Source of the DNA: Treponema sp.
Lineage (GTDB): Bacteria; Spirochaetota; Spirochaetia; Treponematales; Breznakiellaceae
Direction: 5' to 3'
Length of the DNA stretch: 64,000 nt
Assembly (NCBI GenBank): GCA_009777735.1
Contig: WRLF01000007.1
Coordinates: 1 to 64,000 of the forward strand
The notes under the pieces are model-generated. The model did no database searches. It saw nothing but the letters and a program-made list of their open reading frames with translations, and was not told where the DNA came from. Below, piece by piece: positions 1 through 64,000 of the stretch. Position 1 is the first letter of the stretch. Each line of letters starts with the position of its first letter. A program made the position numbers and the translations under genes.

Positions 1-60
1 CCTTGTTAAGGAGATAACAAATATACAAGACCTAGAAACCCAGAAGGCTGCCTAACCTAT

Positions 61-101
61 GTGACATTTCTACTGAACGGAAATAGGTGACATTTCTACT
101 G
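61..101. repeat. two direct copies of a 15-bp motif, possible insertion-sequence end
   Basis: GTGACATTTCTACTG occurs at 61-75 and again at 87-101, 26 bp apart, followed by a GTTGACA-like tract. Closely spaced direct repeats of this kind are often the terminal transposase-binding sites of insertion sequences, so this may be the end of an element lying left of the window. No transposase is visible, so this is inference. Confidence 0.4.
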
Positions 102-127
102 GTCGTTGACATGCGTAAAACATGCCC

Positions 128-157
128 TTGACAAAATATATATTCTTTGCATATAGT
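128..157 (+). promoter_or_regulatory. sigma70-type promoter for the URO-D family gene
   Basis: A perfect -35 TTGACA (128-133) is followed after 18 bp by TATAGT (152-157). It predicts a transcript start near 164, so an ATG at 147 would lie inside the promoter and the start at 192 is preferred. Confidence 0.6.
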
Positions 158-191
158 CTGTAAAATCAATCTCAATGTAAGAAGGTGTATC

Positions 192-1316
192 ATGGCTATT
201 ATTCCAATCAGGCAAAAATGGAACTCATCAATGACGGACCGGGAACGTTTTAACCGGCAGATGCATTATCAGAGTGTGGACAGGTGCTTCAATATGGAAT
301 TCGGCTACTGGAAAGAAAATTTTTCCCAGTGGGATATTTTCCGGGATAACGGTATTACGAATAATGCCGAAGCAGACATTTTTTTCTCGTTTGATCGTAT
401 ACAGGATATAGGCGGCCACACTTTTATGCACCCCCCCATTGAACGCCGGGTTATTGAAGTCAAGGATAAAACGCAGATCATTATCAACGAAGAAGGATTG
501 CTGGCGGAAGTGCCGCTGGAAGGCGGGGGCAGTTCCATCCCCCATTTTATTAAACCTGCCATTGTTACTCCCGAAGACTGGGCAGAATACAAGGAAAAAC
601 ATTTTAACATAAACCATCCTGACAGAAAGCTGGACATTGAGGCGATCAAAAAAAGGCTGCCTCCGTGCGCGGAACGGGATTTTCCCCTGGGGATATACTG
701 CGGATCCATGATTGGCAAAATCCGGGACATCCTCACATTTGAAGGGGTTGCCTGCGCGATTTTTGAAGAGCCGGAAATGCTGGAAGACATGGTTGAAACG
801 GTCTGTCAGCTTATTGAGTATTCGCTCGACCAGCTTCTGCCGCATTTTACATTTGATTATGCGTCCGGCTGGGAAGATATTTGCTTTAAAAGTGGTCCCA
901 TTGTTACCGTTGATTTTTTTAAGAATGTTGTCATGCCCCGTTACAAACGGATCGATAAAAAGCTCAAAGCCCACGGCATTGATATCTGGTACACGGACTG
1001 CGACGGAGACGTGCGGCACATACTCCCGTATTTTCTTGAAGGCGGCATAAACTGCCTGTTCCCCTTTGAAGTAAACAGCTGCACCCATCCCGGCGCGCTG
1101 CTCGATCAATATCAAGGACAACTGCGTATAATGGGCGGCGTAGACAAGATGGAACTGGGAAAAGGCCCGCAGGCCATTAAAGCGTACCTTGAGTCTCTGG
1201 AAAAATATGTGGCCCAGGGCGGTTTCATCCCCTTCTGCGACCACCGCTGCCCGCCGAATGTCAAACCGGAAGACTACCTGTACTACCTTGATCTGAAGCA
1301 AAAAATGTTTGGGTGA
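192..1316 (+). CDS. uroporphyrinogen decarboxylase (URO-D) family protein, MtaA/CmuA-like
   Basis: A protein of 374 residues that resembles the URO-D superfamily, which covers haem-pathway decarboxylases and corrinoid-dependent methyltransferases. The start at 192 is chosen because AAGGTG sits 8 bases upstream and a promoter lies at 128-157. Visible family-like segments are WYTDCDGDVRHILPYF, the PFEVNSCTHPG block, MGGVDKMELGKGP and a C-terminal GGFIPFCDHRCPPNV. The C-terminal Cys/His pattern suits the methyltransferase branch better than HemE. No other haem genes are in the window, so a one-carbon or demethylation role is more likely. Substrate and corrinoid partner are unknown. Confidence 0.75.
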   Translation: MAIIPIRQKWNSSMTDRERFNRQMHYQSVDRCFNMEFGYWKENFSQWDIFRDNGITNNAEADIFFSFDRIQDIGGHTFMHPPIERRVIEVKDKTQIIINEEGLLAEVPLEGGGSSIPHFIKPAIVTPEDWAEYKEKHFNINHPDRKLDIEAIKKRLPPCAERDFPLGIYCGSMIGKIRDILTFEGVACAIFEEPEMLEDMVETVCQLIEYSLDQLLPHFTFDYASGWEDICFKSGPIVTVDFFKNVVMPRYKRIDKKLKAHGIDIWYTDCDGDVRHILPYFLEGGINCLFPFEVNSCTHPGALLDQYQGQLRIMGGVDKMELGKGPQAIKAYLESLEKYVAQGGFIPFCDHRCPPNVKPEDYLYYLDLKQKMFG

Positions 1317-1746
1317 CGACTCCCTGTAGTTATAACAGTTCTCATCGAAATGGTATGTATGATATTTTGACACTTTTTCTGTTTTTGTCGTGTCCTTATT
1401 ACTTACTTACAGAAAAAAAATATTAAAATTTGTACTTGACAAAATGGTTTTTTCATGATAATCATGTATAATGATTAATATGGATTATTATACCTTATTA
1501 CCCCATACCTGCCCTGTCCTGCATTATTTACTTTCTGAAAAAAAAATCCAAATAATCTTTAAGTTGTACTTGACAAGTGTGATAAACAATTGTAATGTTG
1601 TGGTTAAAAACCCGCTAATAGCGGGGGTATATATGAAATGAAACCTGAAAGCTTCCGGAACTCGTGTTCGGGAGCCTGAAGTTTTTATCCGGTTTTGCCG
1701 GGAATAGGGGAACTTGCCCAAAAACAAGGTAATTTAAGGAGTTTGT
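1317..1746 (+). promoter_or_regulatory. long leader region with duplicated promoter-like tracts and hairpins
   Basis: This 430-bp stretch has no gene. Two similar tracts, an A-run followed by TTGTACTTGACA, end at 1441 and 1575. Behind the second, TAATGT lies 17 bp downstream (1593-1598). Two stem-loops follow: CCCGC/GCGGG with a 5-base loop (1611-1625), and a longer imperfect hairpin around 1650-1676 with a TCGT loop. GGAG at 1738-1741 is the ribosome site of the next gene. The region looks like tandem promoters with a structured 5' leader. Confidence 0.4.
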
Positions 1747-2811
1747 ATGAAAAGAATCATTGTTTGTTTTCTTGTCAGCGTTTTTGCTGTAACCGGGGCA
1801 TTTGCACAACTCACGTTCGGATTTCACACTGAGGTAAACAGTTATATGTTCAGCAGTATAATACCAACAGGTATGGCTGCGCAGAAAACCATGATTGATG
1901 ATCAGGGTTATGTAGTGCCGAACATCGGAACAAACAGGCTGGATGCCATGTGGCTTATACCTGAGAGTAACGGTAATCAAGGTTATTACATACCGTCAGG
2001 CGGATACAGCTTTTTTGCGCCAAGAGTATCTTCCGCCCTGAATACAGAGGATTTCAGGGAATACATTAATTACCTCAGTGACATGCATATTAACATTAAC
2101 TATTCCAGGGGGATTATGTTCGCCTCTTTTACCGTTCATCTGAGGGACATCCTTTTGAACAGATTAAACGGGGGATGGTGGTCCCTTAACAGGACGTTTG
2201 ATGCAGTAAATTTTCCGGATTTCACGATAGGGTTTGATCATTCAACATTCGGATTACGGGTTGGCAGTACAGAGGACCCACGCGCAGTTTCCGAGTACCG
2301 GGACTTTACCGACTGGAGCATGCTTACACCCGATCCCACCGCCCCGGTTCAGGGCCTGGTCAGCGTAAACCATGTTGACGGCTTCGGCGTACTGGTACCC
2401 AGCAACAATGCCTTTATTTTCAATTCCGCGCAAAATGCTTTCAGATACAAAAATGACCCGGCAAACCCGACGATGATACGTGACTTCTTCACTGCCGTTG
2501 CATCACTTAAGATGCTGGACCATTTCTTTGATATCCCCATAACGGTTGATCTGGCCATGGATTTCAATACTAACTTCCCGATCAATGATGGTTCCACTGA
2601 ATTGGCCCAGGAACGGGTTAACTTCGGTGTGGCGGTACGAGGCTCCAGGATTGCCAACCTTTTTAATTTTGACCTGCTGTACAAAATACGGGGCGGTGAC
2701 GGCACCCTGGATGATTCCTACGATTCTGTAAATAACCCTGGCGGCGGGCTGCATTACCCGCAGGAAGGGACGGAGTATTCAGGTCTCCCGCATCGGCGCA
2801 TACACTCGTAA
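1747..2811 (+). CDS. putative outer-membrane beta-barrel protein, 3' end replaced
   Basis: A 354-residue reading frame with a clear signal peptide (MKRIIVCFLVSVFAVTGAFA) and an alternating, aromatic-rich body typical of spirochaete outer-membrane barrels. The barrel-like sequence runs to about residue 345 (HYPQEGTEYSG) and the frame then ends in a short odd tail, LPHRRIHS. Immediately after, in another frame, comes the C-terminus of an unrelated solute-binding protein (about 2781-3146). The natural 3' end seems to be missing and two genes appear joined by deletion or recombination. It lacks the terminal aromatic residue expected of an intact barrel. It is probably a truncated, non-functional gene. 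Confidence 0.6.
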   Translation: MKRIIVCFLVSVFAVTGAFAQLTFGFHTEVNSYMFSSIIPTGMAAQKTMIDDQGYVVPNIGTNRLDAMWLIPESNGNQGYYIPSGGYSFFAPRVSSALNTEDFREYINYLSDMHININYSRGIMFASFTVHLRDILLNRLNGGWWSLNRTFDAVNFPDFTIGFDHSTFGLRVGSTEDPRAVSEYRDFTDWSMLTPDPTAPVQGLVSVNHVDGFGVLVPSNNAFIFNSAQNAFRYKNDPANPTMIRDFFTAVASLKMLDHFFDIPITVDLAMDFNTNFPINDGSTELAQERVNFGVAVRGSRIANLFNFDLLYKIRGGDGTLDDSYDSVNNPGGGLHYPQEGTEYSGLPHRRIHS

Positions 2812-3146
2812 TTTTTGAGAGGTCACCGAACAAAGAAGCGGCAGCCAAATTTATAGAATTCCTCGTTGGGAGTCAGGTTGCTCTTGATTCTTATATCGGT
2901 GAAAATGGCTTTACACCGGTTACCATGAGCGCCATCTCAAAATCTCCGGCCCTTCAGAGGAGCGAATTCATCGAGTCTTTTGTCAGTGACGTGGTTCCCT
3001 CCAGTGTTCCAATGCCCACATGTCCTGATTACGCAGAATATGCGGAGATCATCATGACCGGTGTACAGGAAATGATTACAACAAACAGATCCGTTGATGA
3101 TGTATTGGCTGACGGTCAGAGAAGACTGGAAGCCCTGTTTAGGTAA
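2781..3146 (+). pseudogene. C-terminal fragment of a sugar ABC transporter solute-binding protein
   Basis: Reading the frame that ends at 3146 upstream through 2925 gives VIFERSPNKEAAAKFIEFL followed by GENGFTPVTMSAISKSP and a final ADGQRRLEALFR. This is the typical end of family-1 extracellular sugar-binding proteins. The N-terminal three quarters, including signal peptide and ligand domain, are absent. The frame merges upstream into the beta-barrel gene in a different phase. No start codon with a ribosome site is evident. It is a remnant, joined to 1747-2811 by a rearrangement. Confidence 0.7.
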
Positions 3147-3171
3147 TCTGACTGAAACGTCATAAGCAGAG

Positions 3172-3200
3172 TTGAATTTACCGGGGCTAGGCGGTATAAT
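3172..3200 (+). promoter_or_regulatory. probable promoter of tRNA-Arg
   Basis: TTGAAT (3172-3177), a 17-bp spacer and a perfect TATAAT (3195-3200) point toward the tRNA 114 bp downstream. The spacer overlaps a 20-bp direct repeat that recurs downstream. Confidence 0.55.
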
Positions 3201-3271
3201 ATTACTGCTCCCGCAGCGAAAGCCCTCGCGCCTTTAGTGGCATACTGTTGCATTTACTGGGGCTAGGCGGT
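3176..3271. repeat. 20-bp direct repeat pair upstream of tRNA-Arg
   Basis: ATTTACCGGGGCTAGGCGGT (3176-3195) recurs with one mismatch at 3252-3271, a 76-bp period. The first copy forms the spacer of a good promoter. The second is preceded by TTGCAT but followed by TGCTGA instead of a -10 box, so it looks like a decayed duplicate of the promoter. Confidence 0.55.
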
Positions 3272-3313
3272 GCTGACGTTTTTCATCCACACTCCTAACG
3301 GAGTGCATATAAT

Positions 3314-3387
3314 GCGCCTGTAGCTCATCTGGATAGAGTAATGGACTTCGAATCCATAGGTAGCAGGTTCGAATCCTGCCGGGCGCA
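3314..3387 (+). tRNA. tRNA-Arg, anticodon TCG
   Basis: The acceptor stem GCGCCTG pairs with CGGGCGC, with discriminator A at 3387. The anticodon stem ATGGA/TCCAT encloses the loop CTTCGAA, giving anticodon TCG (reads CGA). The T-arm GCAGGTTCGAATCCTGC is canonical. CCA is not encoded. The last 18 bases plus AAA are duplicated at 3549-3569. Confidence 0.93.
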
Positions 3388-3569
3388 AAACTAATTACTA
3401 AAACTGAAACAGAAGCAGGATTCGAAACTTTTTTGCGGCCTGTTTAGTGGCGAGACTCGCAGCTACTAAACAGGTAAATCGCCAAGGATGGCGATTTAGC
3501 AAAAAAGACGGCCTGGAGTGAGGCAACAGGAGGTTGCCGAACGAAAGGCGAATCCTGCCGGGCGCAAAA
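3370..3569 (+). other. structured insert bounded by a duplicated tRNA-Arg 3' end
   Basis: The 21 bp from 3370 to 3390 (tRNA 3' end plus AAA) is repeated exactly at 3549-3569, as expected for an attL/attR pair. The material between folds tightly on paper. A closing stem pairs GCAGGATTCG (3415-3424) with CGAATCCTGC (3549-3558). A 9-bp stem CTTTTTTGC/GCAAAAAAG (3428-3436/3499-3507) encloses two abutting hairpins: CCTGTTTAGT/ACTAAACAGG (3439-3448/3465-3474) and TAAATCGCCA/TGGCGATTTA (3475-3484/3489-3498). A third hairpin, GGCAAC/GTTGCC, lies at 3522-3538. No protein is encoded. It could be a mobile non-coding element, a structured RNA cotranscribed with the tRNA, or a satellite remnant. Confidence 0.65.
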
Positions 3570-3573
3570 ACAC

Positions 3574-3608
3574 TTTTACCTTTTACCTTTTAACTGTATA
3601 CTACCTTT
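3574..3608 (+). promoter_or_regulatory. heptamer repeat and leaderless promoter of ettA
   Basis: Three 7-bp units (TTTTACC, TTTTACC, TTTTAAC, 3574-3594) lead into TGTATACT, whose TATACT (3597-3602) ends six bases before the ATG. That would place transcript start at the start codon. No ribosome-binding site is present, consistent with a leaderless message. Confidence 0.5.
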
Positions 3609-5324
3609 ATGCCAACAGTTGACGACAAAAAAATAATTTATTCGATGTACCGTGTCGGGAAAAAACACGGGACGAAACAAGTGCTCAAAGACATTAATCT
3701 TTCATATTTTTACGGGGCTAAGATAGGCGTTATCGGACTGAATGGATCGGGGAAGTCGAGCCTGCTCAATATTCTTGCCGGTGTCGATACTGAATTTATC
3801 GGAGAAACCTCTGTCAGTCCCGGTTATACCATCGGGTATCTTGAGCAGGAGCCTCAGTTGGAGGCGGGTAAGACCGTTAAGGAAATTGTGTCTGAGGGAG
3901 CGGCGGAACTCGTGGCCCTGCTTGCGGAGTTTGATCAGGTAAGTGAGGCATTTGGCGAGCCTGATGCCGATTATGATAAACTCGGATCCAGGCAGGCGGA
4001 GCTGCAGGAGAAAATTGAAGCAGCCGACGGCTGGAACCTTGACAGCCGCCTGGAACTGGCGATGGAAGCGCTGCGCTGTCCGCCCGGCGATGAGTTAGTT
4101 GATCACCTTTCCGGCGGAGAACGGCGGCGGGTGGCGCTGTGCAGACTCCTGCTGCAAAAACCGGACATCCTCCTGCTGGATGAGCCGACAAACCACCTTG
4201 ATGCAGAAACAGTCGCTTGGTTGGAGCGGCACCTGCGGGACTATGCGGGAACGATCATTGCCGTTACCCATGACCGGTATTTCCTGGACAATGTTGCCGG
4301 ATGGATTCTCGAACTGGATCGCGGCGAGGGCATTCCCTGGAAAGGAAACTATTCCGGCTGGCTTGAGCAAAAAGAACAGCGTCTGGCCCAGGAAGAAAAA
4401 GGCGAAAGCGACCGGCGTAAAACCCTCCAGCGCGAGCTTGAGTGGATACGGATGAGTCCCAAAGGCCGTCATGCCAAAAGCAAGGCCCGCATTACGAATT
4501 ACGAAAAACTCTATCAGGATGACGAACGTGAACGGTCAAACAAAGCGGCGCAAAGCAGTAAAATTATTATTCCGGCAGGGCCGCACTTGGGCAAACTGGT
4601 AATAGAAGCGAACGGGCTTGCAAAATCGTATCCCCTGCAAAGCGGCGGCGCACGGCTGCTGTTTGACAATATGAACTTTACCGTACCGCCCGGCGCTTGC
4701 GTGGGCATTATCGGACCGAACGGTGCGGGAAAAACCACACTGTTCAGGATAATTACCGGCAGTGAACAGCCCGATTCCGGCGAACTGCGCTTGGGGGACA
4801 GTGTTAAACTCGGTTATGCCGATCAGATGCGAGCCGTGCTGGACGGCGAAAAAAGCGTATGGGAACAGCTTTCCGGCGGTCTTGACATGATACGGCTTGG
4901 CTCCGCGCCGGGCGCCAGAGAAGTGAACTCCCGCGCGTACTGCGCCTGGTACAATTTTTCCGGCGGCGACCAGCAAAAAAAAGTCGGTGTACTTTCCGGC
5001 GGCGAGCGCAACCGCCTCAATTTGGCAATGATGCTCAAGGAAGGGGCAAACGTGCTGCTGCTGGACGAGCCAACGAACGATCTTGATGTCAACACCCTGC
5101 GGGCGCTTGAGGAAGCCCTGGATAATTTTGCCGGAGTGAGCCTCGTGATTAGCCATGACCGCTGGTTCCTCGACCGGATTGCCACCCACATTTTAGCGTT
5201 TGAAGACGGCGAGACGGTCTGGTATGACGGCAATTGGTCAGAATATGCCGAATGGCGGCGGGAACGGCTCGGCTCGGCGGCGGACAGCCCCCACCGGTAT
5301 GTGTACCGCAAACTGGAACGGTAA
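3609..5324 (+). CDS. ettA: energy-dependent translational throttle protein EttA (ABC-F ATPase)
   Basis: This is a duplicated ABC ATPase without membrane segments, 571 residues, slightly longer than the usual 550-560. The first cassette has Walker A GLNGSGKSS (about 43-51), signature LSGGERRR (about 166) and Walker B LLLDEPTNHLD. The second has GPNGAGKTT (about 367), LSGGERNR and LLLDEPTNDLD. Between them a basic linker with RMSPKGRHAKSKARI is the P-site tRNA-interaction region typical of EttA. EttA binds the ribosomal E site and gates the first elongation step according to the ATP/ADP ratio. It stands alone behind tRNA-Arg, apparently with its own leaderless promoter. Confidence 0.93.
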   Translation: MPTVDDKKIIYSMYRVGKKHGTKQVLKDINLSYFYGAKIGVIGLNGSGKSSLLNILAGVDTEFIGETSVSPGYTIGYLEQEPQLEAGKTVKEIVSEGAAELVALLAEFDQVSEAFGEPDADYDKLGSRQAELQEKIEAADGWNLDSRLELAMEALRCPPGDELVDHLSGGERRRVALCRLLLQKPDILLLDEPTNHLDAETVAWLERHLRDYAGTIIAVTHDRYFLDNVAGWILELDRGEGIPWKGNYSGWLEQKEQRLAQEEKGESDRRKTLQRELEWIRMSPKGRHAKSKARITNYEKLYQDDERERSNKAAQSSKIIIPAGPHLGKLVIEANGLAKSYPLQSGGARLLFDNMNFTVPPGACVGIIGPNGAGKTTLFRIITGSEQPDSGELRLGDSVKLGYADQMRAVLDGEKSVWEQLSGGLDMIRLGSAPGAREVNSRAYCAWYNFSGGDQQKKVGVLSGGERNRLNLAMMLKEGANVLLLDEPTNDLDVNTLRALEEALDNFAGVSLVISHDRWFLDRIATHILAFEDGETVWYDGNWSEYAEWRRERLGSAADSPHRYVYRKLER

Positions 5325-5397
5325 GCGTCCCCCCCCTCCGCCCCTCGCCCTCTTAACCCATCATAATGCACCCCCCATCAATGGTCATTGAATAAGG

Positions 5398-5525
5398 CAG
5401 CAATGTAATGCCCCCCTTAAAGCATGATTAGGCGGGTGTCAGTGGTAAACGTGCCGCGCAAGCGGTGCGTTTGACCGCTGACAGGCCCCGCATAAGTATA
5501 CTTAAAAAGGGGCATTACATTGCTG
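5398..5525. repeat. 128-bp near-perfect palindrome, MITE-like
   Basis: Perfect 17-bp inverted ends (CAGCAATGTAATGCCCC at 5398-5414 and its complement at 5509-5525) enclose further self-complementary sequence. GTGTCAGTGGTAAACG pairs imperfectly with CGTTTGACCGCTGACA, and the centre is GCCGC-GCAA-GCGGT. The whole segment can form one long hairpin. There is no ORF, T-run or obvious target duplication. It resembles a miniature inverted-repeat element more than a terminator. Confidence 0.7.
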
Positions 5526-5569
5526 TTTAACCAGTTTTATACTGCGATTAATGGGGGTAGGCAAAAAAA

Positions 5570-5616
5570 AGACAGTGCGCCTGGACGTTGTGGGGGAAAC
5601 CCTACGCGCACCGTCT
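5570..5616 (+). promoter_or_regulatory. hairpin with GAAA tetraloop upstream of ccdA
   Basis: AGACAGTGCGC (5570-5580) pairs with GCGCACCGTCT (5606-5616) with one mismatch. Inside, GTGGGG/CCCTAC (5590-5595/5600-5605) closes a GAAA tetraloop, and a 9-base bulge lies on the 5' side. The GNRA loop suggests the structure acts as RNA. It ends 114 bp before ccdA, so it could be a leader element or another small repeat. Confidence 0.45.
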
Positions 5617-5730
5617 ATTAAACTGTGGAGGAATTCCCTCCCTGTAATTATAATATCGGCATTTAGCAAAAGGACTTTAGCAGAAAAACCCTGTTTTTTC
5701 TCAATAATTCTGATAAAATTAAATATTGTG

Positions 5731-6432
5731 ATGCAGTATGTATTGTTATTTCTCGAAGGAATAATTACTTTTATCTCCCCCTGTTTGCTTCCCATGCTGC
5801 CAATATACATTTCATTTTTTGCTGCGGAACAATCAGTTCCCTCAGCCGGGGAACATCAGGGCCAGGTATCCCTTGCGGGTAAACGAAGGGCGGTAATAAA
5901 TGTCTTAGGGTTTGTGCTTGGTTTTACTATTGTGTTTGTCATTCTTGGCGCGTTTGCCGGGACAGTTGGTTTGCTGCTGGTGAACCATACAACAGTGGTA
6001 AACATTGTAACCGGGCTGATTGTTGTTTTTTTAGGGTTGAATTTTATTGGTATTATTAAAATTGGTTTATTCAATAGAAGCGGCGGTATAACCGCAAAAG
6101 TAAAAAATTTGCGGTTTTTTTCTGCTATGCTGTTCGGCATTGTTTTTTCTATCACCTGGACACCGTGTGTCGGGGCTTTTCTGGGCGCTGCTCTTGGGAA
6201 GGCATCAATGCGGGGCGGAATTGTCAGCGGTATTGTCATGCTGCTTGTCTATTCGCTCGGTCTTGGTATACCATTTGTAGTAAGCGCTGTATTAATTGAC
6301 CGGCTGAAAGTAGCTTTTGATTTTATCAAACGTCATTACCGGGTGATAAATATAGTATCCGGCATAGTACTGGTGATAATGGGGGTACTCATGGCAGCCG
6401 GATTGATGGGAAAATTTCTTTCATTAGTTTGA
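5731..6432 (+). CDS. ccdA: cytochrome c biogenesis/thiol-disulfide transporter CcdA
   Basis: A protein of about 233 residues with six predicted membrane helices. The first helix carries FISPCLLPMLPIY and the fourth SITWTPCVGAFLGAAL; these two Pro-Cys motifs are the redox pair of CcdA/DsbD-beta proteins. It carries electrons from cytoplasmic thioredoxin across the inner membrane. The start at 5731 (or GTG 5728) is chosen because the family begins just before the first helix and the longer frame would translate the hairpin element. It is followed after 16 bp by a periplasmic thioredoxin-like gene, its likely redox partner. Confidence 0.88.
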   Translation: MQYVLLFLEGIITFISPCLLPMLPIYISFFAAEQSVPSAGEHQGQVSLAGKRRAVINVLGFVLGFTIVFVILGAFAGTVGLLLVNHTTVVNIVTGLIVVFLGLNFIGIIKIGLFNRSGGITAKVKNLRFFSAMLFGIVFSITWTPCVGAFLGAALGKASMRGGIVSGIVMLLVYSLGLGIPFVVSAVLIDRLKVAFDFIKRHYRVINIVSGIVLVIMGVLMAAGLMGKFLSLV

Positions 6433-6448
6433 TAATACAGGAGGATTT

Positions 6449-7012
6449 ATGACACAAAAATTGAAAATCGTACTGGGTATTGCAGGGTTAGCCCTGTTGA
6501 TTGGCGTTGCGTATTTTGCGTATTCCGCATTTAACGAAAAGGGAGAATCATTCAACCCCATCGCATTGGCTGAGGAACGAAATGCCAATAGGCAGGAACA
6601 AAAAGCGCCGGATTTCAGCATGACAGACTGGGATGGAAACATGGTGAAGCTGTCAGATTTTTCAGGTAAACCTGTTGTAGTCAATTTTTGGGCAAGCTGG
6701 TGTCCTCCCTGCGTTGAAGAAATGCCGGATTTTAACAGGGTGTACCGGGAATTAGGCAGTGAAGTACATTTCCTCATGGTCAATTTAGTTGATGGTCAGC
6801 GGGAGACCGTTGAAATTGCAAAAAGATTTATTACAGGCAATGGTTTTTCTTTCCCTGTTTTTTTTGATACCGGACGGGAAGGCTCAAGAGCTTACGGGAT
6901 TCGTGCTATCCCTACCACATTGTTTATAAACAAAGATGGTAATGTCTCTGCTATAGATCGAGGGATGATTAATGAAAACACCCTGCGCAGACGTATTGAG
7001 CAGATTCGCTGA
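6449..7012 (+). CDS. membrane-anchored TlpA/ResA-type thiol-disulfide oxidoreductase
   Basis: The protein has 187 residues with an N-terminal membrane anchor or signal (about 8-26) and a thioredoxin fold holding the active site WASWCPPC (about 88-95). The cis-proline segment AIPTTLFI follows later. An AGGAGG site precedes the ATG. As ResA/TlpA proteins do, it probably reduces disulfides in extracytoplasmic proteins using electrons from the upstream CcdA. There is no cytochrome c biogenesis operon here, so general redox maintenance is as likely as haem attachment. Confidence 0.87.
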   Translation: MTQKLKIVLGIAGLALLIGVAYFAYSAFNEKGESFNPIALAEERNANRQEQKAPDFSMTDWDGNMVKLSDFSGKPVVVNFWASWCPPCVEEMPDFNRVYRELGSEVHFLMVNLVDGQRETVEIAKRFITGNGFSFPVFFDTGREGSRAYGIRAIPTTLFINKDGNVSAIDRGMINENTLRRRIEQIR

Positions 7013-7024
7013 TTCATGCTGCCT

Positions 7025-7048
7025 TACCGGGCCTTCCCGTTTCCGGTA
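7025..7048. terminator. weak stem-loop between convergent genes
   Basis: TACCGG (7025-7030) pairs with CCGGTA (7043-7048), with GGG/CCC pairing possible inside the loop. It lies between the convergent thioredoxin-like and YdbC genes. There is no clear T-run, so termination is only possible. Confidence 0.3.
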
Positions 7049-7050
7049 CT

Positions 7051-7281
7051 TTACGTTAACGCTTTTTTCAGCATTTCCGCCAGTTTAGCCGCCTCTTCCT
7101 GACTGAGGGTAATGCCTTTTCCCATCTTTTCATGATCCGGCGACCAGTCCCGAACATCAAATTTCGGATCTCTCCCATTCCATGCAACAAGGTTAAGCTC
7201 TTTAATCCAGCCTCCCCGCGCTTCTCCGATTACGCCGTAATGCTTTACTACCTCGAATTCAATCCGATCCTTCTGATCCAT
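7051..7281 (-). CDS. YdbC/PC4-like single-stranded DNA-binding protein
   Basis: A compact 76-residue protein with the YdbC-family pattern: IEFEVVKHYGVI, then GGWIKELNLVAWNGRDPKFDVRDW and SPDHEKMGKGITLSQEEA. YdbC proteins are bacterial relatives of the eukaryotic coactivator PC4 and bind single-stranded nucleic acid as dimers. The start at 7281 has an AGGAGG site; a longer frame to 7398 has none. It is the last gene of the minus-strand run. Confidence 0.85.
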   Translation of the reverse strand: MDQKDRIEFEVVKHYGVIGEARGGWIKELNLVAWNGRDPKFDVRDWSPDHEKMGKGITLSQEEAAKLAEMLKKALT

Positions 7282-7408
7282 TTTTGCCTCCTGCTGCGGG
7301 CGCATTATTTTCAGCGCCGGCATGATGTAATTTTTTCTACATCTATTATATGGCGTGAAGTTGGGTTTTGCTTGGTTGTTTGGGGAAAAAATCCACAAAT
7401 CCGATGGA

Positions 7409-7714
7409 TTAACGCCCCAGTATATACATTAAAATGGCAATGACGGCAATAAAAGCGCAGATGGAAAAAACATATACCCACAGGGGGAGGGGGCCTGCGG
7501 GAACTTTTTTTTCCGGTAGCCGGTAATCGCCTGTTTTTGGAGCCGAGTAGCCGCACGACGGGCATCCGCCAAGGAATGTTTTTTCTTCACCCGAATGACC
7601 GCACGACGGACAGCGTATTGATGAAAAAAACCTTCCACACTGCGGACAGGCTTTTGTATTTCTGTCAACTTCGGTATTACAGTTATCGCAAAAAAAACGG
7701 GGCTTTTTGCTCAA
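7409..7714 (-). CDS. double zinc-ribbon membrane protein
   Basis: There are 101 residues with four CxxC pairs: CDNC and CPQC form one ribbon (about 9-26), CPSC and CPSC a second (about 35-54). A proline-rich linker and one C-terminal membrane helix (LWVYVFSICAFIAVIAILMYIL) follow. It is probably an inner-membrane protein with a cytoplasmic metal-binding head. It lies next to the FmdB-type zinc ribbon gene. No specific function is recognised. Confidence 0.75.
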   Translation of the reverse strand: MSKKPRFFCDNCNTEVDRNTKACPQCGRFFSSIRCPSCGHSGEEKTFLGGCPSCGYSAPKTGDYRLPEKKVPAGPLPLWVYVFSICAFIAVIAILMYILGR

Positions 7715-7723
7715 TTGAATTTC

Positions 7724-8065
7724 CTAAGCGCTTTTAACCGCAGACTCTGTTTTATTTTTTGGGCAGCTGCTGCAGGGGCTTGCTCCTCCGCCGGAGGTAT
7801 TTCCACCGGCGGCAGCGGCCGGGCAAGCGGTGTCTGATGGTTTTTCCGGTTTTGCTGCAGTTCCGGGAACAGTGCCTGTTTTACTGCCGGACTTGTCGGT
7901 CACATAAAAACCGGAACCTTTGAAAATTACACCGGCGCCTCCGGAAATAAGCCTGCGGATTTTTTTTCCGCATTGAGGGCATTTTTTCAGGGGATCATCG
8001 CTCATTGCCTGAAAAATTTCAAAGTTGTGGCTGCAATTATCGCATTCATATCCATAAGTTGGCAT
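7724..8065 (-). CDS. FmdB-family zinc ribbon regulatory protein
   Basis: A 113-residue protein starting MPTYGYECDNCSHNFEIFQ, the hallmark of the FmdB/CxxC_CxxC_SSSS family, with CDNC and CPQC metal ligands (about 8-37). The rest is low-complexity Gly/Ala/Ser and ends with a CSSCP motif. The first four residues of the longer frame are dropped because they start at GTG and the family begins MPxYxYxC. The role is usually called transcriptional regulation but is poorly known. Confidence 0.85.
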   Translation of the reverse strand: MPTYGYECDNCSHNFEIFQAMSDDPLKKCPQCGKKIRRLISGGAGVIFKGSGFYVTDKSGSKTGTVPGTAAKPEKPSDTACPAAAAGGNTSGGGASPCSSCPKNKTESAVKSA

Positions 8066-8076
8066 AATAAAACTCA

Positions 8077-9144
8077 CTATAATGAAAACAAATTAAAAAG
8101 TAAAGCCAGCTCACTACCGCTGTATGCATTTGTTTTTATGATTAGGTTTCTGCCATCCTGTTCCGGCGGATTGGAAAAAAGCATGGCAGCCAGTATTGAT
8201 GCAGCATCCGGAGATTCGGTAACACTGCCGGATCCTTGCGGGATAAATCCCCTCCCAATGTTAAAAAGTGCCGATAACGATCGTGCCTGTGTTGCACCGG
8301 CAACCTGTATTTTAATATGAATCGTATATTGCTGTTCACTGCCGGAAGCAGGGGGTTCGTTCATGGAAAATAAGCTGATATATATTTGTTCAGCCGGAAT
8401 TTGAATGGGGATAGCCATTTCCCGTAATTTCTGATTAAGGAAATTTCCAGGGTCAACAAGCCAGCAGGAAAGGACAGCGCCTCTGCGGAATTCAGGCAAC
8501 CCTTCAGGCATTTCTGTTCTCTGATTACCGGGGAAAGGATCGACAGGAGACTCGCCTATGGAAGTTATAGCAAATATTTCCCTTGAATTGAGTGCTATCG
8601 ACAGCATGCTCATTGCCGAATACCAATATACTGAACCTGATTGCGGTGAGCGCTGTTTTTTAAAATTTCTGTTTGATCCCAGGGCCATTCTTGCCCCAAA
8701 AGCGGGATAATTACCCTGCGCTGCCAACTGGATGTGCGGCATCACTTGCTGATCGCCTTCTTGCGGACTTTCCTGGGGGGTAACAGCAATAATTGCGCTA
8801 TGAGTCCTGTTAACCATTTTCACGACTTGCCGGTCGGTTAATAAGGGAGAATTCAACTGATCCAGGATAGGCTTTGAATTTCTTACATCAGCGAAAATAT
8901 AGGCAAAAGCTCCCGGTTCCAGAGGAATATACTGCTCGGTGTCAGTCACCGTTGGCGCGGTACTGCAGGAGAGGAGGAAGGTAAAAAATAAAAGGTAAAA
9001 GATAAAAATGAGGAGGGACCGGGGACCAGGGACCGGGGATCGGGGACCGGAGTATGGGAGTTTGTGTTTAAAAATTTGAATATGAGAGCGGTATCCAAGA
9101 TTTGATATTACTCTTAACTTCCTTGAATCAATATAATCTTCCAA
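8077..9144 (-). CDS. putative lipoprotein whose signal peptide is built from 7-bp repeats
   Basis: A protein of 355 residues with lipobox LLSC; Cys60 is the expected lipidated residue. The start is TTG, six bases after a perfect AGGAGG, at the end of ileS, implying translational coupling. The N-terminus is unusually long. Residues about 32-43 come from five GGGACCG-type heptamers (9015-9049), and the hydrophobic core (LLIFIFYLLFFTFLL) from TTTTACC-type heptamers (8979-9013). The mature part has no recognised domain and is probably anchored in the periplasm or at the surface. Confidence 0.65.
   Translation of the reverse strand: MEDYIDSRKLRVISNLGYRSHIQIFKHKLPYSGPRSPVPGPRSLLIFIFYLLFFTFLLSCSTAPTVTDTEQYIPLEPGAFAYIFADVRNSKPILDQLNSPLLTDRQVVKMVNRTHSAIIAVTPQESPQEGDQQVMPHIQLAAQGNYPAFGARMALGSNRNFKKQRSPQSGSVYWYSAMSMLSIALNSREIFAITSIGESPVDPFPGNQRTEMPEGLPEFRRGAVLSCWLVDPGNFLNQKLREMAIPIQIPAEQIYISLFSMNEPPASGSEQQYTIHIKIQVAGATQARSLSALFNIGRGFIPQGSGSVTESPDAASILAAMLFSNPPEQDGRNLIIKTNAYSGSELALLFNLFSL
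8979..9049. repeat. two adjoining heptamer arrays inside a signal-peptide coding region
   Basis: On the plus strand AGGTAAA-type units run from 8979 to about 9013, followed by five GGGACCG-type units (9015-9049). Both keep an exact 7-bp period. They encode the signal peptide and its extended N-region in the lipoprotein gene. Confidence 0.8.
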
Positions 9145-9145
9145 A

Positions 9146-12100
9146 TCAATCCTCCTGATCCCTGAATTTCTCTATCTTCACAAACCACGTGTCATCACCG
9201 GCTTCCATGGGGATTTGGCCTTCGGTCTTTGCCCAGGCAGTTTCTGGGGCGAGAGTCTCCGAGGCTACAGTGCTGCCAAGTTCGTTCCACGCTTCATGTA
9301 ATGCATCAGAGCCGTATACAGTCAGTTTGATTCTGTCGGTAACCGACAGACCAATTTCTTTGCGGTTGTTCTGCACACCGCGGATTAAGTCGCGTATGTC
9401 GCCTTCCCGGGAAAGGTCGCGGGTAATTTCCGTATCCAGGCCGACAGTAAGGGTTCCTTCGTTCAATATCCGCAAATTTGCCTTTTCGTTGCGCCTGACG
9501 TCAAGTTTATCGGCGGTTATTTCAAATGTGCGTAAACTGCCGTCATAAGATGGTATGTCAAGCGAGAGCGAAGCTCCTGCAAGCAGCCCCTGAATTTCTT
9601 TTTGATCCAATGCTTCGATTTTAGCGGCAGCGGTTTTCATGTCTTTGCCCAGTTCTTTACCCAGTATGCGGAAATTGGCTTTAACTTCATACTCAACCAG
9701 GTCTTCTTCGTTATCTTTGAAGATCACTTCTTTTACATTGAGTTCCTCGCGGATTATATCAGCCATTTCAAGGAGCGCTTTTTTTTCATCAGGGTTACGC
9801 GTAACGAGTTCTGCCTCCCTCAGAGGCTGGCGTACTTTAATATTGTACTGTGATCGAAGCGCGCGGCCCATTGATACCGCCTGCTGTACTGCCGCCATGC
9901 GGAACTCCAGCGAACGGTCGCGGCGTTCTTCTTTTGGTACCGGGAAATCAGCCAGATGCACCGATTCGGGGTCTGCGGCCTTGCGAAGGTTCTGCCAAAT
10001 TGCATCGGTGGTGAACGGCATGAATGGCGCGGCAATGGTGATAATTTTTTTGAGCACATCGTACAATGTGCCGTAGGCTTCGGTTTTGTCGGTATCCTGT
10101 TCATAACCGTCTTTGCTTACCGCCCGCCAGAAACGGCGGCGGGAGCGGCGAATGTACCAGTTGTTTAATTGATTGATGAATTCCACAATCGGGTCAACGG
10201 CGCGGGATAAATCATAAGCATCAAGCGCATTGCCTGCTTTTTCCGTCAAGTGTTCCGCTTCTGACAGAATCCATTGGTCCAAAGGACTGCTGGGACGATC
10301 GGGTGCGCCGTCGGGATATATGCCGTCAATGGTGGCATAAGTAACAAAGAAAATGTATGCGTTCCACAGCGGGATGATGATGCTTTTCATCACTTCGCGC
10401 ACCCCTTCGTCACTAAAGCGAAGGTCGTCCGCCTTTACCACTGCGGAGTGTACCAAAAAAAGCCGCAGGGTGTCCGCACCGAATGTATTAATTACTTCCA
10501 TCGGGTCGGTGTAGTTGCGCAGGCTTTTACTCATCTTCTTGCCGTCTGCGGCAAGGACAAGACCGTTAACCACACAGTTTTTAAATGCCGGTTTTTTGAA
10601 CAATGCCGCCGCCAGTACGGTGAGAGTGTAGAACCAGCCCCTCGTTTGATCGAGCCCTTCGCTGATAAAGTCGGCAGGGAAGTGGTTTTCAAAAAATTCT
10701 TTATTTTCAAAAGGATAATGGCTTTGCGCATACGGCATGGCACCCGATTCAAACCAGCAGTCAAGCACTTCGGGGATTCGCCGCATTTCTTTTCCGCATG
10801 TGCATGGAATAACAATATCGTCAACAAAATGTTTATGGAGGTCTTCAGGGTATACGCCGGACAGTTCTTCCAATTCCTTGCGGCTGCCGACACAGATTAT
10901 TTTTTCGCAATCGCCGCAGCGCCAGATGGGCAGGGGGTTGCCCCAGTAACGGTTACGGCTGATGGCCCAATCCCGCGCACCTTCCAGCCATTTGCCAAAC
11001 CTGCCATCCTTGATGTGTTCCGGTACCCAGTACACTTCACTGTTTGCTTTCAGCATATCGCCTTTAATTTTTTCTACATTGACAAACCACGAGCCAATAG
11101 CGCGATAAATGAGCGCCTGCCCGCAGCGCCAGCAGTGGGGGTAGGGATGGAGAAGCTGATCCCGTTTGAACAATTTGCCTTCGGTCTTGAGCTTATCAAT
11201 AATGCCTTTGTCTGCATCCTTGACAAACAACCCCGCGAAATCAACAACCTCTTCGGTAAATTTACACTCGGCATCAACAGGACAGATCACCGGAATGCCG
11301 GTTTTTTTGAGTACTCGCGCATCGTCCTCGCCAAACCCCGGCGCGGTATGAACGATTCCCGTTCCGTCATTCGTGGTAACATAATCCCCAGGATACGTCT
11401 TAAACGCATTTTCCGTAGCTGTATCAACAAAGTACGGAAACAACGGTTCGTACTCAATCCCCAATAGATCCGTGCCTTTTTTTCGCCAGACAATCCGGTA
11501 CTGCTCAGAGTCTTTGTAGTAAGCGGGAAGGCGGGCTTCTGCAAGTATGTAGTGGCTAGGGGTAAGGGGTGAGGGGTGAGGGGTAAGGTCTTCGATGAGG
11601 ACGTAGTCGATGTCTGGACCTAAAACAAGAGCGAGGTTTGAAGGTAATGTCCACGGAGTAGTAGTCCATGCAAGGAAGTAGGTATTGGGAGGTAAAGGGG
11701 ATCGGGGTTCAGTATTCGGACTACCGGGATATATCTCGGTAGTAACATTGATTTCCGAATAACGATCCCTGTTCCCTGTTCCCTGTTCCCTGTTCCCTGA
11801 ATCAACCTTGAATCTAACTGTTATCGCCGGATCATGCACATCCTTGTAACCGCCGAGGTTGAGTTCATGGTTGGAAAGTACAGTAGCGCAGCGGGGACAG
11901 TAGGGGAGGATGTAGTGGCCTTCGTATAACAGGCCTTTGTCGTGGAGGGATTTTACTACCCACCAGATTGTTTCCATGTAATCGGGGGCCATTGTTTTGT
12001 AGTCATTGTCGAAATCTACCCAGCGGCCAAGCCGGGTGATGGTACGCCGCCATTCCTGCACATACCGTAAAACCGAAGCGCGGCAGGCTTCGTTGAATTG

Positions 12101-12460
12101 CGTTATGCCGTAACGTTCTATGTCTGTTTTGGAATTGAGGTTAAGTTCCTGTTCGATAAGGTTTTCTACGGGCAGTCCGTGGCAGTCCCAGCCAAAACGG
12201 CGTTCGACTTTTTTGCCTTTCATTGCCTGGTAGCGGGGGATAATGTCCTTGATGGTGTTGGGGACAAAATGCCCGAAGTGGGGGAGGCCGGTAGCAAAGG
12301 GCGGACCGTCGTAAAACACGTATTCCTGCGCCTCGCCGCCTCCGGGTGGCGCGTCCCGCCGGGAAACGGATTTTTTAAAGATGTTGTTCTTTTCCCAGAA
12401 ATCAAGAATTTCCTCTTCCATTTTGGGAAAATTCACTTTGGTGTCCACTGGTTTATACAC
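9146..12460 (-). CDS. ileS: isoleucyl-tRNA synthetase
   Basis: A class I synthetase of 1104 residues, of the long eukaryote-like IleRS type common in spirochaetes. HFGH (61-64) is the HIGH motif and KKMSKS lies near 639; the editing domain contains TYFLAWTTTPWTLPSNLAL. The start is GTG after CAGGAG, with TATAAT upstream. There are four oddities. Residues about 34-45 (DAPPGGGEA) derive from a palindromic element. Residues 221-232, about 248-254 and 291-300 derive from heptamer repeats inside the editing region. All are in frame and the enzyme looks intact, so the inserts probably lie in surface loops. Confidence 0.95.
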   Translation of the reverse strand: MYKPVDTKVNFPKMEEEILDFWEKNNIFKKSVSRRDAPPGGGEAQEYVFYDGPPFATGLPHFGHFVPNTIKDIIPRYQAMKGKKVERRFGWDCHGLPVENLIEQELNLNSKTDIERYGITQFNEACRASVLRYVQEWRRTITRLGRWVDFDNDYKTMAPDYMETIWWVVKSLHDKGLLYEGHYILPYCPRCATVLSNHELNLGGYKDVHDPAITVRFKVDSGNREQGTGNRDRYSEINVTTEIYPGSPNTEPRSPLPPNTYFLAWTTTPWTLPSNLALVLGPDIDYVLIEDLTPHPSPLTPSHYILAEARLPAYYKDSEQYRIVWRKKGTDLLGIEYEPLFPYFVDTATENAFKTYPGDYVTTNDGTGIVHTAPGFGEDDARVLKKTGIPVICPVDAECKFTEEVVDFAGLFVKDADKGIIDKLKTEGKLFKRDQLLHPYPHCWRCGQALIYRAIGSWFVNVEKIKGDMLKANSEVYWVPEHIKDGRFGKWLEGARDWAISRNRYWGNPLPIWRCGDCEKIICVGSRKELEELSGVYPEDLHKHFVDDIVIPCTCGKEMRRIPEVLDCWFESGAMPYAQSHYPFENKEFFENHFPADFISEGLDQTRGWFYTLTVLAAALFKKPAFKNCVVNGLVLAADGKKMSKSLRNYTDPMEVINTFGADTLRLFLVHSAVVKADDLRFSDEGVREVMKSIIIPLWNAYIFFVTYATIDGIYPDGAPDRPSSPLDQWILSEAEHLTEKAGNALDAYDLSRAVDPIVEFINQLNNWYIRRSRRRFWRAVSKDGYEQDTDKTEAYGTLYDVLKKIITIAAPFMPFTTDAIWQNLRKAADPESVHLADFPVPKEERRDRSLEFRMAAVQQAVSMGRALRSQYNIKVRQPLREAELVTRNPDEKKALLEMADIIREELNVKEVIFKDNEEDLVEYEVKANFRILGKELGKDMKTAAAKIEALDQKEIQGLLAGASLSLDIPSYDGSLRTFEITADKLDVRRNEKANLRILNEGTLTVGLDTEITRDLSREGDIRDLIRGVQNNRKEIGLSVTDRIKLTVYGSDALHEAWNELGSTVASETLAPETAWAKTEGQIPMEAGDDTWFVKIEKFRDQED
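11559..11588. repeat. heptamer repeat GGGGTRA x4 within ileS
   Basis: Four units, GGGGTAA, GGGGTGA, GGGGTGA and GGGGTAA, run without interruption. On the coding strand they give LTPHPSPLTP, foreign to IleRS in composition. Confidence 0.85.
11697..11798. repeat. two further heptamer arrays within ileS
   Basis: GGGGATC/GGGGTTC/AGTATTC units lie at about 11697-11717. Five GATCCCT/GTTCCCT units lie at 11764-11798 and encode GNREQGTGNRD in IleRS. Three units of seven make 21 bp, so arrays in multiples of three preserve frame. Confidence 0.85.
12331..12355. repeat. small palindromic element in ileS
   Basis: On the minus strand the core CACCCGGAGGCG with flanks GACGCGC and GCGAGG matches copies in queA, hisS and the DUF3006 gene. 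It encodes DAPPGGGE. Confidence 0.7.
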
Positions 12461-12495
12461 AAAAAACTCCTGCGATTATTATATCAAAAGAATAT

Positions 12496-15216
12496 TTATT
12501 TTTCCATTAAGCTGATAACACCATCCCAGTCAGGCGGCGGAGAGTCGTGAATATAAGACTCGCTGCGTTTTGCATATAACCCGGCTACATTGTCATCGGG
12601 GCGCTGTTGATTCAATTTTGAAAAAAGCAAGGCGGCATTGGTAAATTGCCGGTTTTCCAGTTGGCTGATTGCTTTTTCCCAGTCATCTATCTGCTGCCGC
12701 TTTGTTTCGTCCATTTCGCTTTCAAGATACAATAATTCATAGAGGCGAATCGGGGTATTGATACCGACAACCCGTACTTTATCGAGTTTTCGGCTGAAGA
12801 ATCCCGGTCCCGCCTGCGCCTGGGTATACTCGCTTATCAAAATACCGTCTGTCTGGTATTGCTTGTTTACACCCTCAAGCCGGGAGGACAGGTTTACCGC
12901 ATGGCCCATTACCGTATAGTTTAATTTAGTTTCAGACCCCATATTCCCCACAACCATTTCTCCGGTGTTAATACCTATACGGGTAAATAATGGTACAGAG
13001 ATAATACCTTCTGCAAGCAATTGTTTGTTCAACTCCACCTCGGCTTTTTGCATGGCAAGAGCGCTGCGGCAAGCCAGCGCCGCATGATCTTCGCGGTAAA
13101 TTGGCGCACCAAAAAAAGCAACAATGGCATCGCCAATGAATTTATCGATGGTTCCCTGGTTTTCCATTATGATATTACTCATTACTGTGAGGTACTTATT
13201 GAGCATTTGTACGAGCAGGGCAGGATCCATGCCTTCTGAGAATGTAGAAAAACCTTTGAGATCGGTAAAAAGCACGGACATTTCACGCTTCTCGCCGCCA
13301 AGGTTTAGTTTAGACGGATCGGCGATAAGCTCGGACACCACACTGGGTGATAGGTAGGTGGAAAAGGCTTTACGGATAAACTGCTTTTCCCGCTCCGACC
13401 CGGCAAAAAAGACTATTTCCCGTAAAATGACGGCGCTGGCCGTGGTTAAACACGCAATGAGGGGGTTGAAAAAAATACCCGTGTATCGGAACAGGAGAGC
13501 CGAGGCTGCAATAAAAGCGATGATGACTGAAAATCCCAAAACCGATCTGGGTACGGGCAAAAATTTAGCGCTGGCAATAAAAAACAACAGTACCAGTACC
13601 ATAGAAATCAACAAACGCCACTGTTTGGCAACAGGGACAAGGAAAATATCCGACAGGATCATGTCCAGTACGACTCCGTGTGTACCTACATTGACATACT
13701 GACCGTGAAATGGGTTAACTCCAATATCGGTCGTGCCGGTATCGGAACGGCCCAGTATGGCGAATCGGTCCCGCACCTTGCCTTCAATTTCCGCGCTGAG
13801 TTCTTCGTATTTATCCAGGTTGATCTGCACATACTCTGCTAGCGTTGCGATGAAGGAAGCTTCATTGTAAATCATCTCCGCCATTCCGGGATTTGTCTCA
13901 GCAAGCGCTTCCGCCAGCATTAGTACTTTTTCCGCGGGCTGCAGATCGATGATTTCCCTCATTAGTTGCCGGCTCTGACTTCGGGTATCCACATAGGCAT
14001 CGAAATCTTCATCGGATGTATTTTCCAATGCAGCATGCCGCAGTTCACGAATCTCGGTAAAAACCCCTTCCAATTGCCTGACAATTCTATGCATGCTTGC
14101 AAAAGAATCATCAAATCGATAAAAAAACTCAATATCCGCTCTGTTAAAAAGCCGGGTAAAATATTCCATTTCGGCTTCAATATCATCAAGCAGGGAAAAG
14201 TTGCCAAAGGAAATATGATCATAGCTTTCAATATAGGTTTCTTTGGGCCAGTCGAGCAGCATCCTGCCGTTGCCGTCAAGGGGAATGGAAATGTTCCTCG
14301 TTTCACCGTCAGGCATCATGGCGTTTTTGATGAACATTCTGTGCCTGCTCAAATCCAGTTCCGGGTTTCCCAGATAATGCATAAGGGGGGCAAAGGCAAG
14401 CTGCAGATACCAGTGGCCGTGGATATTTTGCGCAAGGTCTATGCGCCGCCGCACACCGTCGCTGTCGATTTCGACATTCGTAAAACCCGCACCTTGCGCC
14501 GCTCTGGAAAGGTCGCGCAGGGCGGGCAGAATCTCCTTATAGTTTCCTTTGTTGGCGTTTGCCGCCGCATTGACCGGATAGGAAAAAAGCTCTTCTGCCA
14601 AAAAACGCCGCCCGGCATGTTCTTCAGAAAAGATTTTATCGCCAAGGTTCAGTGATGACCAGCTTTTACCGAAAAGCGCCGATGCATCAATGAGGTATTT
14701 ATCATTATCCCGTGCAACATTCTCTGCTCTTGCCAGGAGGCGTTCATGCTCGCCGCCAATATGCACTGATAAATCCCAGGAATACTGGTCAATATCTCCG
14801 GAGGGAATCCGATTCGCTCTGATGGAATCGATAAGTTGCGAAACCCTGGTGTTTATTCCAGTAAAACTCTGGCCAAAATCAGCAGGCAGTCCGTTTTTTA
14901 GATAATTGGTATCTACTCCCAGCGGCCCGTGGTCAATAAATTCAATATCGAATATGACTGCGCGGGCGCCGTATTCTTTAAGCCGTAAAAGACCGTCTGC
15001 GGGAATTGAGCGGGGCCAGGGGAAAACACCGTTATACGCAATGGCATTATCATCCACGTCAAGAAAAATCACATCGCTTATGCGTTCCCGTTCGGCCCTG
15101 ACCTTAAGGAGTACATCGTACACACGATATCCCAGTCCGTCAAAAACTTTAAATGAGTATAACAACGAGAAAAAAACAACAACAGCAGATCCTATAATGA
15201 GATTTTTCCGGTTCAT
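12496..15216 (-). CDS. CHASE2-domain adenylate/guanylate cyclase
   Basis: This is a 906-residue membrane sensor-cyclase. After a first membrane helix comes a CHASE2 extracellular sensor (VIFLDVDDNAIAYNGVFPWPRS, ARAVIFDIEFIDHG). Three membrane helices follow (about 535-620), then a class III cyclase domain. The catalytic domain shows MSVLFTDLKGFSTFSE with metal-binding Asp, GTIDKFIGDAIVAFFGAP, and GINTGEMVVGNMG. The short C-terminal tail is helical. It should turn an external signal into cAMP or cGMP. It lies 9 bp after a FecR gene and two envelope genes, like the cyclase/FecR clusters of other treponemes (from memory). Confidence 0.9.
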   Translation of the reverse strand: MNRKNLIIGSAVVVFFSLLYSFKVFDGLGYRVYDVLLKVRAERERISDVIFLDVDDNAIAYNGVFPWPRSIPADGLLRLKEYGARAVIFDIEFIDHGPLGVDTNYLKNGLPADFGQSFTGINTRVSQLIDSIRANRIPSGDIDQYSWDLSVHIGGEHERLLARAENVARDNDKYLIDASALFGKSWSSLNLGDKIFSEEHAGRRFLAEELFSYPVNAAANANKGNYKEILPALRDLSRAAQGAGFTNVEIDSDGVRRRIDLAQNIHGHWYLQLAFAPLMHYLGNPELDLSRHRMFIKNAMMPDGETRNISIPLDGNGRMLLDWPKETYIESYDHISFGNFSLLDDIEAEMEYFTRLFNRADIEFFYRFDDSFASMHRIVRQLEGVFTEIRELRHAALENTSDEDFDAYVDTRSQSRQLMREIIDLQPAEKVLMLAEALAETNPGMAEMIYNEASFIATLAEYVQINLDKYEELSAEIEGKVRDRFAILGRSDTGTTDIGVNPFHGQYVNVGTHGVVLDMILSDIFLVPVAKQWRLLISMVLVLLFFIASAKFLPVPRSVLGFSVIIAFIAASALLFRYTGIFFNPLIACLTTASAVILREIVFFAGSEREKQFIRKAFSTYLSPSVVSELIADPSKLNLGGEKREMSVLFTDLKGFSTFSEGMDPALLVQMLNKYLTVMSNIIMENQGTIDKFIGDAIVAFFGAPIYREDHAALACRSALAMQKAEVELNKQLLAEGIISVPLFTRIGINTGEMVVGNMGSETKLNYTVMGHAVNLSSRLEGVNKQYQTDGILISEYTQAQAGPGFFSRKLDKVRVVGINTPIRLYELLYLESEMDETKRQQIDDWEKAISQLENRQFTNAALLFSKLNQQRPDDNVAGLYAKRSESYIHDSPPPDWDGVISLMEK

Positions 15217-15225
15217 CGATTTTAA

Positions 15226-15885
15226 TTAAATGCCGGTATAGACAATGGTAATGAAAAATGTTCCCGGTGAAGAGGATGAATCGCCGGTGTTCCCTGCAGT
15301 GGAATCGGTGCCCGGCGGCGGTGGAGGCTGCAATTCCGCAGCTTTTGTATCCAGGGGGTGTGCCGCTGTGCCGTCTCTTTCAATGCGGCTTCTGTATCCG
15401 GCATTAACCCGCATTACCCTGCCGTGATTTCCCGTAAAACTGACGCTTCCGGAATGTACATGAATGTTGCGGGTGTCAAATTCAAAACTTGTTCCCCGCA
15501 CAGAAGCGGTTGCATTGGGGCTGCTTACCTGCATGGTTGCCCTCGTTCCCGCCGGGGGATTAACGTCCACCCGTACCCTGCCTGCCTGGAGGTTGACATT
15601 GAGGGTTTCAGATCCTGCGGCTGCCTGTATTTCCGTGAGGGTCAGGCGGGTGAGGGGGCGCACGGTAAGCAGCGTGCTGCCAACCGCAATAAGAGCGGAG
15701 CTGTTGAATGCCGTAGAAATAACCGTGTTCGGGCTTATCTGTGAACCCATGCTTGCCGGTGTAAAATCAGTAGAACCGGGGGCTTTTATTTCTACCGTCC
15801 CGCTCAATTCCCTGATTACACCGTTTTGGGCAAAAGCGTTAAACGCTATCGCTGCACAGAAAATCGCTAAAATGATCTTTTTCAT
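15226..15885 (-). CDS. secreted FecR-domain protein
   Basis: A protein of 219 residues with a signal peptide (cleavage near AFAQ, 20) and a FecR domain: GTVEIKAPGSTDF, STLLTVRPLTRLTL, GRVRVDVNPPAGTRATMQVSSPNATASVRGTSFEF. The C-terminus is Pro/Ser/Gly-rich. FecR domains in Gram-negatives with TonB receptors are anti-sigma sensors. Here there is no membrane helix and no sigma gene nearby, so it is more likely a periplasmic or surface partner of the neighbouring barrel and cyclase. Spacing to both neighbours is 9-12 bp. Confidence 0.85.
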   Translation of the reverse strand: MKKIILAIFCAAIAFNAFAQNGVIRELSGTVEIKAPGSTDFTPASMGSQISPNTVISTAFNSSALIAVGSTLLTVRPLTRLTLTEIQAAAGSETLNVNLQAGRVRVDVNPPAGTRATMQVSSPNATASVRGTSFEFDTRNIHVHSGSVSFTGNHGRVMRVNAGYRSRIERDGTAAHPLDTKAAELQPPPPPGTDSTAGNTGDSSSSPGTFFITIVYTGI

Positions 15886-15897
15886 ACATTCTCCTTA

Positions 15898-17130
15898 TCA
15901 ATAAATCGAAAAAATGACACCGAGTTCTAACCGCCACAGTACATCTGCATCCTGCGCCACATTTCCCAGGGCAGGTATAAAAGCTCCCGCGCCCAAATTG
16001 AGTTGTAAATCCGAATACGGGCTCCACAATGCTCGCCCGAAGATTTCTGTTCCCAAAAAATAATTGGTATTGCCTTCGATGTTTGCCGGATACTCCGTAT
16101 ATCCCAAATCGCTCATGATAAAGAATGAAGATGTCAGGCTTGCGGCAAGGGTTTGGAGCGGCCGGGCAAGGTAATCAAGGGTTATCACTGAAAGTCCGGG
16201 AATCCTTGCCTTGAGTACATTGCCCTGAAAATCAGCGGCTATGGGTATAAAGTTGCGGATACCTGTATCTTCGGTGACTCCGCTCGTTATCCGGCCGGTA
16301 ACGGACAGGCGGCTGTCAAATGGCGCGGTGAGATGCCATGCAGCCCCGAATTCCCCTGCCAAGGCAACGCCTTCCCAGGTGCCGTCAGTCTGCATCAGAG
16401 ACAAGCCGCCTCCCAGGTCAAAGATAAACGCCCCAAGCGGTACGGTTACTTTTGCCGCCAGATATTGGCTGTGCAAGGGAATGTAACCGCTCAGATCGAG
16501 GTTAGCTAGATTGGCATTTTGGTTTAAATCAAACTGGCCCAATACTGCAGCCCTTACCCTCATAAATTCTCTCAAGGCCGGATGTTCCCAGCCCAGTGCG
16601 GCAATCATGCGGCTGGGAGCAAAATAACTGTTGTCATCCCAATCCAGCCCTGCATTGTACGATTTTAGTTCTGCGCCGGTCATGGCGATATTGGCCCGTT
16701 TTTTGTACAACAGCCCCGTGTACCAGGCGCCGGCGTTGAAGATGCCTGCCTGTGTGTCGTAAAAAACCTGCGCGCCGTCAAACAGCCCTGCCGCAATAAA
16801 CCCCAGGGGATCAGAGTACGCCATTCGTCCGGCTCTGATTCCCAGAGCGCCGAATCTCAGAGACATTTCAGTCCGCAGAAGTTCCGGCGCAATATTCCCC
16901 GCATCGTTCAGGTATTCTGCCTGGATTCCGGCAGAAACATACAACTCGCCCATATCGCTAAAATGGGTAGAAAAGCGCGGAACGAGGATGCCCGAATATT
17001 CAAAGCTGCCGCTGCCTCCAAGACCGCCCAGGCTTGCATTTTGATCGAGAATAACACCAAAATCATAATCAAAAGCAATTAACAGAGAACAATTAACAGT
17101 TAACAATAAATACAATAAAAACTTTTTCAC
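15898..17130 (-). CDS. putative outer-membrane beta-barrel protein
   Basis: There are 410 residues with a signal sequence, then repeated amphipathic strands rich in Gly and aromatics, ending in ELGVIFSIY, an aromatic-terminal strand as expected of a barrel. The GTG start overlaps the TGA of the upstream gene. The hydrophobic core of the signal peptide (about residues 5-18) is encoded entirely by a 7-bp repeat array (17076-17117). No named family is recognised; clustering with FecR and cyclase suggests an envelope-sensing complex. Confidence 0.7.
   Translation of the reverse strand: MKKFLLYLLLTVNCSLLIAFDYDFGVILDQNASLGGLGGSGSFEYSGILVPRFSTHFSDMGELYVSAGIQAEYLNDAGNIAPELLRTEMSLRFGALGIRAGRMAYSDPLGFIAAGLFDGAQVFYDTQAGIFNAGAWYTGLLYKKRANIAMTGAELKSYNAGLDWDDNSYFAPSRMIAALGWEHPALREFMRVRAAVLGQFDLNQNANLANLDLSGYIPLHSQYLAAKVTVPLGAFIFDLGGGLSLMQTDGTWEGVALAGEFGAAWHLTAPFDSRLSVTGRITSGVTEDTGIRNFIPIAADFQGNVLKARIPGLSVITLDYLARPLQTLAASLTSSFFIMSDLGYTEYPANIEGNTNYFLGTEIFGRALWSPYSDLQLNLGAGAFIPALGNVAQDADVLWRLELGVIFSIY
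17076..17117. repeat. heptamer array encoding a signal-peptide core
   Basis: Six units in exact register: CAATTAA, CAGAGAA, CAATTAA, CAGTTAA, CAATAAA, TACAATA. Read on the minus strand they give the Leu-rich core of the beta-barrel signal peptide. Confidence 0.8.
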
Positions 17131-17579
17131 AGGAGGCCTTCTTCTTTGAGGTACAGGAGGCGGTTTACCATAAACAACAGAAACTCCCCTGATACGGCCA
17201 TATTCGCTGTGGCTCTGCCCTGGATAACTTCCCGGTACGCCAGTTCCCGATACGCATAGTGGGGATTTGAGAAAATGGTATACATAATACCACCCCTCAT
17301 CCTGAATGAGCGCATAATGAGCAGGGAAACCCCGGCAAGACTCGCTTCGCCGTCTGGTGCGGCATTTTTGGGCAGCCAGCCTTGTTCGTGCGCATAATTG
17401 AACGCCTCATCCTGCCCGGTATAGTCCGTTATGCCTGCCGCTTCAAGAACCAGCTGCGCCGCTTTTTCGTAATCGACAGCTTGTGTTTCCAGCAGTTGCT
17501 CAATTCTTGCCGCTGTCTGTGCCGAAAGAAACGCCGGAACAACCAGAAATAAAAAAATGGTAGTGTAAAAAATCTTCAA
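17127..17579 (-). CDS. secreted protein of unknown function, first gene of the FecR/cyclase cluster
   Basis: A 150-residue protein with a signal peptide (MKIFYTTIFLFLVVPAFLSAQ). The mature part is helical, with DYEKAAQLVLEAAGI and NYAHEQGWLP, which resemble short S-layer-homology-like helical repeats. There are no catalytic motifs. It overlaps the following barrel gene by four bases, so the two are probably cotranscribed and coupled. Confidence 0.7.
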   Translation of the reverse strand: MKIFYTTIFLFLVVPAFLSAQTAARIEQLLETQAVDYEKAAQLVLEAAGITDYTGQDEAFNYAHEQGWLPKNAAPDGEASLAGVSLLIMRSFRMRGGIMYTIFSNPHYAYRELAYREVIQGRATANMAVSGEFLLFMVNRLLYLKEEGLL

Positions 17580-17601
17580 TTTTTCTCTCCTAAAATCGGC
17601 A

Positions 17602-17796
17602 TCATTGTGGGTTCTTCAGGATTTGATTAACATCTGCCAAAGAATATAATTTTTTTGTTTTTTCTCTGTTAAATTTTTCTACAGCCTTTTTTGCCCACAA
17701 TTCGTCCAAATAATCCAATGCTGCGGCTTCATCGCCAAAAGGCAAAACAACGAATCGCGGTTTATTTTTCTCTGTTATAATCTGATAATCAGCCAT
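17602..17796 (-). CDS. small antitoxin-like protein, no toxin partner visible
   Basis: A 64-residue acidic/basic protein starting MADYQIITEKNKPRFVVLPFGDEAAALDYLDELW. This opening resembles Phd/YefM-type antitoxins, in which a short beta strand is followed by helices. An AGGAGGTAG site precedes it. No toxin ORF lies on either side; the next minus-strand gene is the secreted protein. It may be an orphan antitoxin or an unrelated small regulator. Confidence 0.5.
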   Translation of the reverse strand: MADYQIITEKNKPRFVVLPFGDEAAALDYLDELWAKKAVEKFNREKTKKLYSLADVNQILKNPQ

Positions 17797-17834
17797 ACAA
17801 CTACCTCCTGTAAATTTCCCGCCTATGCGCTATA

Positions 17835-20594
17835 TCAATTAAAATGCGCCGGCCAGGGAACAGGCTGACCAATCGGATTGCCTTCTTCGTTGCGCAGGCG
17901 CGGCATGAAACCATCTGTCCAGACCCAGGGGCTGTCGGGGGAGAAGTCGAAGCCCGGTCCGTCGGGGCCGGAAGCCGTCCACCATGATTGCGTTTTAACT
18001 TGTGCTGCGTTCACATCCGCGCCTCCTCGGCCATCATGGGTGGTGTCATTCCACTGACCAACCCATGGGTTTCCCGATTGCAGCATATTATGAAAGCCGT
18101 AGCTGTTCGAAATAGAACCCAAAGATGTGCCTGCGACGCGGCCGAAATAATCACCACTACCAAATGTTATATTTGGGTTGAGGGCAATGGAGTTCTCCAC
18201 AGTACCACTTGACATATTACCTATCAAGCCACCACCATTCGACGAGCCAATGGTAACTTCACCCAAGGCATAGCTATTCGTCACTGTGCCTTGGTCGTTA
18301 GTCCCCACCAAGCCGCCACCCGTATCGCCTCCGGTCACCGTGCCGGTGGCATAGCTGTTCTCCACTCTAGCGGTGGCACCTACGTTAACTCCTACCAGGC
18401 CGCCGAATTGAATAGTACCATCAACATTGCCCGTGGAAAAGGATCGTGTTATAGTGGCGCTGTCGTTATCTCCAACGAGACCGCCCGTTCTCGCACCGGT
18501 GCTGATAACCCTGACCGCGGCACTGCAATGGGACACCCTATGGCGATTACTTCCAACCAGACCGCCCACGGTGCCGTCTCCGCGAACCTCCCCGGAGACA
18601 TGGACCCCCTCGACCAGGCCGTAGTTGTACCCCGCTATACTGCCCACATTGCCTATGGTCACGTTGATATCTACGTTGCTTAACCGAAGATCCCTGACCA
18701 CGCCCGCACCCGCTCCCTGGTTCACAGGATTTTGATCCCCAAGGGAACCAAAGAATCCGACTCCATAAATGTGATCGTCGGAAGTAATGGTAAGGCCGTT
18801 GATGGTATGGCCCCTGCCATCAAAGGTACCGGTAAATCCATCCCCAAAACTCTGGTCGCCAATGGGCGTCCAGTTGCTGGTTCCCGGCGAAACAGGAGCT
18901 GCCAGCGTAATATCCGCCATAAGCCGGTAATGGGAGTCGAGTTTCCAATCCGTCCACTGGCTGTCGGCTCTGCCCACCAGCCGCAGTTGGGCCTCGGTGT
19001 ATACGCGAAAGGGGTCGACGGTTGTGCCTGCGCCGCCGTCCCAGCCGCCCTGTTCTCCTGGTTCGTCGGTATCTATCAGTACCTCCGGTCCGGCGGTGAA
19101 GGTTCTGGTGTACGCTGGTATTGATGAAGAAATATCGTCATTGGAACAAAACACCGCAAAGTCAGAACCAGAAGTGTTGGCGTTAGTGCCGCCGTCATAG
19201 CCGTAGATGGTTCCGCTTGATTTTATAAAGAGTCCATTGAATATTTCCACTCCACCGCCGCTGACAAATGCATTATTGCCGCCGATTACGCCGCCGGACA
19301 TAGTGAATTCACCGCCCCTAGACACAAGCACCCCGCCGCCGCTGCTGCCGGTTGCGCTGTTTCCCAAGATGGATCCGCCGGACATGGAAAATTGTGCGAA
19401 ACCACTGGCATTGGAAGCAACGAACACCCCGCCGCCGGAATGTGCTGTATTTTCTGAGATGTCCCCGCCTTCCATAGTGAAGTCTCCGCCGGATACAGCT
19501 ATCCCCCCGCCGGAGGTGCCGTCACGTGATTCATTATCTCTGATAGTCCCGCTGATCATCCTAAATGTTCCACCGTCCATGCCTACTCCGCCGCCGCCGG
19601 TGTCATCTGCTGTATTGTTCGTGATGGTTCCGCCATCCAGAGTAAAGGTTCCGTCGCTTATACCTACCCCGCCGGCGCCGCCAACCCCCTGTGGGCCGCC
19701 GGTAAGGGAGGTATTGTCATTGATGATTCCGCCTTTCATGGTGAAGGTTCCGTCCATTAAACCTACCCCGCCTGCGGCAAATGCCTTGTTGTTTTTGATG
19801 GTTCCGTCGTGCATGGTAAAGTCGCCGCCGTTGACGAAAACTGCGCCGCCCATGTCGGCGCGGTTATTTTGCAGAATAACCCCGGTATGCATCACGAAAG
19901 AACTGTTGGTCCCTATTTCAATAAGGCTGGCATTTCCATTATCCAGATCACCGCCGTCAATGACCAGGGATCCGCCAAGGGTAAGCACTCCATCGTCGAA
20001 TATTCTAAACAGGGCTGCCTGGGTAAAAGCGCTGTCCCGCGTAATGGTAACATCCCCGCCTGCAACAAGCAGGGTAATGTCCCTGGTTATTACTATGGTT
20101 GTACCGGCGTTCCATAAGCTGGGGGTATCGTTGGACAAAATAAAGATTTCTTCCCCTTCGATATTCTCTATTGCCTGTTTTAGTTCGGTCCAGCCAAAAA
20201 CCGGCTGTCCGGTGAAGTTCATCTGTATGGGAACGGAGGTGTTCTGCCCTGCGCGTGCCTCAATGCTGGCTGATCCTGTGGCGTATATTCTGCCATCAGA
20301 GTTGGCATCTGTGTAGGCATCTACTTTAATATCCCAGCGTCCGGGTTCAACCGTTACCTGAATAAAATTTGAGCCGGCAAGGGCTTCACGTGTGATTATT
20401 ATTCCATTGGGGCCCCTGAACTCCACCCGGTGGTCAAACCCGGCAATAAAACTGGTTAAAGAACGGCCTGCGCCGCTCCCCAGGTTTATGGTGATTGTTG
20501 CCTTATCCCCATGCCAGGGGCTGAAACAGGCGGAAATGGCAAGGGCTGCCAAAACAATAAAAAATAGTGAATGTTTGTTTAATGTGTTTTTCAT
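17835..20594 (-). CDS. large surface lipoprotein with parallel beta-helix and GLUG repeats
   Basis: The protein has 919 residues with lipobox ISAC (Cys23). Residues about 200-480 are repeats of the form GGTFTMxGGxIxxNTA, with alternating Gly and Asn ladders typical of right-handed beta-helices. Residues about 620-830 hold GLUG-type repeats (GGLVGSNRHRVSHC, GGLVGDNDSATITRSF, GGLVGVNVG). Such proteins are adhesins or polysaccharide-binding surface proteins. Internal repeats could vary by recombination. It is flanked by 150-200 bp with no other genes. Confidence 0.82.
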   Translation of the reverse strand: MKNTLNKHSLFFIVLAALAISACFSPWHGDKATITINLGSGAGRSLTSFIAGFDHRVEFRGPNGIIITREALAGSNFIQVTVEPGRWDIKVDAYTDANSDGRIYATGSASIEARAGQNTSVPIQMNFTGQPVFGWTELKQAIENIEGEEIFILSNDTPSLWNAGTTIVITRDITLLVAGGDVTITRDSAFTQAALFRIFDDGVLTLGGSLVIDGGDLDNGNASLIEIGTNSSFVMHTGVILQNNRADMGGAVFVNGGDFTMHDGTIKNNKAFAAGGVGLMDGTFTMKGGIINDNTSLTGGPQGVGGAGGVGISDGTFTLDGGTITNNTADDTGGGGVGMDGGTFRMISGTIRDNESRDGTSGGGIAVSGGDFTMEGGDISENTAHSGGGVFVASNASGFAQFSMSGGSILGNSATGSSGGGVLVSRGGEFTMSGGVIGGNNAFVSGGGVEIFNGLFIKSSGTIYGYDGGTNANTSGSDFAVFCSNDDISSSIPAYTRTFTAGPEVLIDTDEPGEQGGWDGGAGTTVDPFRVYTEAQLRLVGRADSQWTDWKLDSHYRLMADITLAAPVSPGTSNWTPIGDQSFGDGFTGTFDGRGHTINGLTITSDDHIYGVGFFGSLGDQNPVNQGAGAGVVRDLRLSNVDINVTIGNVGSIAGYNYGLVEGVHVSGEVRGDGTVGGLVGSNRHRVSHCSAAVRVISTGARTGGLVGDNDSATITRSFSTGNVDGTIQFGGLVGVNVGATARVENSYATGTVTGGDTGGGLVGTNDQGTVTNSYALGEVTIGSSNGGGLIGNMSSGTVENSIALNPNITFGSGDYFGRVAGTSLGSISNSYGFHNMLQSGNPWVGQWNDTTHDGRGGADVNAAQVKTQSWWTASGPDGPGFDFSPDSPWVWTDGFMPRLRNEEGNPIGQPVPWPAHFN

Positions 20595-20697
20595 TGATAA
20601 TCCTTGGTAATATTATAGCATAACATCAATACGGTAAACAACTGACCTTTGCAGCCTATTATACATTGATTATATCGCTTTTAATCAGGGGCCTTGT

Positions 20698-20714
20698 ACA
20701 ATTTATTAAATTGT
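20698..20714. promoter_or_regulatory. perfect palindrome upstream of superoxide reductase
   Basis: ACAATTT-ATT-AAATTGT is a perfect 17-bp dyad located 40 bp before the dfx start. Size and position fit an operator for a PerR/Fur-like or other redox regulator. The sequence does not match the classical PerR box, so the regulator is unknown. A weak promoter (TTGCAG, 16 bp, TATATC) lies just upstream at 20649-20676. Confidence 0.45.
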
Positions 20715-20753
20715 TGCAAAATTATTTAACAAATCAGTAGAGGAGGTAAATAT

Positions 20754-21125
20754 ATGCAGTTTTTTGTCTGCAAGATATGCGGCAATTTCGTCGGACTTAT
20801 CAACAATAGCGGTGTGCCAATGATATGCTGCGGTGAGGAACTAACAGAACTGGTTCCCAATACCGTTGAGGCAAGTACTGAAAAACACCTGCCCGCAGTA
20901 ACAGCTTCAAATGACGGCATCAGCGTCCAGGTTGGAAGTACGCCGCACCCGATGGAAGAAGGGCATCATATTGCTTTTGTGTATGCGGAAACCAAACGCG
21001 GCGGCCAGCGTAAATCCCTGAAAACCGGGGAAGAACCAAAAGCATCATTTGTTTTTTCAGATGATACACCGGTGGCAGTGTACGCTTACTGCAATCTGCA
21101 CGGGTTATGGAAAACCGGTGTCTGA
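20754..21125 (+). CDS. dfx: desulfoferrodoxin (2Fe superoxide reductase)
   Basis: A 123-residue protein with both iron centres. The N-terminal desulforedoxin-type site uses Cys6, Cys9, Cys25 and Cys26. The superoxide-reducing site is EKHLP (His45), HPMEEGHH and the final CNLH. It reduces superoxide to peroxide without releasing oxygen, the usual anaerobe defence. AGGAGG lies 7 bases before the ATG. It stands alone, with a palindromic possible operator upstream, and converges on thiI. Confidence 0.95.
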   Translation: MQFFVCKICGNFVGLINNSGVPMICCGEELTELVPNTVEASTEKHLPAVTASNDGISVQVGSTPHPMEEGHHIAFVYAETKRGGQRKSLKTGEEPKASFVFSDDTPVAVYAYCNLHGLWKTGV

Positions 21126-21130
21126 CACCG
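21116..21130. repeat. REP-like palindrome at the dfx/thiI junction
   Basis: CGGTGTC-T-GACACCG covers the dfx stop codon. It belongs to the GGTGNCNGNCACC palindromes seen elsewhere in the window. It could act as a weak two-way terminator but lacks a T-run. Confidence 0.5.
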
Positions 21131-21140
21131 TTTCAATTTC

Positions 21141-22292
21141 TTAACATTTTATTATCTCACAGTCCCGCAATGCTTCTTCGATAAGCTGCTCCAATTCTAG
21201 TGCTTCATACAGCCGGTTTGCTTCGCTAGGATCGCCGTGCAGGATGGGGTGGGGCGGGTTAAACAGAACACAGCAGTCTTCGAACGGTTCGATAGATGTT
21301 TTATAAGTGTCAATTTGTTCTGCTTTTTTGATAATGGAGTCTTTATCCATGCCGATGAGGGGACGCAGTACCGGGAGTATCATGCGGTTTTGTGTGCAGG
21401 TAAGGTTTTCGATGGTTTGGCTGGCAACCTGGGAAAGGCTTTCTCCGGTAATAATACATTTACATTTTATTTTTCGGGCGATTTTTTCGGCGCAGTCCAT
21501 CATTGCCATACGGAGCAATATAGTAGACCAGGGCAGGGGAGCGGATTCTTTGATCCGCATCTGCACCTTGGTAAAACCAACAATGTACAGTCGTATTCCC
21601 ATGCAGTAACTGCCGAGTATCTGCGCAAGGCGAATAGTCTTCTGCTTCGCTTCTTCAGAAGTATACGGGTATGCATGAAAATGTACTGCATCAATACCCA
21701 TACCGCGAGAAGCCATGAGAAAACCGGCAACCGGTGAATCGATTCCCCCGGAAAGAAGCAGTAGTCCTCGTCCGGCGGTACCTACAGGCAGTCCTCCCAA
21801 ACCTTTTTGGGCATCACTGTAAATATATGCCTTTTCACGTATCTCAATCCTGATGACTGCGCCGGGATTATGGATATTAACTATCATTCCCGGGACAGCA
21901 TCAAGCACGGCTTGGCCGCCCATGCACCGCAGGGCATACGAATCATGGGGAAAACTCTTGTCGGTTCTCCGTGCTTCGATTTTAAAAGATGTAATGCCCT
22001 GTGCATGGAGTTTCTTCCCTTCATCAACACAGGCGGCAAGCACCTCTTCAATGGTTTTTGGCAGACTCCGGGTCTGCGCCCAGCCGGAAATTCCTATTAG
22101 ACGGCGCAGCGCATCTTCTATTACTGCTTGCTCCATTTCTGTTCCATGTAAAAAAATACGGCCGGTACGCATGGTTATCTGTACATTGCATCCTGCCAGA
22201 GCTGTTTGCAGGTTTCGTTTCAGGGCCAGTTCAAACAATTTGCGGTTTCCGCCTTTGAGTGATAGCTCCGCCGGTTTCAACAGCCAAATCAT
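21141..22292 (-). CDS. thiI: tRNA 4-thiouridine sulfurtransferase ThiI
   Basis: There are 383 residues: an N-terminal ferredoxin-like/THUMP region (to about 165), then the PP-loop adenylation domain with LLLLSGGIDSPVAG (about 180-193), and the conserved EDCCVLFNPPHP near the end. It lacks the C-terminal rhodanese domain of the E. coli enzyme. Such short ThiI proteins take sulfur directly from a dedicated cysteine desulfurase, and the upstream gene is one, overlapping by four bases. The product modifies U8 of tRNAs; a thiamine role is not supported by neighbours. Confidence 0.93.
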   Translation of the reverse strand: MIWLLKPAELSLKGGNRKLFELALKRNLQTALAGCNVQITMRTGRIFLHGTEMEQAVIEDALRRLIGISGWAQTRSLPKTIEEVLAACVDEGKKLHAQGITSFKIEARRTDKSFPHDSYALRCMGGQAVLDAVPGMIVNIHNPGAVIRIEIREKAYIYSDAQKGLGGLPVGTAGRGLLLLSGGIDSPVAGFLMASRGMGIDAVHFHAYPYTSEEAKQKTIRLAQILGSYCMGIRLYIVGFTKVQMRIKESAPLPWSTILLRMAMMDCAEKIARKIKCKCIITGESLSQVASQTIENLTCTQNRMILPVLRPLIGMDKDSIIKKAEQIDTYKTSIEPFEDCCVLFNPPHPILHGDPSEANRLYEALELEQLIEEALRDCEIIKC

Positions 22293-23455
22293 AGAAATTT
22301 GAGTACCTCGTTGATGGCGGCAAGGAGCAGGTCTATTTCCTCTTCGGTGGTTGACCAGCCCTGGGAGATGCGTATTCCTTCGAGGCTGACGTTATCCTCG
22401 ATCCCCATAGAGGTTAACACAGGGCGTTCAGGGGAAGAAGATGAACAGGCTGACCCTGTAGAAACGGCAAAGCCAAGATCGTCCAATGCGCGGGTCATTA
22501 CCTCGCCGGGGATGTCCCGAAAAGCAGCTTGTACGATGTACGGAGAAAAGCCGTCATCGTCAATGTCCCGGTTGCCGGGGATAATCCGGCAGCGATCAAT
22601 GTTTTTCAGTGCGGTCAGTAATTTCCGCCAACGGCTGCGAGCGGCAGCATATTCTGTAGTAAACTTTTCCGGCAGAGCGTGGTTTTCAAGGCAAGCAGCA
22701 AGGGCAATGGCCCCGGCAATATTTTCCGTACCGGGCCGTATATTTTTTTCCTGACCGCCGCCCGAATACAGCGTTTCCAATGGCTTACGTAAATACAAAA
22801 GGCCAATGCCCCTTGGACCGCCGATTTTATGGGCGCTCACCGAGGCAGAATCGATATCCCATCCGGGAATGTCTAGAGGGATTTTCCCCATTGCCTGAAC
22901 TATATCGCAATGCAGATAAATGGGTGCACCGCCTTTTTGCGGCGAATCGGTTCTGTTTTTTATTATATCCCGTAAAGTATTTATGTTGTTAACCGTTCCT
23001 ATTTCGTTGTTAACGGCCATGATGGCAGCAAACCGTACATCATCGTATTTTTCAAGCGTTTTTGTCAGTAATTCCGGTGTTACCCTGCCTGATGAATCAA
23101 TGGGAATTTCACCGGTTTGTTTTCCCTGCCTTTCAAGGGTTTTCAGGTTTTCCGTTACCGAAGAATGTTCTCCGGCGGAAGCAATAATCCGCCCGCTGCA
23201 TTTACGGGCAAGATGCGAATACAGGGGAATGCAGTTAGATTCAGTGCCGCCGGATGTGAAAAACACCGTTTCGGGAGGGACACTCATCACTGAAGCACAG
23301 CGGCTGCGTGCATTTTCGAGGGCTTCACGGGCAGCACGGCCTTCAAAATGGGGAGACGACGGGTTACCAAAAGGAATCAGTATTTCGCTGGAGACAGGAT
23401 CGGGGATTGCGGAGGCGGCCCAGTCAAAATAATAACGGTTTTGTGTGCCTGGCAC
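22289..23455 (-). CDS. cysteine desulfurase (NifS/IscS family) paired with ThiI
   Basis: A PLP enzyme of about 388 residues. HCDIVQAMGKIPLD supplies the cofactor Asp region, SVSAHKIGGPRGIG carries the Schiff-base Lys, and STGSACSSSSPERP carries the catalytic Cys. It should provide persulfide sulfur to ThiI next door. The start is debatable. The frame is open to a GTG at 23506, but the strong AAGGAGG lies inside that extension. That site fits an ATG at 23487, out of frame, opening a 10-codon ORF whose TAG overlaps GTG at 23453-23455. The family normally starts close to YYFDWAAS, so GTG 23455 is preferred. Confidence 0.87.
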   Translation of the reverse strand: MPGTQNRYYFDWAASAIPDPVSSEILIPFGNPSSPHFEGRAAREALENARSRCASVMSVPPETVFFTSGGTESNCIPLYSHLARKCSGRIIASAGEHSSVTENLKTLERQGKQTGEIPIDSSGRVTPELLTKTLEKYDDVRFAAIMAVNNEIGTVNNINTLRDIIKNRTDSPQKGGAPIYLHCDIVQAMGKIPLDIPGWDIDSASVSAHKIGGPRGIGLLYLRKPLETLYSGGGQEKNIRPGTENIAGAIALAACLENHALPEKFTTEYAAARSRWRKLLTALKNIDRCRIIPGNRDIDDDGFSPYIVQAAFRDIPGEVMTRALDDLGFAVSTGSACSSSSPERPVLTSMGIEDNVSLEGIRISQGWSTTEEEIDLLLAAINEVLKFL

Positions 23456-23487
23456 TATACTGTAATCTCCGTTAAAACCATTCTCAT
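23455..23487 (-). CDS. possible 10-codon leader peptide coupled to the desulfurase
   Basis: ATG at 23487, six bases after AAGGAGG, encodes MRMVLTEITV and stops at TAG, which shares its G with the GTG start of the desulfurase (TAGTG). The overlap would allow translational coupling. Alternatives are a GTG start at 23506 or a frameshift. Confidence 0.35.
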   Translation of the reverse strand: MRMVLTEITV

Positions 23488-23521
23488 GGTAATCCTCCTT
23501 TTTCACTATACTAGGAATTAT

Positions 23522-26047
23522 ATGAGAAAGTACAGTATGATGGAATGTATGAAAGTACTAAAATTCGGCGGTACATCCGTAGGCAGTCTGGCAGGAGTTA
23601 ACCGGATCATAGAAATTCTCAAAATGAGCAAAGATACAGTTCCGGTGATGGTAGTTTCCGCTTTATCCGGTGTTACCGACAGCCTCATTAGCCTGGCCCG
23701 GCAGGCGGCGAAAGGAGAAACCTCGCAGAAACAGCTTGGCGAAATAACTGCACGGCACAGGGAAATGGCAGCAATTTTTCTCAAAGGCGAAGATCGAAAG
23801 AAAGCCATTACTGAAAATACCAACCTTCTTGCAGAATTGAATCGAATTTTAGACGGAATTGCTTTATTGGGCGAACTTTCCCCCCGTACCCTGGATCTGG
23901 TAATGAGTTTTGGTGAGCGCCTTTCAGCAGCGCTGTTAACCTGTATAATGAATGCCAACGGAATCAAAGCAATTTACCTTGATGCCAGGACAATGATTAC
24001 AGCTAACAACCGCTTTGGAAATGCACAATGCCTGTACAAAGAAACCTACGCCAAAATACGCTCTTTTTTCAACACAGCACATAAATTACCAGTATCTAAG
24101 AATTTAGGTGCCGGACCCCTGCACATAACAACCGGATTTATCGCCTCAACTGCGGATGGTCAAACTGTTACCCTTGGACGCGGCGGGTCTGATTTAACTG
24201 CGGCGATTTTTGGAGCGGCTCTTTGTGCTGATGAGGTAGAAATTTGGACAGATGTTGACGGCATTCATACTGCCGATCCCCGGCTGGTAAAAAATTCATT
24301 CAAGATCGATGAAATGCTCTACACAGAAGCCATGGAAATTTCCCATTTTGGCGCTAAGGTGTTGTTTTTCCCGACAATAAAACCGGCGCTGGAAAAAGGT
24401 ATACCTATATCCATTCGCAATACATATAATCCGGCAGGAACCGGAACACGAATTGTCAGCAAAGCGGCAATAGGTGAATTTCCCATCAGGGGAATCAGTT
24501 CGATAAGCAATATTGCCCTGGTAAGAATTCAAGGCACGGGCATGGTCGGGGTAGCCGGTTTTTCTGCGCGGGTGTTCAGCGCTCTTGCCGGACGCGGAAT
24601 AAGCGTTATGCTGATAACCCAGAGTTCCAGCGAGTATTCTATTTGTTTTGCCGTCCTGCCCCATGAAGCGGATCATGCCGAAATAGTCCTTGCAGAAGAA
24701 TTTGCCCGGGAAATTCAGACGGGTAGTATTGAAAAGCCGGTTGCGCAAAAGGATCTTTCTGTTATTGCCGTAGTTGGTTCAAAAATGAAAAATACAACCG
24801 GTACTTCCGGCAGGTTTTTCCATGCGCTGGGACGTAACGGTATTAATGTAGTTGCCATTGCCCAGGGGTCTTCCGAAATTAACATCTCCGCAGTAATCCC
24901 CAGGCATGATGAGGCAAAAGCACTCAATGCCGTGCATGAAGCGTTTTTCCAGTCAACCATCCGGTCTGTCAATTTGTTTCTGGTTGGAACCGGTCATATT
25001 GGCGGTACCCTGCTTGACCAAATTGCCAGCCACCACAAAGTTCTCGGCGAGAGGGATAAAATCAGGATCAATCTCGTAGGAGCGGCAAATGTGGATTACA
25101 TGGTTTTTTCCCATGAAGGGCTTGAACCAAAAAAAACACGAAAAATGCTTGACAGCGCGGCGGCCGGTGATTCACGGCTTGAACCGTTTAACCTTGCCGC
25201 TTTTGTTGACAAGATGATTTCACTCAATCTGCCCAATGCCTGTTTCTGCGATTGTACTGCCAGTGATGCTATTGCAGCCTGTTATGCGAAGATCCTTTCC
25301 GCTTCTATTTCTATTGTAACTCCCAACAAACGGGCAAATTCAGGTACATTAAAATATTATAAACAATTAATTGATTATTCCCGTGAACGGCGGATTCCGT
25401 ACCTGTACGAAACAACGGTGTGTGCCGGGCTTCCGGTTATCTCAACATTGCGTGATCTGTATCTTTCCGGTGACAATATCCGCCGCATAGAAGCGGTTGT
25501 TTCGGGAACATTAAGTTTTATTTTCAATAATTTTGACGGCAAAAAATCATTTTCTGCCCTTGTTCGTGAAGCAAAAGCAAAAGGATACACAGAACCTGAC
25601 CCCAGAGACGACCTTAACGCCATGGACGCTGCGCGCAAGGCCTTAATCCTTGCCCGCGAGTGGGGAATGTCCCTTGAATTTGCCAATGTATCTATCGAGC
25701 CAATTCTGCCACCGGCCTGTTTCAAGGCAAAAACCGTAGACGCCTTTTTCACTGAGCTTGAAAAATCAGACGCCGTGTTTGAAAAACGCCGTGCCGAGGC
25801 TGCCGCCAAGGGAATGGCTTTACGTTACGTCGTAGTGATCGAAGAAGGTTCGGCAAAACTGACCCTTAGGGCAGAACCGGCAGGCAGCCCATTCCGTTCA
25901 CTGGTTGACAGCGACAACATGGTTGTAATTACCACCGACCGTTACTCTAAACTACCCATAGTGATTAAAGGCCCGGGCGCGGGTGCTCAGGTAACCGCCG
26001 GCGGGGTTTTTGCCGACATTGTACGGATTGCACGAACATTGGTTTAG
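23522..26047 (+). CDS. thrA: bifunctional aspartokinase/homoserine dehydrogenase
   Basis: The protein has about 841 residues. The aspartokinase half starts KVLKFGGTSVGS, has TLGRGGSDLTAA and is followed by two ACT-type segments (VGVAGFSARVFSAL, IAVVGSKMKNTTGT). The homoserine dehydrogenase half has GTGHIGGTLLDQI as nucleotide fold, TPNKRANSGT, and GYTEPDPRDDLNAMDAARK. It carries out the first and third steps from aspartate to threonine/methionine. The start at 23522 has AGGA five bases upstream; 23549 (MKVLKFGG) is the family minimum. Its start is only 16-67 bp from the divergent desulfurase. Confidence 0.95.
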   Translation: MRKYSMMECMKVLKFGGTSVGSLAGVNRIIEILKMSKDTVPVMVVSALSGVTDSLISLARQAAKGETSQKQLGEITARHREMAAIFLKGEDRKKAITENTNLLAELNRILDGIALLGELSPRTLDLVMSFGERLSAALLTCIMNANGIKAIYLDARTMITANNRFGNAQCLYKETYAKIRSFFNTAHKLPVSKNLGAGPLHITTGFIASTADGQTVTLGRGGSDLTAAIFGAALCADEVEIWTDVDGIHTADPRLVKNSFKIDEMLYTEAMEISHFGAKVLFFPTIKPALEKGIPISIRNTYNPAGTGTRIVSKAAIGEFPIRGISSISNIALVRIQGTGMVGVAGFSARVFSALAGRGISVMLITQSSSEYSICFAVLPHEADHAEIVLAEEFAREIQTGSIEKPVAQKDLSVIAVVGSKMKNTTGTSGRFFHALGRNGINVVAIAQGSSEINISAVIPRHDEAKALNAVHEAFFQSTIRSVNLFLVGTGHIGGTLLDQIASHHKVLGERDKIRINLVGAANVDYMVFSHEGLEPKKTRKMLDSAAAGDSRLEPFNLAAFVDKMISLNLPNACFCDCTASDAIAACYAKILSASISIVTPNKRANSGTLKYYKQLIDYSRERRIPYLYETTVCAGLPVISTLRDLYLSGDNIRRIEAVVSGTLSFIFNNFDGKKSFSALVREAKAKGYTEPDPRDDLNAMDAARKALILAREWGMSLEFANVSIEPILPPACFKAKTVDAFFTELEKSDAVFEKRRAEAAAKGMALRYVVVIEEGSAKLTLRAEPAGSPFRSLVDSDNMVVITTDRYSKLPIVIKGPGAGAQVTAGGVFADIVRIARTLV

Positions 26048-27432
26048 TATAAATACTTCTCCGAAGCTTCCATTCCTGCAAGAACGGTTTCAAGGCAGCC
26101 GAGGTCCCAGGCAAGATCAAGTTCGGTGTAGCGGTTACGGATCATCTGGGCACGGCGGAAACAAGCGATAACGGCATTGCGGGTAAGGTTGATCTCTTGA
26201 GGCCGGACAGGGCATTGGGCTTTTTCAAGCATTTTCTTTAATTCGCTGTAAGGCATAATCTGTTCAAGTACTTTTTCACGGAGGGGTTTCCATGTATCAT
26301 AAAATCCATCTCGAATATGGGCGGCATTTTCTTCATCGTGGAATTTTTCAATACCGGTTATAAGAACGCTTTCCAGCGCCGGACTGCCGGAAAAAGCGGT
26401 TTTTATTTCGCTGACACGTTCGTCAAGACCAGGATGGCGGAAAGAAACAGAACGGGGAGGCGGCTCATTTGGATCCGCAAACAACACTTCAAGAAATGCA
26501 GTACCTGCCAATGTTCCCATTGCAACTTTATGACCGTGAGAAACCGGAACATCGTTAATCGATAGATCGTCCATTTCCCAAATATGGGCAATAAGATGCT
26601 CCGCGCCTGATACCGGGCGGGAATCTCTGGCATATTGCATGGCAAATCCGGTGATGGATAGCGCCTCAAATAATGCCTGGAGTGCGTCTTGATCGCCGTG
26701 AACGGCTGAAATTGACCGATCAAGATAATCGTACAGCCCGTTCTGCACCATGGCCCATGCCCTGGGTTCTATGCGGCCCGAACCTTTTGCACCAAACTCA
26801 GCGGCGGCATCCCCTATGATCCAGCCGGAACCTGCAATGATCTTTCCGGCCAGGTCGCCAAATCCAGACGATGACAGCCATGACGGGGCACGAGACAATA
26901 CACCGGTGTCTGCAACAATACAGCGCGGCGCTTCGCAGGAGAGCGTCTGTTTAAAACCGTCTTTGAGTATCGCCGATCCGAATGACGTATAACCGTCAAC
27001 AGATGCCGCAGTTGGAATACAAAGGTAGGGCAGGGACACATCGGCTGATGCCTGCTTAACCAAATCGTTAATGGTTCCTGCTCCAATGGCCACCGGCGTA
27101 AACGGCTGATATCCGCCCAATGCCGACATTTTTTTTACCAGGGTTTCAATGTGGCAATAGTCTGCGTGCAATCGCGGTTCTGCCGGGAAAATACATTTTC
27201 CGGTTATTTCAATGTCATGTGCCAAAAGTATTTGTTCTATTTCCGTTCCGGCAGCTTGCATGGTGTTTTCATCGGCAATAATAAACACCCGCTGTGAATT
27301 ATAGTGGAGATTCAACAATTCGGGTATGTGCCGGTAAACATCCTTTCCCGTTACGAGCGCCCTGGTACTTCCGGCAGAGGCAAGACATTCATCAAGCGGG
27401 ATAGCGGGTAGTTGTTTTCTTTTCATTAACAT
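26044..27432 (-). CDS. egsA: sn-glycerol-1-phosphate dehydrogenase (AraM/EgsA family)
   Basis: An iron-dependent alcohol dehydrogenase-fold protein of about 462 residues. AIGAGTINDLVKQ and PYLCIPTAASVDGYTSFGSAI bind NAD(P) and substrate. GAEHLIAHIWEMDD and VSHGHKVAMGTL give the metal-binding His residues. It reduces dihydroxyacetone phosphate to glycerol-1-phosphate, the archaeal-type lipid stereoisomer. Bacterial AraM makes G1P for heptaprenylglyceryl phosphate. The start is uncertain (27459, 27432 or 27426), none with a good ribosome site. It converges on thrA with a 4-base overlap of stops. Confidence 0.85.
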   Translation of the reverse strand: MLMKRKQLPAIPLDECLASAGSTRALVTGKDVYRHIPELLNLHYNSQRVFIIADENTMQAAGTEIEQILLAHDIEITGKCIFPAEPRLHADYCHIETLVKKMSALGGYQPFTPVAIGAGTINDLVKQASADVSLPYLCIPTAASVDGYTSFGSAILKDGFKQTLSCEAPRCIVADTGVLSRAPSWLSSSGFGDLAGKIIAGSGWIIGDAAAEFGAKGSGRIEPRAWAMVQNGLYDYLDRSISAVHGDQDALQALFEALSITGFAMQYARDSRPVSGAEHLIAHIWEMDDLSINDVPVSHGHKVAMGTLAGTAFLEVLFADPNEPPPRSVSFRHPGLDERVSEIKTAFSGSPALESVLITGIEKFHDEENAAHIRDGFYDTWKPLREKVLEQIMPYSELKKMLEKAQCPVRPQEINLTRNAVIACFRRAQMIRNRYTELDLAWDLGCLETVLAGMEASEKYLY

Positions 27433-27488
27433 AATGTTACTATACAGTTTTAGTACCATTGCTGTATATTGGTAACAGGAGTACCATC

Positions 27489-28697
27489 ATGCCAATCGCA
27501 AAAAGCATTAAAAATGCCCTTGGTTCATCATCCATGATCCGAAAAATGTTTGAGGAGGGGAATGCGCTGAAAAAACAGTATGGCACGGAAAAAGTGTTTG
27601 ATTTTTCCCTGGGGAATCCCGATGTTGATCCTCCGCCTGCCTTTCACGATGTATTTGTCAGACTTGCACAGGAAAATAAAAAAGGTTCCCATGGTTATAT
27701 GCCTAACGGCGGTTATCCCGATGTACGGGAAGCTATCGCAAAAAAAGCGTCGCTGGAACACGAGGTTTCGATAGACGGTTCACATATTGTGATGGCATCC
27801 GGTGCTGCCGGTGGTCTGAATGCGGTATTTAAAACAATCTGCAACCCCGGTGATGAGGTCATTGTTACCCGGCCGTTTTTCATGGAGTACCGCCCCTATA
27901 CCGCAAACCACGGGGCAAAACTTATTGAAGTTGATTCGCTTGCTGACTTCAACCTCGATATTAAAGCGATAGGCGAGGCGCTTTCTTCCCAAACAGCCGC
28001 TGTGCTTATAAATTCCCCCAACAACCCTACCGGAAAAGTGTATCCGAAGCAGGACATTGCCGCCCTTGCGCAGCTTCTTGTTGAGTGTGGAAAAAACACC
28101 GGGCGGCTGCCCTACCTGGTTTCCGATGAACCTTACCGAGAAATAGCGTATAACATACATGTCCCGCCACTTCTCAGCGCATACAGCGAAACGATCATTG
28201 TCAACTCTTATTCAAAAAGTCTTTCTCTTTCAGGTGAGAGGATTGGTTACATTGCCGTCAGCCCTGATATTGCAGAAAAAGACGATGTGATGAACGGCCT
28301 AATCTACTCTACCCGCACGCTTGGCTTTGTAAACGCACCGGCTCTTATGCAAAGAATTGTCGCAGAATTAACCGATTCGAGTGTTGATGTCAGCATTTAT
28401 GCCCACCGCCGTGACGCATTTACCGCAGTTCTTGACGAAGTAACCATTGAATATGCCGTCCCCGAAGGTGCTTTCTACCTGTTTTGCAAGGTTCCCGAAA
28501 GGAAGAAGCCTGATAGTGCGGATGCGGGAATTTCACCGGATATGGCTTTCATTAACCATTTGAAAAAATATTTAATCCTCGGCGTACCCGGATCCGGTTT
28601 CGGTAAAACGGGTTGGGTGCGTTTCGCTTACTGCATTAACGAAAACATTATCCGCGCTTCGGCTTTGGCGTTCAAACAAGCTATGGAGGACTGGTAG
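27489..28697 (+). CDS. PLP-dependent aminotransferase, class I/II
   Basis: A protein of 402 residues of fold type I. It has VFDFSLGNPDVDPPPAF, HGYMPNGGYPDVREAIA, NSPNNPTGKVY, LVSDEPYREI and the PLP lysine segment NSYSKSLSLSGERIGY. The C-terminal AFYLFCKVPE and SGFGKTGWVRFAY complete the fold. The pattern resembles aspartate or aromatic aminotransferases of the pyridoxal class without defining the substrate. The start at 27489 has AGGAG; the frame extends upstream into the divergent egsA region. Confidence 0.88.
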   Translation: MPIAKSIKNALGSSSMIRKMFEEGNALKKQYGTEKVFDFSLGNPDVDPPPAFHDVFVRLAQENKKGSHGYMPNGGYPDVREAIAKKASLEHEVSIDGSHIVMASGAAGGLNAVFKTICNPGDEVIVTRPFFMEYRPYTANHGAKLIEVDSLADFNLDIKAIGEALSSQTAAVLINSPNNPTGKVYPKQDIAALAQLLVECGKNTGRLPYLVSDEPYREIAYNIHVPPLLSAYSETIIVNSYSKSLSLSGERIGYIAVSPDIAEKDDVMNGLIYSTRTLGFVNAPALMQRIVAELTDSSVDVSIYAHRRDAFTAVLDEVTIEYAVPEGAFYLFCKVPERKKPDSADAGISPDMAFINHLKKYLILGVPGSGFGKTGWVRFAYCINENIIRASALAFKQAMEDW

Positions 28698-28698
28698 T

Positions 28699-29463
28699 TC
28701 ATTTCCAATAACCGTGCTCCACGATAAACTTTTTGCTTAACGCAAGACTGTCGAAGGGATTGTTTAGAAAGTTTGTGTCTTGTTCTATGACAGCGTACGG
28801 AATGTTCAGCTTTTCGCAGAGAAAAAATATTTCAGCCCAGTCAAGGTTGCCTTCGCCGATTTCGGCAAATTGCCGTGTCCGCCCGGAAATGCGGAAATCT
28901 TTAAGATGCACAATGTTTATCCGCTTGTATAATTTTTCCAGATATTTAGATGGATTGATTCCACCTGCCTGTACCCAGAAAATGTCGAGGATTATCTCCA
29001 GATGGGGACATTCTTCGGTCATGCGATCCATCGCCGTTATTCCGTTGAATTTTTCAAATTCCAGGTCATGGTTGTGATACGCGAATGTCAGTCCTTCATC
29101 CTGTACTATTTTACAAATTTCATTGATTTTTTTTATAAAGCGGGTATACCCTTCATAACTGTCGGGATAGATATCGGGTTTCATGCCAAGGCCAATGACC
29201 GGACATCCCAATTTTTTGTGTTCCGTTATTATTTTTTTTAATTCATCATGTGCCGCCAAACGATTCCATGGGTTATGGGTACAGCAGACATACAGCCCGA
29301 GTTCATTTACCCAGCCTGCCAGGAGATCTATGTCGCAGGGGCCAAGTCCCGAGATTTGAATAACATCAAACCCCATGGTTTTAACTTTCCTCAAAGTAGC
29401 TTCAATGCCTTCCGGATCTTTTGCATACTCCCGTACCGTATATAATTGCACTCCTGTTTTCAT
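28699..29463 (-). CDS. sugar phosphate isomerase/epimerase (xylose isomerase-like TIM barrel)
   Basis: There are 254 residues of the AP-endonuclease-2/IolE-like TIM-barrel superfamily: MKTGVQLYTVREYAKDPEG, then TFAYHNHDLEFEKF, EIILDIFWVQAGG and IVHLKDFR. The Glu/Asp/His ligands for a divalent metal are in these segments. The substrate cannot be told. An AGGAGG site lies upstream, and hisS ends 11 bp before it, so the two may share a transcript. Confidence 0.85.
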   Translation of the reverse strand: MKTGVQLYTVREYAKDPEGIEATLRKVKTMGFDVIQISGLGPCDIDLLAGWVNELGLYVCCTHNPWNRLAAHDELKKIITEHKKLGCPVIGLGMKPDIYPDSYEGYTRFIKKINEICKIVQDEGLTFAYHNHDLEFEKFNGITAMDRMTEECPHLEIILDIFWVQAGGINPSKYLEKLYKRINIVHLKDFRISGRTRQFAEIGEGNLDWAEIFFLCEKLNIPYAVIEQDTNFLNNPFDSLALSKKFIVEHGYWK

Positions 29464-29473
29464 ATAAATCCTC

Positions 29474-30853
29474 CTAAAAATCAGATATCATTGCTATTAT
29501 ATCATCAACGGAAAGTCCTTCAATGTTTTTCCTTCCGGCAAGGTTGCGAATAGTGAGAGGGCCGTTCAGCGGGTTTTCACCGGGGATTATTATCCAGCGT
29601 AAACCTTTTTTTTCGGCAAGGACAAACTGTTTAACCAACTGTCCGCTTGCGGGTTCGAGTAACACTTCGCAGGGGATGCCCGCTTGCCGGAATTTTGCCG
29701 CAAGAGCCTGGTACAAGCCTGAGTCCTCCTGCTTGATACACGCGATAGCGGCAACGGAAAAGCCCGAAACTGCGGGCAGTTTATCCAAACTTTCAAGGGC
29801 GGCGATCATCCGGTCAAGGCCGATGGACGAGCCGACGCCGCATATACAGTTTTTTGAATACAATCCGGCGAGGTTGTCATAACGGCCGCCGGAGCAGATG
29901 GAGCCAATGTCGGGAAGTTCGGTGAGAAATGTTTCAAATACTACGCCGGTATAGTAATCGAGTCCTCTGGTAATTGACGGATCGAGGGAAAAATCGCCGC
30001 TTCCGGCACCGGAATCATTCATAAAACGCTTGAGCATGGCAAGCCGCTCGGATTCGGGAGAAGGGCCGCCTGACAAAGCCGTTATGCGCTCCAGAGTGTT
30101 TTCAAAAGAATTATCCGCAGCGCTGCCGCGGCCGGCGCTGATAAATTCCAGCAGTTTTTGTGTGTTTGCTTCCCCGGCAATGGCAATAAGGGATTCTCTG
30201 GTCACATCAATTCCCGTTTTGGCAAGTTTGTCCACAGTGCGCAGTATCTCAACAGATCTTCCTTCCAGCCCGATATGGGAGAGAAAGCGGTTAAATAAAC
30301 CCCGGTGATTCACTTTTATGGTGACATCAAGTCCCAGGCTTTGCAGCGTAGAGCGGATCATCAGCAGAATTTCAAAATCCGCAGCCGGGCTGTCGCTGCC
30401 TATGATATCAAAATCACACTGCGTAAATTCCCGGTATCGTCCGCGCTGGGTATTTTCCCCGCGCCATACCTTGCCAATGTGATACCGTTTGAAAGGAAAG
30501 TGCAGTTCCTGCTGGTGCAGGGCTGCATAACGGGCGAAAGGAACGGTTAAATCAAAACGAAGTGCGACATCCCTGCCGCCGCTGTCGGTAAAACGGTATA
30601 TTTGTTTTTCGGTTTCACTGCCACCCGGTGTCCCGCTGCCTCCGGGCGGCACGACACCCGGAGACGGCGGGTTCTGCAAACTTTTGCCAAAAAGTATTTC
30701 CGCATACTCAAGTGCGGGCGTATCAATTGGAACAAATCCGAAAGACCGCAGCGATGCTTCGATTGATTCGGTAATAATGCGGCGGATCATTTCAGCGGGA
30801 GGGAGAAAATCTCTGAAACCTTTCAAAACTCTGGGCTCAATAATCGCTGCCAT
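29474..30853 (-). CDS. hisS: histidyl-tRNA synthetase
   Basis: A class II synthetase of 459 residues. Motif 1 includes ALEYAEILFGKSL, motif 2 RYHIGKVWRGENTQRGRYREFTQCDFD, and motif 3 GLDRMIAAL. His-specific signatures are RGLDYYTGVVFE and ICSGGRYDNL. Residues about 62-78 are a Pro/Gly-rich insert encoded by a palindromic repeat (30626-30660). The bases before the ATG are 7-bp repeats (GTTAGGA, ATTAGGA) that also supply the ribosome site AGGA. Confidence 0.95.
   Translation of the reverse strand: MAAIIEPRVLKGFRDFLPPAEMIRRIITESIEASLRSFGFVPIDTPALEYAEILFGKSLQNPPSPGVVPPGGSGTPGGSETEKQIYRFTDSGGRDVALRFDLTVPFARYAALHQQELHFPFKRYHIGKVWRGENTQRGRYREFTQCDFDIIGSDSPAADFEILLMIRSTLQSLGLDVTIKVNHRGLFNRFLSHIGLEGRSVEILRTVDKLAKTGIDVTRESLIAIAGEANTQKLLEFISAGRGSAADNSFENTLERITALSGGPSPESERLAMLKRFMNDSGAGSGDFSLDPSITRGLDYYTGVVFETFLTELPDIGSICSGGRYDNLAGLYSKNCICGVGSSIGLDRMIAALESLDKLPAVSGFSVAAIACIKQEDSGLYQALAAKFRQAGIPCEVLLEPASGQLVKQFVLAEKKGLRWIIIPGENPLNGPLTIRNLAGRKNIEGLSVDDIIAMISDF
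30626..30665. repeat. small palindromic element in hisS
   Basis: Read on the minus strand the core GCCGCCCGGAGGCAGC matches the palindromic elements of ileS, queA and the DUF3006 gene. It encodes VVPPGGSGTPGG. Confidence 0.65.
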
Positions 30854-30884
30854 TCCTAATTCCTAACTCTTAATATCAAATTCT

Positions 30885-31994
30885 TTATATGTCTTCAACC
30901 CGTATGCCTTCGCCGGTCGGGATAAACTGCCGCACCTTTCTGCCGGGCAGGATGTTTCCCCATGACGGAGAAAGCCCGGGACGGAGAATTTTCTCTGTTC
31001 GCAATACTGCAAAATCATCCGCTGTGATAATTTCACCCGGATGAATATCCCGCAGGGCGTGAATTGAGCGGTTTGTCCGCCGGTAATTCTCTCGTTCCGA
31101 CGGTGCTAGTATTTTTATCCCGTTTCCCAGTACTGCTTCTACCATTGCGGCTCCCCGCTCGCTTTGCAAAACCGATATGGTTTCTTCTGTCCCCCTCTCT
31201 GCGGCATGGCGGATAGCCCTGACCATGCTGGTAAACTCTGATGGCGGGAGTGCAATGGGGTCATCCAGGCCGGGATCATCACGGGACAGGCAAAAATGCT
31301 TCTCGATGACTGCTGCCCCCTGGCTTACTGCCAGTGCCGGAACAAGTTCCGGGTCAAGGCTGTGATCGCTAACTCCTGTCGAAACCCCAAAAACGGATCC
31401 CAGGCTTTTCAGAACGCGTAAATTATAATCCGTCTCCGGCGCCGGGTAAGCGGTAACGCAGTGGAGCAGGGATACTGCCTGGTCCCTGGTCTCAAATATG
31501 CCAAGCGCTTCCTCTATGTCCCCGAGTGTTGACACACCGCTGGAAAGTAATACCGGCAGACCCCATTGGGCTATTTCTTGCAGTAAAGCGGTAAAATTTA
31601 GTTCAGGTGAGGCGATTTTTACGATTTTAGGCTGTAATTCCCTCAACATTTGTGCGCTTTTCAGGCCAAAGGGGGTACATAAGAATAAAAGCCCCAATGA
31701 TTCTATGTATTCCTTTATTTTTACGTAGAAATCAAACGGCATTTCAAGCTGTTTAAACCGGTCATATAAACCTATTCTGCCGCCGGGAAGGGTTACCTCA
31801 CCTGTTTTAGGATGGAGTATCTCATCGGCAAAGACCATTTGCAGTTTGATGCAGGATGCTCCCGCCGTCGCCGCCGCTGCCGCCAGTTCTCTGGCTTTAT
31901 TCAAGTCTCCGCCGTGAGAAGTCCCCAATTCGGCGATTATCAGCGGGTTTTGGGCGCTATATTTTGTTCTGTCTACAACAAAAGGTTTTTCCAT
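30885..31994 (-). CDS. N-acetylneuraminate/nonulosonate synthase family protein (NeuB/SpsE-like)
   Basis: The protein has 369 residues. The TIM-barrel synthase domain has IIAELGTSHGGDLNKA, CIKLQMVFADE, KIASPELNFTALL and the metal-binding GVSDHSLDPELVPALA and EKHFCL. A C-terminal SAF/antifreeze-like domain starts at RSIHALRDIHPGEIITADDF. The family condenses PEP with a hexosamine to make sialic, legionaminic or pseudaminic acids. In spirochaetes such sugars can decorate flagellin or the surface. No other pathway genes are adjacent, so the exact sugar is open. Confidence 0.86.
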   Translation of the reverse strand: MEKPFVVDRTKYSAQNPLIIAELGTSHGGDLNKARELAAAAATAGASCIKLQMVFADEILHPKTGEVTLPGGRIGLYDRFKQLEMPFDFYVKIKEYIESLGLLFLCTPFGLKSAQMLRELQPKIVKIASPELNFTALLQEIAQWGLPVLLSSGVSTLGDIEEALGIFETRDQAVSLLHCVTAYPAPETDYNLRVLKSLGSVFGVSTGVSDHSLDPELVPALAVSQGAAVIEKHFCLSRDDPGLDDPIALPPSEFTSMVRAIRHAAERGTEETISVLQSERGAAMVEAVLGNGIKILAPSERENYRRTNRSIHALRDIHPGEIITADDFAVLRTEKILRPGLSPSWGNILPGRKVRQFIPTGEGIRVEDI

Positions 31995-32075
31995 AATTTT
32001 ACTTCAAACTTACTGTACATTTATTTTATGTTTTGATACAATAGGGTAAACATTCTATGATTTTAAGGAGTACTT

Positions 32076-32813
32076 ATGTCGGGCCACAGTAAATGGGCGA
32101 CTATTAAACATGCAAAAGGAGCCGCTGACGCGAAACGCGGCAAAATATTTACCAAGCTGATCAAGGAAATTTCCATTGCTGCACGTATGGGGGGCGGCAA
32201 TCCGGATAGCAACCCAAAACTGCGCACTGCCATTATCAAGGCGCGGGGCGCGAATATGCCCAAGGATAATATCGACCGTGCCATAAAAAAAGGAACCGGC
32301 GAGCTTGAAGGTGTTAGTTATGAAGAGCTCGTTTATGAAGCGTATGCTCCGGGTGGTGTTGCGGTTTTAATTGAGGTGTTGACTGATAATAAAAACCGGG
32401 CAGCGGCGGATATCCGCAGTATGCTCACAAAATCAGGCGGCCAGCTTGCTACATCCGGTGCGGTTTCCCGCCTGTTTAAAAGGCAGGGAGTCATCACTCT
32501 TGATGGTGATAAATACACCGAAGACGCAGTAATGGAAGCTGCTCTGGACGGCGGTGCGGAAGATATCGCCGCCTCGGATGGCATCATCCAGGTAACGAGC
32601 GCCCCCGAAGATTTTGAAGCGGTGGTGAACGCATTACAAGCGAAAGAATTTGAAACAATGAGCGCCGAGGTAAGCATGGTCGCTGATGTTGAAGTTTTGC
32701 TTGACAATGAAGCTACCGCAAAAGTTCTAAAATTGGTTGAAAAACTTGAAGACAACGAAGACATCCAAAATGTCTATACCAATGTCGGCATCCCCGAGGG
32801 TTTTGAAGGTTAG
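32076..32813 (+). CDS. yebC: YebC/PmpR-family protein
   Basis: A protein of 245 residues, the normal family length, starting MSGHSKWATIKHAKGAADAKRGKIFTK. It has GGNPDSNPKLRTAIIKARGANMPKDNIDRAIKKG and the central YEAYAPGGVAVLIEVLTDNKNRA. YebC proteins were called transcription regulators and in some species aid translation of proline-rich stretches. AAGGAG precedes the ATG. It overlaps ruvC by about 32 bases at the head of the ruv operon. Confidence 0.95.
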   Translation: MSGHSKWATIKHAKGAADAKRGKIFTKLIKEISIAARMGGGNPDSNPKLRTAIIKARGANMPKDNIDRAIKKGTGELEGVSYEELVYEAYAPGGVAVLIEVLTDNKNRAAADIRSMLTKSGGQLATSGAVSRLFKRQGVITLDGDKYTEDAVMEAALDGGAEDIAASDGIIQVTSAPEDFEAVVNALQAKEFETMSAEVSMVADVEVLLDNEATAKVLKLVEKLEDNEDIQNVYTNVGIPEGFEG

Positions 32814-33285
32814 GCGTATTATTGGGATTGATCCCGGTCTTGCCGCTACAGGCTGGGGTGTTGTTGATTCCAAAAACGGAAAAATACACTATGTTGCTCA
32901 CGGTAAAATAGAAACAAAGGCAGGCAGGCCGCAAGCTGAGCGTCTTTGTTATATTATGCAATCAATCCGTTCGGTTTTAGATACTTATCAGCCCACAGAA
33001 TCAGCTATTGAAATTTTATTTTTTGGGAGAAATGTTTCCAGCGCCATTCCCGTTGCCGAAGTACGGGGTATTATTTTTGCCATTCTTGCCGAACGCGGGC
33101 TGCCCGTCCATGAATTCAGGCCCAATGTCATCAAGCAGGGGGTAACCGGGGTATCCGGTGCGGATAAAAAACAGGTACAGGAAATGGTTCGGATTATTTT
33201 AGGCCTGACCGATATTCCAAAACCGGATCACGCTGCCGACGCATTAGGCGCGGCAATTTGCGCAGCGAATGGGGGGATGTTATGA
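32782..33285 (+). CDS. ruvC: Holliday junction endodeoxyribonuclease RuvC
   Basis: A protein of about 167 residues with the RNase H-like catalytic core: RIIGIDPGLAATGWGVV (first Asp), IEILFFGRNVSSAIPVAEVRG (Glu) and the final KPDHAADALGAAICA (two Asp). It cuts Holliday junctions in concert with RuvAB. The start is uncertain: ATG 32782 gives the usual length, TTG 32803 is an alternative. It overlaps yebC and is followed by a foreign gene before ruvA. Confidence 0.93.
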   Translation: MSASPRVLKVRRIIGIDPGLAATGWGVVDSKNGKIHYVAHGKIETKAGRPQAERLCYIMQSIRSVLDTYQPTESAIEILFFGRNVSSAIPVAEVRGIIFAILAERGLPVHEFRPNVIKQGVTGVSGADKKQVQEMVRIILGLTDIPKPDHAADALGAAICAANGGML

Positions 33286-34055
33286 AGAAAAATTTAATTT
33301 TTTATTTTACAGGAACCGGAAATTGCCTGAAAGTTGCAAAAGATATTGGTTCCGGATTGGATAATTGCGAAATTTACTCAGTAGCATCTTTTAATGAGAA
33401 ACATTTGTCTGAAGATTATGAAAGGATAGGTTTTATTTTTCCTGTTTATGCGGAAGGTTTACCTAATGCATTAAAAAAATTTATTTCAGAAATTAATTTT
33501 AACTATAGTAATATCTATTATTATTCTGTAGCTACTCATGGCGGATTTCCGGGAAACGGTTTGTCAATAATAAACAAAAAATTATCAGAAAAAGGAATAT
33601 ATTTAAATGCCGGTTTTGACGTAAGGATGGTTGGAAATTATATTTGTGTTTATGATTTGACTAAATATCCGGAAAAAATAATTGAAGAATCACAAATAAA
33701 AATTGATATAATTAAGGACTTGGTTATAAATAAAAAATCCAATAATATAAAAAAAATAAATCCATTTATTTTTTGGCCGGAAAAAGCATCAAGTTTTTTT
33801 CCAAAAAAAGACAAAAACTATAATATTTCTGAAAAATGTACAGGGTGTAGTATTTGTTATAAAGTTTGCCCTGTAGACAATATAGAAATTGAAAATAAAC
33901 GTCCAAAATTTAAGCATAATTGTGAGCAATGTATGGCTTGCATACAGTATTGTCCAAATATGGCAATAAATTATAAAAATAAAACACAAAATCGCAGACG
34001 ATATACAAATCCGGATATTAATTTTAATGAAATAATAAAAGGAAACAATAAGTAA
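33282..34055 (+). CDS. EFR1-type flavodoxin/ferredoxin protein inserted in the ruv operon
   Basis: A protein of 257 residues. The N-terminal flavodoxin-like domain has FYFTGTGNCLKVAKDIG. The C-terminal ferredoxin holds two 4Fe-4S motifs, CTGCSICYKVC and CEQCMACIQYC. It should move electrons between flavin and iron-sulfur centres. The ATG overlaps the ruvC stop (ATGA), with GGGGG upstream. The gene is strikingly AT-rich, full of AAA, AAT and ATA codons, unlike its neighbours. That points to recent transfer into the operon from a low-GC donor such as a Firmicute. Confidence 0.9.
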   Translation: MKKNLIFYFTGTGNCLKVAKDIGSGLDNCEIYSVASFNEKHLSEDYERIGFIFPVYAEGLPNALKKFISEINFNYSNIYYYSVATHGGFPGNGLSIINKKLSEKGIYLNAGFDVRMVGNYICVYDLTKYPEKIIEESQIKIDIIKDLVINKKSNNIKKINPFIFWPEKASSFFPKKDKNYNISEKCTGCSICYKVCPVDNIEIENKRPKFKHNCEQCMACIQYCPNMAINYKNKTQNRRRYTNPDINFNEIIKGNNK

Positions 34056-34057
34056 AC

Positions 34058-34099
34058 ATATCACTTATCACTTATTGCTTTTCATTGTATACTTAATTC
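34058..34099 (+). promoter_or_regulatory. heptamer array and leaderless promoter of ruvA
   Basis: Units of seven (ATCACTT, ATCACTT, ATTGCTT) run into TTGTATACTT. TATACT (34088-34093) ends six bases before the ATG at 34100, placing transcript start on the start codon. No ribosome site is present. The arrangement copies that of ettA. Confidence 0.5.
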
Positions 34100-34690
34100 A
34101 TGTTTAACAGCATTCAGGGCATTGTCGGCGGAAAAAACAGCGAAGCGGCATATATTATGACCGGTGGTGTTGAATGGGAAATATCCATGCCATCAACCGA
34201 TATTGAACAGCTTCCGTCCGCAGGTGGAGAATGCCGGGTCTTTACCTGGCTGTATCACCGTGAAGACCACATGCGGCTTTTTGGCTTTTCCGATGAGGTT
34301 CGGAGGAATACATTTCTGGAACTGCTCAAAGTTGAAGGAATAGGCCCGAAAAACGCCCTGAAAATAATGGGCGGGATAGGGCAGGATGATCTTGAAAGTG
34401 CTCTGGAAACCGGGGACCTAGTCCGGCTGGAAGCAGTTCCGGGACTGGGGAAAAAGACGGCTCAAAAAATGCTCCTTGCACTAAAAGGAAAATTGATCCA
34501 CACTCCTGCGGCGACGGCAGTAGTATCACCCTACGGCGACCTTGTTAACGCATTGGCGGACATGGGTTACGATAAGCGTGCAGCCGCTGAAGCTATTGCA
34601 CAGGCGGAAAAAGATATACCGGCAGGTTTATCTCAGGCTGAGAAAGAAAAACTGTTGTTTAAAAATGCGATTGTGAATTTAGGGGCTTAA
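34100..34690 (+). CDS. ruvA: Holliday junction branch-migration protein RuvA
   Basis: The protein has 196 residues: an N-terminal OB-fold (MFNSIQGIVGGKNSEAAYIMTGGVEWEI), then two helix-hairpin-helix DNA-binding motifs (LLKVEGIGPKNALKIMGG and RLEAVPGLGKKTAQKML), and the domain III helix bundle that contacts RuvB. RuvA tetramers clamp the four-way junction. Its own promoter appears to sit directly before the ATG, separating it from the inserted gene upstream. Confidence 0.95.
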   Translation: MFNSIQGIVGGKNSEAAYIMTGGVEWEISMPSTDIEQLPSAGGECRVFTWLYHREDHMRLFGFSDEVRRNTFLELLKVEGIGPKNALKIMGGIGQDDLESALETGDLVRLEAVPGLGKKTAQKMLLALKGKLIHTPAATAVVSPYGDLVNALADMGYDKRAAAEAIAQAEKDIPAGLSQAEKEKLLFKNAIVNLGA

Positions 34691-34705
34691 TACAGGCAGA
34701 TAACC

Positions 34706-35752
34706 ATGAAAAAGAAAAGCGAACATACCGGTATCACTCATCCTGAGCACATTCCGGGGGAAGATGAGCGTGATTATAGTCTGCGGCCCCGATGGTTGAC
34801 AGAATTTGTGGGACAGCAGGCTATGAAGGATAATCTTACGGTATTTATTTCCGCAGCCAAAAAACGAAAAGAATCACTGGATCACCTGTTTTTGATTGGG
34901 CCGCCGGGTCTGGGGAAAACTACTCTGGCGCAGGTTGTGGCAAACGAGCTTGGAAGCGGGTTTGTACAGACTTCTGCGCCGACAATGGACAAACCAAAAG
35001 ACCTTGTCGGGCTGCTTACTAACTTAAAAAAAGGCGATGTATTTTTTATTGATGAAATTCATCGGCTTAAACCGGCTATCGAAGAACTGCTGTATATTGC
35101 AATGGAGGACTTTGAGCTTGACTGGATTGTTGGCCAGGGGCCAATGGCCCGCACTTTACGAATACCCATTCAGCCCTTTACCCTGGTCGGCGCAACCACC
35201 AAGGCGGGAATTGTTTCCGGTCCGCTGATCAGCCGTTTTGGGATCACTTGCCGGTTTTCATTTTATCTGCCGGAGGACATGGAAGCAATAGTACACCGTT
35301 CAGCAGGGTTATTGCAGGTAAAAATCAATGCTGATGCTGCGGCATTACTGGCACAGTCGTCACGTGGAACGCCGCGAGTGGTCAACCGTCTGCTGAGACG
35401 GATGAGGGATTTTGCCCAGTTTTCCGGCAGTGAATCCATTACGTTACCCGTAATCAGAGATGGGTTAACGAGGCTTGAAATCGATCAATTAGGGTTGGAA
35501 AAGCAGGATCGTGATATCCTTACTGTTATTATTGAGCGTTACCGCGGCGGTCCGGTGGGAGCAGAAACCCTTGCTATATCCATTGGCGAATCGGTGGAGA
35601 CACTGGAAGATTACTACGAGCCGTACCTCATTCAGGCCGGCCTTTTACAGCGTTCTCCCCGAGGCAGAATGGTAACATCACTGGCTTATGGACATTTGGG
35701 ATTGAAACCGACTAATCCCACCCATGGCGAAGGCTCTTTGTTTTCTACTTGA
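34706..35752 (+). CDS. ruvB: Holliday junction helicase RuvB
   Basis: An AAA+ motor of 348 residues. Walker A is GPPGLGKTTLA, Walker B is VFFIDEIHR, sensor 1 is FTLVGATTKAG and the arginine finger lies in GPLISRFGI. The C-terminal winged helix (SIGESVETLEDYYEPYLIQAGLLQRSPRGR) binds DNA. It drives branch migration with RuvA. It follows ruvA by 15 bp and its end overlaps the convergent DUF3006 gene by eight bases. Confidence 0.97.
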   Translation: MKKKSEHTGITHPEHIPGEDERDYSLRPRWLTEFVGQQAMKDNLTVFISAAKKRKESLDHLFLIGPPGLGKTTLAQVVANELGSGFVQTSAPTMDKPKDLVGLLTNLKKGDVFFIDEIHRLKPAIEELLYIAMEDFELDWIVGQGPMARTLRIPIQPFTLVGATTKAGIVSGPLISRFGITCRFSFYLPEDMEAIVHRSAGLLQVKINADAAALLAQSSRGTPRVVNRLLRRMRDFAQFSGSESITLPVIRDGLTRLEIDQLGLEKQDRDILTVIIERYRGGPVGAETLAISIGESVETLEDYYEPYLIQAGLLQRSPRGRMVTSLAYGHLGLKPTNPTHGEGSLFST

Positions 35753-35990
35753 TATTTTTATCAAAAAGCCTGTTCATTCTGTCCGTCAAATTAGCCCGTC
35801 TTTTTGCAGTAAGTTCCGCATCATACACATAACCGTCGTTGGTTTTTATGAGTACATTGCCTTCTTTACTGTGCGGAGGAAGTTCGCTTACAGGTATTTC
35901 AATGTCTTCGCCACCTCCTGGTGACGCGCCTGTTGCCATGGAGTTACATACCGCAATTCCCGATTCTATTCTATCGATGATATAATGCAT
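35745..35990 (-). CDS. DUF3006-like small protein with an inserted palindromic element
   Basis: There are 81 residues. MHYIIDRIESGIAVC opens as in DUF3006 proteins, and the end (AELTAKRRANLTDRMNRLFD) is also typical. The middle GASPGGGED (about 22-30) is encoded by a palindromic repeat (35904-35930). DUF3006 genes often neighbour ComEC-like hydrolases, as here, with four bases between the two genes. Function is unknown. Confidence 0.75.
   Translation of the reverse strand: MHYIIDRIESGIAVCNSMATGASPGGGEDIEIPVSELPPHSKEGNVLIKTNDGYVYDAELTAKRRANLTDRMNRLFDKNIK
35904..35930. repeat. small palindromic element in the DUF3006 gene
   Basis: On the minus strand GGCGCGTCACCAGGAGGTGG continues CGAAGAC and matches the copies in ileS, queA and hisS. 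It is read in the same phase as in ileS. Confidence 0.7.
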
Positions 35991-35994
35991 GGTT

Positions 35995-36903
35995 TTAATG
36001 TATGATCACACTAGTACCGTCTGTTGACATGACTATTGTGCCGTGAATATCCGTCCGGTAAATCGCTGCCCCGGCTTCTTCCAGCCGGTTAACGACTTCT
36101 GCGTGTGGGTGCCCGTAAGAATTACCCGCTCCCAGGCTGATAACGGCAATTTCCGGTGAAACGGCATCGAGAAATGCCTGGGTAGTGCTTGAATTACTGC
36201 CGTGGTGTCCTACATGTAAAACCTGTGCGGAAAGGTTACGGTTTCGTTCAAGCATTTCATTTTCTGATTCTATTTCCGCATCACCGGTAAACAGAAAAGC
36301 GATACTACCGTGTGCCGCGCGCACCGATACCGAATAGTTGTTCATATTTCTATATCCGGTTGTATTGGGAGCAACGATCGTAAACACAGTTGTGCCCAAG
36401 GTAAACGAACTGCCTGCGGCTGGTTCACGCACAGTAACATCATTTGTTTCTATGGCATCAAGCAGCCGTTCAAAAGTAACGGTGGTATGCGCAACTCTGG
36501 GCATAATAATCGTATCAACATTAAACGTATTAATGACATTGATAAGACCGGCTATGTGATCGGCGTGGGGATGGGTGGCAATTATATAAGAAAAACGGTC
36601 AACCCCCAAATTGTGCAGATACCGTACAACATCATCGGCTGTCCGCCTGTCGCCTCCGTCAATTAAAACATTACCTGCATCGGTTTGTATCAATGTAGCG
36701 TCCCCCTGGCCGACATCAATAAAATGGACAATAACGCTGCCTTCAGCAATGCTGATGCTAGCTCCAATACCCGCAGGCGCGTCCCCTTGCAGGTTGGCTG
36801 ATGCATAATGCCATGCCGCAATTATCGAACAAAGGGTTATGAGCAGGATAAAAAGAGATTTGCTGTTTTTTGCGTTTCTTCGCCTTCTTCTTGTTATTCT
36901 CAT
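35995..36903 (-). CDS. ComEC/Rec2-like metallo-beta-lactamase-fold hydrolase
   Basis: A 302-residue protein with an N-terminal membrane anchor (about 10-31) and a stand-alone MBL domain of the ComEC C-terminal type. It has FIDVGQGDATLI, VLIDGG, the zinc ligands HPHADH and later HVGHHGS, and SYGHPHAEVV. The membrane channel domain of ComEC is missing. Such proteins are thought to be extracytoplasmic nucleases or phosphodiesterases. It is paired with a DUF3006 gene downstream. Confidence 0.87.
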   Translation of the reverse strand: MRITRRRRRNAKNSKSLFILLITLCSIIAAWHYASANLQGDAPAGIGASISIAEGSVIVHFIDVGQGDATLIQTDAGNVLIDGGDRRTADDVVRYLHNLGVDRFSYIIATHPHADHIAGLINVINTFNVDTIIMPRVAHTTVTFERLLDAIETNDVTVREPAAGSSFTLGTTVFTIVAPNTTGYRNMNNYSVSVRAAHGSIAFLFTGDAEIESENEMLERNRNLSAQVLHVGHHGSNSSTTQAFLDAVSPEIAVISLGAGNSYGHPHAEVVNRLEEAGAAIYRTDIHGTIVMSTDGTSVIIH

Positions 36904-37006
36904 GTTATATGGATTATAGCAGATTTATGGGAAAAGACAGAAGTGGTGTTCAGTAATGTAATGACAGGGACTATTTTTGTGTGTTATAATGGAATTGAGG
37001 TGTATT

Positions 37007-37456
37007 ATGTTGATAACAAATGAAAAAAAAGATGAAACACAGCGGCTTTTTCTGGAGCACAATGTCTTCATTGTCTGGAAACCCGAATATAACCTGGGTA
37101 TTCCAATATTAGACGAGCATCACAGAGGGATTGTTACCATTATCAATTCATTGCATTTCGGGATGCAAAATAATTATATTAAGGACATACTCAACCCCAT
37201 AATTGAGATGATGCATGACTATGTACGCATCCACTTCCGGATTGAAGAAGACTTTCATAAGCAGATGGATTATCCTGAAGCAAATAAACATCATGAATTT
37301 CATCAGGAGTTAACATCCATGCTGACTAAACTGGGAAAGAGCAGCCTTATGGATAAAGATTCGCACCAATTTATGGATTTCCTGAAAAAATGGTGGATCA
37401 GCCATATCTGCAATGAAGACATGTTATTTCGTAAATGGTGCCAGGCACCATTTTAA
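37007..37456 (+). CDS. bacteriohemerythrin, with a repeat-derived C-terminus
   Basis: The protein has 149 residues with the di-iron oxygen-binding ligands in order: DEHHRGI, HDYVRIHFRIEEDFH, HKEFH-type HHEFHQEL and the last WWISHICNEDMLF. It probably binds or senses oxygen. The start at 37007 has GAGGTG. The last residues (KWCQAPF) and the stop region come from a 21-bp palindrome AAATGGTGCC-A-GGCACCATTT (37432-37452), so the natural tail was replaced by a repeat insertion. Confidence 0.88.
   Translation: MLITNEKKDETQRLFLEHNVFIVWKPEYNLGIPILDEHHRGIVTIINSLHFGMQNNYIKDILNPIIEMMHDYVRIHFRIEEDFHKQMDYPEANKHHEFHQELTSMLTKLGKSSLMDKDSHQFMDFLKKWWISHICNEDMLFRKWCQAPF
37432..37452. repeat. REP-like palindrome forming the hemerythrin gene end
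   Basis: AAATGGTGCC, one base, GGCACCATTT is a perfect inverted repeat of the GGTGNCNGNCACC class. It spans the hemerythrin stop and lies 12 bp before queA. It may also act as a terminator. Confidence 0.65.
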
Positions 37457-37464
37457 CGCAGTAC

Positions 37465-38574
37465 ATGAAAACAAGCGATTTTTCTTTTGATCTTCCCGAT
37501 AACCTGATTGCGCAGTACCCTCCGGAACAGCGGGGGAACAGCCGTCTCATGGTGCTTGACCGCAAGACAGGAATAAGGTCGCATCGCATGGTACATGAAC
37601 TGCCGGAAATTCTATGCGGCGATGCATTTCGCAGCCACCCGAGGGCGGCGCGTCACCCGGAGGTGACGAGACTTCCTTTGCTTGTTTTCAACAATTCAAA
37701 AGTACGCAAAGCCCGTCTTATCGGAACATCCGTTAAAACCGGCACCAGGGTTGAGTTTCTTTTACTGGAAGGGATCGGGGATCAGTGGAAAGTACTGGTG
37801 CAGCGAGCCAAACGTCGGAAACCGGGCAGCCGGTATGTGTTTCACGACACTAACGACAACGAAATAGCTCAAGCGGAAATAGTATCCCCCCGATCCCCGA
37901 TCCCTGATCCCCGGTCCCCGGTCACCCACTCCCTGCTTCAGTTTGATCGTCTCATTGACGATGACTGGCTTGATCGTTATGGGCATATCCCGCTGCCGCC
38001 GTATATTAAACGGCAGGATGCTCCGGAAGACGCTGACCGCTACCAGACTGTGTATGCATCAGCCTACGGTTCATCGGCAGCGCCGACAGCAGGACTGCAT
38101 TTTACCAACGAGTTACTGGAACGAATTGCCGCCGCCGGGATAGAAACTGCTTTTATAACCCTGCACGTGGGCCTGGGAACTTTTTTACCGGTTCGCACCG
38201 AAAATATAACCGATCATGTCATGCACGAAGAAACATTCAGCATTGATGAAAATACCGCTGAAAAAATCGAAACGGCAAAAGCTGAAGGACGCAAAGTCAT
38301 TGCTGTGGGAACTACCAGTATCCGCACGCTGGAGAGTGCGTGGTTTGACGGGAAACTCAAGACGGGGGAGGGCAGGACGGCGTTGTATATTTATCCCGGT
38401 TACCGGTTTAAAGCTGCAGATGCCTTGTTTACCAATTTTCATACGCCGGAGTCAACATTGTTAATGTTAGTTGCGGCATTTGCCGGCAGGGAATATATCC
38501 TTGAAAGTTATACTGAGGCAATCAGGGAAAATTACCGGTTTTTTAGTTACGGTGATGCGATGCTGATTGCCTAA
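37465..38574 (+). CDS. queA: S-adenosylmethionine:tRNA ribosyltransferase-isomerase QueA, with two repeat inserts
   Basis: A protein of 369 residues against about 345 in the family. MKTSDFSFDLPDNLIAQYPPEQR, SAAPTAGLHFT, HVGLGTFLPV, GTTSIRTLES and FHTPESTLLMLVAAFAG are diagnostic. It makes epoxyqueuosine in tRNA. Two inserts explain the extra length: residues about 59-70 (RAARHPEVTRL) from a palindromic element and 141-154 (RSPIPDPRSPVT) from five heptamers. Smaller GGGATCG/GGGATCA units lie near residue 103. No ribosome site is visible before the ATG. Confidence 0.94.
   Translation: MKTSDFSFDLPDNLIAQYPPEQRGNSRLMVLDRKTGIRSHRMVHELPEILCGDAFRSHPRAARHPEVTRLPLLVFNNSKVRKARLIGTSVKTGTRVEFLLLEGIGDQWKVLVQRAKRRKPGSRYVFHDTNDNEIAQAEIVSPRSPIPDPRSPVTHSLLQFDRLIDDDWLDRYGHIPLPPYIKRQDAPEDADRYQTVYASAYGSSAAPTAGLHFTNELLERIAAAGIETAFITLHVGLGTFLPVRTENITDHVMHEETFSIDENTAEKIETAKAEGRKVIAVGTTSIRTLESAWFDGKLKTGEGRTALYIYPGYRFKAADALFTNFHTPESTLLMLVAAFAGREYILESYTEAIRENYRFFSYGDAMLIA
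37644..37672. repeat. small palindromic element in queA
   Basis: GTCACC-CGGA-GGTGAC is a perfect palindrome flanked by GCGC and GAGAC, matching the ileS, hisS and DUF3006 copies. It is read here in a different frame from the others. Confidence 0.75.
37892..37926. repeat. heptamer array in queA
   Basis: Five exact-register units: GATCCCC, GATCCCT, GATCCCC, GGTCCCC, GGTCACC. They encode RSPIPDPRSPVT. Confidence 0.85.
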
Positions 38575-38602
38575 AATTGATTATTCATGGTATCACTAAA
38601 AC

Positions 38603-39859
38603 ATGGTTGTACGCCGTATTCCTTCAATTAATAATATATACCGTACTGAAGTCAAAATCGGCGGTTTTCTTTCGGCGCTCGTGCTTTCTGGTATTGCCAT
38701 GGGTTTGTACCGGGGAATACAGGACAATTTCCTTGCAGAAATCGTGCGGATAGATGCTTTTGAGCGGGGTGTGACCGAATTTTTCAGGGAGCTGCCGGGA
38801 CTTTTTCTGGTGTTATTCCTTGCCTGGATGCACCGTTTATCAGAAAAACGTATCTTCAAAATAGGCATTGGCTTGATGTTGGCGGGGATAGTTGGTTTGA
38901 ATTTGGCCGGATTATTGCCCCTTGATTTTTTCCCGGGTGCAGCGGGCAAGGCCGGTGTGATTGCCCTCATGGTACTGTACTCCTGCGGGGAACATATACT
39001 TATGCCGGTACGTGCTTCTCATTCACTGCATCTGGCGCGGGAGAACAAGAGCGGCGCATCGTTGGGGGTTACCGGCGCATTGGGGCATGGGGGGAATATT
39101 GTTGGTTTTTTGGCGGTAACATTTGCTTTTCTCGTTTTTTCCCGGCTTGGCCTTGCAAAACTTGACCAGTTCAGAATTGTCTATGGTGCCGCCATGTTTC
39201 TGATGATCGGCGCGCTGTTTACCTGCATGGCAATATATGACAGCGGACAGAAAGTAGAGAGGCCGCGTTTTTATTTTGCAAAAAAGTTTCACAAGTTCTA
39301 TATGCTGGAAGTTTTTTACGGCGCACGCAAGCAGGTGTTTATCACCTTTGCTCCCTATGTGCTTATCCTGCAGTACGGCGCCGATACTTCGGTCATCTCG
39401 CTGCTGCTTGCTGTAAGCGCGGTTTGCGGATTTGTTGCCAGCCCCCTTATCGGCAAGCTCATTGATCGTGTTGGTTATAAAGCAGTTATGATAGGCGATA
39501 CCCTCATCCTTGTTGTGGTCTGCCTGCTCTATGGTTTTTCGCACCGGATCTTTCCCATGCACATTGCTTTTTATGTTGTCTGTATAAATTATATCCTTGA
39601 CTCAATCATTTCCATTGCAAGCATGGCAATCAATGTATATGTGCAGGACATTTCGGAAAATCAGGAAGAAGTGACCGCAACCCTTTCAACAGGCATTTCA
39701 GTTAATCATGTTATCAGTATAATAATAGCTCTCCTTGGAGGTCTTATCTGGAAACTTACCGGAATTGAATTGCTGTTCTGCCTCTCTGCCTTTTTGGGAC
39801 TGCTTAACTCGTTATATGCGGCAAGTATTAAAACAGTAAAGAAAGTGATCAGCGGATAA
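38603..39859 (+). CDS. major facilitator superfamily transporter
   Basis: A membrane protein of 418 residues with about 12 helices. Loops such as GKLIDRVGYKAVMIGD after helix 8 match the MFS loop motif. No substrate-specific residues are evident. There is no ribosome site; TATCAC ends six bases before the ATG with TTGCCT 18 bp upstream of that, so a leaderless start is possible. Its end overlaps the convergent reductase gene by 11 bases. Confidence 0.85.
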   Translation: MVVRRIPSINNIYRTEVKIGGFLSALVLSGIAMGLYRGIQDNFLAEIVRIDAFERGVTEFFRELPGLFLVLFLAWMHRLSEKRIFKIGIGLMLAGIVGLNLAGLLPLDFFPGAAGKAGVIALMVLYSCGEHILMPVRASHSLHLARENKSGASLGVTGALGHGGNIVGFLAVTFAFLVFSRLGLAKLDQFRIVYGAAMFLMIGALFTCMAIYDSGQKVERPRFYFAKKFHKFYMLEVFYGARKQVFITFAPYVLILQYGADTSVISLLLAVSAVCGFVASPLIGKLIDRVGYKAVMIGDTLILVVVCLLYGFSHRIFPMHIAFYVVCINYILDSIISIASMAINVYVQDISENQEEVTATLSTGISVNHVISIIIALLGGLIWKLTGIELLFCLSAFLGLLNSLYAASIKTVKKVISG

Positions 39860-40466
39860 AATTCGTCCATTTTCTGTCAAATGGCGGCGGCGGCTGGATT
39901 TCTCTCTTACCAGCTGCAAGAGTCTTGATGAGCCATGCCATATTTCTGCCCTGGACTTCCATTATCTGGAGGCCTTCTTCATCGCCGCTGAGTTCATCAG
40001 CGCTGTTGCCGTGAATCACATCCCAGTAAATTCCCGGAGTAATGATCATCTGGGCCAGATTGAAGTAATTGTTCAGTTGATGAAATGTTGCTATACCGCC
40101 TGAGCGTCTTAGTGAAACAATTGTCGCGCCTGCTTTGTATTTCATATCAGGGCCCGGAAAAAACAGCCGGTCTAAAAAACATTTAAATGTACCGGCGATG
40201 CTGCCGTAATATACCGGGCTGCCCAGAATCAAGCCGTCAGCCGATGGCAATTTGTGAAAATATTCGTTTACCATATCTCCTTCAATTGCACAATGCCCGA
40301 TTTCCCTGCATTTGCGGCAGTCAATACAGCCCTGTATGGCCTTGTCTCCCACATGGACAATCTCCACAGAAATTCCCTCTTTTTCAAGCTGGTCTTTCAT
40401 TATTGCAATTCCCCTTGCAATAACCCCGTCATTGTGCGGGCTTCCGTTAAATGAAATTACATTCAT
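39849..40466 (-). CDS. flavodoxin-fold NAD(P)H-dependent oxidoreductase
   Basis: The protein has 205 residues of the FMN reductase/NAD(P)H quinone oxidoreductase superfamily: MNVISFNGSPHNDGV is the FMN phosphate loop and GLILGSPVYYGSIAGTFKCFLDR the second FMN-binding segment. GCIDCRKC, a CxxC cluster found in many anaerobe members, follows residue 45. The start at 40466 has AAGGAG. It reduces quinones, iron or xenobiotics in relatives; the specific acceptor is unknown. Confidence 0.87.
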   Translation of the reverse strand: MNVISFNGSPHNDGVIARGIAIMKDQLEKEGISVEIVHVGDKAIQGCIDCRKCREIGHCAIEGDMVNEYFHKLPSADGLILGSPVYYGSIAGTFKCFLDRLFFPGPDMKYKAGATIVSLRRSGGIATFHQLNNYFNLAQMIITPGIYWDVIHGNSADELSGDEEGLQIMEVQGRNMAWLIKTLAAGKREIQPPPPFDRKWTNFIR

Positions 40467-40486
40467 GGTATACTCCTTAAAATATA

Positions 40487-41368
40487 TTATTTGTGTTTTG
40501 AAAGTGAAACAACAGACGAAAACACCACTGCCGCGATAATGACACTGCCGCCGGCAATTACCGGAAGCTGCGGCTTTTCGCCAATTGCCAGCAGTACCCA
40601 CACAGGATTTAAAACAGGTTCAATGGTGGCGGTCAGCATTGCCTGTACTGCCGGAATACGCTTGATGCCATAGGCAAAAAGCGCCGAAGCCAGACCAAGC
40701 TGGAAAATTCCCATATAGGTCATGCATAAAATATTGTTTACAGTCATGGACGGCGGATGTAAGAAGAAAAACGGAATCGAGATTACAAAGCAAATAATGT
40801 GGGAAAAAAATAAAATATCCGCCGTATTGCTGTCCTTTTTTGCCCGCAGAACAACCGTATTTGCTCCGAAAGCAATACCGGAAATCAACGCGATACTATC
40901 GCCTGACAGAGAGCCTGCGGCAAGGCCGCCGGAAAAAACAAAAAACATTCCCATACTTACCATGACAAGAGCGCACCAATGATCCCAACGCGGCCGTTCA
41001 TGCAGGAAAATCCAGGCAAGCAGCATGGCCCATACCGGAGCGGCATATTGCAATAAAATGGCATTTGCCGATGCAGTCATTTTATTGGCAATAACAAAGC
41101 TGACCATTGTCGCAGTGTAAAAAAGACCGCAGATTACATATTTGGGCGCGTTTTTAAATAGTGTGCGAACCCCTGCCTTTTCTGCCTTTTGGCCCGGTAA
41201 CAAACACCTGAGCGCAAGCAAGACCAACGCGGCCAACAGGCTTCTTGACCCGGCAATAACCATGGGATGCCAGTCAACGAGTCTGATAAAAAGGCCTGAG
41301 GTACTCCACAGCAGGGCGCAGAGGAATATCGCCCCCTGCCCTGCAATACGGTGTTCTTTGGGAATCAT
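40487..41368 (-). CDS. EamA-family (DMT) transporter
   Basis: There are 293 residues forming two five-helix EamA repeats (10 predicted membrane helices). ALLWSTSGLFIRLVDWHPM is typical of helix 1, with the repeat starting near IALISGIAFG. Family members export amino acids or metabolites. It ends 20 bp before the reductase gene on the same strand, so the two probably share a transcript. Confidence 0.87.
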   Translation of the reverse strand: MIPKEHRIAGQGAIFLCALLWSTSGLFIRLVDWHPMVIAGSRSLLAALVLLALRCLLPGQKAEKAGVRTLFKNAPKYVICGLFYTATMVSFVIANKMTASANAILLQYAAPVWAMLLAWIFLHERPRWDHWCALVMVSMGMFFVFSGGLAAGSLSGDSIALISGIAFGANTVVLRAKKDSNTADILFFSHIICFVISIPFFFLHPPSMTVNNILCMTYMGIFQLGLASALFAYGIKRIPAVQAMLTATIEPVLNPVWVLLAIGEKPQLPVIAGGSVIIAAVVFSSVVSLSKHK

Positions 41369-41378
41369 CCTGTTAATC

Positions 41379-43463
41379 TTACAAATTCAAATTCCGAATA
41401 TACTCCTCGTAAGCTTGCTGGGCGGTTCTTACATTTGCCCGCAGCCTTTCCAGTTCGGGAACGAGAGCATCAATACTGGCATCAAGCTGTAACAAGCGGC
41501 TCAGGTATTCCTGCCCCTGCTGCGACTGATTACCTGCTGCTTCAATATTTCTCCGGATACGATCCTGTTCCGATACAAAGCCCGTGCGCTGCCTTTCCGC
41601 TTCGGTAACTGCGGTTTCGGCAGCGGTTACCGCTGTTCTGAGGTTTGCCGCCTGCGTTAATGCTTCTCGTATTTGAGGAGGTATTTCCTGGCTGCTGGCG
41701 TATGACAGGAAAGCATCCTGTCTGAGCTGTAACAAGGTAATCCGTTCTGTAACCGGTCGCGATTCGAGGACGATGGCGGAAATCTCATTTTCTGCAGGCA
41801 GGGTTACATTAAAACGGTACAGGGTTGGGGTTTCTTCTGCCGCAGCAGGGGAAACAAGGGTGTAGTTTTGATTTTTAGGGTGTTCAATGACGAGTTCTTT
41901 TTCCTGCATCGCATTATTTTTGAAGACATAAGTCCTGGTAATTTCCTGACTGCGGTTGAATGTCATAACGCCGCCGGAAACAGTAACCGAAACCGTTGAT
42001 CTGCTGTTGACATCCATGACTGTCCCGGTAACGGATAGGTCTTCTCCGTAGGAAACAAGCCGTTTTTCGCCTTCATTCCAGAATTCTATGAGGGCATCTC
42101 CTGCATAAGTTCCGCCGTCATATACAGTGATGGGGCCGGCAGGGAGTTTCATTCCGCTGGTGTTCGTCAATTCAGCGCCAAGACGGGGGTTTTGATTCCT
42201 TCCTACGGCATTGGCGCCGGAAAATATCAGCAGTTTGCGCGCTTCAATGGGAGATTCAACAAGGGGCAACATGGCGCTCATCCTGCGGTTAAGGCTTACG
42301 GGAGTTCTGATGGTAAATTCAAATTGATCTCCTGCTGCTGTGGCCGCCGCTGTTTCCACTACGCCGCCGGTAACGCCTGCCTGATTATATCCTGTTCCTG
42401 CCCAAGAGTCAGTTTCTTCTACATTCATATCTCTCATAATCATCATTTCCGCTTCCGGCGCCATGGCTCTGGCACGGGCTGCTGTAGGGGCAGGTTCAGG
42501 CGGGACCATCATGGCTTGAGGAGCGCCATAACCGGTTTCATGTGCCGCACCGGCAGCAGTTCCGGCTATCGCGAGGGGCAGGGTAGGGCGGGAAACATAG
42601 TACGGGGGGTACAGGTTCTGCATAAATGAAGCGGGCCTTCCTGCGATGAGTGAAAGTCGGACATTGTTCCAGTCCGTGTCGCTGTCATTGTCAATAATTG
42701 CCCAGCCCTGAAACAGCGGGCTGCTTTGGCCCAGATCAAGCCGGTAAGACACTTTCCAGACAGGTGCGGGAATTACGTAACTGAGCGAGACTCTACGGCT
42801 GCCGCTTCCCGGCAGGTTTACCGTTAAATTCCGTGTGTTAAAATTACGTGACGCAGCAATGAGGTCCAGCGCCCGGCTCAGATCTTCCGAAAGCCGGCGA
42901 TCTCTGAATGTGAGGGAAGTGATATCCATGAAATTAAATGATCGTATCCCGTGTTCGGTGTACAGTGAAAGCCACGGCACGTGCGTTGTGGATATTTCCT
43001 GCGAACGGTATTCAACTCCCAGAATTTTTCCGCTGACCGGAGTGGGGACTGAGATTTCCACTTCTTCTCCCCGCAGCCTGCCGAGTAAGTTTGCCATATC
43101 CGGAGAATCGGAAATGTCTATTCTCAGGCTCCGTAGCGTTTGGAATAATGTATTTTCTGATTGATACGAAACAGACGGATTTGCCGAAGCGGGATCGTTT
43201 AACACCAGCGACATGAGCGCGTCATTTACCGCGTTTGTTTTGAAAGGCAGGTTGATTGCTCCCGGACCGTTCAATGTTCCTGAATGTTCAAAATAGGCAA
43301 TTCCCGATGAAAAAACAGCTATTCGCGTTAACGGCAGTTCCGCCGCGCCGCTAATGCTTATACGATCGCTGTCTGTTTCATCTCTTCCCGCTTGAGCGGA
43401 AATTCCCGATACATACAGACAACAAACCATTAAACATAAAAATCGCATCATAGTCTTTTTCAT
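41379..43463 (-). CDS. DUF4139 domain-containing secreted protein
   Basis: A 694-residue protein with a signal peptide (cleavage near SAQA, 25). The N-terminal region has PLTRIAVFSSGIAYFEHSGTL, typical of DUF4140/DUF4139 proteins. The middle has RRVSLSYVIPAPVWKVSYRLDL and DTDWNNVRLSLIAGRP, the DUF4139 core. A Pro/Ala/Met-rich linker and a C-terminal coiled coil (about 610-690) follow. The function of the family is unknown. AAAGGAG precedes the ATG. It follows pfp by three bases on the same strand. Confidence 0.82.
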   Translation of the reverse strand: MKKTMMRFLCLMVCCLYVSGISAQAGRDETDSDRISISGAAELPLTRIAVFSSGIAYFEHSGTLNGPGAINLPFKTNAVNDALMSLVLNDPASANPSVSYQSENTLFQTLRSLRIDISDSPDMANLLGRLRGEEVEISVPTPVSGKILGVEYRSQEISTTHVPWLSLYTEHGIRSFNFMDITSLTFRDRRLSEDLSRALDLIAASRNFNTRNLTVNLPGSGSRRVSLSYVIPAPVWKVSYRLDLGQSSPLFQGWAIIDNDSDTDWNNVRLSLIAGRPASFMQNLYPPYYVSRPTLPLAIAGTAAGAAHETGYGAPQAMMVPPEPAPTAARARAMAPEAEMMIMRDMNVEETDSWAGTGYNQAGVTGGVVETAAATAAGDQFEFTIRTPVSLNRRMSAMLPLVESPIEARKLLIFSGANAVGRNQNPRLGAELTNTSGMKLPAGPITVYDGGTYAGDALIEFWNEGEKRLVSYGEDLSVTGTVMDVNSRSTVSVTVSGGVMTFNRSQEITRTYVFKNNAMQEKELVIEHPKNQNYTLVSPAAAEETPTLYRFNVTLPAENEISAIVLESRPVTERITLLQLRQDAFLSYASSQEIPPQIREALTQAANLRTAVTAAETAVTEAERQRTGFVSEQDRIRRNIEAAGNQSQQGQEYLSRLLQLDASIDALVPELERLRANVRTAQQAYEEYIRNLNL

Positions 43464-43466
43464 TTA

Positions 43467-45131
43467 CTACTCCTTTTTATTTTTTTCCAATTGCAATGTA
43501 AGCGGTGGCTGATCACATATCTCCGGAGGCCCGAAATACTGGATCGCTCCCGGTACGCAAAAACTCGTTGTAACCAACCATGTATCACGCAATGATTTAT
43601 ATGACTTGAAAGGGCTGCCGCTCAGTTCAACAAGCGCTTTTCTTATAACGGGTTTTTTCGCGCCGCGCCTCTGTTCCAGATTCATCATCATGGTCAGCGG
43701 TACGCCGCCGGCAATCCACTCGTCGGGAGGAGCAACAAGGTTACGCACGCATGCAAGATAGCCGGTTAATCCTGACGCAATCAGCACAGATGCACTAAGG
43801 CCAAGCGAATAACAGTAATCAGAATCAAAATTGGAAGGAAAAGCGCATCGGCCCTCATAACCAAAGAAGTGCCCCATTGCGCAAAATGATCCTATAAATT
43901 TTTTTTCATCTTTGAGCGTTTTGAGTTTTTTTTCAACCATGCCTATCAGCAGTTTTTCTGTCTGGATCCTTGAAACCTGGACATTTCCGTGCGGGTCACG
44001 GTCCATGAGAAATTCCATGCCTATTTCCGGCGGTAATGCGCTCAGTATACGATAGGAAACTTCTGAAATACGCATTGAGAACCAGTACAGCTGATCAATG
44101 AATGAACCAACTTTAGAAAAATTTTCACGGTCACGGGCAATGGCATCGTTTATTTCGTTAATAACCTGTTTAATTTCCGGAATAAATTCTACTAGGCCTT
44201 CAGGTATCAGTACTACACCAAAATTATCCCCGTTTTCCGCTCTTTTAATGATTGAATCGCAGATAATGTCAACAACCTGATTCAGTGAGATTTTTTTCTC
44301 TTCGATTTCTTCCGATATCAGGCACACATTCGGTTGGGTTTGCAGGGCGCATTCAAGGGCGATATGGCTTGCAGCCCGGCCCATTAATTTAATGAAATGC
44401 CAGTATTTTTTTGAGCTGTTCGCGTCACGCATAATATTGCCGATGAGTTCGCTGTATGTTTTGCATGCGGTATCAAAGCCGAATGATGTTTCTATGTATT
44501 CGTTTTTCAAATCGCCGTCTATGGTCTTTGGGCAGCCGATAACCTGAATATCAGACCCCTGCTCAATAAAATATTCCGCCAGCAGTGCGGCGTTCGTATT
44601 GGAATCATCGCCGCCGATTATTACCACTGCGTTAAGCCCAAGGGTTTTAGCTGTTTTCAGCGATGCGGCGAACTCTTCCGGCTTTTCGATTTTATCACGC
44701 CCCGAACCGATTATATCAAAACCGCCGGTATTACGGTACGCGTCAACAATTTCGCCGGTTAGGATTGTTGTTTTGTTTTTTATCAAACCTTTAGGACCAT
44801 CTAAAAAACCGTATAATGTTGATCCGGGATTCCATTTTTGCAGACCGTCATATAAACCTGCAATGACATTATGTCCGCCGGGCGCCTGCCCTCCGGAAAG
44901 AATAACCCCGGCTTTAATTTCGCGGTTTGTTTGTTTATTGTCACCTTTGGAAAATGTGATCAATGGTTTCCCGTAGGTGTGTTTAAATATTTTTTTAAGT
45001 TCATCCCTGTCGGAAACCGCTTCGGCAGCACCGCCTGTTTCAATTGCTATATCGTGCATTGAACCGGCAAGACATGCGGGAAGTTTTGGCCGGTACTCAT
45101 AACGGGCCTTTTGTAATGCGGAAATTTCCAT
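43467..45131 (-). CDS. pfp: pyrophosphate-dependent 6-phosphofructokinase (long, PfpB-like)
   Basis: The protein has 554 residues, the long PPi-PFK group found in spirochaetes and plants. [19 protein letters not shown] is the phosphate loop. [13 protein letters not shown] carries the GGDD signature of PPi use, and [10 protein letters not shown] holds the catalytic Asp and the PPi-type Lys. [15 protein letters not shown] and [11 protein letters not shown] bind fructose 6-phosphate. It gives reversible, ATP-sparing glycolysis. Heptamer repeats (45165-45207) lie just upstream of its -10 region; GAGGAG is the ribosome site. Confidence 0.94.
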
Positions 45132-45164
45132 GAAGTGCTCCTCTTTTACATGGTAGCAAATATA

Positions 45165-45207
45165 ATAGGTAATAGGGAATAGGGAAGAGGTAAGAGGTAA
45201 GAGTGCG
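45165..45207 (-). promoter_or_regulatory. heptamer array upstream of the pfp -10 region
   Basis: On the minus strand CTCTTAC, CTCTTAC, CTCTTCC, CTATTCC, CTATTAC run into CTATTATATTTG, an A/T-rich -10-like tract about 30 bases before the pfp start. As with ettA, ruvA and cysS the array fills the place of a -35 region. Confidence 0.45.
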
Positions 45208-45228
45208 CGAACTTACATCGGGCGGATA

Positions 45229-45260
45229 AAAAAAACCGATCGTTGGGATCGGTTTTTTTT
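45229..45260 (-). terminator. rho-independent terminator after the two-repeat lipoprotein gene
   Basis: AAAAAACCGATC and GATCGGTTTTTT form a 12-bp stem with loop GTTGG, with T-runs on both strands. It lies 18 bp after the end of the minus-strand lipoprotein gene. Confidence 0.85.
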
Positions 45261-45277
45261 ATTGCAATTACCGGGTA

Positions 45278-45994
45278 TTATTCAGTTTCCGGGAATTCTA
45301 CTGTAAATTCACCCGATCCCGCCGCATTTGTTGGCCCCAGTACAGCACCCAAAACAGAGAAAAAATTCTCCGGTACACCTGCAAGTGTCCAGTCGAGTGT
45401 GGGCTCCAGTTCAATTTTTGCCCGGTATCTTGTATCTGCTTCAAAAAGAGGATCGGTAAAATCTTCCCAATCCGAATCATCCCAAAATGACCATACTACG
45501 GTTCCATTGTACTGTGCATGTCCAATCGTTTCTTGAGGCGCTCCACCTGTCACCGGTGCGGCCAAATCTACAGAGGAAGCAGTTATAGGAAGTCTAACAG
45601 TTAGCGGGAATTCTACCGTAAATTCGCCTTTATTTACTTCATTGCCTTTATCTGTTACCGGTAAAGTGCCCGGAACTTTGAAAAAATCAGCCTCTACGCC
45701 GTCCAGTTTCCAGCCGTTTCTTTCGGTCAGTGTTATGGTAGCCTGGTATGCTACATTTACCTTAAAAGGATTATCATCAGGATCCCATATTACGGCTACA
45801 GAATATTGCGGGCGGTTGAAATTTGTTTGAGGTGTCGCGCCTGTTACCGGGGCGGTTAAGGGAACATCGGCATCAGTAATAACTCCCGCGAATTCATAAT
45901 TTTTTACAATAAAATCGCACGATGCAAATAATACCGGTATAACCAGCAATAAGGTCAACGCAGTTAAATAATGGGGTGACATGTGTTTTTTCAT
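45278..45994 (-). CDS. lipoprotein with two copies of a spirochaete repeat domain
   Basis: A protein of 238 residues with lipobox LFASC (Cys26). Two repeats of about 95 residues follow. Each begins LxAPVTGxxPQ, has QYxxxVxW, then YxAxIxLxxxxGWxLxGVxxxFFxVxG and ends GEFTVEFP. The same pattern occurs in the N-terminal third of the large lipoprotein at 59916-63326. It is probably a surface beta-sandwich module; ligand unknown. Confidence 0.72.
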   Translation of the reverse strand: MKKHMSPHYLTALTLLLVIPVLFASCDFIVKNYEFAGVITDADVPLTAPVTGATPQTNFNRPQYSVAVIWDPDDNPFKVNVAYQATITLTERNGWKLDGVEADFFKVPGTLPVTDKGNEVNKGEFTVEFPLTVRLPITASSVDLAAPVTGGAPQETIGHAQYNGTVVWSFWDDSDWEDFTDPLFEADTRYRAKIELEPTLDWTLAGVPENFFSVLGAVLGPTNAAGSGEFTVEFPETE

Positions 45995-46015
45995 TTGCTA
46001 GCTCCTTTGACTTTT

Positions 46016-47089
46016 TTATTTTCTGGTGGCAATGCCAAATTCATAACCGACGCTTACATTCACCATGTTCCGGCGGAACACATTATCTGAAGAAACGTCG
46101 ATGGTGTCCATTAAATCCCGCAAATACCGGATATCAAGGAAAACAGAGCCGGGGCCGAATTTTGTCCCGCATTTTATACCGATGGTCCAGCCCCAGGGAT
46201 AGGTGTCATTAATGTAAGATACCTCATACAGGGGGAACACAAAATAGGGGCCTCCCAATACCGAGAAATAGTTGCTTGCCCAGCGCTGAGTATACCTGAG
46301 GAGAGGAGAAACAAATACCGAAAGAGATGGAGGGTTAGCAAACGGTTTCGTATGTCCATTAAGCATACCTTCTACCTGTAGGCCAAAGTTTGATAAGAGG
46401 GCAATATTGGGCATACTTACCATGGAATAAAGTGCCAGGTTAAAATTTTCGTAATAATTATTAATATAATAGCGGTTCCCCAGATTTTTATTCCTTGGCT
46501 CGGAATTAATCATTATTCCTCCGCCTCCCCGTATTCCTAAGTATAGCCATTTTGTAGGTTCGGAAGGGGTAGACCAAATAACTCTGGACAGTCCGCCTTC
46601 ATATGGGCCGAGATCCCGGGGAATCCAGGAAAAAAGCCATTCAAGCATTCCGGGAAGGCCTTCCATGTATTCTTCCCTGTCATAAACTGTCATTTTGTCG
46701 GCACGGAGCAGTTTTGCATCTTCCATTTCCCACAGGTACAGCATAACATCCCACAAATCCGGTTCGTCTTCATTCGGGAAAATTTCACCGGTGAGGGCAT
46801 AAGGTGTACCTCTCGTCAGAGAAGGGCTGGGACAGATATAGGGAGGGAACCCCCCTTCAGGAACATCTTCCGGAAGATTTATCATATCAACTTCCCATGG
46901 ACGGAAGTCTGCCATTGCATAGACACCGTCATACAGCTCTTCGCCAAAATCATCGATAATTTCCAGGTCTCTTCCCCAAAACGGTACCAGCGCAACAGAT
47001 TTTCTGCCGTCGCTTTGGGCATAAAGGCTTAATGGAAGGAGGGAAAGCAAAACACAGAAAAATAGCAATTTCAGTGTAAAACAGTTCAT
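46016..47089 (-). CDS. secreted protein with probable C-terminal beta-barrel
   Basis: There are 357 residues with a signal peptide (cleavage near LYAQS, 25). The N-terminal half is a soluble domain (VALVPFWGRDLEIIDDFGEELYDGV, PYALTGEIFPNED) that resembles GNA1162- or TolB-like small folds only vaguely. The C-terminal half is glycine- and aromatic-rich strands ending YEFGIATRK. It is probably an outer-membrane protein. No known family is recognised. It follows its neighbour in the same direction. Confidence 0.6.
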   Translation of the reverse strand: MNCFTLKLLFFCVLLSLLPLSLYAQSDGRKSVALVPFWGRDLEIIDDFGEELYDGVYAMADFRPWEVDMINLPEDVPEGGFPPYICPSPSLTRGTPYALTGEIFPNEDEPDLWDVMLYLWEMEDAKLLRADKMTVYDREEYMEGLPGMLEWLFSWIPRDLGPYEGGLSRVIWSTPSEPTKWLYLGIRGGGGIMINSEPRNKNLGNRYYINNYYENFNLALYSMVSMPNIALLSNFGLQVEGMLNGHTKPFANPPSLSVFVSPLLRYTQRWASNYFSVLGGPYFVFPLYEVSYINDTYPWGWTIGIKCGTKFGPGSVFLDIRYLRDLMDTIDVSSDNVFRRNMVNVSVGYEFGIATRK

Positions 47090-47177
47090 TTTATCTATCC
47101 TCTTGAAACTATACTATATTTTAATTATAGAAGGTTTGATCCTGCATATCAATGATTTGAGAAAAATAAATTAAAAT

Positions 47178-47864
47178 TTAAGTAATTGTTGTGCCAGTAT
47201 AGTCTTTGCCGGATATAATTTTTTTTAGGTTTTCAAGGTTTTTTCCTGCCGCACATATTACTTTCAGACCGATTTTTTCGGCATGACGGCTGGCAACCGG
47301 ATCAAAAGGAACATTTTTTCCCGGGCTCCACTCGTCGCCGACCATTTTTCTGAAATCTGCCCATGAGATGGTGTCCAGCGGCTGTGCCTGAGGGTCGGTT
47401 TTTGGATCGGCTGTGTATACTTTTTCTATATTTGACAGATTGATGACTGTTCTTGCACCAAACTTCTCGGCAAGCAGCACCGCATCGTAATCAGAGGAAA
47501 AACCCGGCTTCCAGCCTGCTGCAACAAGCACTTTTCCGGTAAGCGGCTGTGCCGCAGTGGGGTCGGTTACAACATCCTGATTGCACCATTCAGCCAGGAC
47601 CGCTTTTACCAACTGGGCATTAAGCCGGGTGGCCATTACCCCAATCCAGTCCGCTTCATCGTTACATACATCCTTGCCGGAAATCTCCCGGTATGCATTC
47701 TGCCATGCACGTGCCGGTCCGCCGCCGCCTACCACGAAAATAAACTGTTGTTCAGCATCTGCACTGATAATCCCGCGTATCAGATCGGTAAATTCTTTTA
47801 AAAATAGTAAGTCAACCCCGTCAGGAGCAACAATAGACCCTCCCAGTGAAATCACTATTACCAT
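47178..47864 (-). CDS. pyrH: UMP kinase, archaeal/spirochaete type
   Basis: An amino-acid-kinase-fold enzyme of 228 residues. MVIVISLGGSIVAPDGVD is the phosphate loop, FVVGGGGPARAWQ follows, and DWIGVMATRLNAQLVKAVL is the UMP-site pattern of archaeal PyrH. SDYDAVLLAEKFGARTVINLSNIEKVYTADP closes the ATP site. It phosphorylates UMP to UDP. The archaeal rather than proteobacterial form is notable but is also found in spirochaetes. Confidence 0.88.
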   Translation of the reverse strand: MVIVISLGGSIVAPDGVDLLFLKEFTDLIRGIISADAEQQFIFVVGGGGPARAWQNAYREISGKDVCNDEADWIGVMATRLNAQLVKAVLAEWCNQDVVTDPTAAQPLTGKVLVAAGWKPGFSSDYDAVLLAEKFGARTVINLSNIEKVYTADPKTDPQAQPLDTISWADFRKMVGDEWSPGKNVPFDPVASRHAEKIGLKVICAAGKNLENLKKIISGKDYTGTTIT

Positions 47865-47890
47865 AATGTACCTCTATTTTCTAAGCATTA

Positions 47891-48439
47891 CTATTCTTCA
47901 AAAGGATGCAGTGTCAGCATAACTTCAATGTAGGCTGAATTTTGATCTTCGGTCGTAAAACTTTGCCCGCTGTGTTGACCAAGGGGGAAAAAATAAATGG
48001 GTTCATTGAATTCAAGGGGTATTGTCTGCATTGTAGTATGATATCGAACGCCCTGACCGGGAACTTCAATCCATACCTGTCCCTGCGCCATAAGATATTT
48101 TTGGCTTCGGCGGATGTGCGGGGTAAATTGGGCTACCACCACAACATTTGCATTCACGAGCCTTACCTCGACCGGGCGTCTGTGTATTGTGGTCTTACGG
48201 TATGTCTCGCTCCAGATAACAACCTGGTTTTGTTCTACTACACGGGCATTTATTTCCAACACAACAGCCCATTCCTGAAAGTGCGGGGGGATGTTATGTT
48301 CTGATGAATGTTCGCCTGATCCGGCGCCTCCCTGATGGCCCCGTCCTGAACGGTGGTCTTCCTGTGCCGGCGCAATGGTAGTACACACTAAAAAGAGGAT
48401 AATTCCAAGGAAGTGCCAATGGCGTAATCTGCACTGCAT
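47891..48439 (-). CDS. secreted protein in the ECF sigma/anti-sigma operon
   Basis: The protein has 182 residues with a signal peptide (cleavage near APAQ, 25), then a short His/Gly/Ser-rich stretch and a beta-rich domain (WAVVLEINARVVEQNQVVIW, VWIEVPGQGVRYHTTMQTIPLEF). No family is recognised. It starts five bases after the anti-sigma gene and is likely a periplasmic target or sensor of the sigma regulon. Confidence 0.65.
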   Translation of the reverse strand: MQCRLRHWHFLGIILFLVCTTIAPAQEDHRSGRGHQGGAGSGEHSSEHNIPPHFQEWAVVLEINARVVEQNQVVIWSETYRKTTIHRRPVEVRLVNANVVVVAQFTPHIRRSQKYLMAQGQVWIEVPGQGVRYHTTMQTIPLEFNEPIYFFPLGQHSGQSFTTEDQNSAYIEVMLTLHPFEE

Positions 48440-48444
48440 GACTA

Positions 48445-49089
48445 TTACCTTCTCCTTCTCTGCGTTCCCTGTCCCGGTATCTGTTGATTTGACACTTGTT
48501 GTGAATAATCTGCTGCCCGGATAATTGCAGGTTCGCCATTAGTAACAAAATTCCTGCTTTCCGGCAATTGCATTATCAATAATTCTCCGGCATCCCGAAT
48601 ACCCAGGTACTGTAATACATCGTTCATATCCGAAACGGGAATAATGGCGGGCATATCAAAATCGTCATCGGGAAGGATGGCCATGCCCGGAGTTTCTGTT
48701 GCGACCGGAACCCTTGTGCCCAACACAAATGCCAAGGCAACGAATAGCAGCGCAACTGCCGCAACTGCGGCTGCGGCTGCGGGAATGGGAATGGAAACAC
48801 GGCGCTGCCATAGTGTTCGGGATGTTGAGGTCCTGCCTGTTGTTCTGCTTTGTGCAGACAGGGATTCCGTTCCAAAACGCTGTTCCATTGACAGCCATAC
48901 ACGATCCTGCGCCGCTTTACCGGAAATTTCCGTATCAGAGGCAAGCTCAATGGAAAGAGCTTTGTATGTTCCCAACTGTTCCTTACAGGAAGGGCAGTTT
49001 GAGATATGTTTTTCGATTTTTTCTTTCCATGGAGAAGGCACCTCTCCATCGAAATAAGCCGAAAGCAGTTGACGATCAGGACACATCAT
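48445..49089 (-). CDS. anti-sigma factor with zinc-finger (ZAS-type) domain
   Basis: A protein of 214 residues. CPDRQLLSAYFDGEVPSPWKEKIEKHISNCPSCKEQLG contains the HxxxCxxC zinc motif of ZAS anti-sigma factors. One membrane helix (about 96-118) and a short external domain follow. It should hold the neighbouring ECF sigma factor at the membrane until a signal releases it. Its ATG overlaps the sigma gene stop by four bases. Confidence 0.88.
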   Translation of the reverse strand: MMCPDRQLLSAYFDGEVPSPWKEKIEKHISNCPSCKEQLGTYKALSIELASDTEISGKAAQDRVWLSMEQRFGTESLSAQSRTTGRTSTSRTLWQRRVSIPIPAAAAAVAAVALLFVALAFVLGTRVPVATETPGMAILPDDDFDMPAIIPVSDMNDVLQYLGIRDAGELLIMQLPESRNFVTNGEPAIIRAADYSQQVSNQQIPGQGTQRRRR

Positions 49090-49610
49090 GACCCTCCCTC
49101 TTTGTTATGCATTATTGTCTTGCCAAGCAAAACGGCCAGCCGTTCCCTTGCTCTGAATACCCGCACTTTAACATTTCCCTCGTTTATTCCCAGCGATTTT
49201 CCGATTTCCCTGTAATTCATTTCGGCATATTCTTTTAAGATCAATACCACACGGAGGTTTTCCGGTAACTTGTTAAGCGCTTCCAGCACTTCTTCTCTCG
49301 TTTCTTTTTTGACAAGTTCACCTTCGCCGTTTTCCGTCTGCCTGAAATCTTCTTTCAAAGCCCGCTGGTAAGCCCTGCGTTCACGTTGTTTCCGCTTTGC
49401 ATAATTCAAAGCAGCGTTTTTTACCACCCTGATGAGCCAGTATGTAGCTTCATTAAGGTTTGGAAAGATCATGTTTTTTTCGTGCAGACGAAAAAATGCC
49501 TCCTGACAAAGATCTTCGGCAGCCTCATTTGAATTGGAAATACGGTAAGCCACCTTGTATAAAATGGGGAAGGCGGAATTATACAATGTTCGGAAATCAG
49601 CTTCGGTCAT
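49086..49610 (-). CDS. ECF-type RNA polymerase sigma factor
   Basis: There are 174 residues: sigma region 2 (LYKVAYRISNSNEAAEDLCQEAFFRLHE) with ATYWLIRVVKNAALNYAKR, then region 4 (LNKLPENLRVVLILKEYAEMNYREIGKSLGINEGNVKVRVFRARERL). It directs RNA polymerase to stress or envelope promoters. It heads a three-gene operon with its anti-sigma factor and a secreted protein, and is probably autoregulated. Confidence 0.93.
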   Translation of the reverse strand: MTEADFRTLYNSAFPILYKVAYRISNSNEAAEDLCQEAFFRLHEKNMIFPNLNEATYWLIRVVKNAALNYAKRKQRERRAYQRALKEDFRQTENGEGELVKKETREEVLEALNKLPENLRVVLILKEYAEMNYREIGKSLGINEGNVKVRVFRARERLAVLLGKTIMHNKEGGS

Positions 49611-49674
49611 TTCCTAGCTGCTCCCCATTTTCTTTCATAAATAATAACAAGTTTTTTCATTAATTGTTACAACC

Positions 49675-51087
49675 TTATTGTATTTTACGCCATATTGTCC
49701 CATCTGGTCTATCCTCAAGGACAATACCCCGTTCTTTGAGGCCCTGGCGCAGCTTATCCGCTGAAGCAAAATCCTTTGCTGTTTTTGCTTCAGCTCGTTT
49801 GGCAATAATATTCTCAATTTCCTGCCTTTCTGCGTCATCTTCCGGAAGTTTCTCCGTTTCGCAGAAAGCCCGCAACCCCAGCCCGAGAACTTCATCCATA
49901 TCAAAAGCAGCAGCCAGCGCGTCGGTCGGTTCGATTGTACTATCCCTCAAAAGCCCCCACAATTCAGCAAGCGCTCTTGGCGTATTGAGGTCGTCTTCAA
50001 GCGCTTTGTTGAAAGCGTCAAGGTTAGGGATAGGGGACCGGGAACTTGACTGAGCTTTTTCGACAAGGGTGCGTATCTTGTCCATGAGGGATTTTCGAGA
50101 ATTTTTTGCCCCATCCAGGCTGTCCCAGGAAAAATTCATTTGACTGCGGTAATGCCCGCCCAGCAGGAAATAACGGTAATCCAGAGGATGGTAGCCGTTA
50201 TCAACAAGTTTTTGCAGGGTTAAAAAACCCCCTGCCGATTTGGACATTTTTTCCCTGTCAAGAACCAGAAATTCATTGTGCAGCCAGTACTTTACCCAGG
50301 GTTTTTTACCGGTTGCCGCTTCGCTTTGAGCTATCTCGTTTGTGTGATGAATGGGGATATGGTCGATACCCCCTGCGTGAATATCAAATTGTTCGCCCAG
50401 ATACCTCATGCTCATGGCCGAACACTCAATATGCCAGCCAGGATAGCCGCGTCCCCAGGGGCTGTCCCATACCAGGGCCTGGTTCTCGAATTTGCTTTTC
50501 GTAAACCACAGAACAAAGTCGTGGGGGTTGCGTTTGTTGGAATCAACTTCGGTACGCGCTCCCGCTTGCAGGTCTTCCATACGCAAAAGGGCAAGTTCAC
50601 CGTAGTTTGGCGTTTTGGAAATGTCAAAGTAGAGATTCCCCCCTGCAGAATAAGTATAACCGTTGTGTTCAATCCGTTGGATCAGGGCGATCATATCGGG
50701 AATGTGATCCGTTGCCTTGCATACCACTGTTGGCCGCAGAATGTTCATTGTGTCTGTGTCTTTGAAAAAAGCATCGGTGTACATTGCGGCAATTTCCAGT
50801 ACGCTTTTACCCCGTTCGGCGGCACTTTTTACCATTTTGTCTTCGCCGTCGTCATTGTCGCCGGACAGGTGCCCTACATCAGTAATATTCATGACATGGT
50901 TCACTTCGTAACCGGCCCGCCGAAGCGAGCGAACTATAATATCATGCAATACATACGCACGGAGATTGCCGATATGGGCATAATTATAAACGGTCGGCCC
51001 ACAGCCGTAAAAACCGACTTTGCCGGTTTCTAGCGGCTCAAAAACCTGCATTGTTCTGCCAAGGGTGTTGAAAAAATGAAAAGGCAT
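49675..51087 (-). CDS. cysS: cysteinyl-tRNA synthetase
   Basis: A class I enzyme of 470 residues. GFYGCGPTVYNYAHIGNLR contains a zinc-ligand Cys and the HIGN motif. GWHIECSAMSM and GGIDHIPIHHTNEIAQSEA hold the other zinc ligands. DREKMSKSAGGF is KMSKS. The C-terminal ARxxKDFAxADxLR region is present. Residues about 346-355 (SRSPIPNL) come from heptamer repeats at about 50022-50048. The ATG follows TATAGT by six bases, suggesting a leaderless message. Confidence 0.95.
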   Translation of the reverse strand: MPFHFFNTLGRTMQVFEPLETGKVGFYGCGPTVYNYAHIGNLRAYVLHDIIVRSLRRAGYEVNHVMNITDVGHLSGDNDDGEDKMVKSAAERGKSVLEIAAMYTDAFFKDTDTMNILRPTVVCKATDHIPDMIALIQRIEHNGYTYSAGGNLYFDISKTPNYGELALLRMEDLQAGARTEVDSNKRNPHDFVLWFTKSKFENQALVWDSPWGRGYPGWHIECSAMSMRYLGEQFDIHAGGIDHIPIHHTNEIAQSEAATGKKPWVKYWLHNEFLVLDREKMSKSAGGFLTLQKLVDNGYHPLDYRYFLLGGHYRSQMNFSWDSLDGAKNSRKSLMDKIRTLVEKAQSSSRSPIPNLDAFNKALEDDLNTPRALAELWGLLRDSTIEPTDALAAAFDMDEVLGLGLRAFCETEKLPEDDAERQEIENIIAKRAEAKTAKDFASADKLRQGLKERGIVLEDRPDGTIWRKIQ

Positions 51088-51128
51088 GGTTTAACTATAG
51101 CAGAGGTAAGAGGTAAAAGGGAATAGTG
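51004..51128 (-). repeat. 125-bp segment of the cysS 5' region, duplicated at 52361-52485
   Basis: The first 28 codons of cysS, its -10 box and the upstream heptamers (CTATTCC, CTTTTAC, CTCTTAC) recur 1357 bp away in the same orientation with a single mismatch. Confidence 0.9.
51088..51128 (-). promoter_or_regulatory. heptamer array and leaderless promoter of cysS
   Basis: On the minus strand heptamers CTATTCC, CTTTTAC, CTCTTAC, CTCTGCT precede TATAGT (51094-51099). Six bases separate it from the ATG at 51087. There is no ribosome-binding site. Confidence 0.5.
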
Positions 51129-51152
51129 GTTAGTGAATAGGGGCTGGGGGTT

Positions 51153-52052
51153 TTAGTTGGCTGACAAGATCTTGATGGTTTCCATGTCGAGGCCGGTAAT
51201 GTCATGGATTGTTTCTATCGGATATCCTTTTGCCAGGGCATTTCGGGCATTATCAAGTAATTCTTTCTCTTTTTCTAGTTTTCCTTCACGCTTGGCGGTG
51301 ACCAGCTTGCTCTGCATATCAACCTGGTACTTGTATTCGCTCTCCAACCGGGCGCGTTCATACTCGTCTCTGCTAATTGTCATTAATACCTGATTTGCCA
51401 TGGCTATACCCTCATCCTGCTGCAGTATTTCGTTAATTGTACCGCGTTTCCCCTTATCTGTCAAATATTCTAAAAACACTGCCCACCGTTCGGAGACGGC
51501 CATTTCATTTATGGGTTTTTCCACAATAGTATCCAGTTTGGATAGTTCAATGGTTATTATATAAGTCATGCCATTAAGCGAGACTCCGCGAATTGGATCA
51601 TAATATTTAAAAACATGGTAATATGAATCGTCTGTGAAAAACTTCATATTTGCCAAAATTGCTATCTGGTACGTCTGTTTTAAATCTGCATAACTGCTGC
51701 CGCTGCCTTTGATATCCTGTCCGCCGAATAATCTTGATGTGTAATATTCCAGGCGTATGGGTTCAAAAATATCGGGATTAAGGCACATTTCTACATTAAT
51801 CAGTTCGCCGTTTTCCGCCTTGCATTTTATGTCAAAGCGTATCTGCCTATCCCTGATATTTTCAATTGGCGGCTCGTTGGAAAGAATTGAGACGATTGTG
51901 ACACTCCTGTCAATAAGCGCCGAAACAAATTGAGAAAGAGCTCCTGAAGATTCCGGCGTATCCTTGGTGAATACTGCCTTGAAAACATTGTCCATACGGA
52001 TGTCCAGAGGGTCGTCGTCCGGCTGGACATAGGAAATCGGGTACTGGTTCAT
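51153..52052 (-). CDS. Rpn-family recombination-promoting nuclease/putative transposase (PD-(D/E)XK)
   Basis: The protein has 299 residues. DNVFKAVFTKD at the start, then RFDIKCKAENGELINVEMCL carry the PD-(D/E)XK-type catalytic Asp/Glu. YYTSRLFGGQDIKGSGSSYADLKQTYQIAIL and ERWAVFLEYLTDKGKRG are conserved in the family. The C-terminal region is a coiled coil. Rpn proteins cut DNA and promote RecA-independent recombination. A shorter piece of a related gene lies at about 52484-52523. AGGAGG precedes the start. Confidence 0.87.
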   Translation of the reverse strand: MNQYPISYVQPDDDPLDIRMDNVFKAVFTKDTPESSGALSQFVSALIDRSVTIVSILSNEPPIENIRDRQIRFDIKCKAENGELINVEMCLNPDIFEPIRLEYYTSRLFGGQDIKGSGSSYADLKQTYQIAILANMKFFTDDSYYHVFKYYDPIRGVSLNGMTYIITIELSKLDTIVEKPINEMAVSERWAVFLEYLTDKGKRGTINEILQQDEGIAMANQVLMTISRDEYERARLESEYKYQVDMQSKLVTAKREGKLEKEKELLDNARNALAKGYPIETIHDITGLDMETIKILSAN

Positions 52053-52291
52053 AGTTTTCCTCCTGAGGAAACTGGATTTTGTAACCTGTTAAATGCTACA
52101 CCCTATATATGGTGCGATAATGGCTTTTGCTTGTATGAAATGGAATTTATTTTAAATTTAAAAACTGCCCCGAGGCAGCTTTTTAGACGGCTATGCTACC
52201 AGTGGTGTACCTCGTTTCAAGGTAAAAGGTAAGAGTGAAAAGTGAATAGTGTCGTTATCCGAGGGCTTGAGGTATTTCCAACAAGACTACG

Positions 52292-52444
52292 CTACCAGTG
52301 GTGTATCCCCGCACCGAGCGACACCATGGAAATTCGGTGTCTGACACCTTTGCGTGACCTGCCGTAAAAACCGACTTTGCCGGTTTCCAGCGGCTCAAAA
52401 ACCTGCATTGTTCTGCCAAGGGTGTTGAAAAAATGAAAAGGCAT
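52292..52444 (-). pseudogene. truncated second copy of cysS
   Basis: Starting at ATG 52444 the frame repeats the first 28 residues of CysRS (to GKVGFYG), then runs into repeat sequence and stops at 52292, 50 codons in all. The promoter and heptamers are duplicated with it (52445-52485), so it may be transcribed. It has no enzyme function. Confidence 0.75.
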
Positions 52445-52483
52445 GGTTTAACTATAGCAGAGGTAAGAGGTAAAAGGGAATAG

Positions 52484-52523
52484 TGCGTTTTTCCTTGTTT
52501 GTCAAATATTCTAAAAAAATGCC
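52484..52523 (-). pseudogene. fragment of a Rpn-family gene
   Basis: TGTCAAATATTCTAAAAA and flanking bases match the intact Rpn gene around 51445-51485 at roughly four of five positions. Only about 40 bp remain. Confidence 0.5.
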
Positions 52524-52717
52524 CTGAGGCAGCTTTTTAGACGGCTACACTACCGGTGGTGTACCAACGCACCGAGCGACACCAGGCAAATTTGGTGACT
52601 GTCACCCATGCGCGACGTCATGCCCAAAGGCATCTTAAAGCCTGTATTTTTAGGTTGTTCTTTTTTATTGTTCTTGTGCTTCACTTTTTTTACTCCTTTT
52701 TTAATGTCACCCTAGAT

Positions 52718-52740
52718 CCTCGGGTCAAGCCCGAGGATGA
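52718..52740. repeat. stem-loop repeat ATCCTCGGG/CCCGAGGAT
   Basis: A perfect 9-bp inverted repeat with loop TCAAG. This stem-loop sequence is recalled as a short repeat found in many bacterial genomes. There is no T-run. Confidence 0.6.
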
Positions 52741-52896
52741 CCGGCGGTCTAAGTAAATAATGTTCCCTTTCTATCCCAAAAATATCATTCCGTTAAGGTT
52801 TTTGTCAACCTGTGTCAACCCGCCAGTGTCAGACACCCGAATCGTTAGTGGAAATGGTTCCTGTCACCGGGATAGCCCTCCCCTACAACAAAAGCA

Positions 52897-53123
52897 AACC
52901 CTGATTGGTGCACTTTGTTACCAGACCGGCACCGGGTGGGGCTCTCTTCTTCCCTATCCCCTGTTTTGCAAGCCCAACTTCTAATGCTTTTGGAATAAGG
53001 CGAGCGGCGGGCGGGGAGCGGGGTGCGAATGACTTCTGCGACAAGCGAAAAAAGGGGTAACCGACCCGACCTTTGTATCGGCTTGCCTGACCACTGATTA
53101 TTAATGCTTAGTTGTCAGGCAAA
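52897..53123. repeat. long repeat copy A, pair of 54228-54379
   Basis: The first 45 bp (52897-52941) and the last about 112 bp (53011-53123) match copy B with few mismatches; copy A carries about 70 bp extra in the middle. Both end in a 40-bp near-palindrome with arms TTGCCTGAC/GTCAGGCAA. Confidence 0.85.
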
Positions 53124-53251
53124 CGTACAAAGGCGTGTATCCACGGCATGGAGCAGCAGGAATGAGTACACTGCTACCCGCCCACCGCCGGTGTGGTACC
53201 AGACAAATTTGGTGACTGTCACCCAAGCGCGACGGTCACTGGTTGCGTTAC

Positions 53252-53674
53252 CTAGTTTGTTGCTGCTTTTGGTTTTTTAAAGGACAGTATCAAAAGTATA
53301 ATTGATAAAATTCCGGTACCAATGGTAGCAAGGCCTGATATTCCAATAAGTTCGCCAATGTAGAGCGGATACAGTTCATAGAAATCCATATTAACCATGT
53401 TTGCAGCGACGTTTGCCCAAATAAAATAAGTAGCGGTAATTAAACTCCCCACCAATAAAAGCCCGGGAGAAACGATTCTGCAAATTTTATTTTTCCTTAG
53501 AAATATCCCCAAAATACCGGATGCTACCAGCAGCAATGCAGGTATAATATATATCCAAGTAATTCCCATTTCTGAAAAAGCCTCTAATTGTTCGCTTGGT
53601 AAACCTGTCATCAGAAAAATAATTAAAGCTGCGACAAGAATTGACAAAATCCCGACAATAATTCTAAAAACCAT
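53252..53674 (-). CDS. small four-helix membrane protein of unknown function
   Basis: There are 140 residues with four membrane helices (about 4-24, 37-57, 68-90 and 108-131) and a short basic C-terminus KKPKAATN. No family is recognised. It lies with the next lipoprotein gene between two long direct repeats, so the pair may have moved or been duplicated as a cassette. A 23-bp gap separates the two. Confidence 0.65.
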   Translation of the reverse strand: MVFRIIVGILSILVAALIIFLMTGLPSEQLEAFSEMGITWIYIIPALLLVASGILGIFLRKNKICRIVSPGLLLVGSLITATYFIWANVAANMVNMDFYELYPLYIGELIGISGLATIGTGILSIILLILSFKKPKAATN

Positions 53675-53697
53675 AAAAAATTCCTTTGAATAGTATA

Positions 53698-54147
53698 CTA
53701 GAATACCGACATGGCAGCATCTGCCATTTTTGCTGATATAGACTGAAGCCTCTGCATTTGTGCAGGAGTTAAGTCAGAAGAAGCATTTTCCAGCTGGGTC
53801 ATTACTCTGTTTGCATTTTGCAATGCAGAAGCTGCACGTGTCACCGCTGTTAAATCGCCAGTCTGTTGGGCTCTTAATATCGCAATATAGTCATCCACAA
53901 GCCTATCGAAATCTGCTAAAAGAGCATCCCAGTCTGTACCTGAACTTGAAGTAGTAGTGGTACTTTCCTCAATAACAGGGGTAATTTCTTCAATTACGGA
54001 CATTAATTCTTCAAGAGACGTACTTGTAGAACTTTCTTCTCTGGCAGGCGCACTTGAAGAACTATTTCCTCTGTTGCAAGCTGCCAATGACAATACAATT
54101 ACCGCTATTAAAGTGATAATCCCAATTAATTTTACTTCATTTCTCAT
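53698..54147 (-). CDS. small lipoprotein, DUF6591-like helical
   Basis: A protein of 149 residues. The signal peptide ends in lipobox SLAAC. A Ser/Thr/Glu-rich linker is followed by a helical domain (DWDALLADFDRLVDDYIAILRAQQTGD, TPAQMQRLQSISAKM). The start at 54147 has AAGGAG; the longer frame to 54183 has none. It is probably anchored in the envelope. It would be cotranscribed with the four-helix membrane protein downstream. Confidence 0.7.
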   Translation of the reverse strand: MRNEVKLIGIITLIAVIVLSLAACNRGNSSSSAPAREESSTSTSLEELMSVIEEITPVIEESTTTTSSSGTDWDALLADFDRLVDDYIAILRAQQTGDLTAVTRAASALQNANRVMTQLENASSDLTPAQMQRLQSISAKMADAAMSVF

Positions 54148-54227
54148 AATGGACTCCTTAAAATAAATTTTTGAAGCATTCACTCCATAATTAACAGTAA
54201 TAATATAATACTGTATTTTTTTGTCAA

Positions 54228-54379
54228 TAACCCTGATTGGTGCACTTTGTTACCAGGCCGGTACCGGGTGGGGAGCGGGGTGCAAATGACTTCTGCGACA
54301 AGCGAAAAAAGGGGTAACCGACCCGACCTTTTTATCGGCTTGCCTGACCACTGATTATTAATGCTTAGTTGTCAGGCAA
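54228..54379. repeat. long repeat copy B, pair of 52897-53123
   Basis: It repeats copy A without its 70-bp insertion, beginning ACCCTGATTGGTGCACTTTG and ending in the TTGCCTGAC/GTCAGGCAA near-palindrome (54339-54378). Together the copies flank two genes. The rest of 54184-54473 holds only A/T-rich promoter-like sequence before the next gene. Confidence 0.85.
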
Positions 54380-54473
54380 AGCAAAAAAACATGGCTTGTG
54401 ATGCAAGCATTTCTCATTTTCACGCCATATACACTATATACATCTTTAAATTATACTTGAGAAGGAGAAGCAA

Positions 54474-55184
54474 ATGGATGCAGAAACAGTTGAAATCCCC
54501 GAGCATCTGAGGAACCTTACTTTTGAAAAAGTCTGGGCTGTAATTATGGCTGACCATGAAAAATGGGAAAAAGAACGTCAAGAGCAGGAAGCGTTACGGC
54601 AAGAACAGGAAGCGTTACGGCAAAAGGAACGTCAAGAGCAGGCAGAGCTGCGGCAAAAGGAATGGGAGAAGGAGCGCAAAGAACGTGAAGCTTTGCTGGA
54701 AAAAGAACGGCAAGATTGGAAGAAACAACAAAAAAAACTCAACCGGCAAATGGGCGATTTGCATCGCAGTTTTGGCGAGTTGGCAGAACACCTGGTTGCG
54801 CCCGGTATTACCAGAAGATTTAATGAATTAGGATACCAGTTTGACAATGTTTTACCGGGTGGGCGGAAAATTCTTGATGAAACGGGGAAGACAAAAACAG
54901 AGATTGATTTGGTTCTGGAAAACACCACTTGTATAATGGCGGTGGAAGTTAAAACGAAACCAAAGGTACAAGACATTGAACATCATATTAATCGATTGAA
55001 AATACTAAGGGAAAATCGTAATAAACATAAAGATCCCCGTAAGATTCAGGGCGCGATAGCAGGAGCGGTCTTTGGAACCGAAGAAAAAAAAGCGACTGTT
55101 GAGGCAGGTCTGTATGTAATTGAGCAATCCGGCGACACAATGAAACTCGATATTCCTTTAGGCTTTATTCCACAGGAATGGTAA
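54474..55184 (+). CDS. coiled-coil PD-(D/E)XK nuclease-like protein (DUF3782-like)
   Basis: The protein has 236 residues. Residues about 30-100 are a charged coiled coil built from QEQEALRQ-type repeats. The C-terminal half has TEIDLVLENTTCIMAVEVKTK, the Asp and Glu-x-Lys of the PD-(D/E)XK nuclease fold, and DIEHHINRLKILREN. Such genes are common in repeat-rich cyanobacterial and spirochaete genomes; targets are unknown. GAGAAGGAGAAG lies just upstream. Internal 12-24 bp repeats in the coiled coil could vary in number. Confidence 0.78.
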   Translation: MDAETVEIPEHLRNLTFEKVWAVIMADHEKWEKERQEQEALRQEQEALRQKERQEQAELRQKEWEKERKEREALLEKERQDWKKQQKKLNRQMGDLHRSFGELAEHLVAPGITRRFNELGYQFDNVLPGGRKILDETGKTKTEIDLVLENTTCIMAVEVKTKPKVQDIEHHINRLKILRENRNKHKDPRKIQGAIAGAVFGTEEKKATVEAGLYVIEQSGDTMKLDIPLGFIPQEW

Positions 55185-55200
55185 CGGCAGAGGCATATAA

Positions 55201-56151
55201 GTGGAAACCATCACCCGGCTTATTGAATCTATACTAAAAGAAAACCCTTGCGATCTTGAGGTTTTTTATAATGAACCAATGGCTGAACACAGTACTTTTA
55301 AAGTTGGCGGGCCTGCCGATTGCTGGTTAAAACCCTCCGGCGACGGTTTTCCCATGTTTACCGTAGCGTTGCTGCAGGCGGCGCGTGTTGAAAATGTGCC
55401 TGTTTTTATTCTTGGCGGAGGCGCTAATATTCTAGTTGCCGATGCAGGCATCAGGGGAATTGTCCTTGACACCGGCGGCTGGGCGGGATTGGCAGGGCAG
55501 GGGGACGGAACACTGGAATTCCGCTCCGGAACAAGCCTGGATACCGCTGCTGACATTGCCGCAGGATTGGGGCTTTCCGGCCTTGAATTTCTGGCAGGCA
55601 TGCCCGGCAGTATTGGCGGAGCAGTGTGGATGAATGCACGTTGTTACGGCGTTGAAATTGCAGATGTGCTGAAAGAAACAGAGGTGGTTGATTTCTCCGG
55701 TTCAGAGCCGCAACATCGAAGAATCATGGCAAAAAAAGAAGAATTTGCATATAAGCATAGCCCCTTTCAGAACCAAAGGAGCCTAATTCTTTCGGCTGCT
55801 TTTTTTGTGAAACAAGCGGAGGCACACGAGATTCGCGTTGAAATGAATGCTCACCGCAAAGACCGTGAAGACAAGGGACATTACCGCTATCCATCTGCCG
55901 GATCGATTTTTAAAAACAACCCCGGGTTCGGAAAGCCCGCAGGAAAAATCATTGATGAGCTTGGTTTGCGAGGGCTGCAAAAAGGTGGCGCGCAGGTTGC
56001 GCCCTGGCATGGAAACATTATCGTAAACCTTGGCAGTGCTACGGCACAAGATATCCGTGATCTTGTTGATGAAGTTTCTGTCAAAGTAACAGCCGCAACT
56101 GGTTTTGTATTTGAACCGGAAGTACTATTTGCAGGTGAGTGGTTATATTAG
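55201..56151 (+). CDS. murB: UDP-N-acetylenolpyruvoylglucosamine reductase MurB
   Basis: A flavoprotein of 316 residues. NEPMAEHSTFKVGGPADCW and FILGGGANILVADAGIRGIVLDT bind FAD. LEFLAGMPGSIGGAVWMNARCYG and YRYPSAGSIFKNNPGFGKPAGKIIDELGLRG carry the catalytic Ser and substrate site; the last Glu is in FEPEV. It makes UDP-MurNAc for peptidoglycan. The start is GTG. It follows the coiled-coil gene by 16 bp and overlaps the convergent DUF456 gene by nine bases. Confidence 0.95.
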   Translation: METITRLIESILKENPCDLEVFYNEPMAEHSTFKVGGPADCWLKPSGDGFPMFTVALLQAARVENVPVFILGGGANILVADAGIRGIVLDTGGWAGLAGQGDGTLEFRSGTSLDTAADIAAGLGLSGLEFLAGMPGSIGGAVWMNARCYGVEIADVLKETEVVDFSGSEPQHRRIMAKKEEFAYKHSPFQNQRSLILSAAFFVKQAEAHEIRVEMNAHRKDREDKGHYRYPSAGSIFKNNPGFGKPAGKIIDELGLRGLQKGGAQVAPWHGNIIVNLGSATAQDIRDLVDEVSVKVTAATGFVFEPEVLFAGEWLY

Positions 56152-56619
56152 TGTGCGTATTGCAAAAAACAGCATCATCACACTTACAGTCAATTTTATT
56201 CCTGTACCGGCAATGAATGAAAGAAATGCACCCAGTGCAACCTTTAATGCCTTGTCAGAATAGCCACGCATATGAATGATTTCACCTAACAGAGCCCCAA
56301 GAAAGGGGCCTATTATCAATCCAACGGGAACGAAAAACAAGCCGGCAATAAGTCCCAGAAATGCTCCTATTGATGCAGAACGTGATCCGCCAAAATGTTT
56401 TGTCATTATTGACGGAAGAAGATAATCCATAACAATCGCACCGGCTGAAATAAACGCCCAAGTCAGTAAAAAAATGAGGGAAAATCCCCCGCGCCCGCTC
56501 CAATGCAATACCAGCAGACCAAAATAACTTAAAGGAGGACCCGGAATTATAGGGACAACAGCGCCGACTAAACCGGCGGCAAGGAGAAAAAAGGCAAGAA
56601 TAATCAGTGCAATTTCCAT
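56143..56619 (-). CDS. DUF456 membrane protein
   Basis: There are 158 residues with four or five glycine-rich membrane helices: AGLVGAVVPIIPGPPLSYFGLL is the family's hallmark, and FLGLIAGLFFVPVGLIIGPFLGALLGEI the second. Function is unknown. It lies directly downstream of tRNA-Leu on the same strand (5 bp), so it may be read through from the tRNA promoter. Confidence 0.85.
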   Translation of the reverse strand: MEIALIILAFFLLAAGLVGAVVPIIPGPPLSYFGLLVLHWSGRGGFSLIFLLTWAFISAGAIVMDYLLPSIMTKHFGGSRSASIGAFLGLIAGLFFVPVGLIIGPFLGALLGEIIHMRGYSDKALKVALGAFLSFIAGTGIKLTVSVMMLFFAIRTLI

Positions 56620-56624
56620 ATATT

Positions 56625-56706
56625 TGTGGCCAAGAAGACTTGAACTTCCATGCCTCTCGGCACTAGCACCTCAAGCTAGCGTGTCTACCAGTTCCACCAT
56701 GGCCAC
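56625..56706 (-). tRNA. tRNA-Leu, anticodon GAG
   Basis: On the minus strand the acceptor GTGGCCA pairs with TGGCCAC with discriminator A. The anticodon stem CTAGC/GCTAG encloses TTGAGGT, giving GAG (reads CTC/CTT). A long variable arm (GTGCCGAGAGGCAT) and the T-loop GTTCAAGTC fit a class II leucine tRNA. CCA is not encoded. Confidence 0.93.
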
Positions 56707-56744
56707 ATGTCTGTGTATCTAAAGCTAACTTTTTATGCAGTTTA

Positions 56745-56750
56745 TGTCAA
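56745..56750 (-). promoter_or_regulatory. -35 box of a possible tRNA-Leu promoter
   Basis: TTGACA on the minus strand lies 38 bp before the tRNA. The -10 region 17 bp further (TAGCTT) is poor, so only the -35 is convincing. Confidence 0.3.
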
Positions 56751-56807
56751 GCTGCCGAGTTTCTGAGCAGGGAAGCTCCCTATAAACCCTGCAGCCTGCT
56801 CCGATAA

Positions 56808-59036
56808 TTAATTTTCTGCTGTCAGCGGCACTTGAGCGTAACGGATAATACGCGGGCGGTATATGTCAGCGAACCTGGCAATTCCCCCGTTTACATTGTA
56901 TGAAATATATAATTCACCTTCAGGTGAAAGTGCCGGATGCGCCTTTGCGTTGTACGTATACATACCAAGAGGGTTATCATTTTCTATCTGGCCTGCATGC
57001 GGAATCGATAAGAATGGTTCATTGGCATGGTATATCTGCCTTGAGTTTCTATAATCGCCTGCCGGGGAATCGGCAATTCTTATCCAAATCCACCGGTCAA
57101 AATATCTGGAATCCATATATACATGCCAAAATTTGCCCCTGTCCGGCCCCCATTTTACTTCGTGTATGCTGAATTCGGGTGAGAAGTCGCGCTCTGTTGA
57201 TGGATTCAAATACTTAGCGTCGGTTTTGTGGTTTCTCCACACCTGATTCCTCCATGAATGGTCATTCCACAAGTACTCGTATTTGGAAAAATCTTCTATT
57301 TCCACTTCTCTGACGCGCGTGACAACCAGGTTGCGGCCATTATCTTCAGCAACGCCGTACACATAAAGATATCCATCGGGATTAATAGCACCGGCAGCTG
57401 CAGTATTTAATAATACGGCGCTGTTCATGGCCCAGGCATCCGAACCTGCCGTATTAAAGAGATTGTTATTCGTATCTTTAATTATTACCAGTGACGATTC
57501 GTCAACAGTACCGTCTTTAATTTCCAGCCTCACTAGATCAACACCAACTTGCCTGAACCCCCAAGCCCCGCCGGCGGAATTATCTATTTTAACCGTATAT
57601 ATGTATAGTTTGTCGCCGATGACAAAATTGGCGCCCAGCCAATAAAATTGATGCGGTACCGGCGGGTCAGGTATTATCACATTGGTATTAAAAGTAATGC
57701 CCAAGTGATGCGGTGTACCGATCTGGATCGCTCTGGTATTGTTGGGCATCCCGAAACCCATGCGGGAGGCGGTAACCGGATTAACTCTTGATAAAATTGT
57801 ATCGGAAAAATGGAAAAAAGTCCTTCTGTCTTCCGGTCTTCTTGCAGGATTGTAATCTCTTCCGTCAAGGCTCACCGAATAAAATCCGTCGGCTCCGGCC
57901 CATCCGGAGTTGTCGGGAGGATATACGGAAAGCAGGGCCGTCCAGTCTGAGACATTGTCGGCATACCAGCCTTCTCCGGCATAACAGCGGATTGCGCTTA
58001 ACCCAGTCTGTGTCCCTCCGCGGTTGGTTCCGGTTATTCTGATAAACCTGGCGGATGAATTATTCATCGGGATGGTCAACGAAGGACCCATGCCGTTTTG
58101 ACCGGTTCCCGCAGGAATGGCGGTATTTGTTACAACCGATGTCCAGTTTTCCAGGTCATCCGATAATCGTACCGTGACGGATTCCAGCCCCCAATTGATG
58201 TTTGCGGTATCGTTATAATTCCATATAACAATTTTTTCCAGCGGATACCTTCCCATGATATCAATATCAAAAGTGCCGATTCTGCCTGAAACGGCGTACA
58301 TGTGAGCGGGGTTGTTGGTATGCAGGGCGTCTGCCCCTGCCGGATTCGATAAACCTGCGCCGCTTGTCACGTTGGATGAGCTTGCCGGCGGCGGCCGTTG
58401 CCGCATATCAAAAACAGGAATTGCCGCTATATACGATCCCCGGTACACCTGGTGCCGGTAACGGAATAATCGAATCTCGCTTAAGCCCCATTGTTCACCG
58501 CCATAATTTGTTTCGGGATTAATTTTCATATACCGGGCGGATACTCCGTTGAAGTCGATAATGGAACCGTCTGTTAGATTGCTTACCGGCAGCCTATCCG
58601 TTCCGCCGCCCTGTCTCAAGTTAAATCCGCCCAGTTCTGTGTAAGTGAGGTTGTCTTCAGAAAATGAAACGGTAATATCACGCAGGCCGTTTGACCCGTC
58701 GCCTGCATTATGGTTCCAGATGTTTAATTTCCCCAACTGCTCTATGCGGCCCATGTCAAAAATAAGATCCTGTTTTTCGCCGGCAAACATATCAGCCGGC
58801 CTGTTGTTATGGTAATGAATATTCCCCGCCGGCGATCCGCTCATACCGGAATTGTTGACCACGGAAATATAGACATCATCAACAGGAGTAAGCCCGATTA
58901 TTTCAAAAGAGTAACTGGGAGACGGCGCAGGTATGGATGAACTTATCCTTGGTTGGCCGCCCGTTCCGCAGCCGGAAAAACTCAGGGCAAGTATGCTAAT
59001 GATTGCCGATGAAAAAATTTTTTTTTTCATAAACAT
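56808..59036 (-). CDS. lipoprotein with two discoidin-like domains and a DUF5005/DUF4185-like domain
   Basis: A protein of 742 residues with lipobox FSGC (Cys22). Residues about 50-340 hold two F5/8 type C-like modules: FDMGRIEQLGKLNIWNHN, ITVSFSEDNLTYTELGGF, then GRYPLEKIVIWNYN and RFIRITGTNRGGTQTGLSAIR. The rest (ADGFYSVSLDGRDYNPARRPEDRRTFFHFSD, MPNNTRAI, FYWLGANFVIGDKLYIYTV) looks like a propeller with carbohydrate-active relatives. It probably binds or processes polysaccharide at the surface. It is the closest paralogue of the genes at 59916 and 63329. Confidence 0.77.
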   Translation of the reverse strand: MFMKKKIFSSAIISILALSFSGCGTGGQPRISSSIPAPSPSYSFEIIGLTPVDDVYISVVNNSGMSGSPAGNIHYHNNRPADMFAGEKQDLIFDMGRIEQLGKLNIWNHNAGDGSNGLRDITVSFSEDNLTYTELGGFNLRQGGGTDRLPVSNLTDGSIIDFNGVSARYMKINPETNYGGEQWGLSEIRLFRYRHQVYRGSYIAAIPVFDMRQRPPPASSSNVTSGAGLSNPAGADALHTNNPAHMYAVSGRIGTFDIDIMGRYPLEKIVIWNYNDTANINWGLESVTVRLSDDLENWTSVVTNTAIPAGTGQNGMGPSLTIPMNNSSARFIRITGTNRGGTQTGLSAIRCYAGEGWYADNVSDWTALLSVYPPDNSGWAGADGFYSVSLDGRDYNPARRPEDRRTFFHFSDTILSRVNPVTASRMGFGMPNNTRAIQIGTPHHLGITFNTNVIIPDPPVPHQFYWLGANFVIGDKLYIYTVKIDNSAGGAWGFRQVGVDLVRLEIKDGTVDESSLVIIKDTNNNLFNTAGSDAWAMNSAVLLNTAAAGAINPDGYLYVYGVAEDNGRNLVVTRVREVEIEDFSKYEYLWNDHSWRNQVWRNHKTDAKYLNPSTERDFSPEFSIHEVKWGPDRGKFWHVYMDSRYFDRWIWIRIADSPAGDYRNSRQIYHANEPFLSIPHAGQIENDNPLGMYTYNAKAHPALSPEGELYISYNVNGGIARFADIYRPRIIRYAQVPLTAEN

Positions 59037-59038
59037 TT

Positions 59039-59884
59039 CTACCTTCCTTCAATGGCAGCGATTATTTCTTCCGCCCAGGCTGCATATCCGGGCGCCGCCA
59101 AATGCAGTAAATCCGGATCGTACAAATGCGTAACCAATGTTCCGTCAGGATTTTGGAAAACAGGCAGCAGGTCTATGTAATGAATGTTAAAATACCCGTC
59201 AAAAGTCTCCAGTATCGGATTTATCTCATTTATTTTCGCCATGTTTGTTTCGCCGGATCGGGGCAGTACCGGAAATAACAGTATTTTTGTCTGCGGCGAT
59301 TTCCAGTTGATTATTTTGCAAATGGTACCGACACCTGCCGCAATTTCCTCTGCAGCCCGTGTTATATTATGAGAGGGGGTATTGCCCACGTTATTTGTTC
59401 CCAGCAAAAGTGTCACATATTCGGGGCTGTAATCGTCGGGAAATATGCCGTTAAGCAGCCGGTAGATGACATGCTGGGTTTGATCCCCGCCGATACCCAT
59501 ATTGATAATCTTGTCTGCGCCGTACCGGTTTCTGAGCATATTCCATGACTCTATGCCCGGGCCGTCTTCAGCCAATACGCCTCTGAAACCTGCGGTAATA
59601 CTGTCTCCAAGAAAATAAATTTTAGTTTCGGGCCTGCGTGCCGCGCTCCGCGACTGGTCTCTGAATAAACCTGCCCACAATTCAGGTAAAAAAGAACGCT
59701 GCTGCACCGGCGTCAGTGCGGCGCAATTGGGATTAACCCTTGCAAGCAGTTCGTCTATGGGATTATCCCCGGGATCGCCGAAATCAATCATCATTATCGG
59801 CGCACTGTTCGTTTTGCAGGCGGAAATACTCAGAACAAACAGAGTAATGAGAATTACAGTAAAAAAACCTTTTTTCATAACCAT
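59039..59884 (-). CDS. SGNH/GDSL-family esterase lipoprotein
   Basis: There are 281 residues with lipobox SISAC (Cys23). The SGNH blocks are IYFLGDSITAG (catalytic Ser), NMGIGGDQT (Gly), LLLGTNNVGN (Asn) and DPDLLHLAAPGY (Asp and His). The family deacetylates sugars or lipids. It lies two bases before the 56808-59036 gene and 31 bases after a paralogue of it, so it probably acts on the same surface-bound glycan. Confidence 0.9.
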   Translation of the reverse strand: MVMKKGFFTVILITLFVLSISACKTNSAPIMMIDFGDPGDNPIDELLARVNPNCAALTPVQQRSFLPELWAGLFRDQSRSAARRPETKIYFLGDSITAGFRGVLAEDGPGIESWNMLRNRYGADKIINMGIGGDQTQHVIYRLLNGIFPDDYSPEYVTLLLGTNNVGNTPSHNITRAAEEIAAGVGTICKIINWKSPQTKILLFPVLPRSGETNMAKINEINPILETFDGYFNIHYIDLLPVFQNPDGTLVTHLYDPDLLHLAAPGYAAWAEEIIAAIEGR

Positions 59885-59915
59885 GTACTTTCCTCCTCAA
59901 TGGTGCAAGCCCTTT

Positions 59916-62900
59916 TTAATTTCCCGGTGTTAACGGTACTTGCGCGTAACGCATAAAGCGCGGGCGGTAAATATCCCCGTGAGCATCACTCCCGTTTACA
60001 TTGTACGAGACAACCAGTTCATCATCCGTTGAAAGCGCTGGATGCGCTTTTGCATTGTACACATACAGATTTTCGTGGTATTGCGTTGGAATCGTATTAT
60101 GCGGGGTAACCTGCCGGTACAGATTCTGAGCGGTGGTAAAGGGGCCTACCGGACTGGCAGTAGTACTAATACTCATCTGAAGCCAGTCGCTGGAAAAGAG
60201 GGATGTCTCACTGAATATGTGTAAAAACCTGCCCTTATTCGGCCCCGATCTGATCTCGGTCACGCTGAATTCAGTTGTGGGGTCATAATTTGATATCAGC
60301 TTGGGGTTAGCTCTGCTGGATCCCCACGGCTCATTCCTCCATGTGTCATCATTCCATAAATACTGGTATTGATTAAAATTTTCAACATTTTCAGGCCGTA
60401 CACGCGCAGCAATGATCCTGCGGCTGCCTCCTTCATGGTAACCATACACATATATCCAGTTATCGGGGGTTAGCGCACCGGCATGAGCGGTATTGACGAA
60501 CACTGCACAGCCCAAATGCCACCTATTGGCGCTCCCGGATGTTCCTTCTGTAACATTATACAGCCTACCGTCTGTGTTGTTGGTGATTATTGTCCTCGAC
60601 GATTCATTAATCTGATTATTAACGATATCATACCGCACTAAATGCACGCCGATCTGTTCAAAGTCCCAGCCGCCGCCAAAATTGACTTCATTAACTGTAT
60701 AAATATACAGCTTATCGCCGACAACAAATGTATCGCCCAGCCAGTAAAAATGGATCCCCATGCCGCCGGGGGGTGAAATGGCGTTGGTATTAAAAGTCAT
60801 ATTGGCCGACAGGGGGCTGCCGCCGGTGAGAGTTCCCCGTGTGTTGTTCGGCATCCCCCAGCCGCCATACCGGATACCGGTTTCCTGGTCAACATTCTGG
60901 TTCACCGTATCGGAAAAGATAAAAAATGTTCGTTTATCGTTTGGGTTTCTGCCAGGGTCGTAATCTTTTCCGTCAAGGTTAGTCGAATAAATACCGTCTG
61001 CGCCGCCCCAGCCGCGGTCCTGCGGGTAGTGCATAAACAATGCCGTCCAGTCGTTTAGGTAGTCGATATACATGCCTTCGCCGACATACACCCGGATCGC
61101 GCTTAAGCCCGATTGCGATCCGCTGATGGCAGAGCCGCTAATTCTGATAAACCTGGTCATCGTGTTATTCATTTGGACAGTAGCGGAGGGACCCATCCCG
61201 TTATTGCCGGTTCCTGCGGTTATAGTTTGATTTGAGACTATTGGACTCCATTGATACGGGTTTGTGCTGTGAATGTTGCCGTCCGAAGCGCTTACCGTTA
61301 CCGTACTCAAGCCCCGGTTTGTATTGCCGGCGCCATTGTAGTTCCAGATCACTACTTTTTGAACCGGATACCTTCCGTGCAGGTCAATGTCAAAAGTCCC
61401 TGTGGAACCGGATGTAAAAAACATGTGGTCGGGATTGTTTGAATGCAGGGCATTGTCGCTGGTTGGGTGCGATAACCCTGCGCCGTTTGTCAGGTTATAA
61501 TAAGCAGGTGCGGGCAGGGTTGTTCTGACATTATAAATGGGAGAAGCGGCAATGTAAGCGCCCCGGTACACTTCATTTCTATAACGGAAAAGCCGCACTT
61601 CGCTCAAACCGAATTGCCCGCCCCAGTTGCCGTTGTTGTCCTGCGGCGAAATTCTGATATACCTTGCGCTTATGCCTCCGAAGTTAATAAACGAATCATC
61701 GGCGAGGTTCGTTGCCGATAATCGTGCCGCTCCGCTTGCACGCTTTAGCGTAAAGCTGCCCAGGTTTGTGTAAGCAGCATTATCATTTGAATACGAAACA
61801 GTAACATCACGCAGACCGTCTGCTCCGGTGCCTCCGTTGTGGTTCCAAATATGCAGTTCGCCCAACTGGTCGATATGGCCTATGTCGAAAATAAAATCCC
61901 TGCGACTGCCGGAAAACATGTTTGCAGTATTATTGTCATGAAAATGAATGCGCCCTATTCTGCCGCCGCTCATTCCTCGGTTATTGCTTACTGCGGCGTA
62001 GGCTGAATCAAACGCGGTAAGCCTGATGAGTTCTCCAGCCTGGCCGGACTCAGTAACAAATACCGGCGGCGGCGGCGGTTCGTAGAGAGCATAGTTCACA
62101 TGGGGGTCAGGAGTATCATGCCAGCGGCGAGTCAGCGCAAACCGGAGCCTTCCATCTGCATTCCCCTCGATAATATTCCCCAAAATCGTTTTATTGCCTG
62201 CAATGGATGTATTGCCGATACTCTGTTTTGGGCCTTGAACATCATCACCTACATAAGTATTTGCCAGTATTGTTGCCGCTGGTATATCTTTTCTGTCTAT
62301 TTCTTCATGCAGGGCTGCGTATGCATCAATCCATGATATATCCAGCGTATAGTTATCTCCGACAGTCATTCCATCGGCTGATCCGGCGACGGTATACTCG
62401 CCTTCTGCAGCTATTGTATTTCCGGCTTTAGCGGCATCGCTGTTAAATACCATGAAAGTGCCGTCATTATAATAATACATCCAAAACAAATCAGTTACGT
62501 TAGGGACGGGGTTCGCATCATTACCGTCACCGCCCCTGCGCCATGAAGAAACAACATCAGGTTCGGGAATGGGGGCAAATGTTACTGATACGCTTGCAGA
62601 ATTTCCCGATGCCGAATTGACCGTTACCAAAGACGCGCCGGTAAAGGTAAAGTTTCCGCTTAAGCTGGAAAAATGGTAACTTCCGTTTGCGCTGAGGGTA
62701 AGGTCTGCGCGTATGCTGCTCCCGGTATCACTGGAAAAAATTTCTTTTTCGTCAATGAGCAAGTTAATGCCGCCGGCAACCCGGTACCATGCAATTGTCC
62801 CGTTGTATTGCGAAGAGTTAAATGCACGCTCCGGCACCCTGCGGTTTAACGGGGAGGCAAATTTGCCGCTCAGGTTAAAGTCGGTTAACCCCGGAGGCGC

Positions 62901-63326
62901 CGCCGTTGGAAACGCCAGGAATACGGTACTGCTTAAAGGATCATAGTTGATGTTTTGTGCGTAGGTGTGGGAAAAACTATTCGCGGTAAGGCCTGTCAGT
63001 GTAAACCCGGTTTTAACGGTTATTACAGCGGCGGCGCTGTATACGGTGCCCAGCACGAAGGGGCCTGTGTGGAGATTCCCGCCTGCCGTCCAGGTTATTG
63101 CCAGTGAATATTGCTCGTTTTCGTGAACAGTCAGCGGGGTAATGCCTTCTGCCGGCACAGGAATCCGGTGGGTAAGGTTAGTATGGCTTACCACGGTTGG
63201 CCCTTCAGGCGGCGGAGATGGGGGAGGTGTACTGCCTGTATTGCAAGCTGTAAAATAAACAATTCCCAGGAGCGCTGCCATAGCTACGGTACGGCCAATC
63301 CATTTCTTTTTCATCTTTTTCACCAT
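59916..63326 (-). CDS. large lipoprotein: repeat domains, two discoidin-like modules, DUF5005-like domain
   Basis: The protein has 1136 residues with lipobox FTAC (Cys28). The N-terminal third holds two or three beta-sandwich repeats (EQYSLAITW, GFTLTGLTANSF, SSQYNGTIAWY) like those of the 45278 lipoprotein, then a segment with WMYYYNDGTFMVF. From about 470 it parallels the 56808 protein: FDIGHIDQLGELHIWNHN, RYIRISPQDN, HGRYPVQKVVIWNYN, ADGIYSTNLDGKDYDPGRNPNDKRTFFIFSD. It is probably a surface glycan-binding or -degrading protein. Confidence 0.76.
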   Translation of the reverse strand: MVKKMKKKWIGRTVAMAALLGIVYFTACNTGSTPPPSPPPEGPTVVSHTNLTHRIPVPAEGITPLTVHENEQYSLAITWTAGGNLHTGPFVLGTVYSAAAVITVKTGFTLTGLTANSFSHTYAQNINYDPLSSTVFLAFPTAAPPGLTDFNLSGKFASPLNRRVPERAFNSSQYNGTIAWYRVAGGINLLIDEKEIFSSDTGSSIRADLTLSANGSYHFSSLSGNFTFTGASLVTVNSASGNSASVSVTFAPIPEPDVVSSWRRGGDGNDANPVPNVTDLFWMYYYNDGTFMVFNSDAAKAGNTIAAEGEYTVAGSADGMTVGDNYTLDISWIDAYAALHEEIDRKDIPAATILANTYVGDDVQGPKQSIGNTSIAGNKTILGNIIEGNADGRLRFALTRRWHDTPDPHVNYALYEPPPPPVFVTESGQAGELIRLTAFDSAYAAVSNNRGMSGGRIGRIHFHDNNTANMFSGSRRDFIFDIGHIDQLGELHIWNHNGGTGADGLRDVTVSYSNDNAAYTNLGSFTLKRASGAARLSATNLADDSFINFGGISARYIRISPQDNNGNWGGQFGLSEVRLFRYRNEVYRGAYIAASPIYNVRTTLPAPAYYNLTNGAGLSHPTSDNALHSNNPDHMFFTSGSTGTFDIDLHGRYPVQKVVIWNYNGAGNTNRGLSTVTVSASDGNIHSTNPYQWSPIVSNQTITAGTGNNGMGPSATVQMNNTMTRFIRISGSAISGSQSGLSAIRVYVGEGMYIDYLNDWTALFMHYPQDRGWGGADGIYSTNLDGKDYDPGRNPNDKRTFFIFSDTVNQNVDQETGIRYGGWGMPNNTRGTLTGGSPLSANMTFNTNAISPPGGMGIHFYWLGDTFVVGDKLYIYTVNEVNFGGGWDFEQIGVHLVRYDIVNNQINESSRTIITNNTDGRLYNVTEGTSGSANRWHLGCAVFVNTAHAGALTPDNWIYVYGYHEGGSRRIIAARVRPENVENFNQYQYLWNDDTWRNEPWGSSRANPKLISNYDPTTEFSVTEIRSGPNKGRFLHIFSETSLFSSDWLQMSISTTASPVGPFTTAQNLYRQVTPHNTIPTQYHENLYVYNAKAHPALSTDDELVVSYNVNGSDAHGDIYRPRFMRYAQVPLTPGN

Positions 63327-63328
63327 CC

Positions 63329-64000
63329 TTAATTATTTTGCGGCGACAGAGGCACTTGCGCATAACGGATGAAACGCGGGCGGTATATGTCCGCGTTACC
63401 GCCGCCCTGGAATCCTCCAATTGAATCACCGCCCTGACCTCCGTTTACATTATACGTTATTACCAGTTCACCATCGGTCGAAATTGCCGGATGCGCTTTA
63501 CCGTTGTAGGAATACATGCCAAGACCGCCGTCTTTCTGGTCTTCTACCGGAATCGTCAGGAACGGACTTGTAGCAAAGTAAACCTGCCTCATGTTGGTAA
63601 AATCACCATAAGGGGAATCGGCAACCCTGATACGGACCCACCGGTTAAAAAATTGGGTGTCCATATAGACCTGGTAGTATTTGCCTGCATCCGGCCCGCT
63701 TCTCACTTCGTGTATGCTGCATTCACCGGCGAACTCGGTTTGATTACTTGGGTTTAAAAATTTTTGGTTGGATACAGATTTACCCCAGGGTTGATTTTGC
63801 CATTGGTTATTGTTATAGAGGTACTCAATTTTGGTGAAATCTTCCACATCTTCGGGTTTTACCCGCGCGACAATCAGCCTGCGTGCGCCCCATTGGCCGA
63901 CGGGAACATTGGCAACACCGTAAATATATATATACCCGTCGGGGTTAAGTGCCCCGGCGGCTGCGGTATTTTCAAATATAGCGCTGCCTAAAGACCAGCC
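63329..64000 (-). CDS. third paralogous discoidin/DUF5005-like lipoprotein, 5' end outside the window
   Basis: The visible C-terminal 223 residues continue upstream past any start to the window edge (GWSLGSAIFENTAAAGALNPDG). They match the ends of the two paralogues: FTKIEYLYNNNQWQNQPWG, YYQVYMDTQFFNRWVRIRVADSP, GKAHPAISTDGELVITYNVNGG, RPRFIRYAQVPL. It ends two bases before the 59916-63326 gene's start region and is likely the operon's earlier member. Confidence 0.8.
   Translation of the reverse strand, partial: GWSLGSAIFENTAAAGALNPDGYIYIYGVANVPVGQWGARRLIVARVKPEDVEDFTKIEYLYNNNQWQNQPWGKSVSNQKFLNPSNQTEFAGECSIHEVRSGPDAGKYYQVYMDTQFFNRWVRIRVADSPYGDFTNMRQVYFATSPFLTIPVEDQKDGGLGMYSYNGKAHPAISTDGELVITYNVNGGQGGDSIGGFQGGGNADIYRPRFIRYAQVPLSPQNN

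Follow-up and report, generated by a model that had tools for sequence, protein, structure and literature searches.

A protein-free structured element behind tRNA and tmRNA genes of spirochaetes, with arms that match the local gene

In the window, by which we mean the whole 64,000-nucleotide stretch of Treponema sp. DNA analysed here, a tRNA-Arg gene is followed by a small structured element whose relatives are found behind tRNA and tmRNA genes of many spirochaetes. Comparison of the copies shows that the core, the only part common to the loci, is flanked by a left arm that is the inverted T-arm of the local gene (tRNA positions 54-65) and by a right arm that is the direct copy of the local 3' end (positions 56-73). 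We see the chances as evenly balanced that the full reading holds, namely that this protein-free element has moved within genomes, would work as an RNA in the manner of the RtT RNA of Escherichia coli, and would spread by copying into the T-loop.

Structure of the Element at the tRNA-Arg Locus

The locus is composed of the following parts.

3313..3388, plus strand: tRNA-Arg(tcg), the host gene, found by ARAGORN and Rfam RF00005 (68.8 bits); T-loop C56 is 3370.
3370..3390, plus strand: copy 1 of the tRNA 3' end, from C56 to the discriminator plus AA; exact 21-bp direct repeat.
3391..3414, plus strand: spacer, short at this locus and unconserved among copies; usually 44-81 nt, and elsewhere often with a terminator.
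3415..3426, plus strand: inverted arm GCAGGATTCGAA, 5' strand of closing stem P1; reverse complement of tRNA 54-65.
3428..3436, plus strand: stem P2, 5' strand, pairing with 3499-3507; from fold and covariation, with double-sided change in 7 of 9 pairs.
3438..3475, plus strand: hairpin P3 (3438-3451/3462-3475), from the fold; differs between copies.
3476..3497, plus strand: hairpin P4 (3476-3484/3489-3497) with a GGA loop; double-sided change in 5 of 8 pairs, 100% paired, with a compensated swap in orthologues.
3499..3507, plus strand: stem P2, 3' strand; from fold and covariation.
3511..3549, plus strand: hairpin P5 (3511-3514/3546-3549, 3518-3519/3541-3542, 3522-3527/3533-3538), with conserved GGA/GGA and tandem GA internal loops.
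3549..3569, plus strand: copy 2 of the tRNA 3' end, including the 3' strand of P1 (3550-3558); exact repeat, which other copies retain up to position 73.

The exact 21-bp repeat (CGAATCCTGCCGGGCGCAAAA; 3370-3390 and 3549-3569), whose first base is T-loop C56, had been recognized in a sequence-only reading of this DNA and is confirmed here, as are the lack of an encoded protein (the element contains no ORF that reaches 50 aa) and the multibranched fold, for which a closing stem, a 9-bp stem, two abutting hairpins and a third hairpin had been predicted. All of these stems were found: P3 and P4 abut and are enclosed by P2, P5 is the third hairpin, and the closing stem (3415-3424/3549-3558) comprises 10 bp, 9 of which are used in the MFE structure. 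The same reading was right that the closing stem uses the duplicated T-arm, copy 2 being paired with GCAGGATTCGAA; as the left arm of this stem is an inverted copy of the 3' half of the T-arm (54-65), the stretch is present three times, in direct, inverted and direct orientation. The element folds as RNA at -75.1 kcal/mol, compared with -44.5 kcal/mol for dinucleotide shuffles (z -7.8), with z values of -9.05 as DNA and -6.8 as minus-strand RNA, and none of 200 dinucleotide shuffles folds as well, either as RNA or as DNA. The window copy is a single unit and not a tandem array. In searches of the window with Rfam 15, the gathering score was reached only by tRNAs, and a relaxed threshold yielded, besides tRNA, chance matches only; in 12 further loci it was reached only by tmRNA.

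Two repeats were also observed upstream of the tRNA gene. A 23-nt sequence (GTGCTGACnTTTnTCATCCACAC) followed by a small hairpin occurs at 3270-3292 of the window and at 620-642 of locus L107, that is, upstream of tRNA-Arg and of the tmRNA gene, with no third site in the genome; it may be a promoter-region element common to stable RNA genes. A 25-nt direct repeat (GTTGAATTTACCGGGGCTAGGCGGT; 92%) is positioned immediately upstream of tRNA-Arg at 3171-3195 and 3247-3271, 76 bp apart.

Copies in the Same Genome and Their Locally Matched Arms

BLAST against the genome itself identified the element behind tRNA-His (95% identical) and tRNA-Asn (87%), and reading all tRNA loci together with a covariance model revealed further copies at Gly(ccc), Ala(cgc), Ala(ggc, 3'-truncated), Ser(gga), Gln(ctg), with a decayed acceptor part, and tmRNA. 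In the full-length copies, both the inverted arm and the right end fit the local gene, the inverted arms being GCAGGATTCGAA at Arg, GGGGATTTGAA at His, GCGGATTTGAA at Asn and GGGAGTCGAA at Gly. The cores at Arg and His share 96% identity, whereas their arms are entirely different and the sequence outside is unrelated. At C13:72712-76635, two elements that are 98% identical (L044 and L108) are located behind tRNA-Ala(cgc) and behind a tRNA-Ala 3' fragment ~3.7 kb further on, an arrangement that looks as if an island had integrated whose attachment end carried an element copy.

The match between arms and host gene was quantified in 68 first units behind 28 tRNA/anticodon kinds. Inverted arms had 0.65 mismatches per 10 positions with their own tRNA and 3.29 with others, which none of 10,000 permutations came near, and a perfect 18-nt copy of positions 56-73 was present in 54 of the 68 units. 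Resolved by position, the match of the inverted arm is complete at 55-62 and weakens beyond 64, with some arms reaching or overrunning the tRNA end (19-24 nt); the direct copy matches at 85-100% up to 73, the mature 3' end, and at ~0.6 further on. At L027, the arms track species-specific T-arm variants. Both arms thus differ at each tRNA because they match the host gene. The duplicated end had first been taken as the mark of site-specific integration, a meaning that finds no support, since no recombinase accompanies the element and both arms differ at every tRNA.

Covariation and Distribution of the Family

An alignment of 15 sequences, with a five-helix structure of 44 pairs, was the source of covariance model R1. 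The search for copies and covariation that the sequence-only reading had called for revealed copies behind many tRNAs and compensated, both-sided changes in 31 of the 44 pairs; double-sided-change cells numbered 119, compared with 37 in shuffles, and the signal was lost when partners were slid. The outcome that would have counted against that reading, neither copies nor covariation, is thus clearly contradicted. The common plan is a tRNA, a spacer (mostly 44-81 nt), the inverted arm, P2 around P3 and P4, P5, and the direct copy from C56, with a core of ~125 nt in an element of less than 200 bp. Terminators were observed in the spacer at 44 of 67 loci and after the direct copy at 37 of 67, tandem units with a truncated last unit are present in relatives, and the spirochaete copies do not encode CCA. 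Loops fit CA(N)GGANG in 108 of 110 elements, compared with 16 in shuffles. As P5 loops often read CACGA, a CsrA sponge is kept as a side idea only. A hammerhead-like P5 was rejected because the spacing is unsuitable.

The covariance model matched 79 of 393 Spirochaetota genomes, in 38 of 167 genera, and within the window's genus it matched 37 of 40 genomes, with at most 18 copies each. Scanning named genomes for the pattern gave 114 stretches; the matches listed belong to Spirochaetota (Treponema of termite gut and rumen, Brucepastera parasyntrophica and others), with two exceptions, a contig assigned to Tannerella in a termite-gut sample, which may be misbinned, and a bacterial MAG. Hosts comprise almost all sorts of tRNA gene (28 tRNA/anticodon kinds) and tmRNA (three copies after tmRNA genes), and several copies are located after tRNA 3' fragments that islands left. 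Plasmid and phage sequences gave no element match, and the sole element in viral contigs lies at a prophage edge beside a host copy. Our literature search found no publication describing this spirochaete element.

Movement within Genomes and Conservation after Insertion

On a tree of the cores, which has few columns and many unresolved forks, genome labels are clustered (22 changes, compared with a shuffled mean of 32.4 and minimum of 29), whereas tRNA kinds are almost random (61 changes, compared with 65 in shuffles, range 58-70). The cores therefore group by genome and not by tRNA kind, which suggests that the element moved between tRNA genes inside genomes, with new arms each time. At tRNA-Trp/secE, the genome of the window has an empty site with a 35-bp gap, and in three relatives the site is filled by a spacer (~64 bp), arm, core and copy 2, with 34-39 bp beyond. 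As the flank after copy 2 still measures 34-39 bp and the spacer ~64 bp, duplication of the target flank is rejected as a general source of the spacer, and repeated spacers at other loci fit truncated tandem units. An empty-site comparison across the genus for the window's own locus found no synteny. Taken together, comparisons between loci and between genomes point to a mobile element.

Two pairs of orthologues bear on what follows insertion. Between L165 and L188, the arms and the whole of copy 2 are identical, in contrast to a diverged spacer and flank, and a compensated replacement of one stem is seen; between L106 and L122, the spacer has diverged and the core and downstream flank are nearly identical. 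The arms are thus retained after insertion. P1 does not include positions 66-73 of copy 2, which makes it likely that this copy serves as a tRNA 3' end. In both pairs the spacers change far faster than the core, yet retain the terminator hairpin; in L106/L122 the spacer also changes far faster than the downstream flank.

Comparison with Known Systems

The closest likeness is to RtT RNA (RF00391), that is, the tyrT 178-bp repeats or rttR of E. coli, also known in Pasteurellaceae. The two share the position after a tRNA and a spacer (often with a terminator), a structured core, a direct copy of the tRNA 3' end to the mature end, a closing inverted arm, and tandem units with a truncated last one and copy numbers that differ between strains. 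In E. coli, units with arm, core and 3'-end copy were found at tyrT, tyrV, proK and lysV (with the Rfam model) and at argV and argQ (by eye), and their inverted arm fits the local tRNA well at Tyr and Arg, over a shorter length at Pro, and poorly at Lys. The annotation of rttR RNA runs as far as the CCA of copy 2. At proK, the unit is followed by a repeated terminator and a truncated extra unit, and among sampled E. coli strains one 168-bp unit is missing in 17 of 40 places, a few having two RtT annotations. In a Pasteurellaceae species, RtT homologues beside Asn and Lys tRNA genes were detected by Northern blot (PMC4986893). However, the cores differ, and the spirochaete element occurs behind 28 tRNA kinds and tmRNA without encoded CCA. 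RF00391 left the window unmatched at a threshold as loose as E 10 and had no match above cut-off in 149 Spirochaetota genomes, with a positive E. coli control, and R1 gave no match to the E. coli tyrT units. As neither model finds the members of the other, we regard the element as a new RtT-like family and not as RtT itself. The earlier proposal of a mobile RNA-like element or a new RNA is supported in part, as regards structure, occurrence behind many tRNAs and compensatory changes; the layout was already known from RtT.

Islands and phages that integrate at tRNA genes through tyrosine recombinases (T-loop or 3'-end sublocation) likewise duplicate the tRNA 3' end, starting in the T-loop. They differ in that our element is below 200 bp, has no recombinase in the unit, and possesses tRNA-specific arms, an extra inverted copy and a conserved fold; a fixed attachment core common to the targets is absent, the arms varying at every tRNA. 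Islands and a prophage adjoin some copies (L017, L037, L108, L121, L318), with the element outside the attachment end. At L016 (1250-2200), the last tRNA-Met 3'-end copy of a two-unit array directly precedes an open frame resembling an integrase start, and copy 2 may be an alternative landing site for islands. That the element is a remnant of a site-specifically integrated island or a decayed tRNA array is hardly credible: duplicated tRNA 3' ends are usual for integration and islands do stand beside those copies, but a covarying conserved core behind 28 tRNA kinds and tmRNA, arms that differ per site, the missing recombinase and the position outside attachment ends all argue against it.

REP/BIME sequences with RAYT (Y1) are likewise short, dispersed, gene-free palindromic units, and some RtT-like sequences have been reported inside BIMEs (PMC2965389); the spirochaete element differs in following tRNA/tmRNA genes or 3' fragments, in its host-derived arms, and in that a Y1 transposase is not universal. 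Of 20 genomes with the element, 13 had Y1_Tnp, compared with 3 of 16 genomes lacking the element (raw counts, uncorrected for kinship), and Y1_Tnp was absent from the complete element-bearing genomes G287, G217 and G424. Reverse transcriptase (RVT_1) was absent from complete genomes G296 and G424, which carry 6-8 or more copies. Each enzyme is thus rejected as a universal partner.

Possible Modes of Action and Spread

In the RtT-like reading, transcripts reading through the tRNA would carry the element, whose tRNA-sense strand would fold as RNA. P1 and the copied tRNA 3' end would together mimic the 3' end of a tRNA and so offer a second substrate to tRNA 3' processing, which would release the unit as an RNA of ~160-200 nt with its terminus at copy 2; that copy would stop the inverted arm from invading the tRNA's own T-arm. 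Spread would occur by copying into the T-loop (GGTTCRAATCC), via template switching or some enzyme, with both arms taken from the target; the T-arm, which is close to palindromic and which every tRNA shares with tmRNA, could provide a universal template-switch site in both orientations. Well-formed stem pairs show G-U over A-C at 36:12 when read on the tRNA-sense strand, which favours this strand, although the sequences are related and the significance is rough. Against the RtT-like reading, we count the absence of a match to RF00391 and the few G-U pairs, which are unusual for RNA (~1.5%, compared with ~7% in tRNA stems of the same genomes) and make DNA hairpins or palindrome correction possible. 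With a terminator between tRNA and element at 44 of 67 loci, co-transcription may be weak. The surveys of reverse transcriptase and Y1 transposase yielded no enzyme for the spread, and the few columns and many unresolved forks of the core tree also weigh against this reading. As for mobility, we lean somewhat against, while taking as a real possibility, a self-retargeting element whose gene-free core enters any T-loop and whose arms are written from the target via the near-palindromic T-arm.

A mobile element acting at the DNA level, without RNA function, appears unlikely. Some enzyme would recognize its single-stranded or cruciform hairpins, and entry at a T-loop break, where both strands of the gene's right half would be joined to the element, would yield the inverted and the direct copy. 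Such a route would agree with the spread between tRNA kinds, with the almost purely Watson-Crick stems and their scarce G-U pairs, with the DNA fold (z -9.05), and with those inverted arms (19-24 nt) that extend to or beyond the tRNA end like a fold-back product; it sits poorly with arms and entire copy 2 conserved after insertion while spacer and flank diverge, with the G-U:A-C skew towards the tRNA-sense strand, and with the surveys of reverse transcriptase and Y1 transposase, which found no partner enzyme.

We consider it quite improbable that the element is an immobile regulatory or processing RNA linked to tRNAs, whose arms co-evolve with the tRNA and whose similar cores per genome reflect gene conversion. 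Although orthologous copies at the same tRNA and the arms tracking T-arm variants at L027 would be expected of such an RNA, the 96% identity of Arg and His cores between wholly different arms and flanks, the nearly random tRNA kinds on the core tree, and orthologous sites without the element are at odds with it.

RtT repeats have so far been an oddity of E. coli and its relatives. Finding the same plan around another core, in a second family that belongs to a different phylum and follows 28 tRNA kinds as well as tmRNA, makes this a general phenomenon, so that the route of spread and the purpose of the copied tRNA 3' end can now be tested. Self-retargeting, if true, would be a previously undescribed mode of mobility, with parallel forms in spirochaetes and enterobacteria (RtT). 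An element with host-written ends would either move in such a novel way or be a selected device for tRNA processing.
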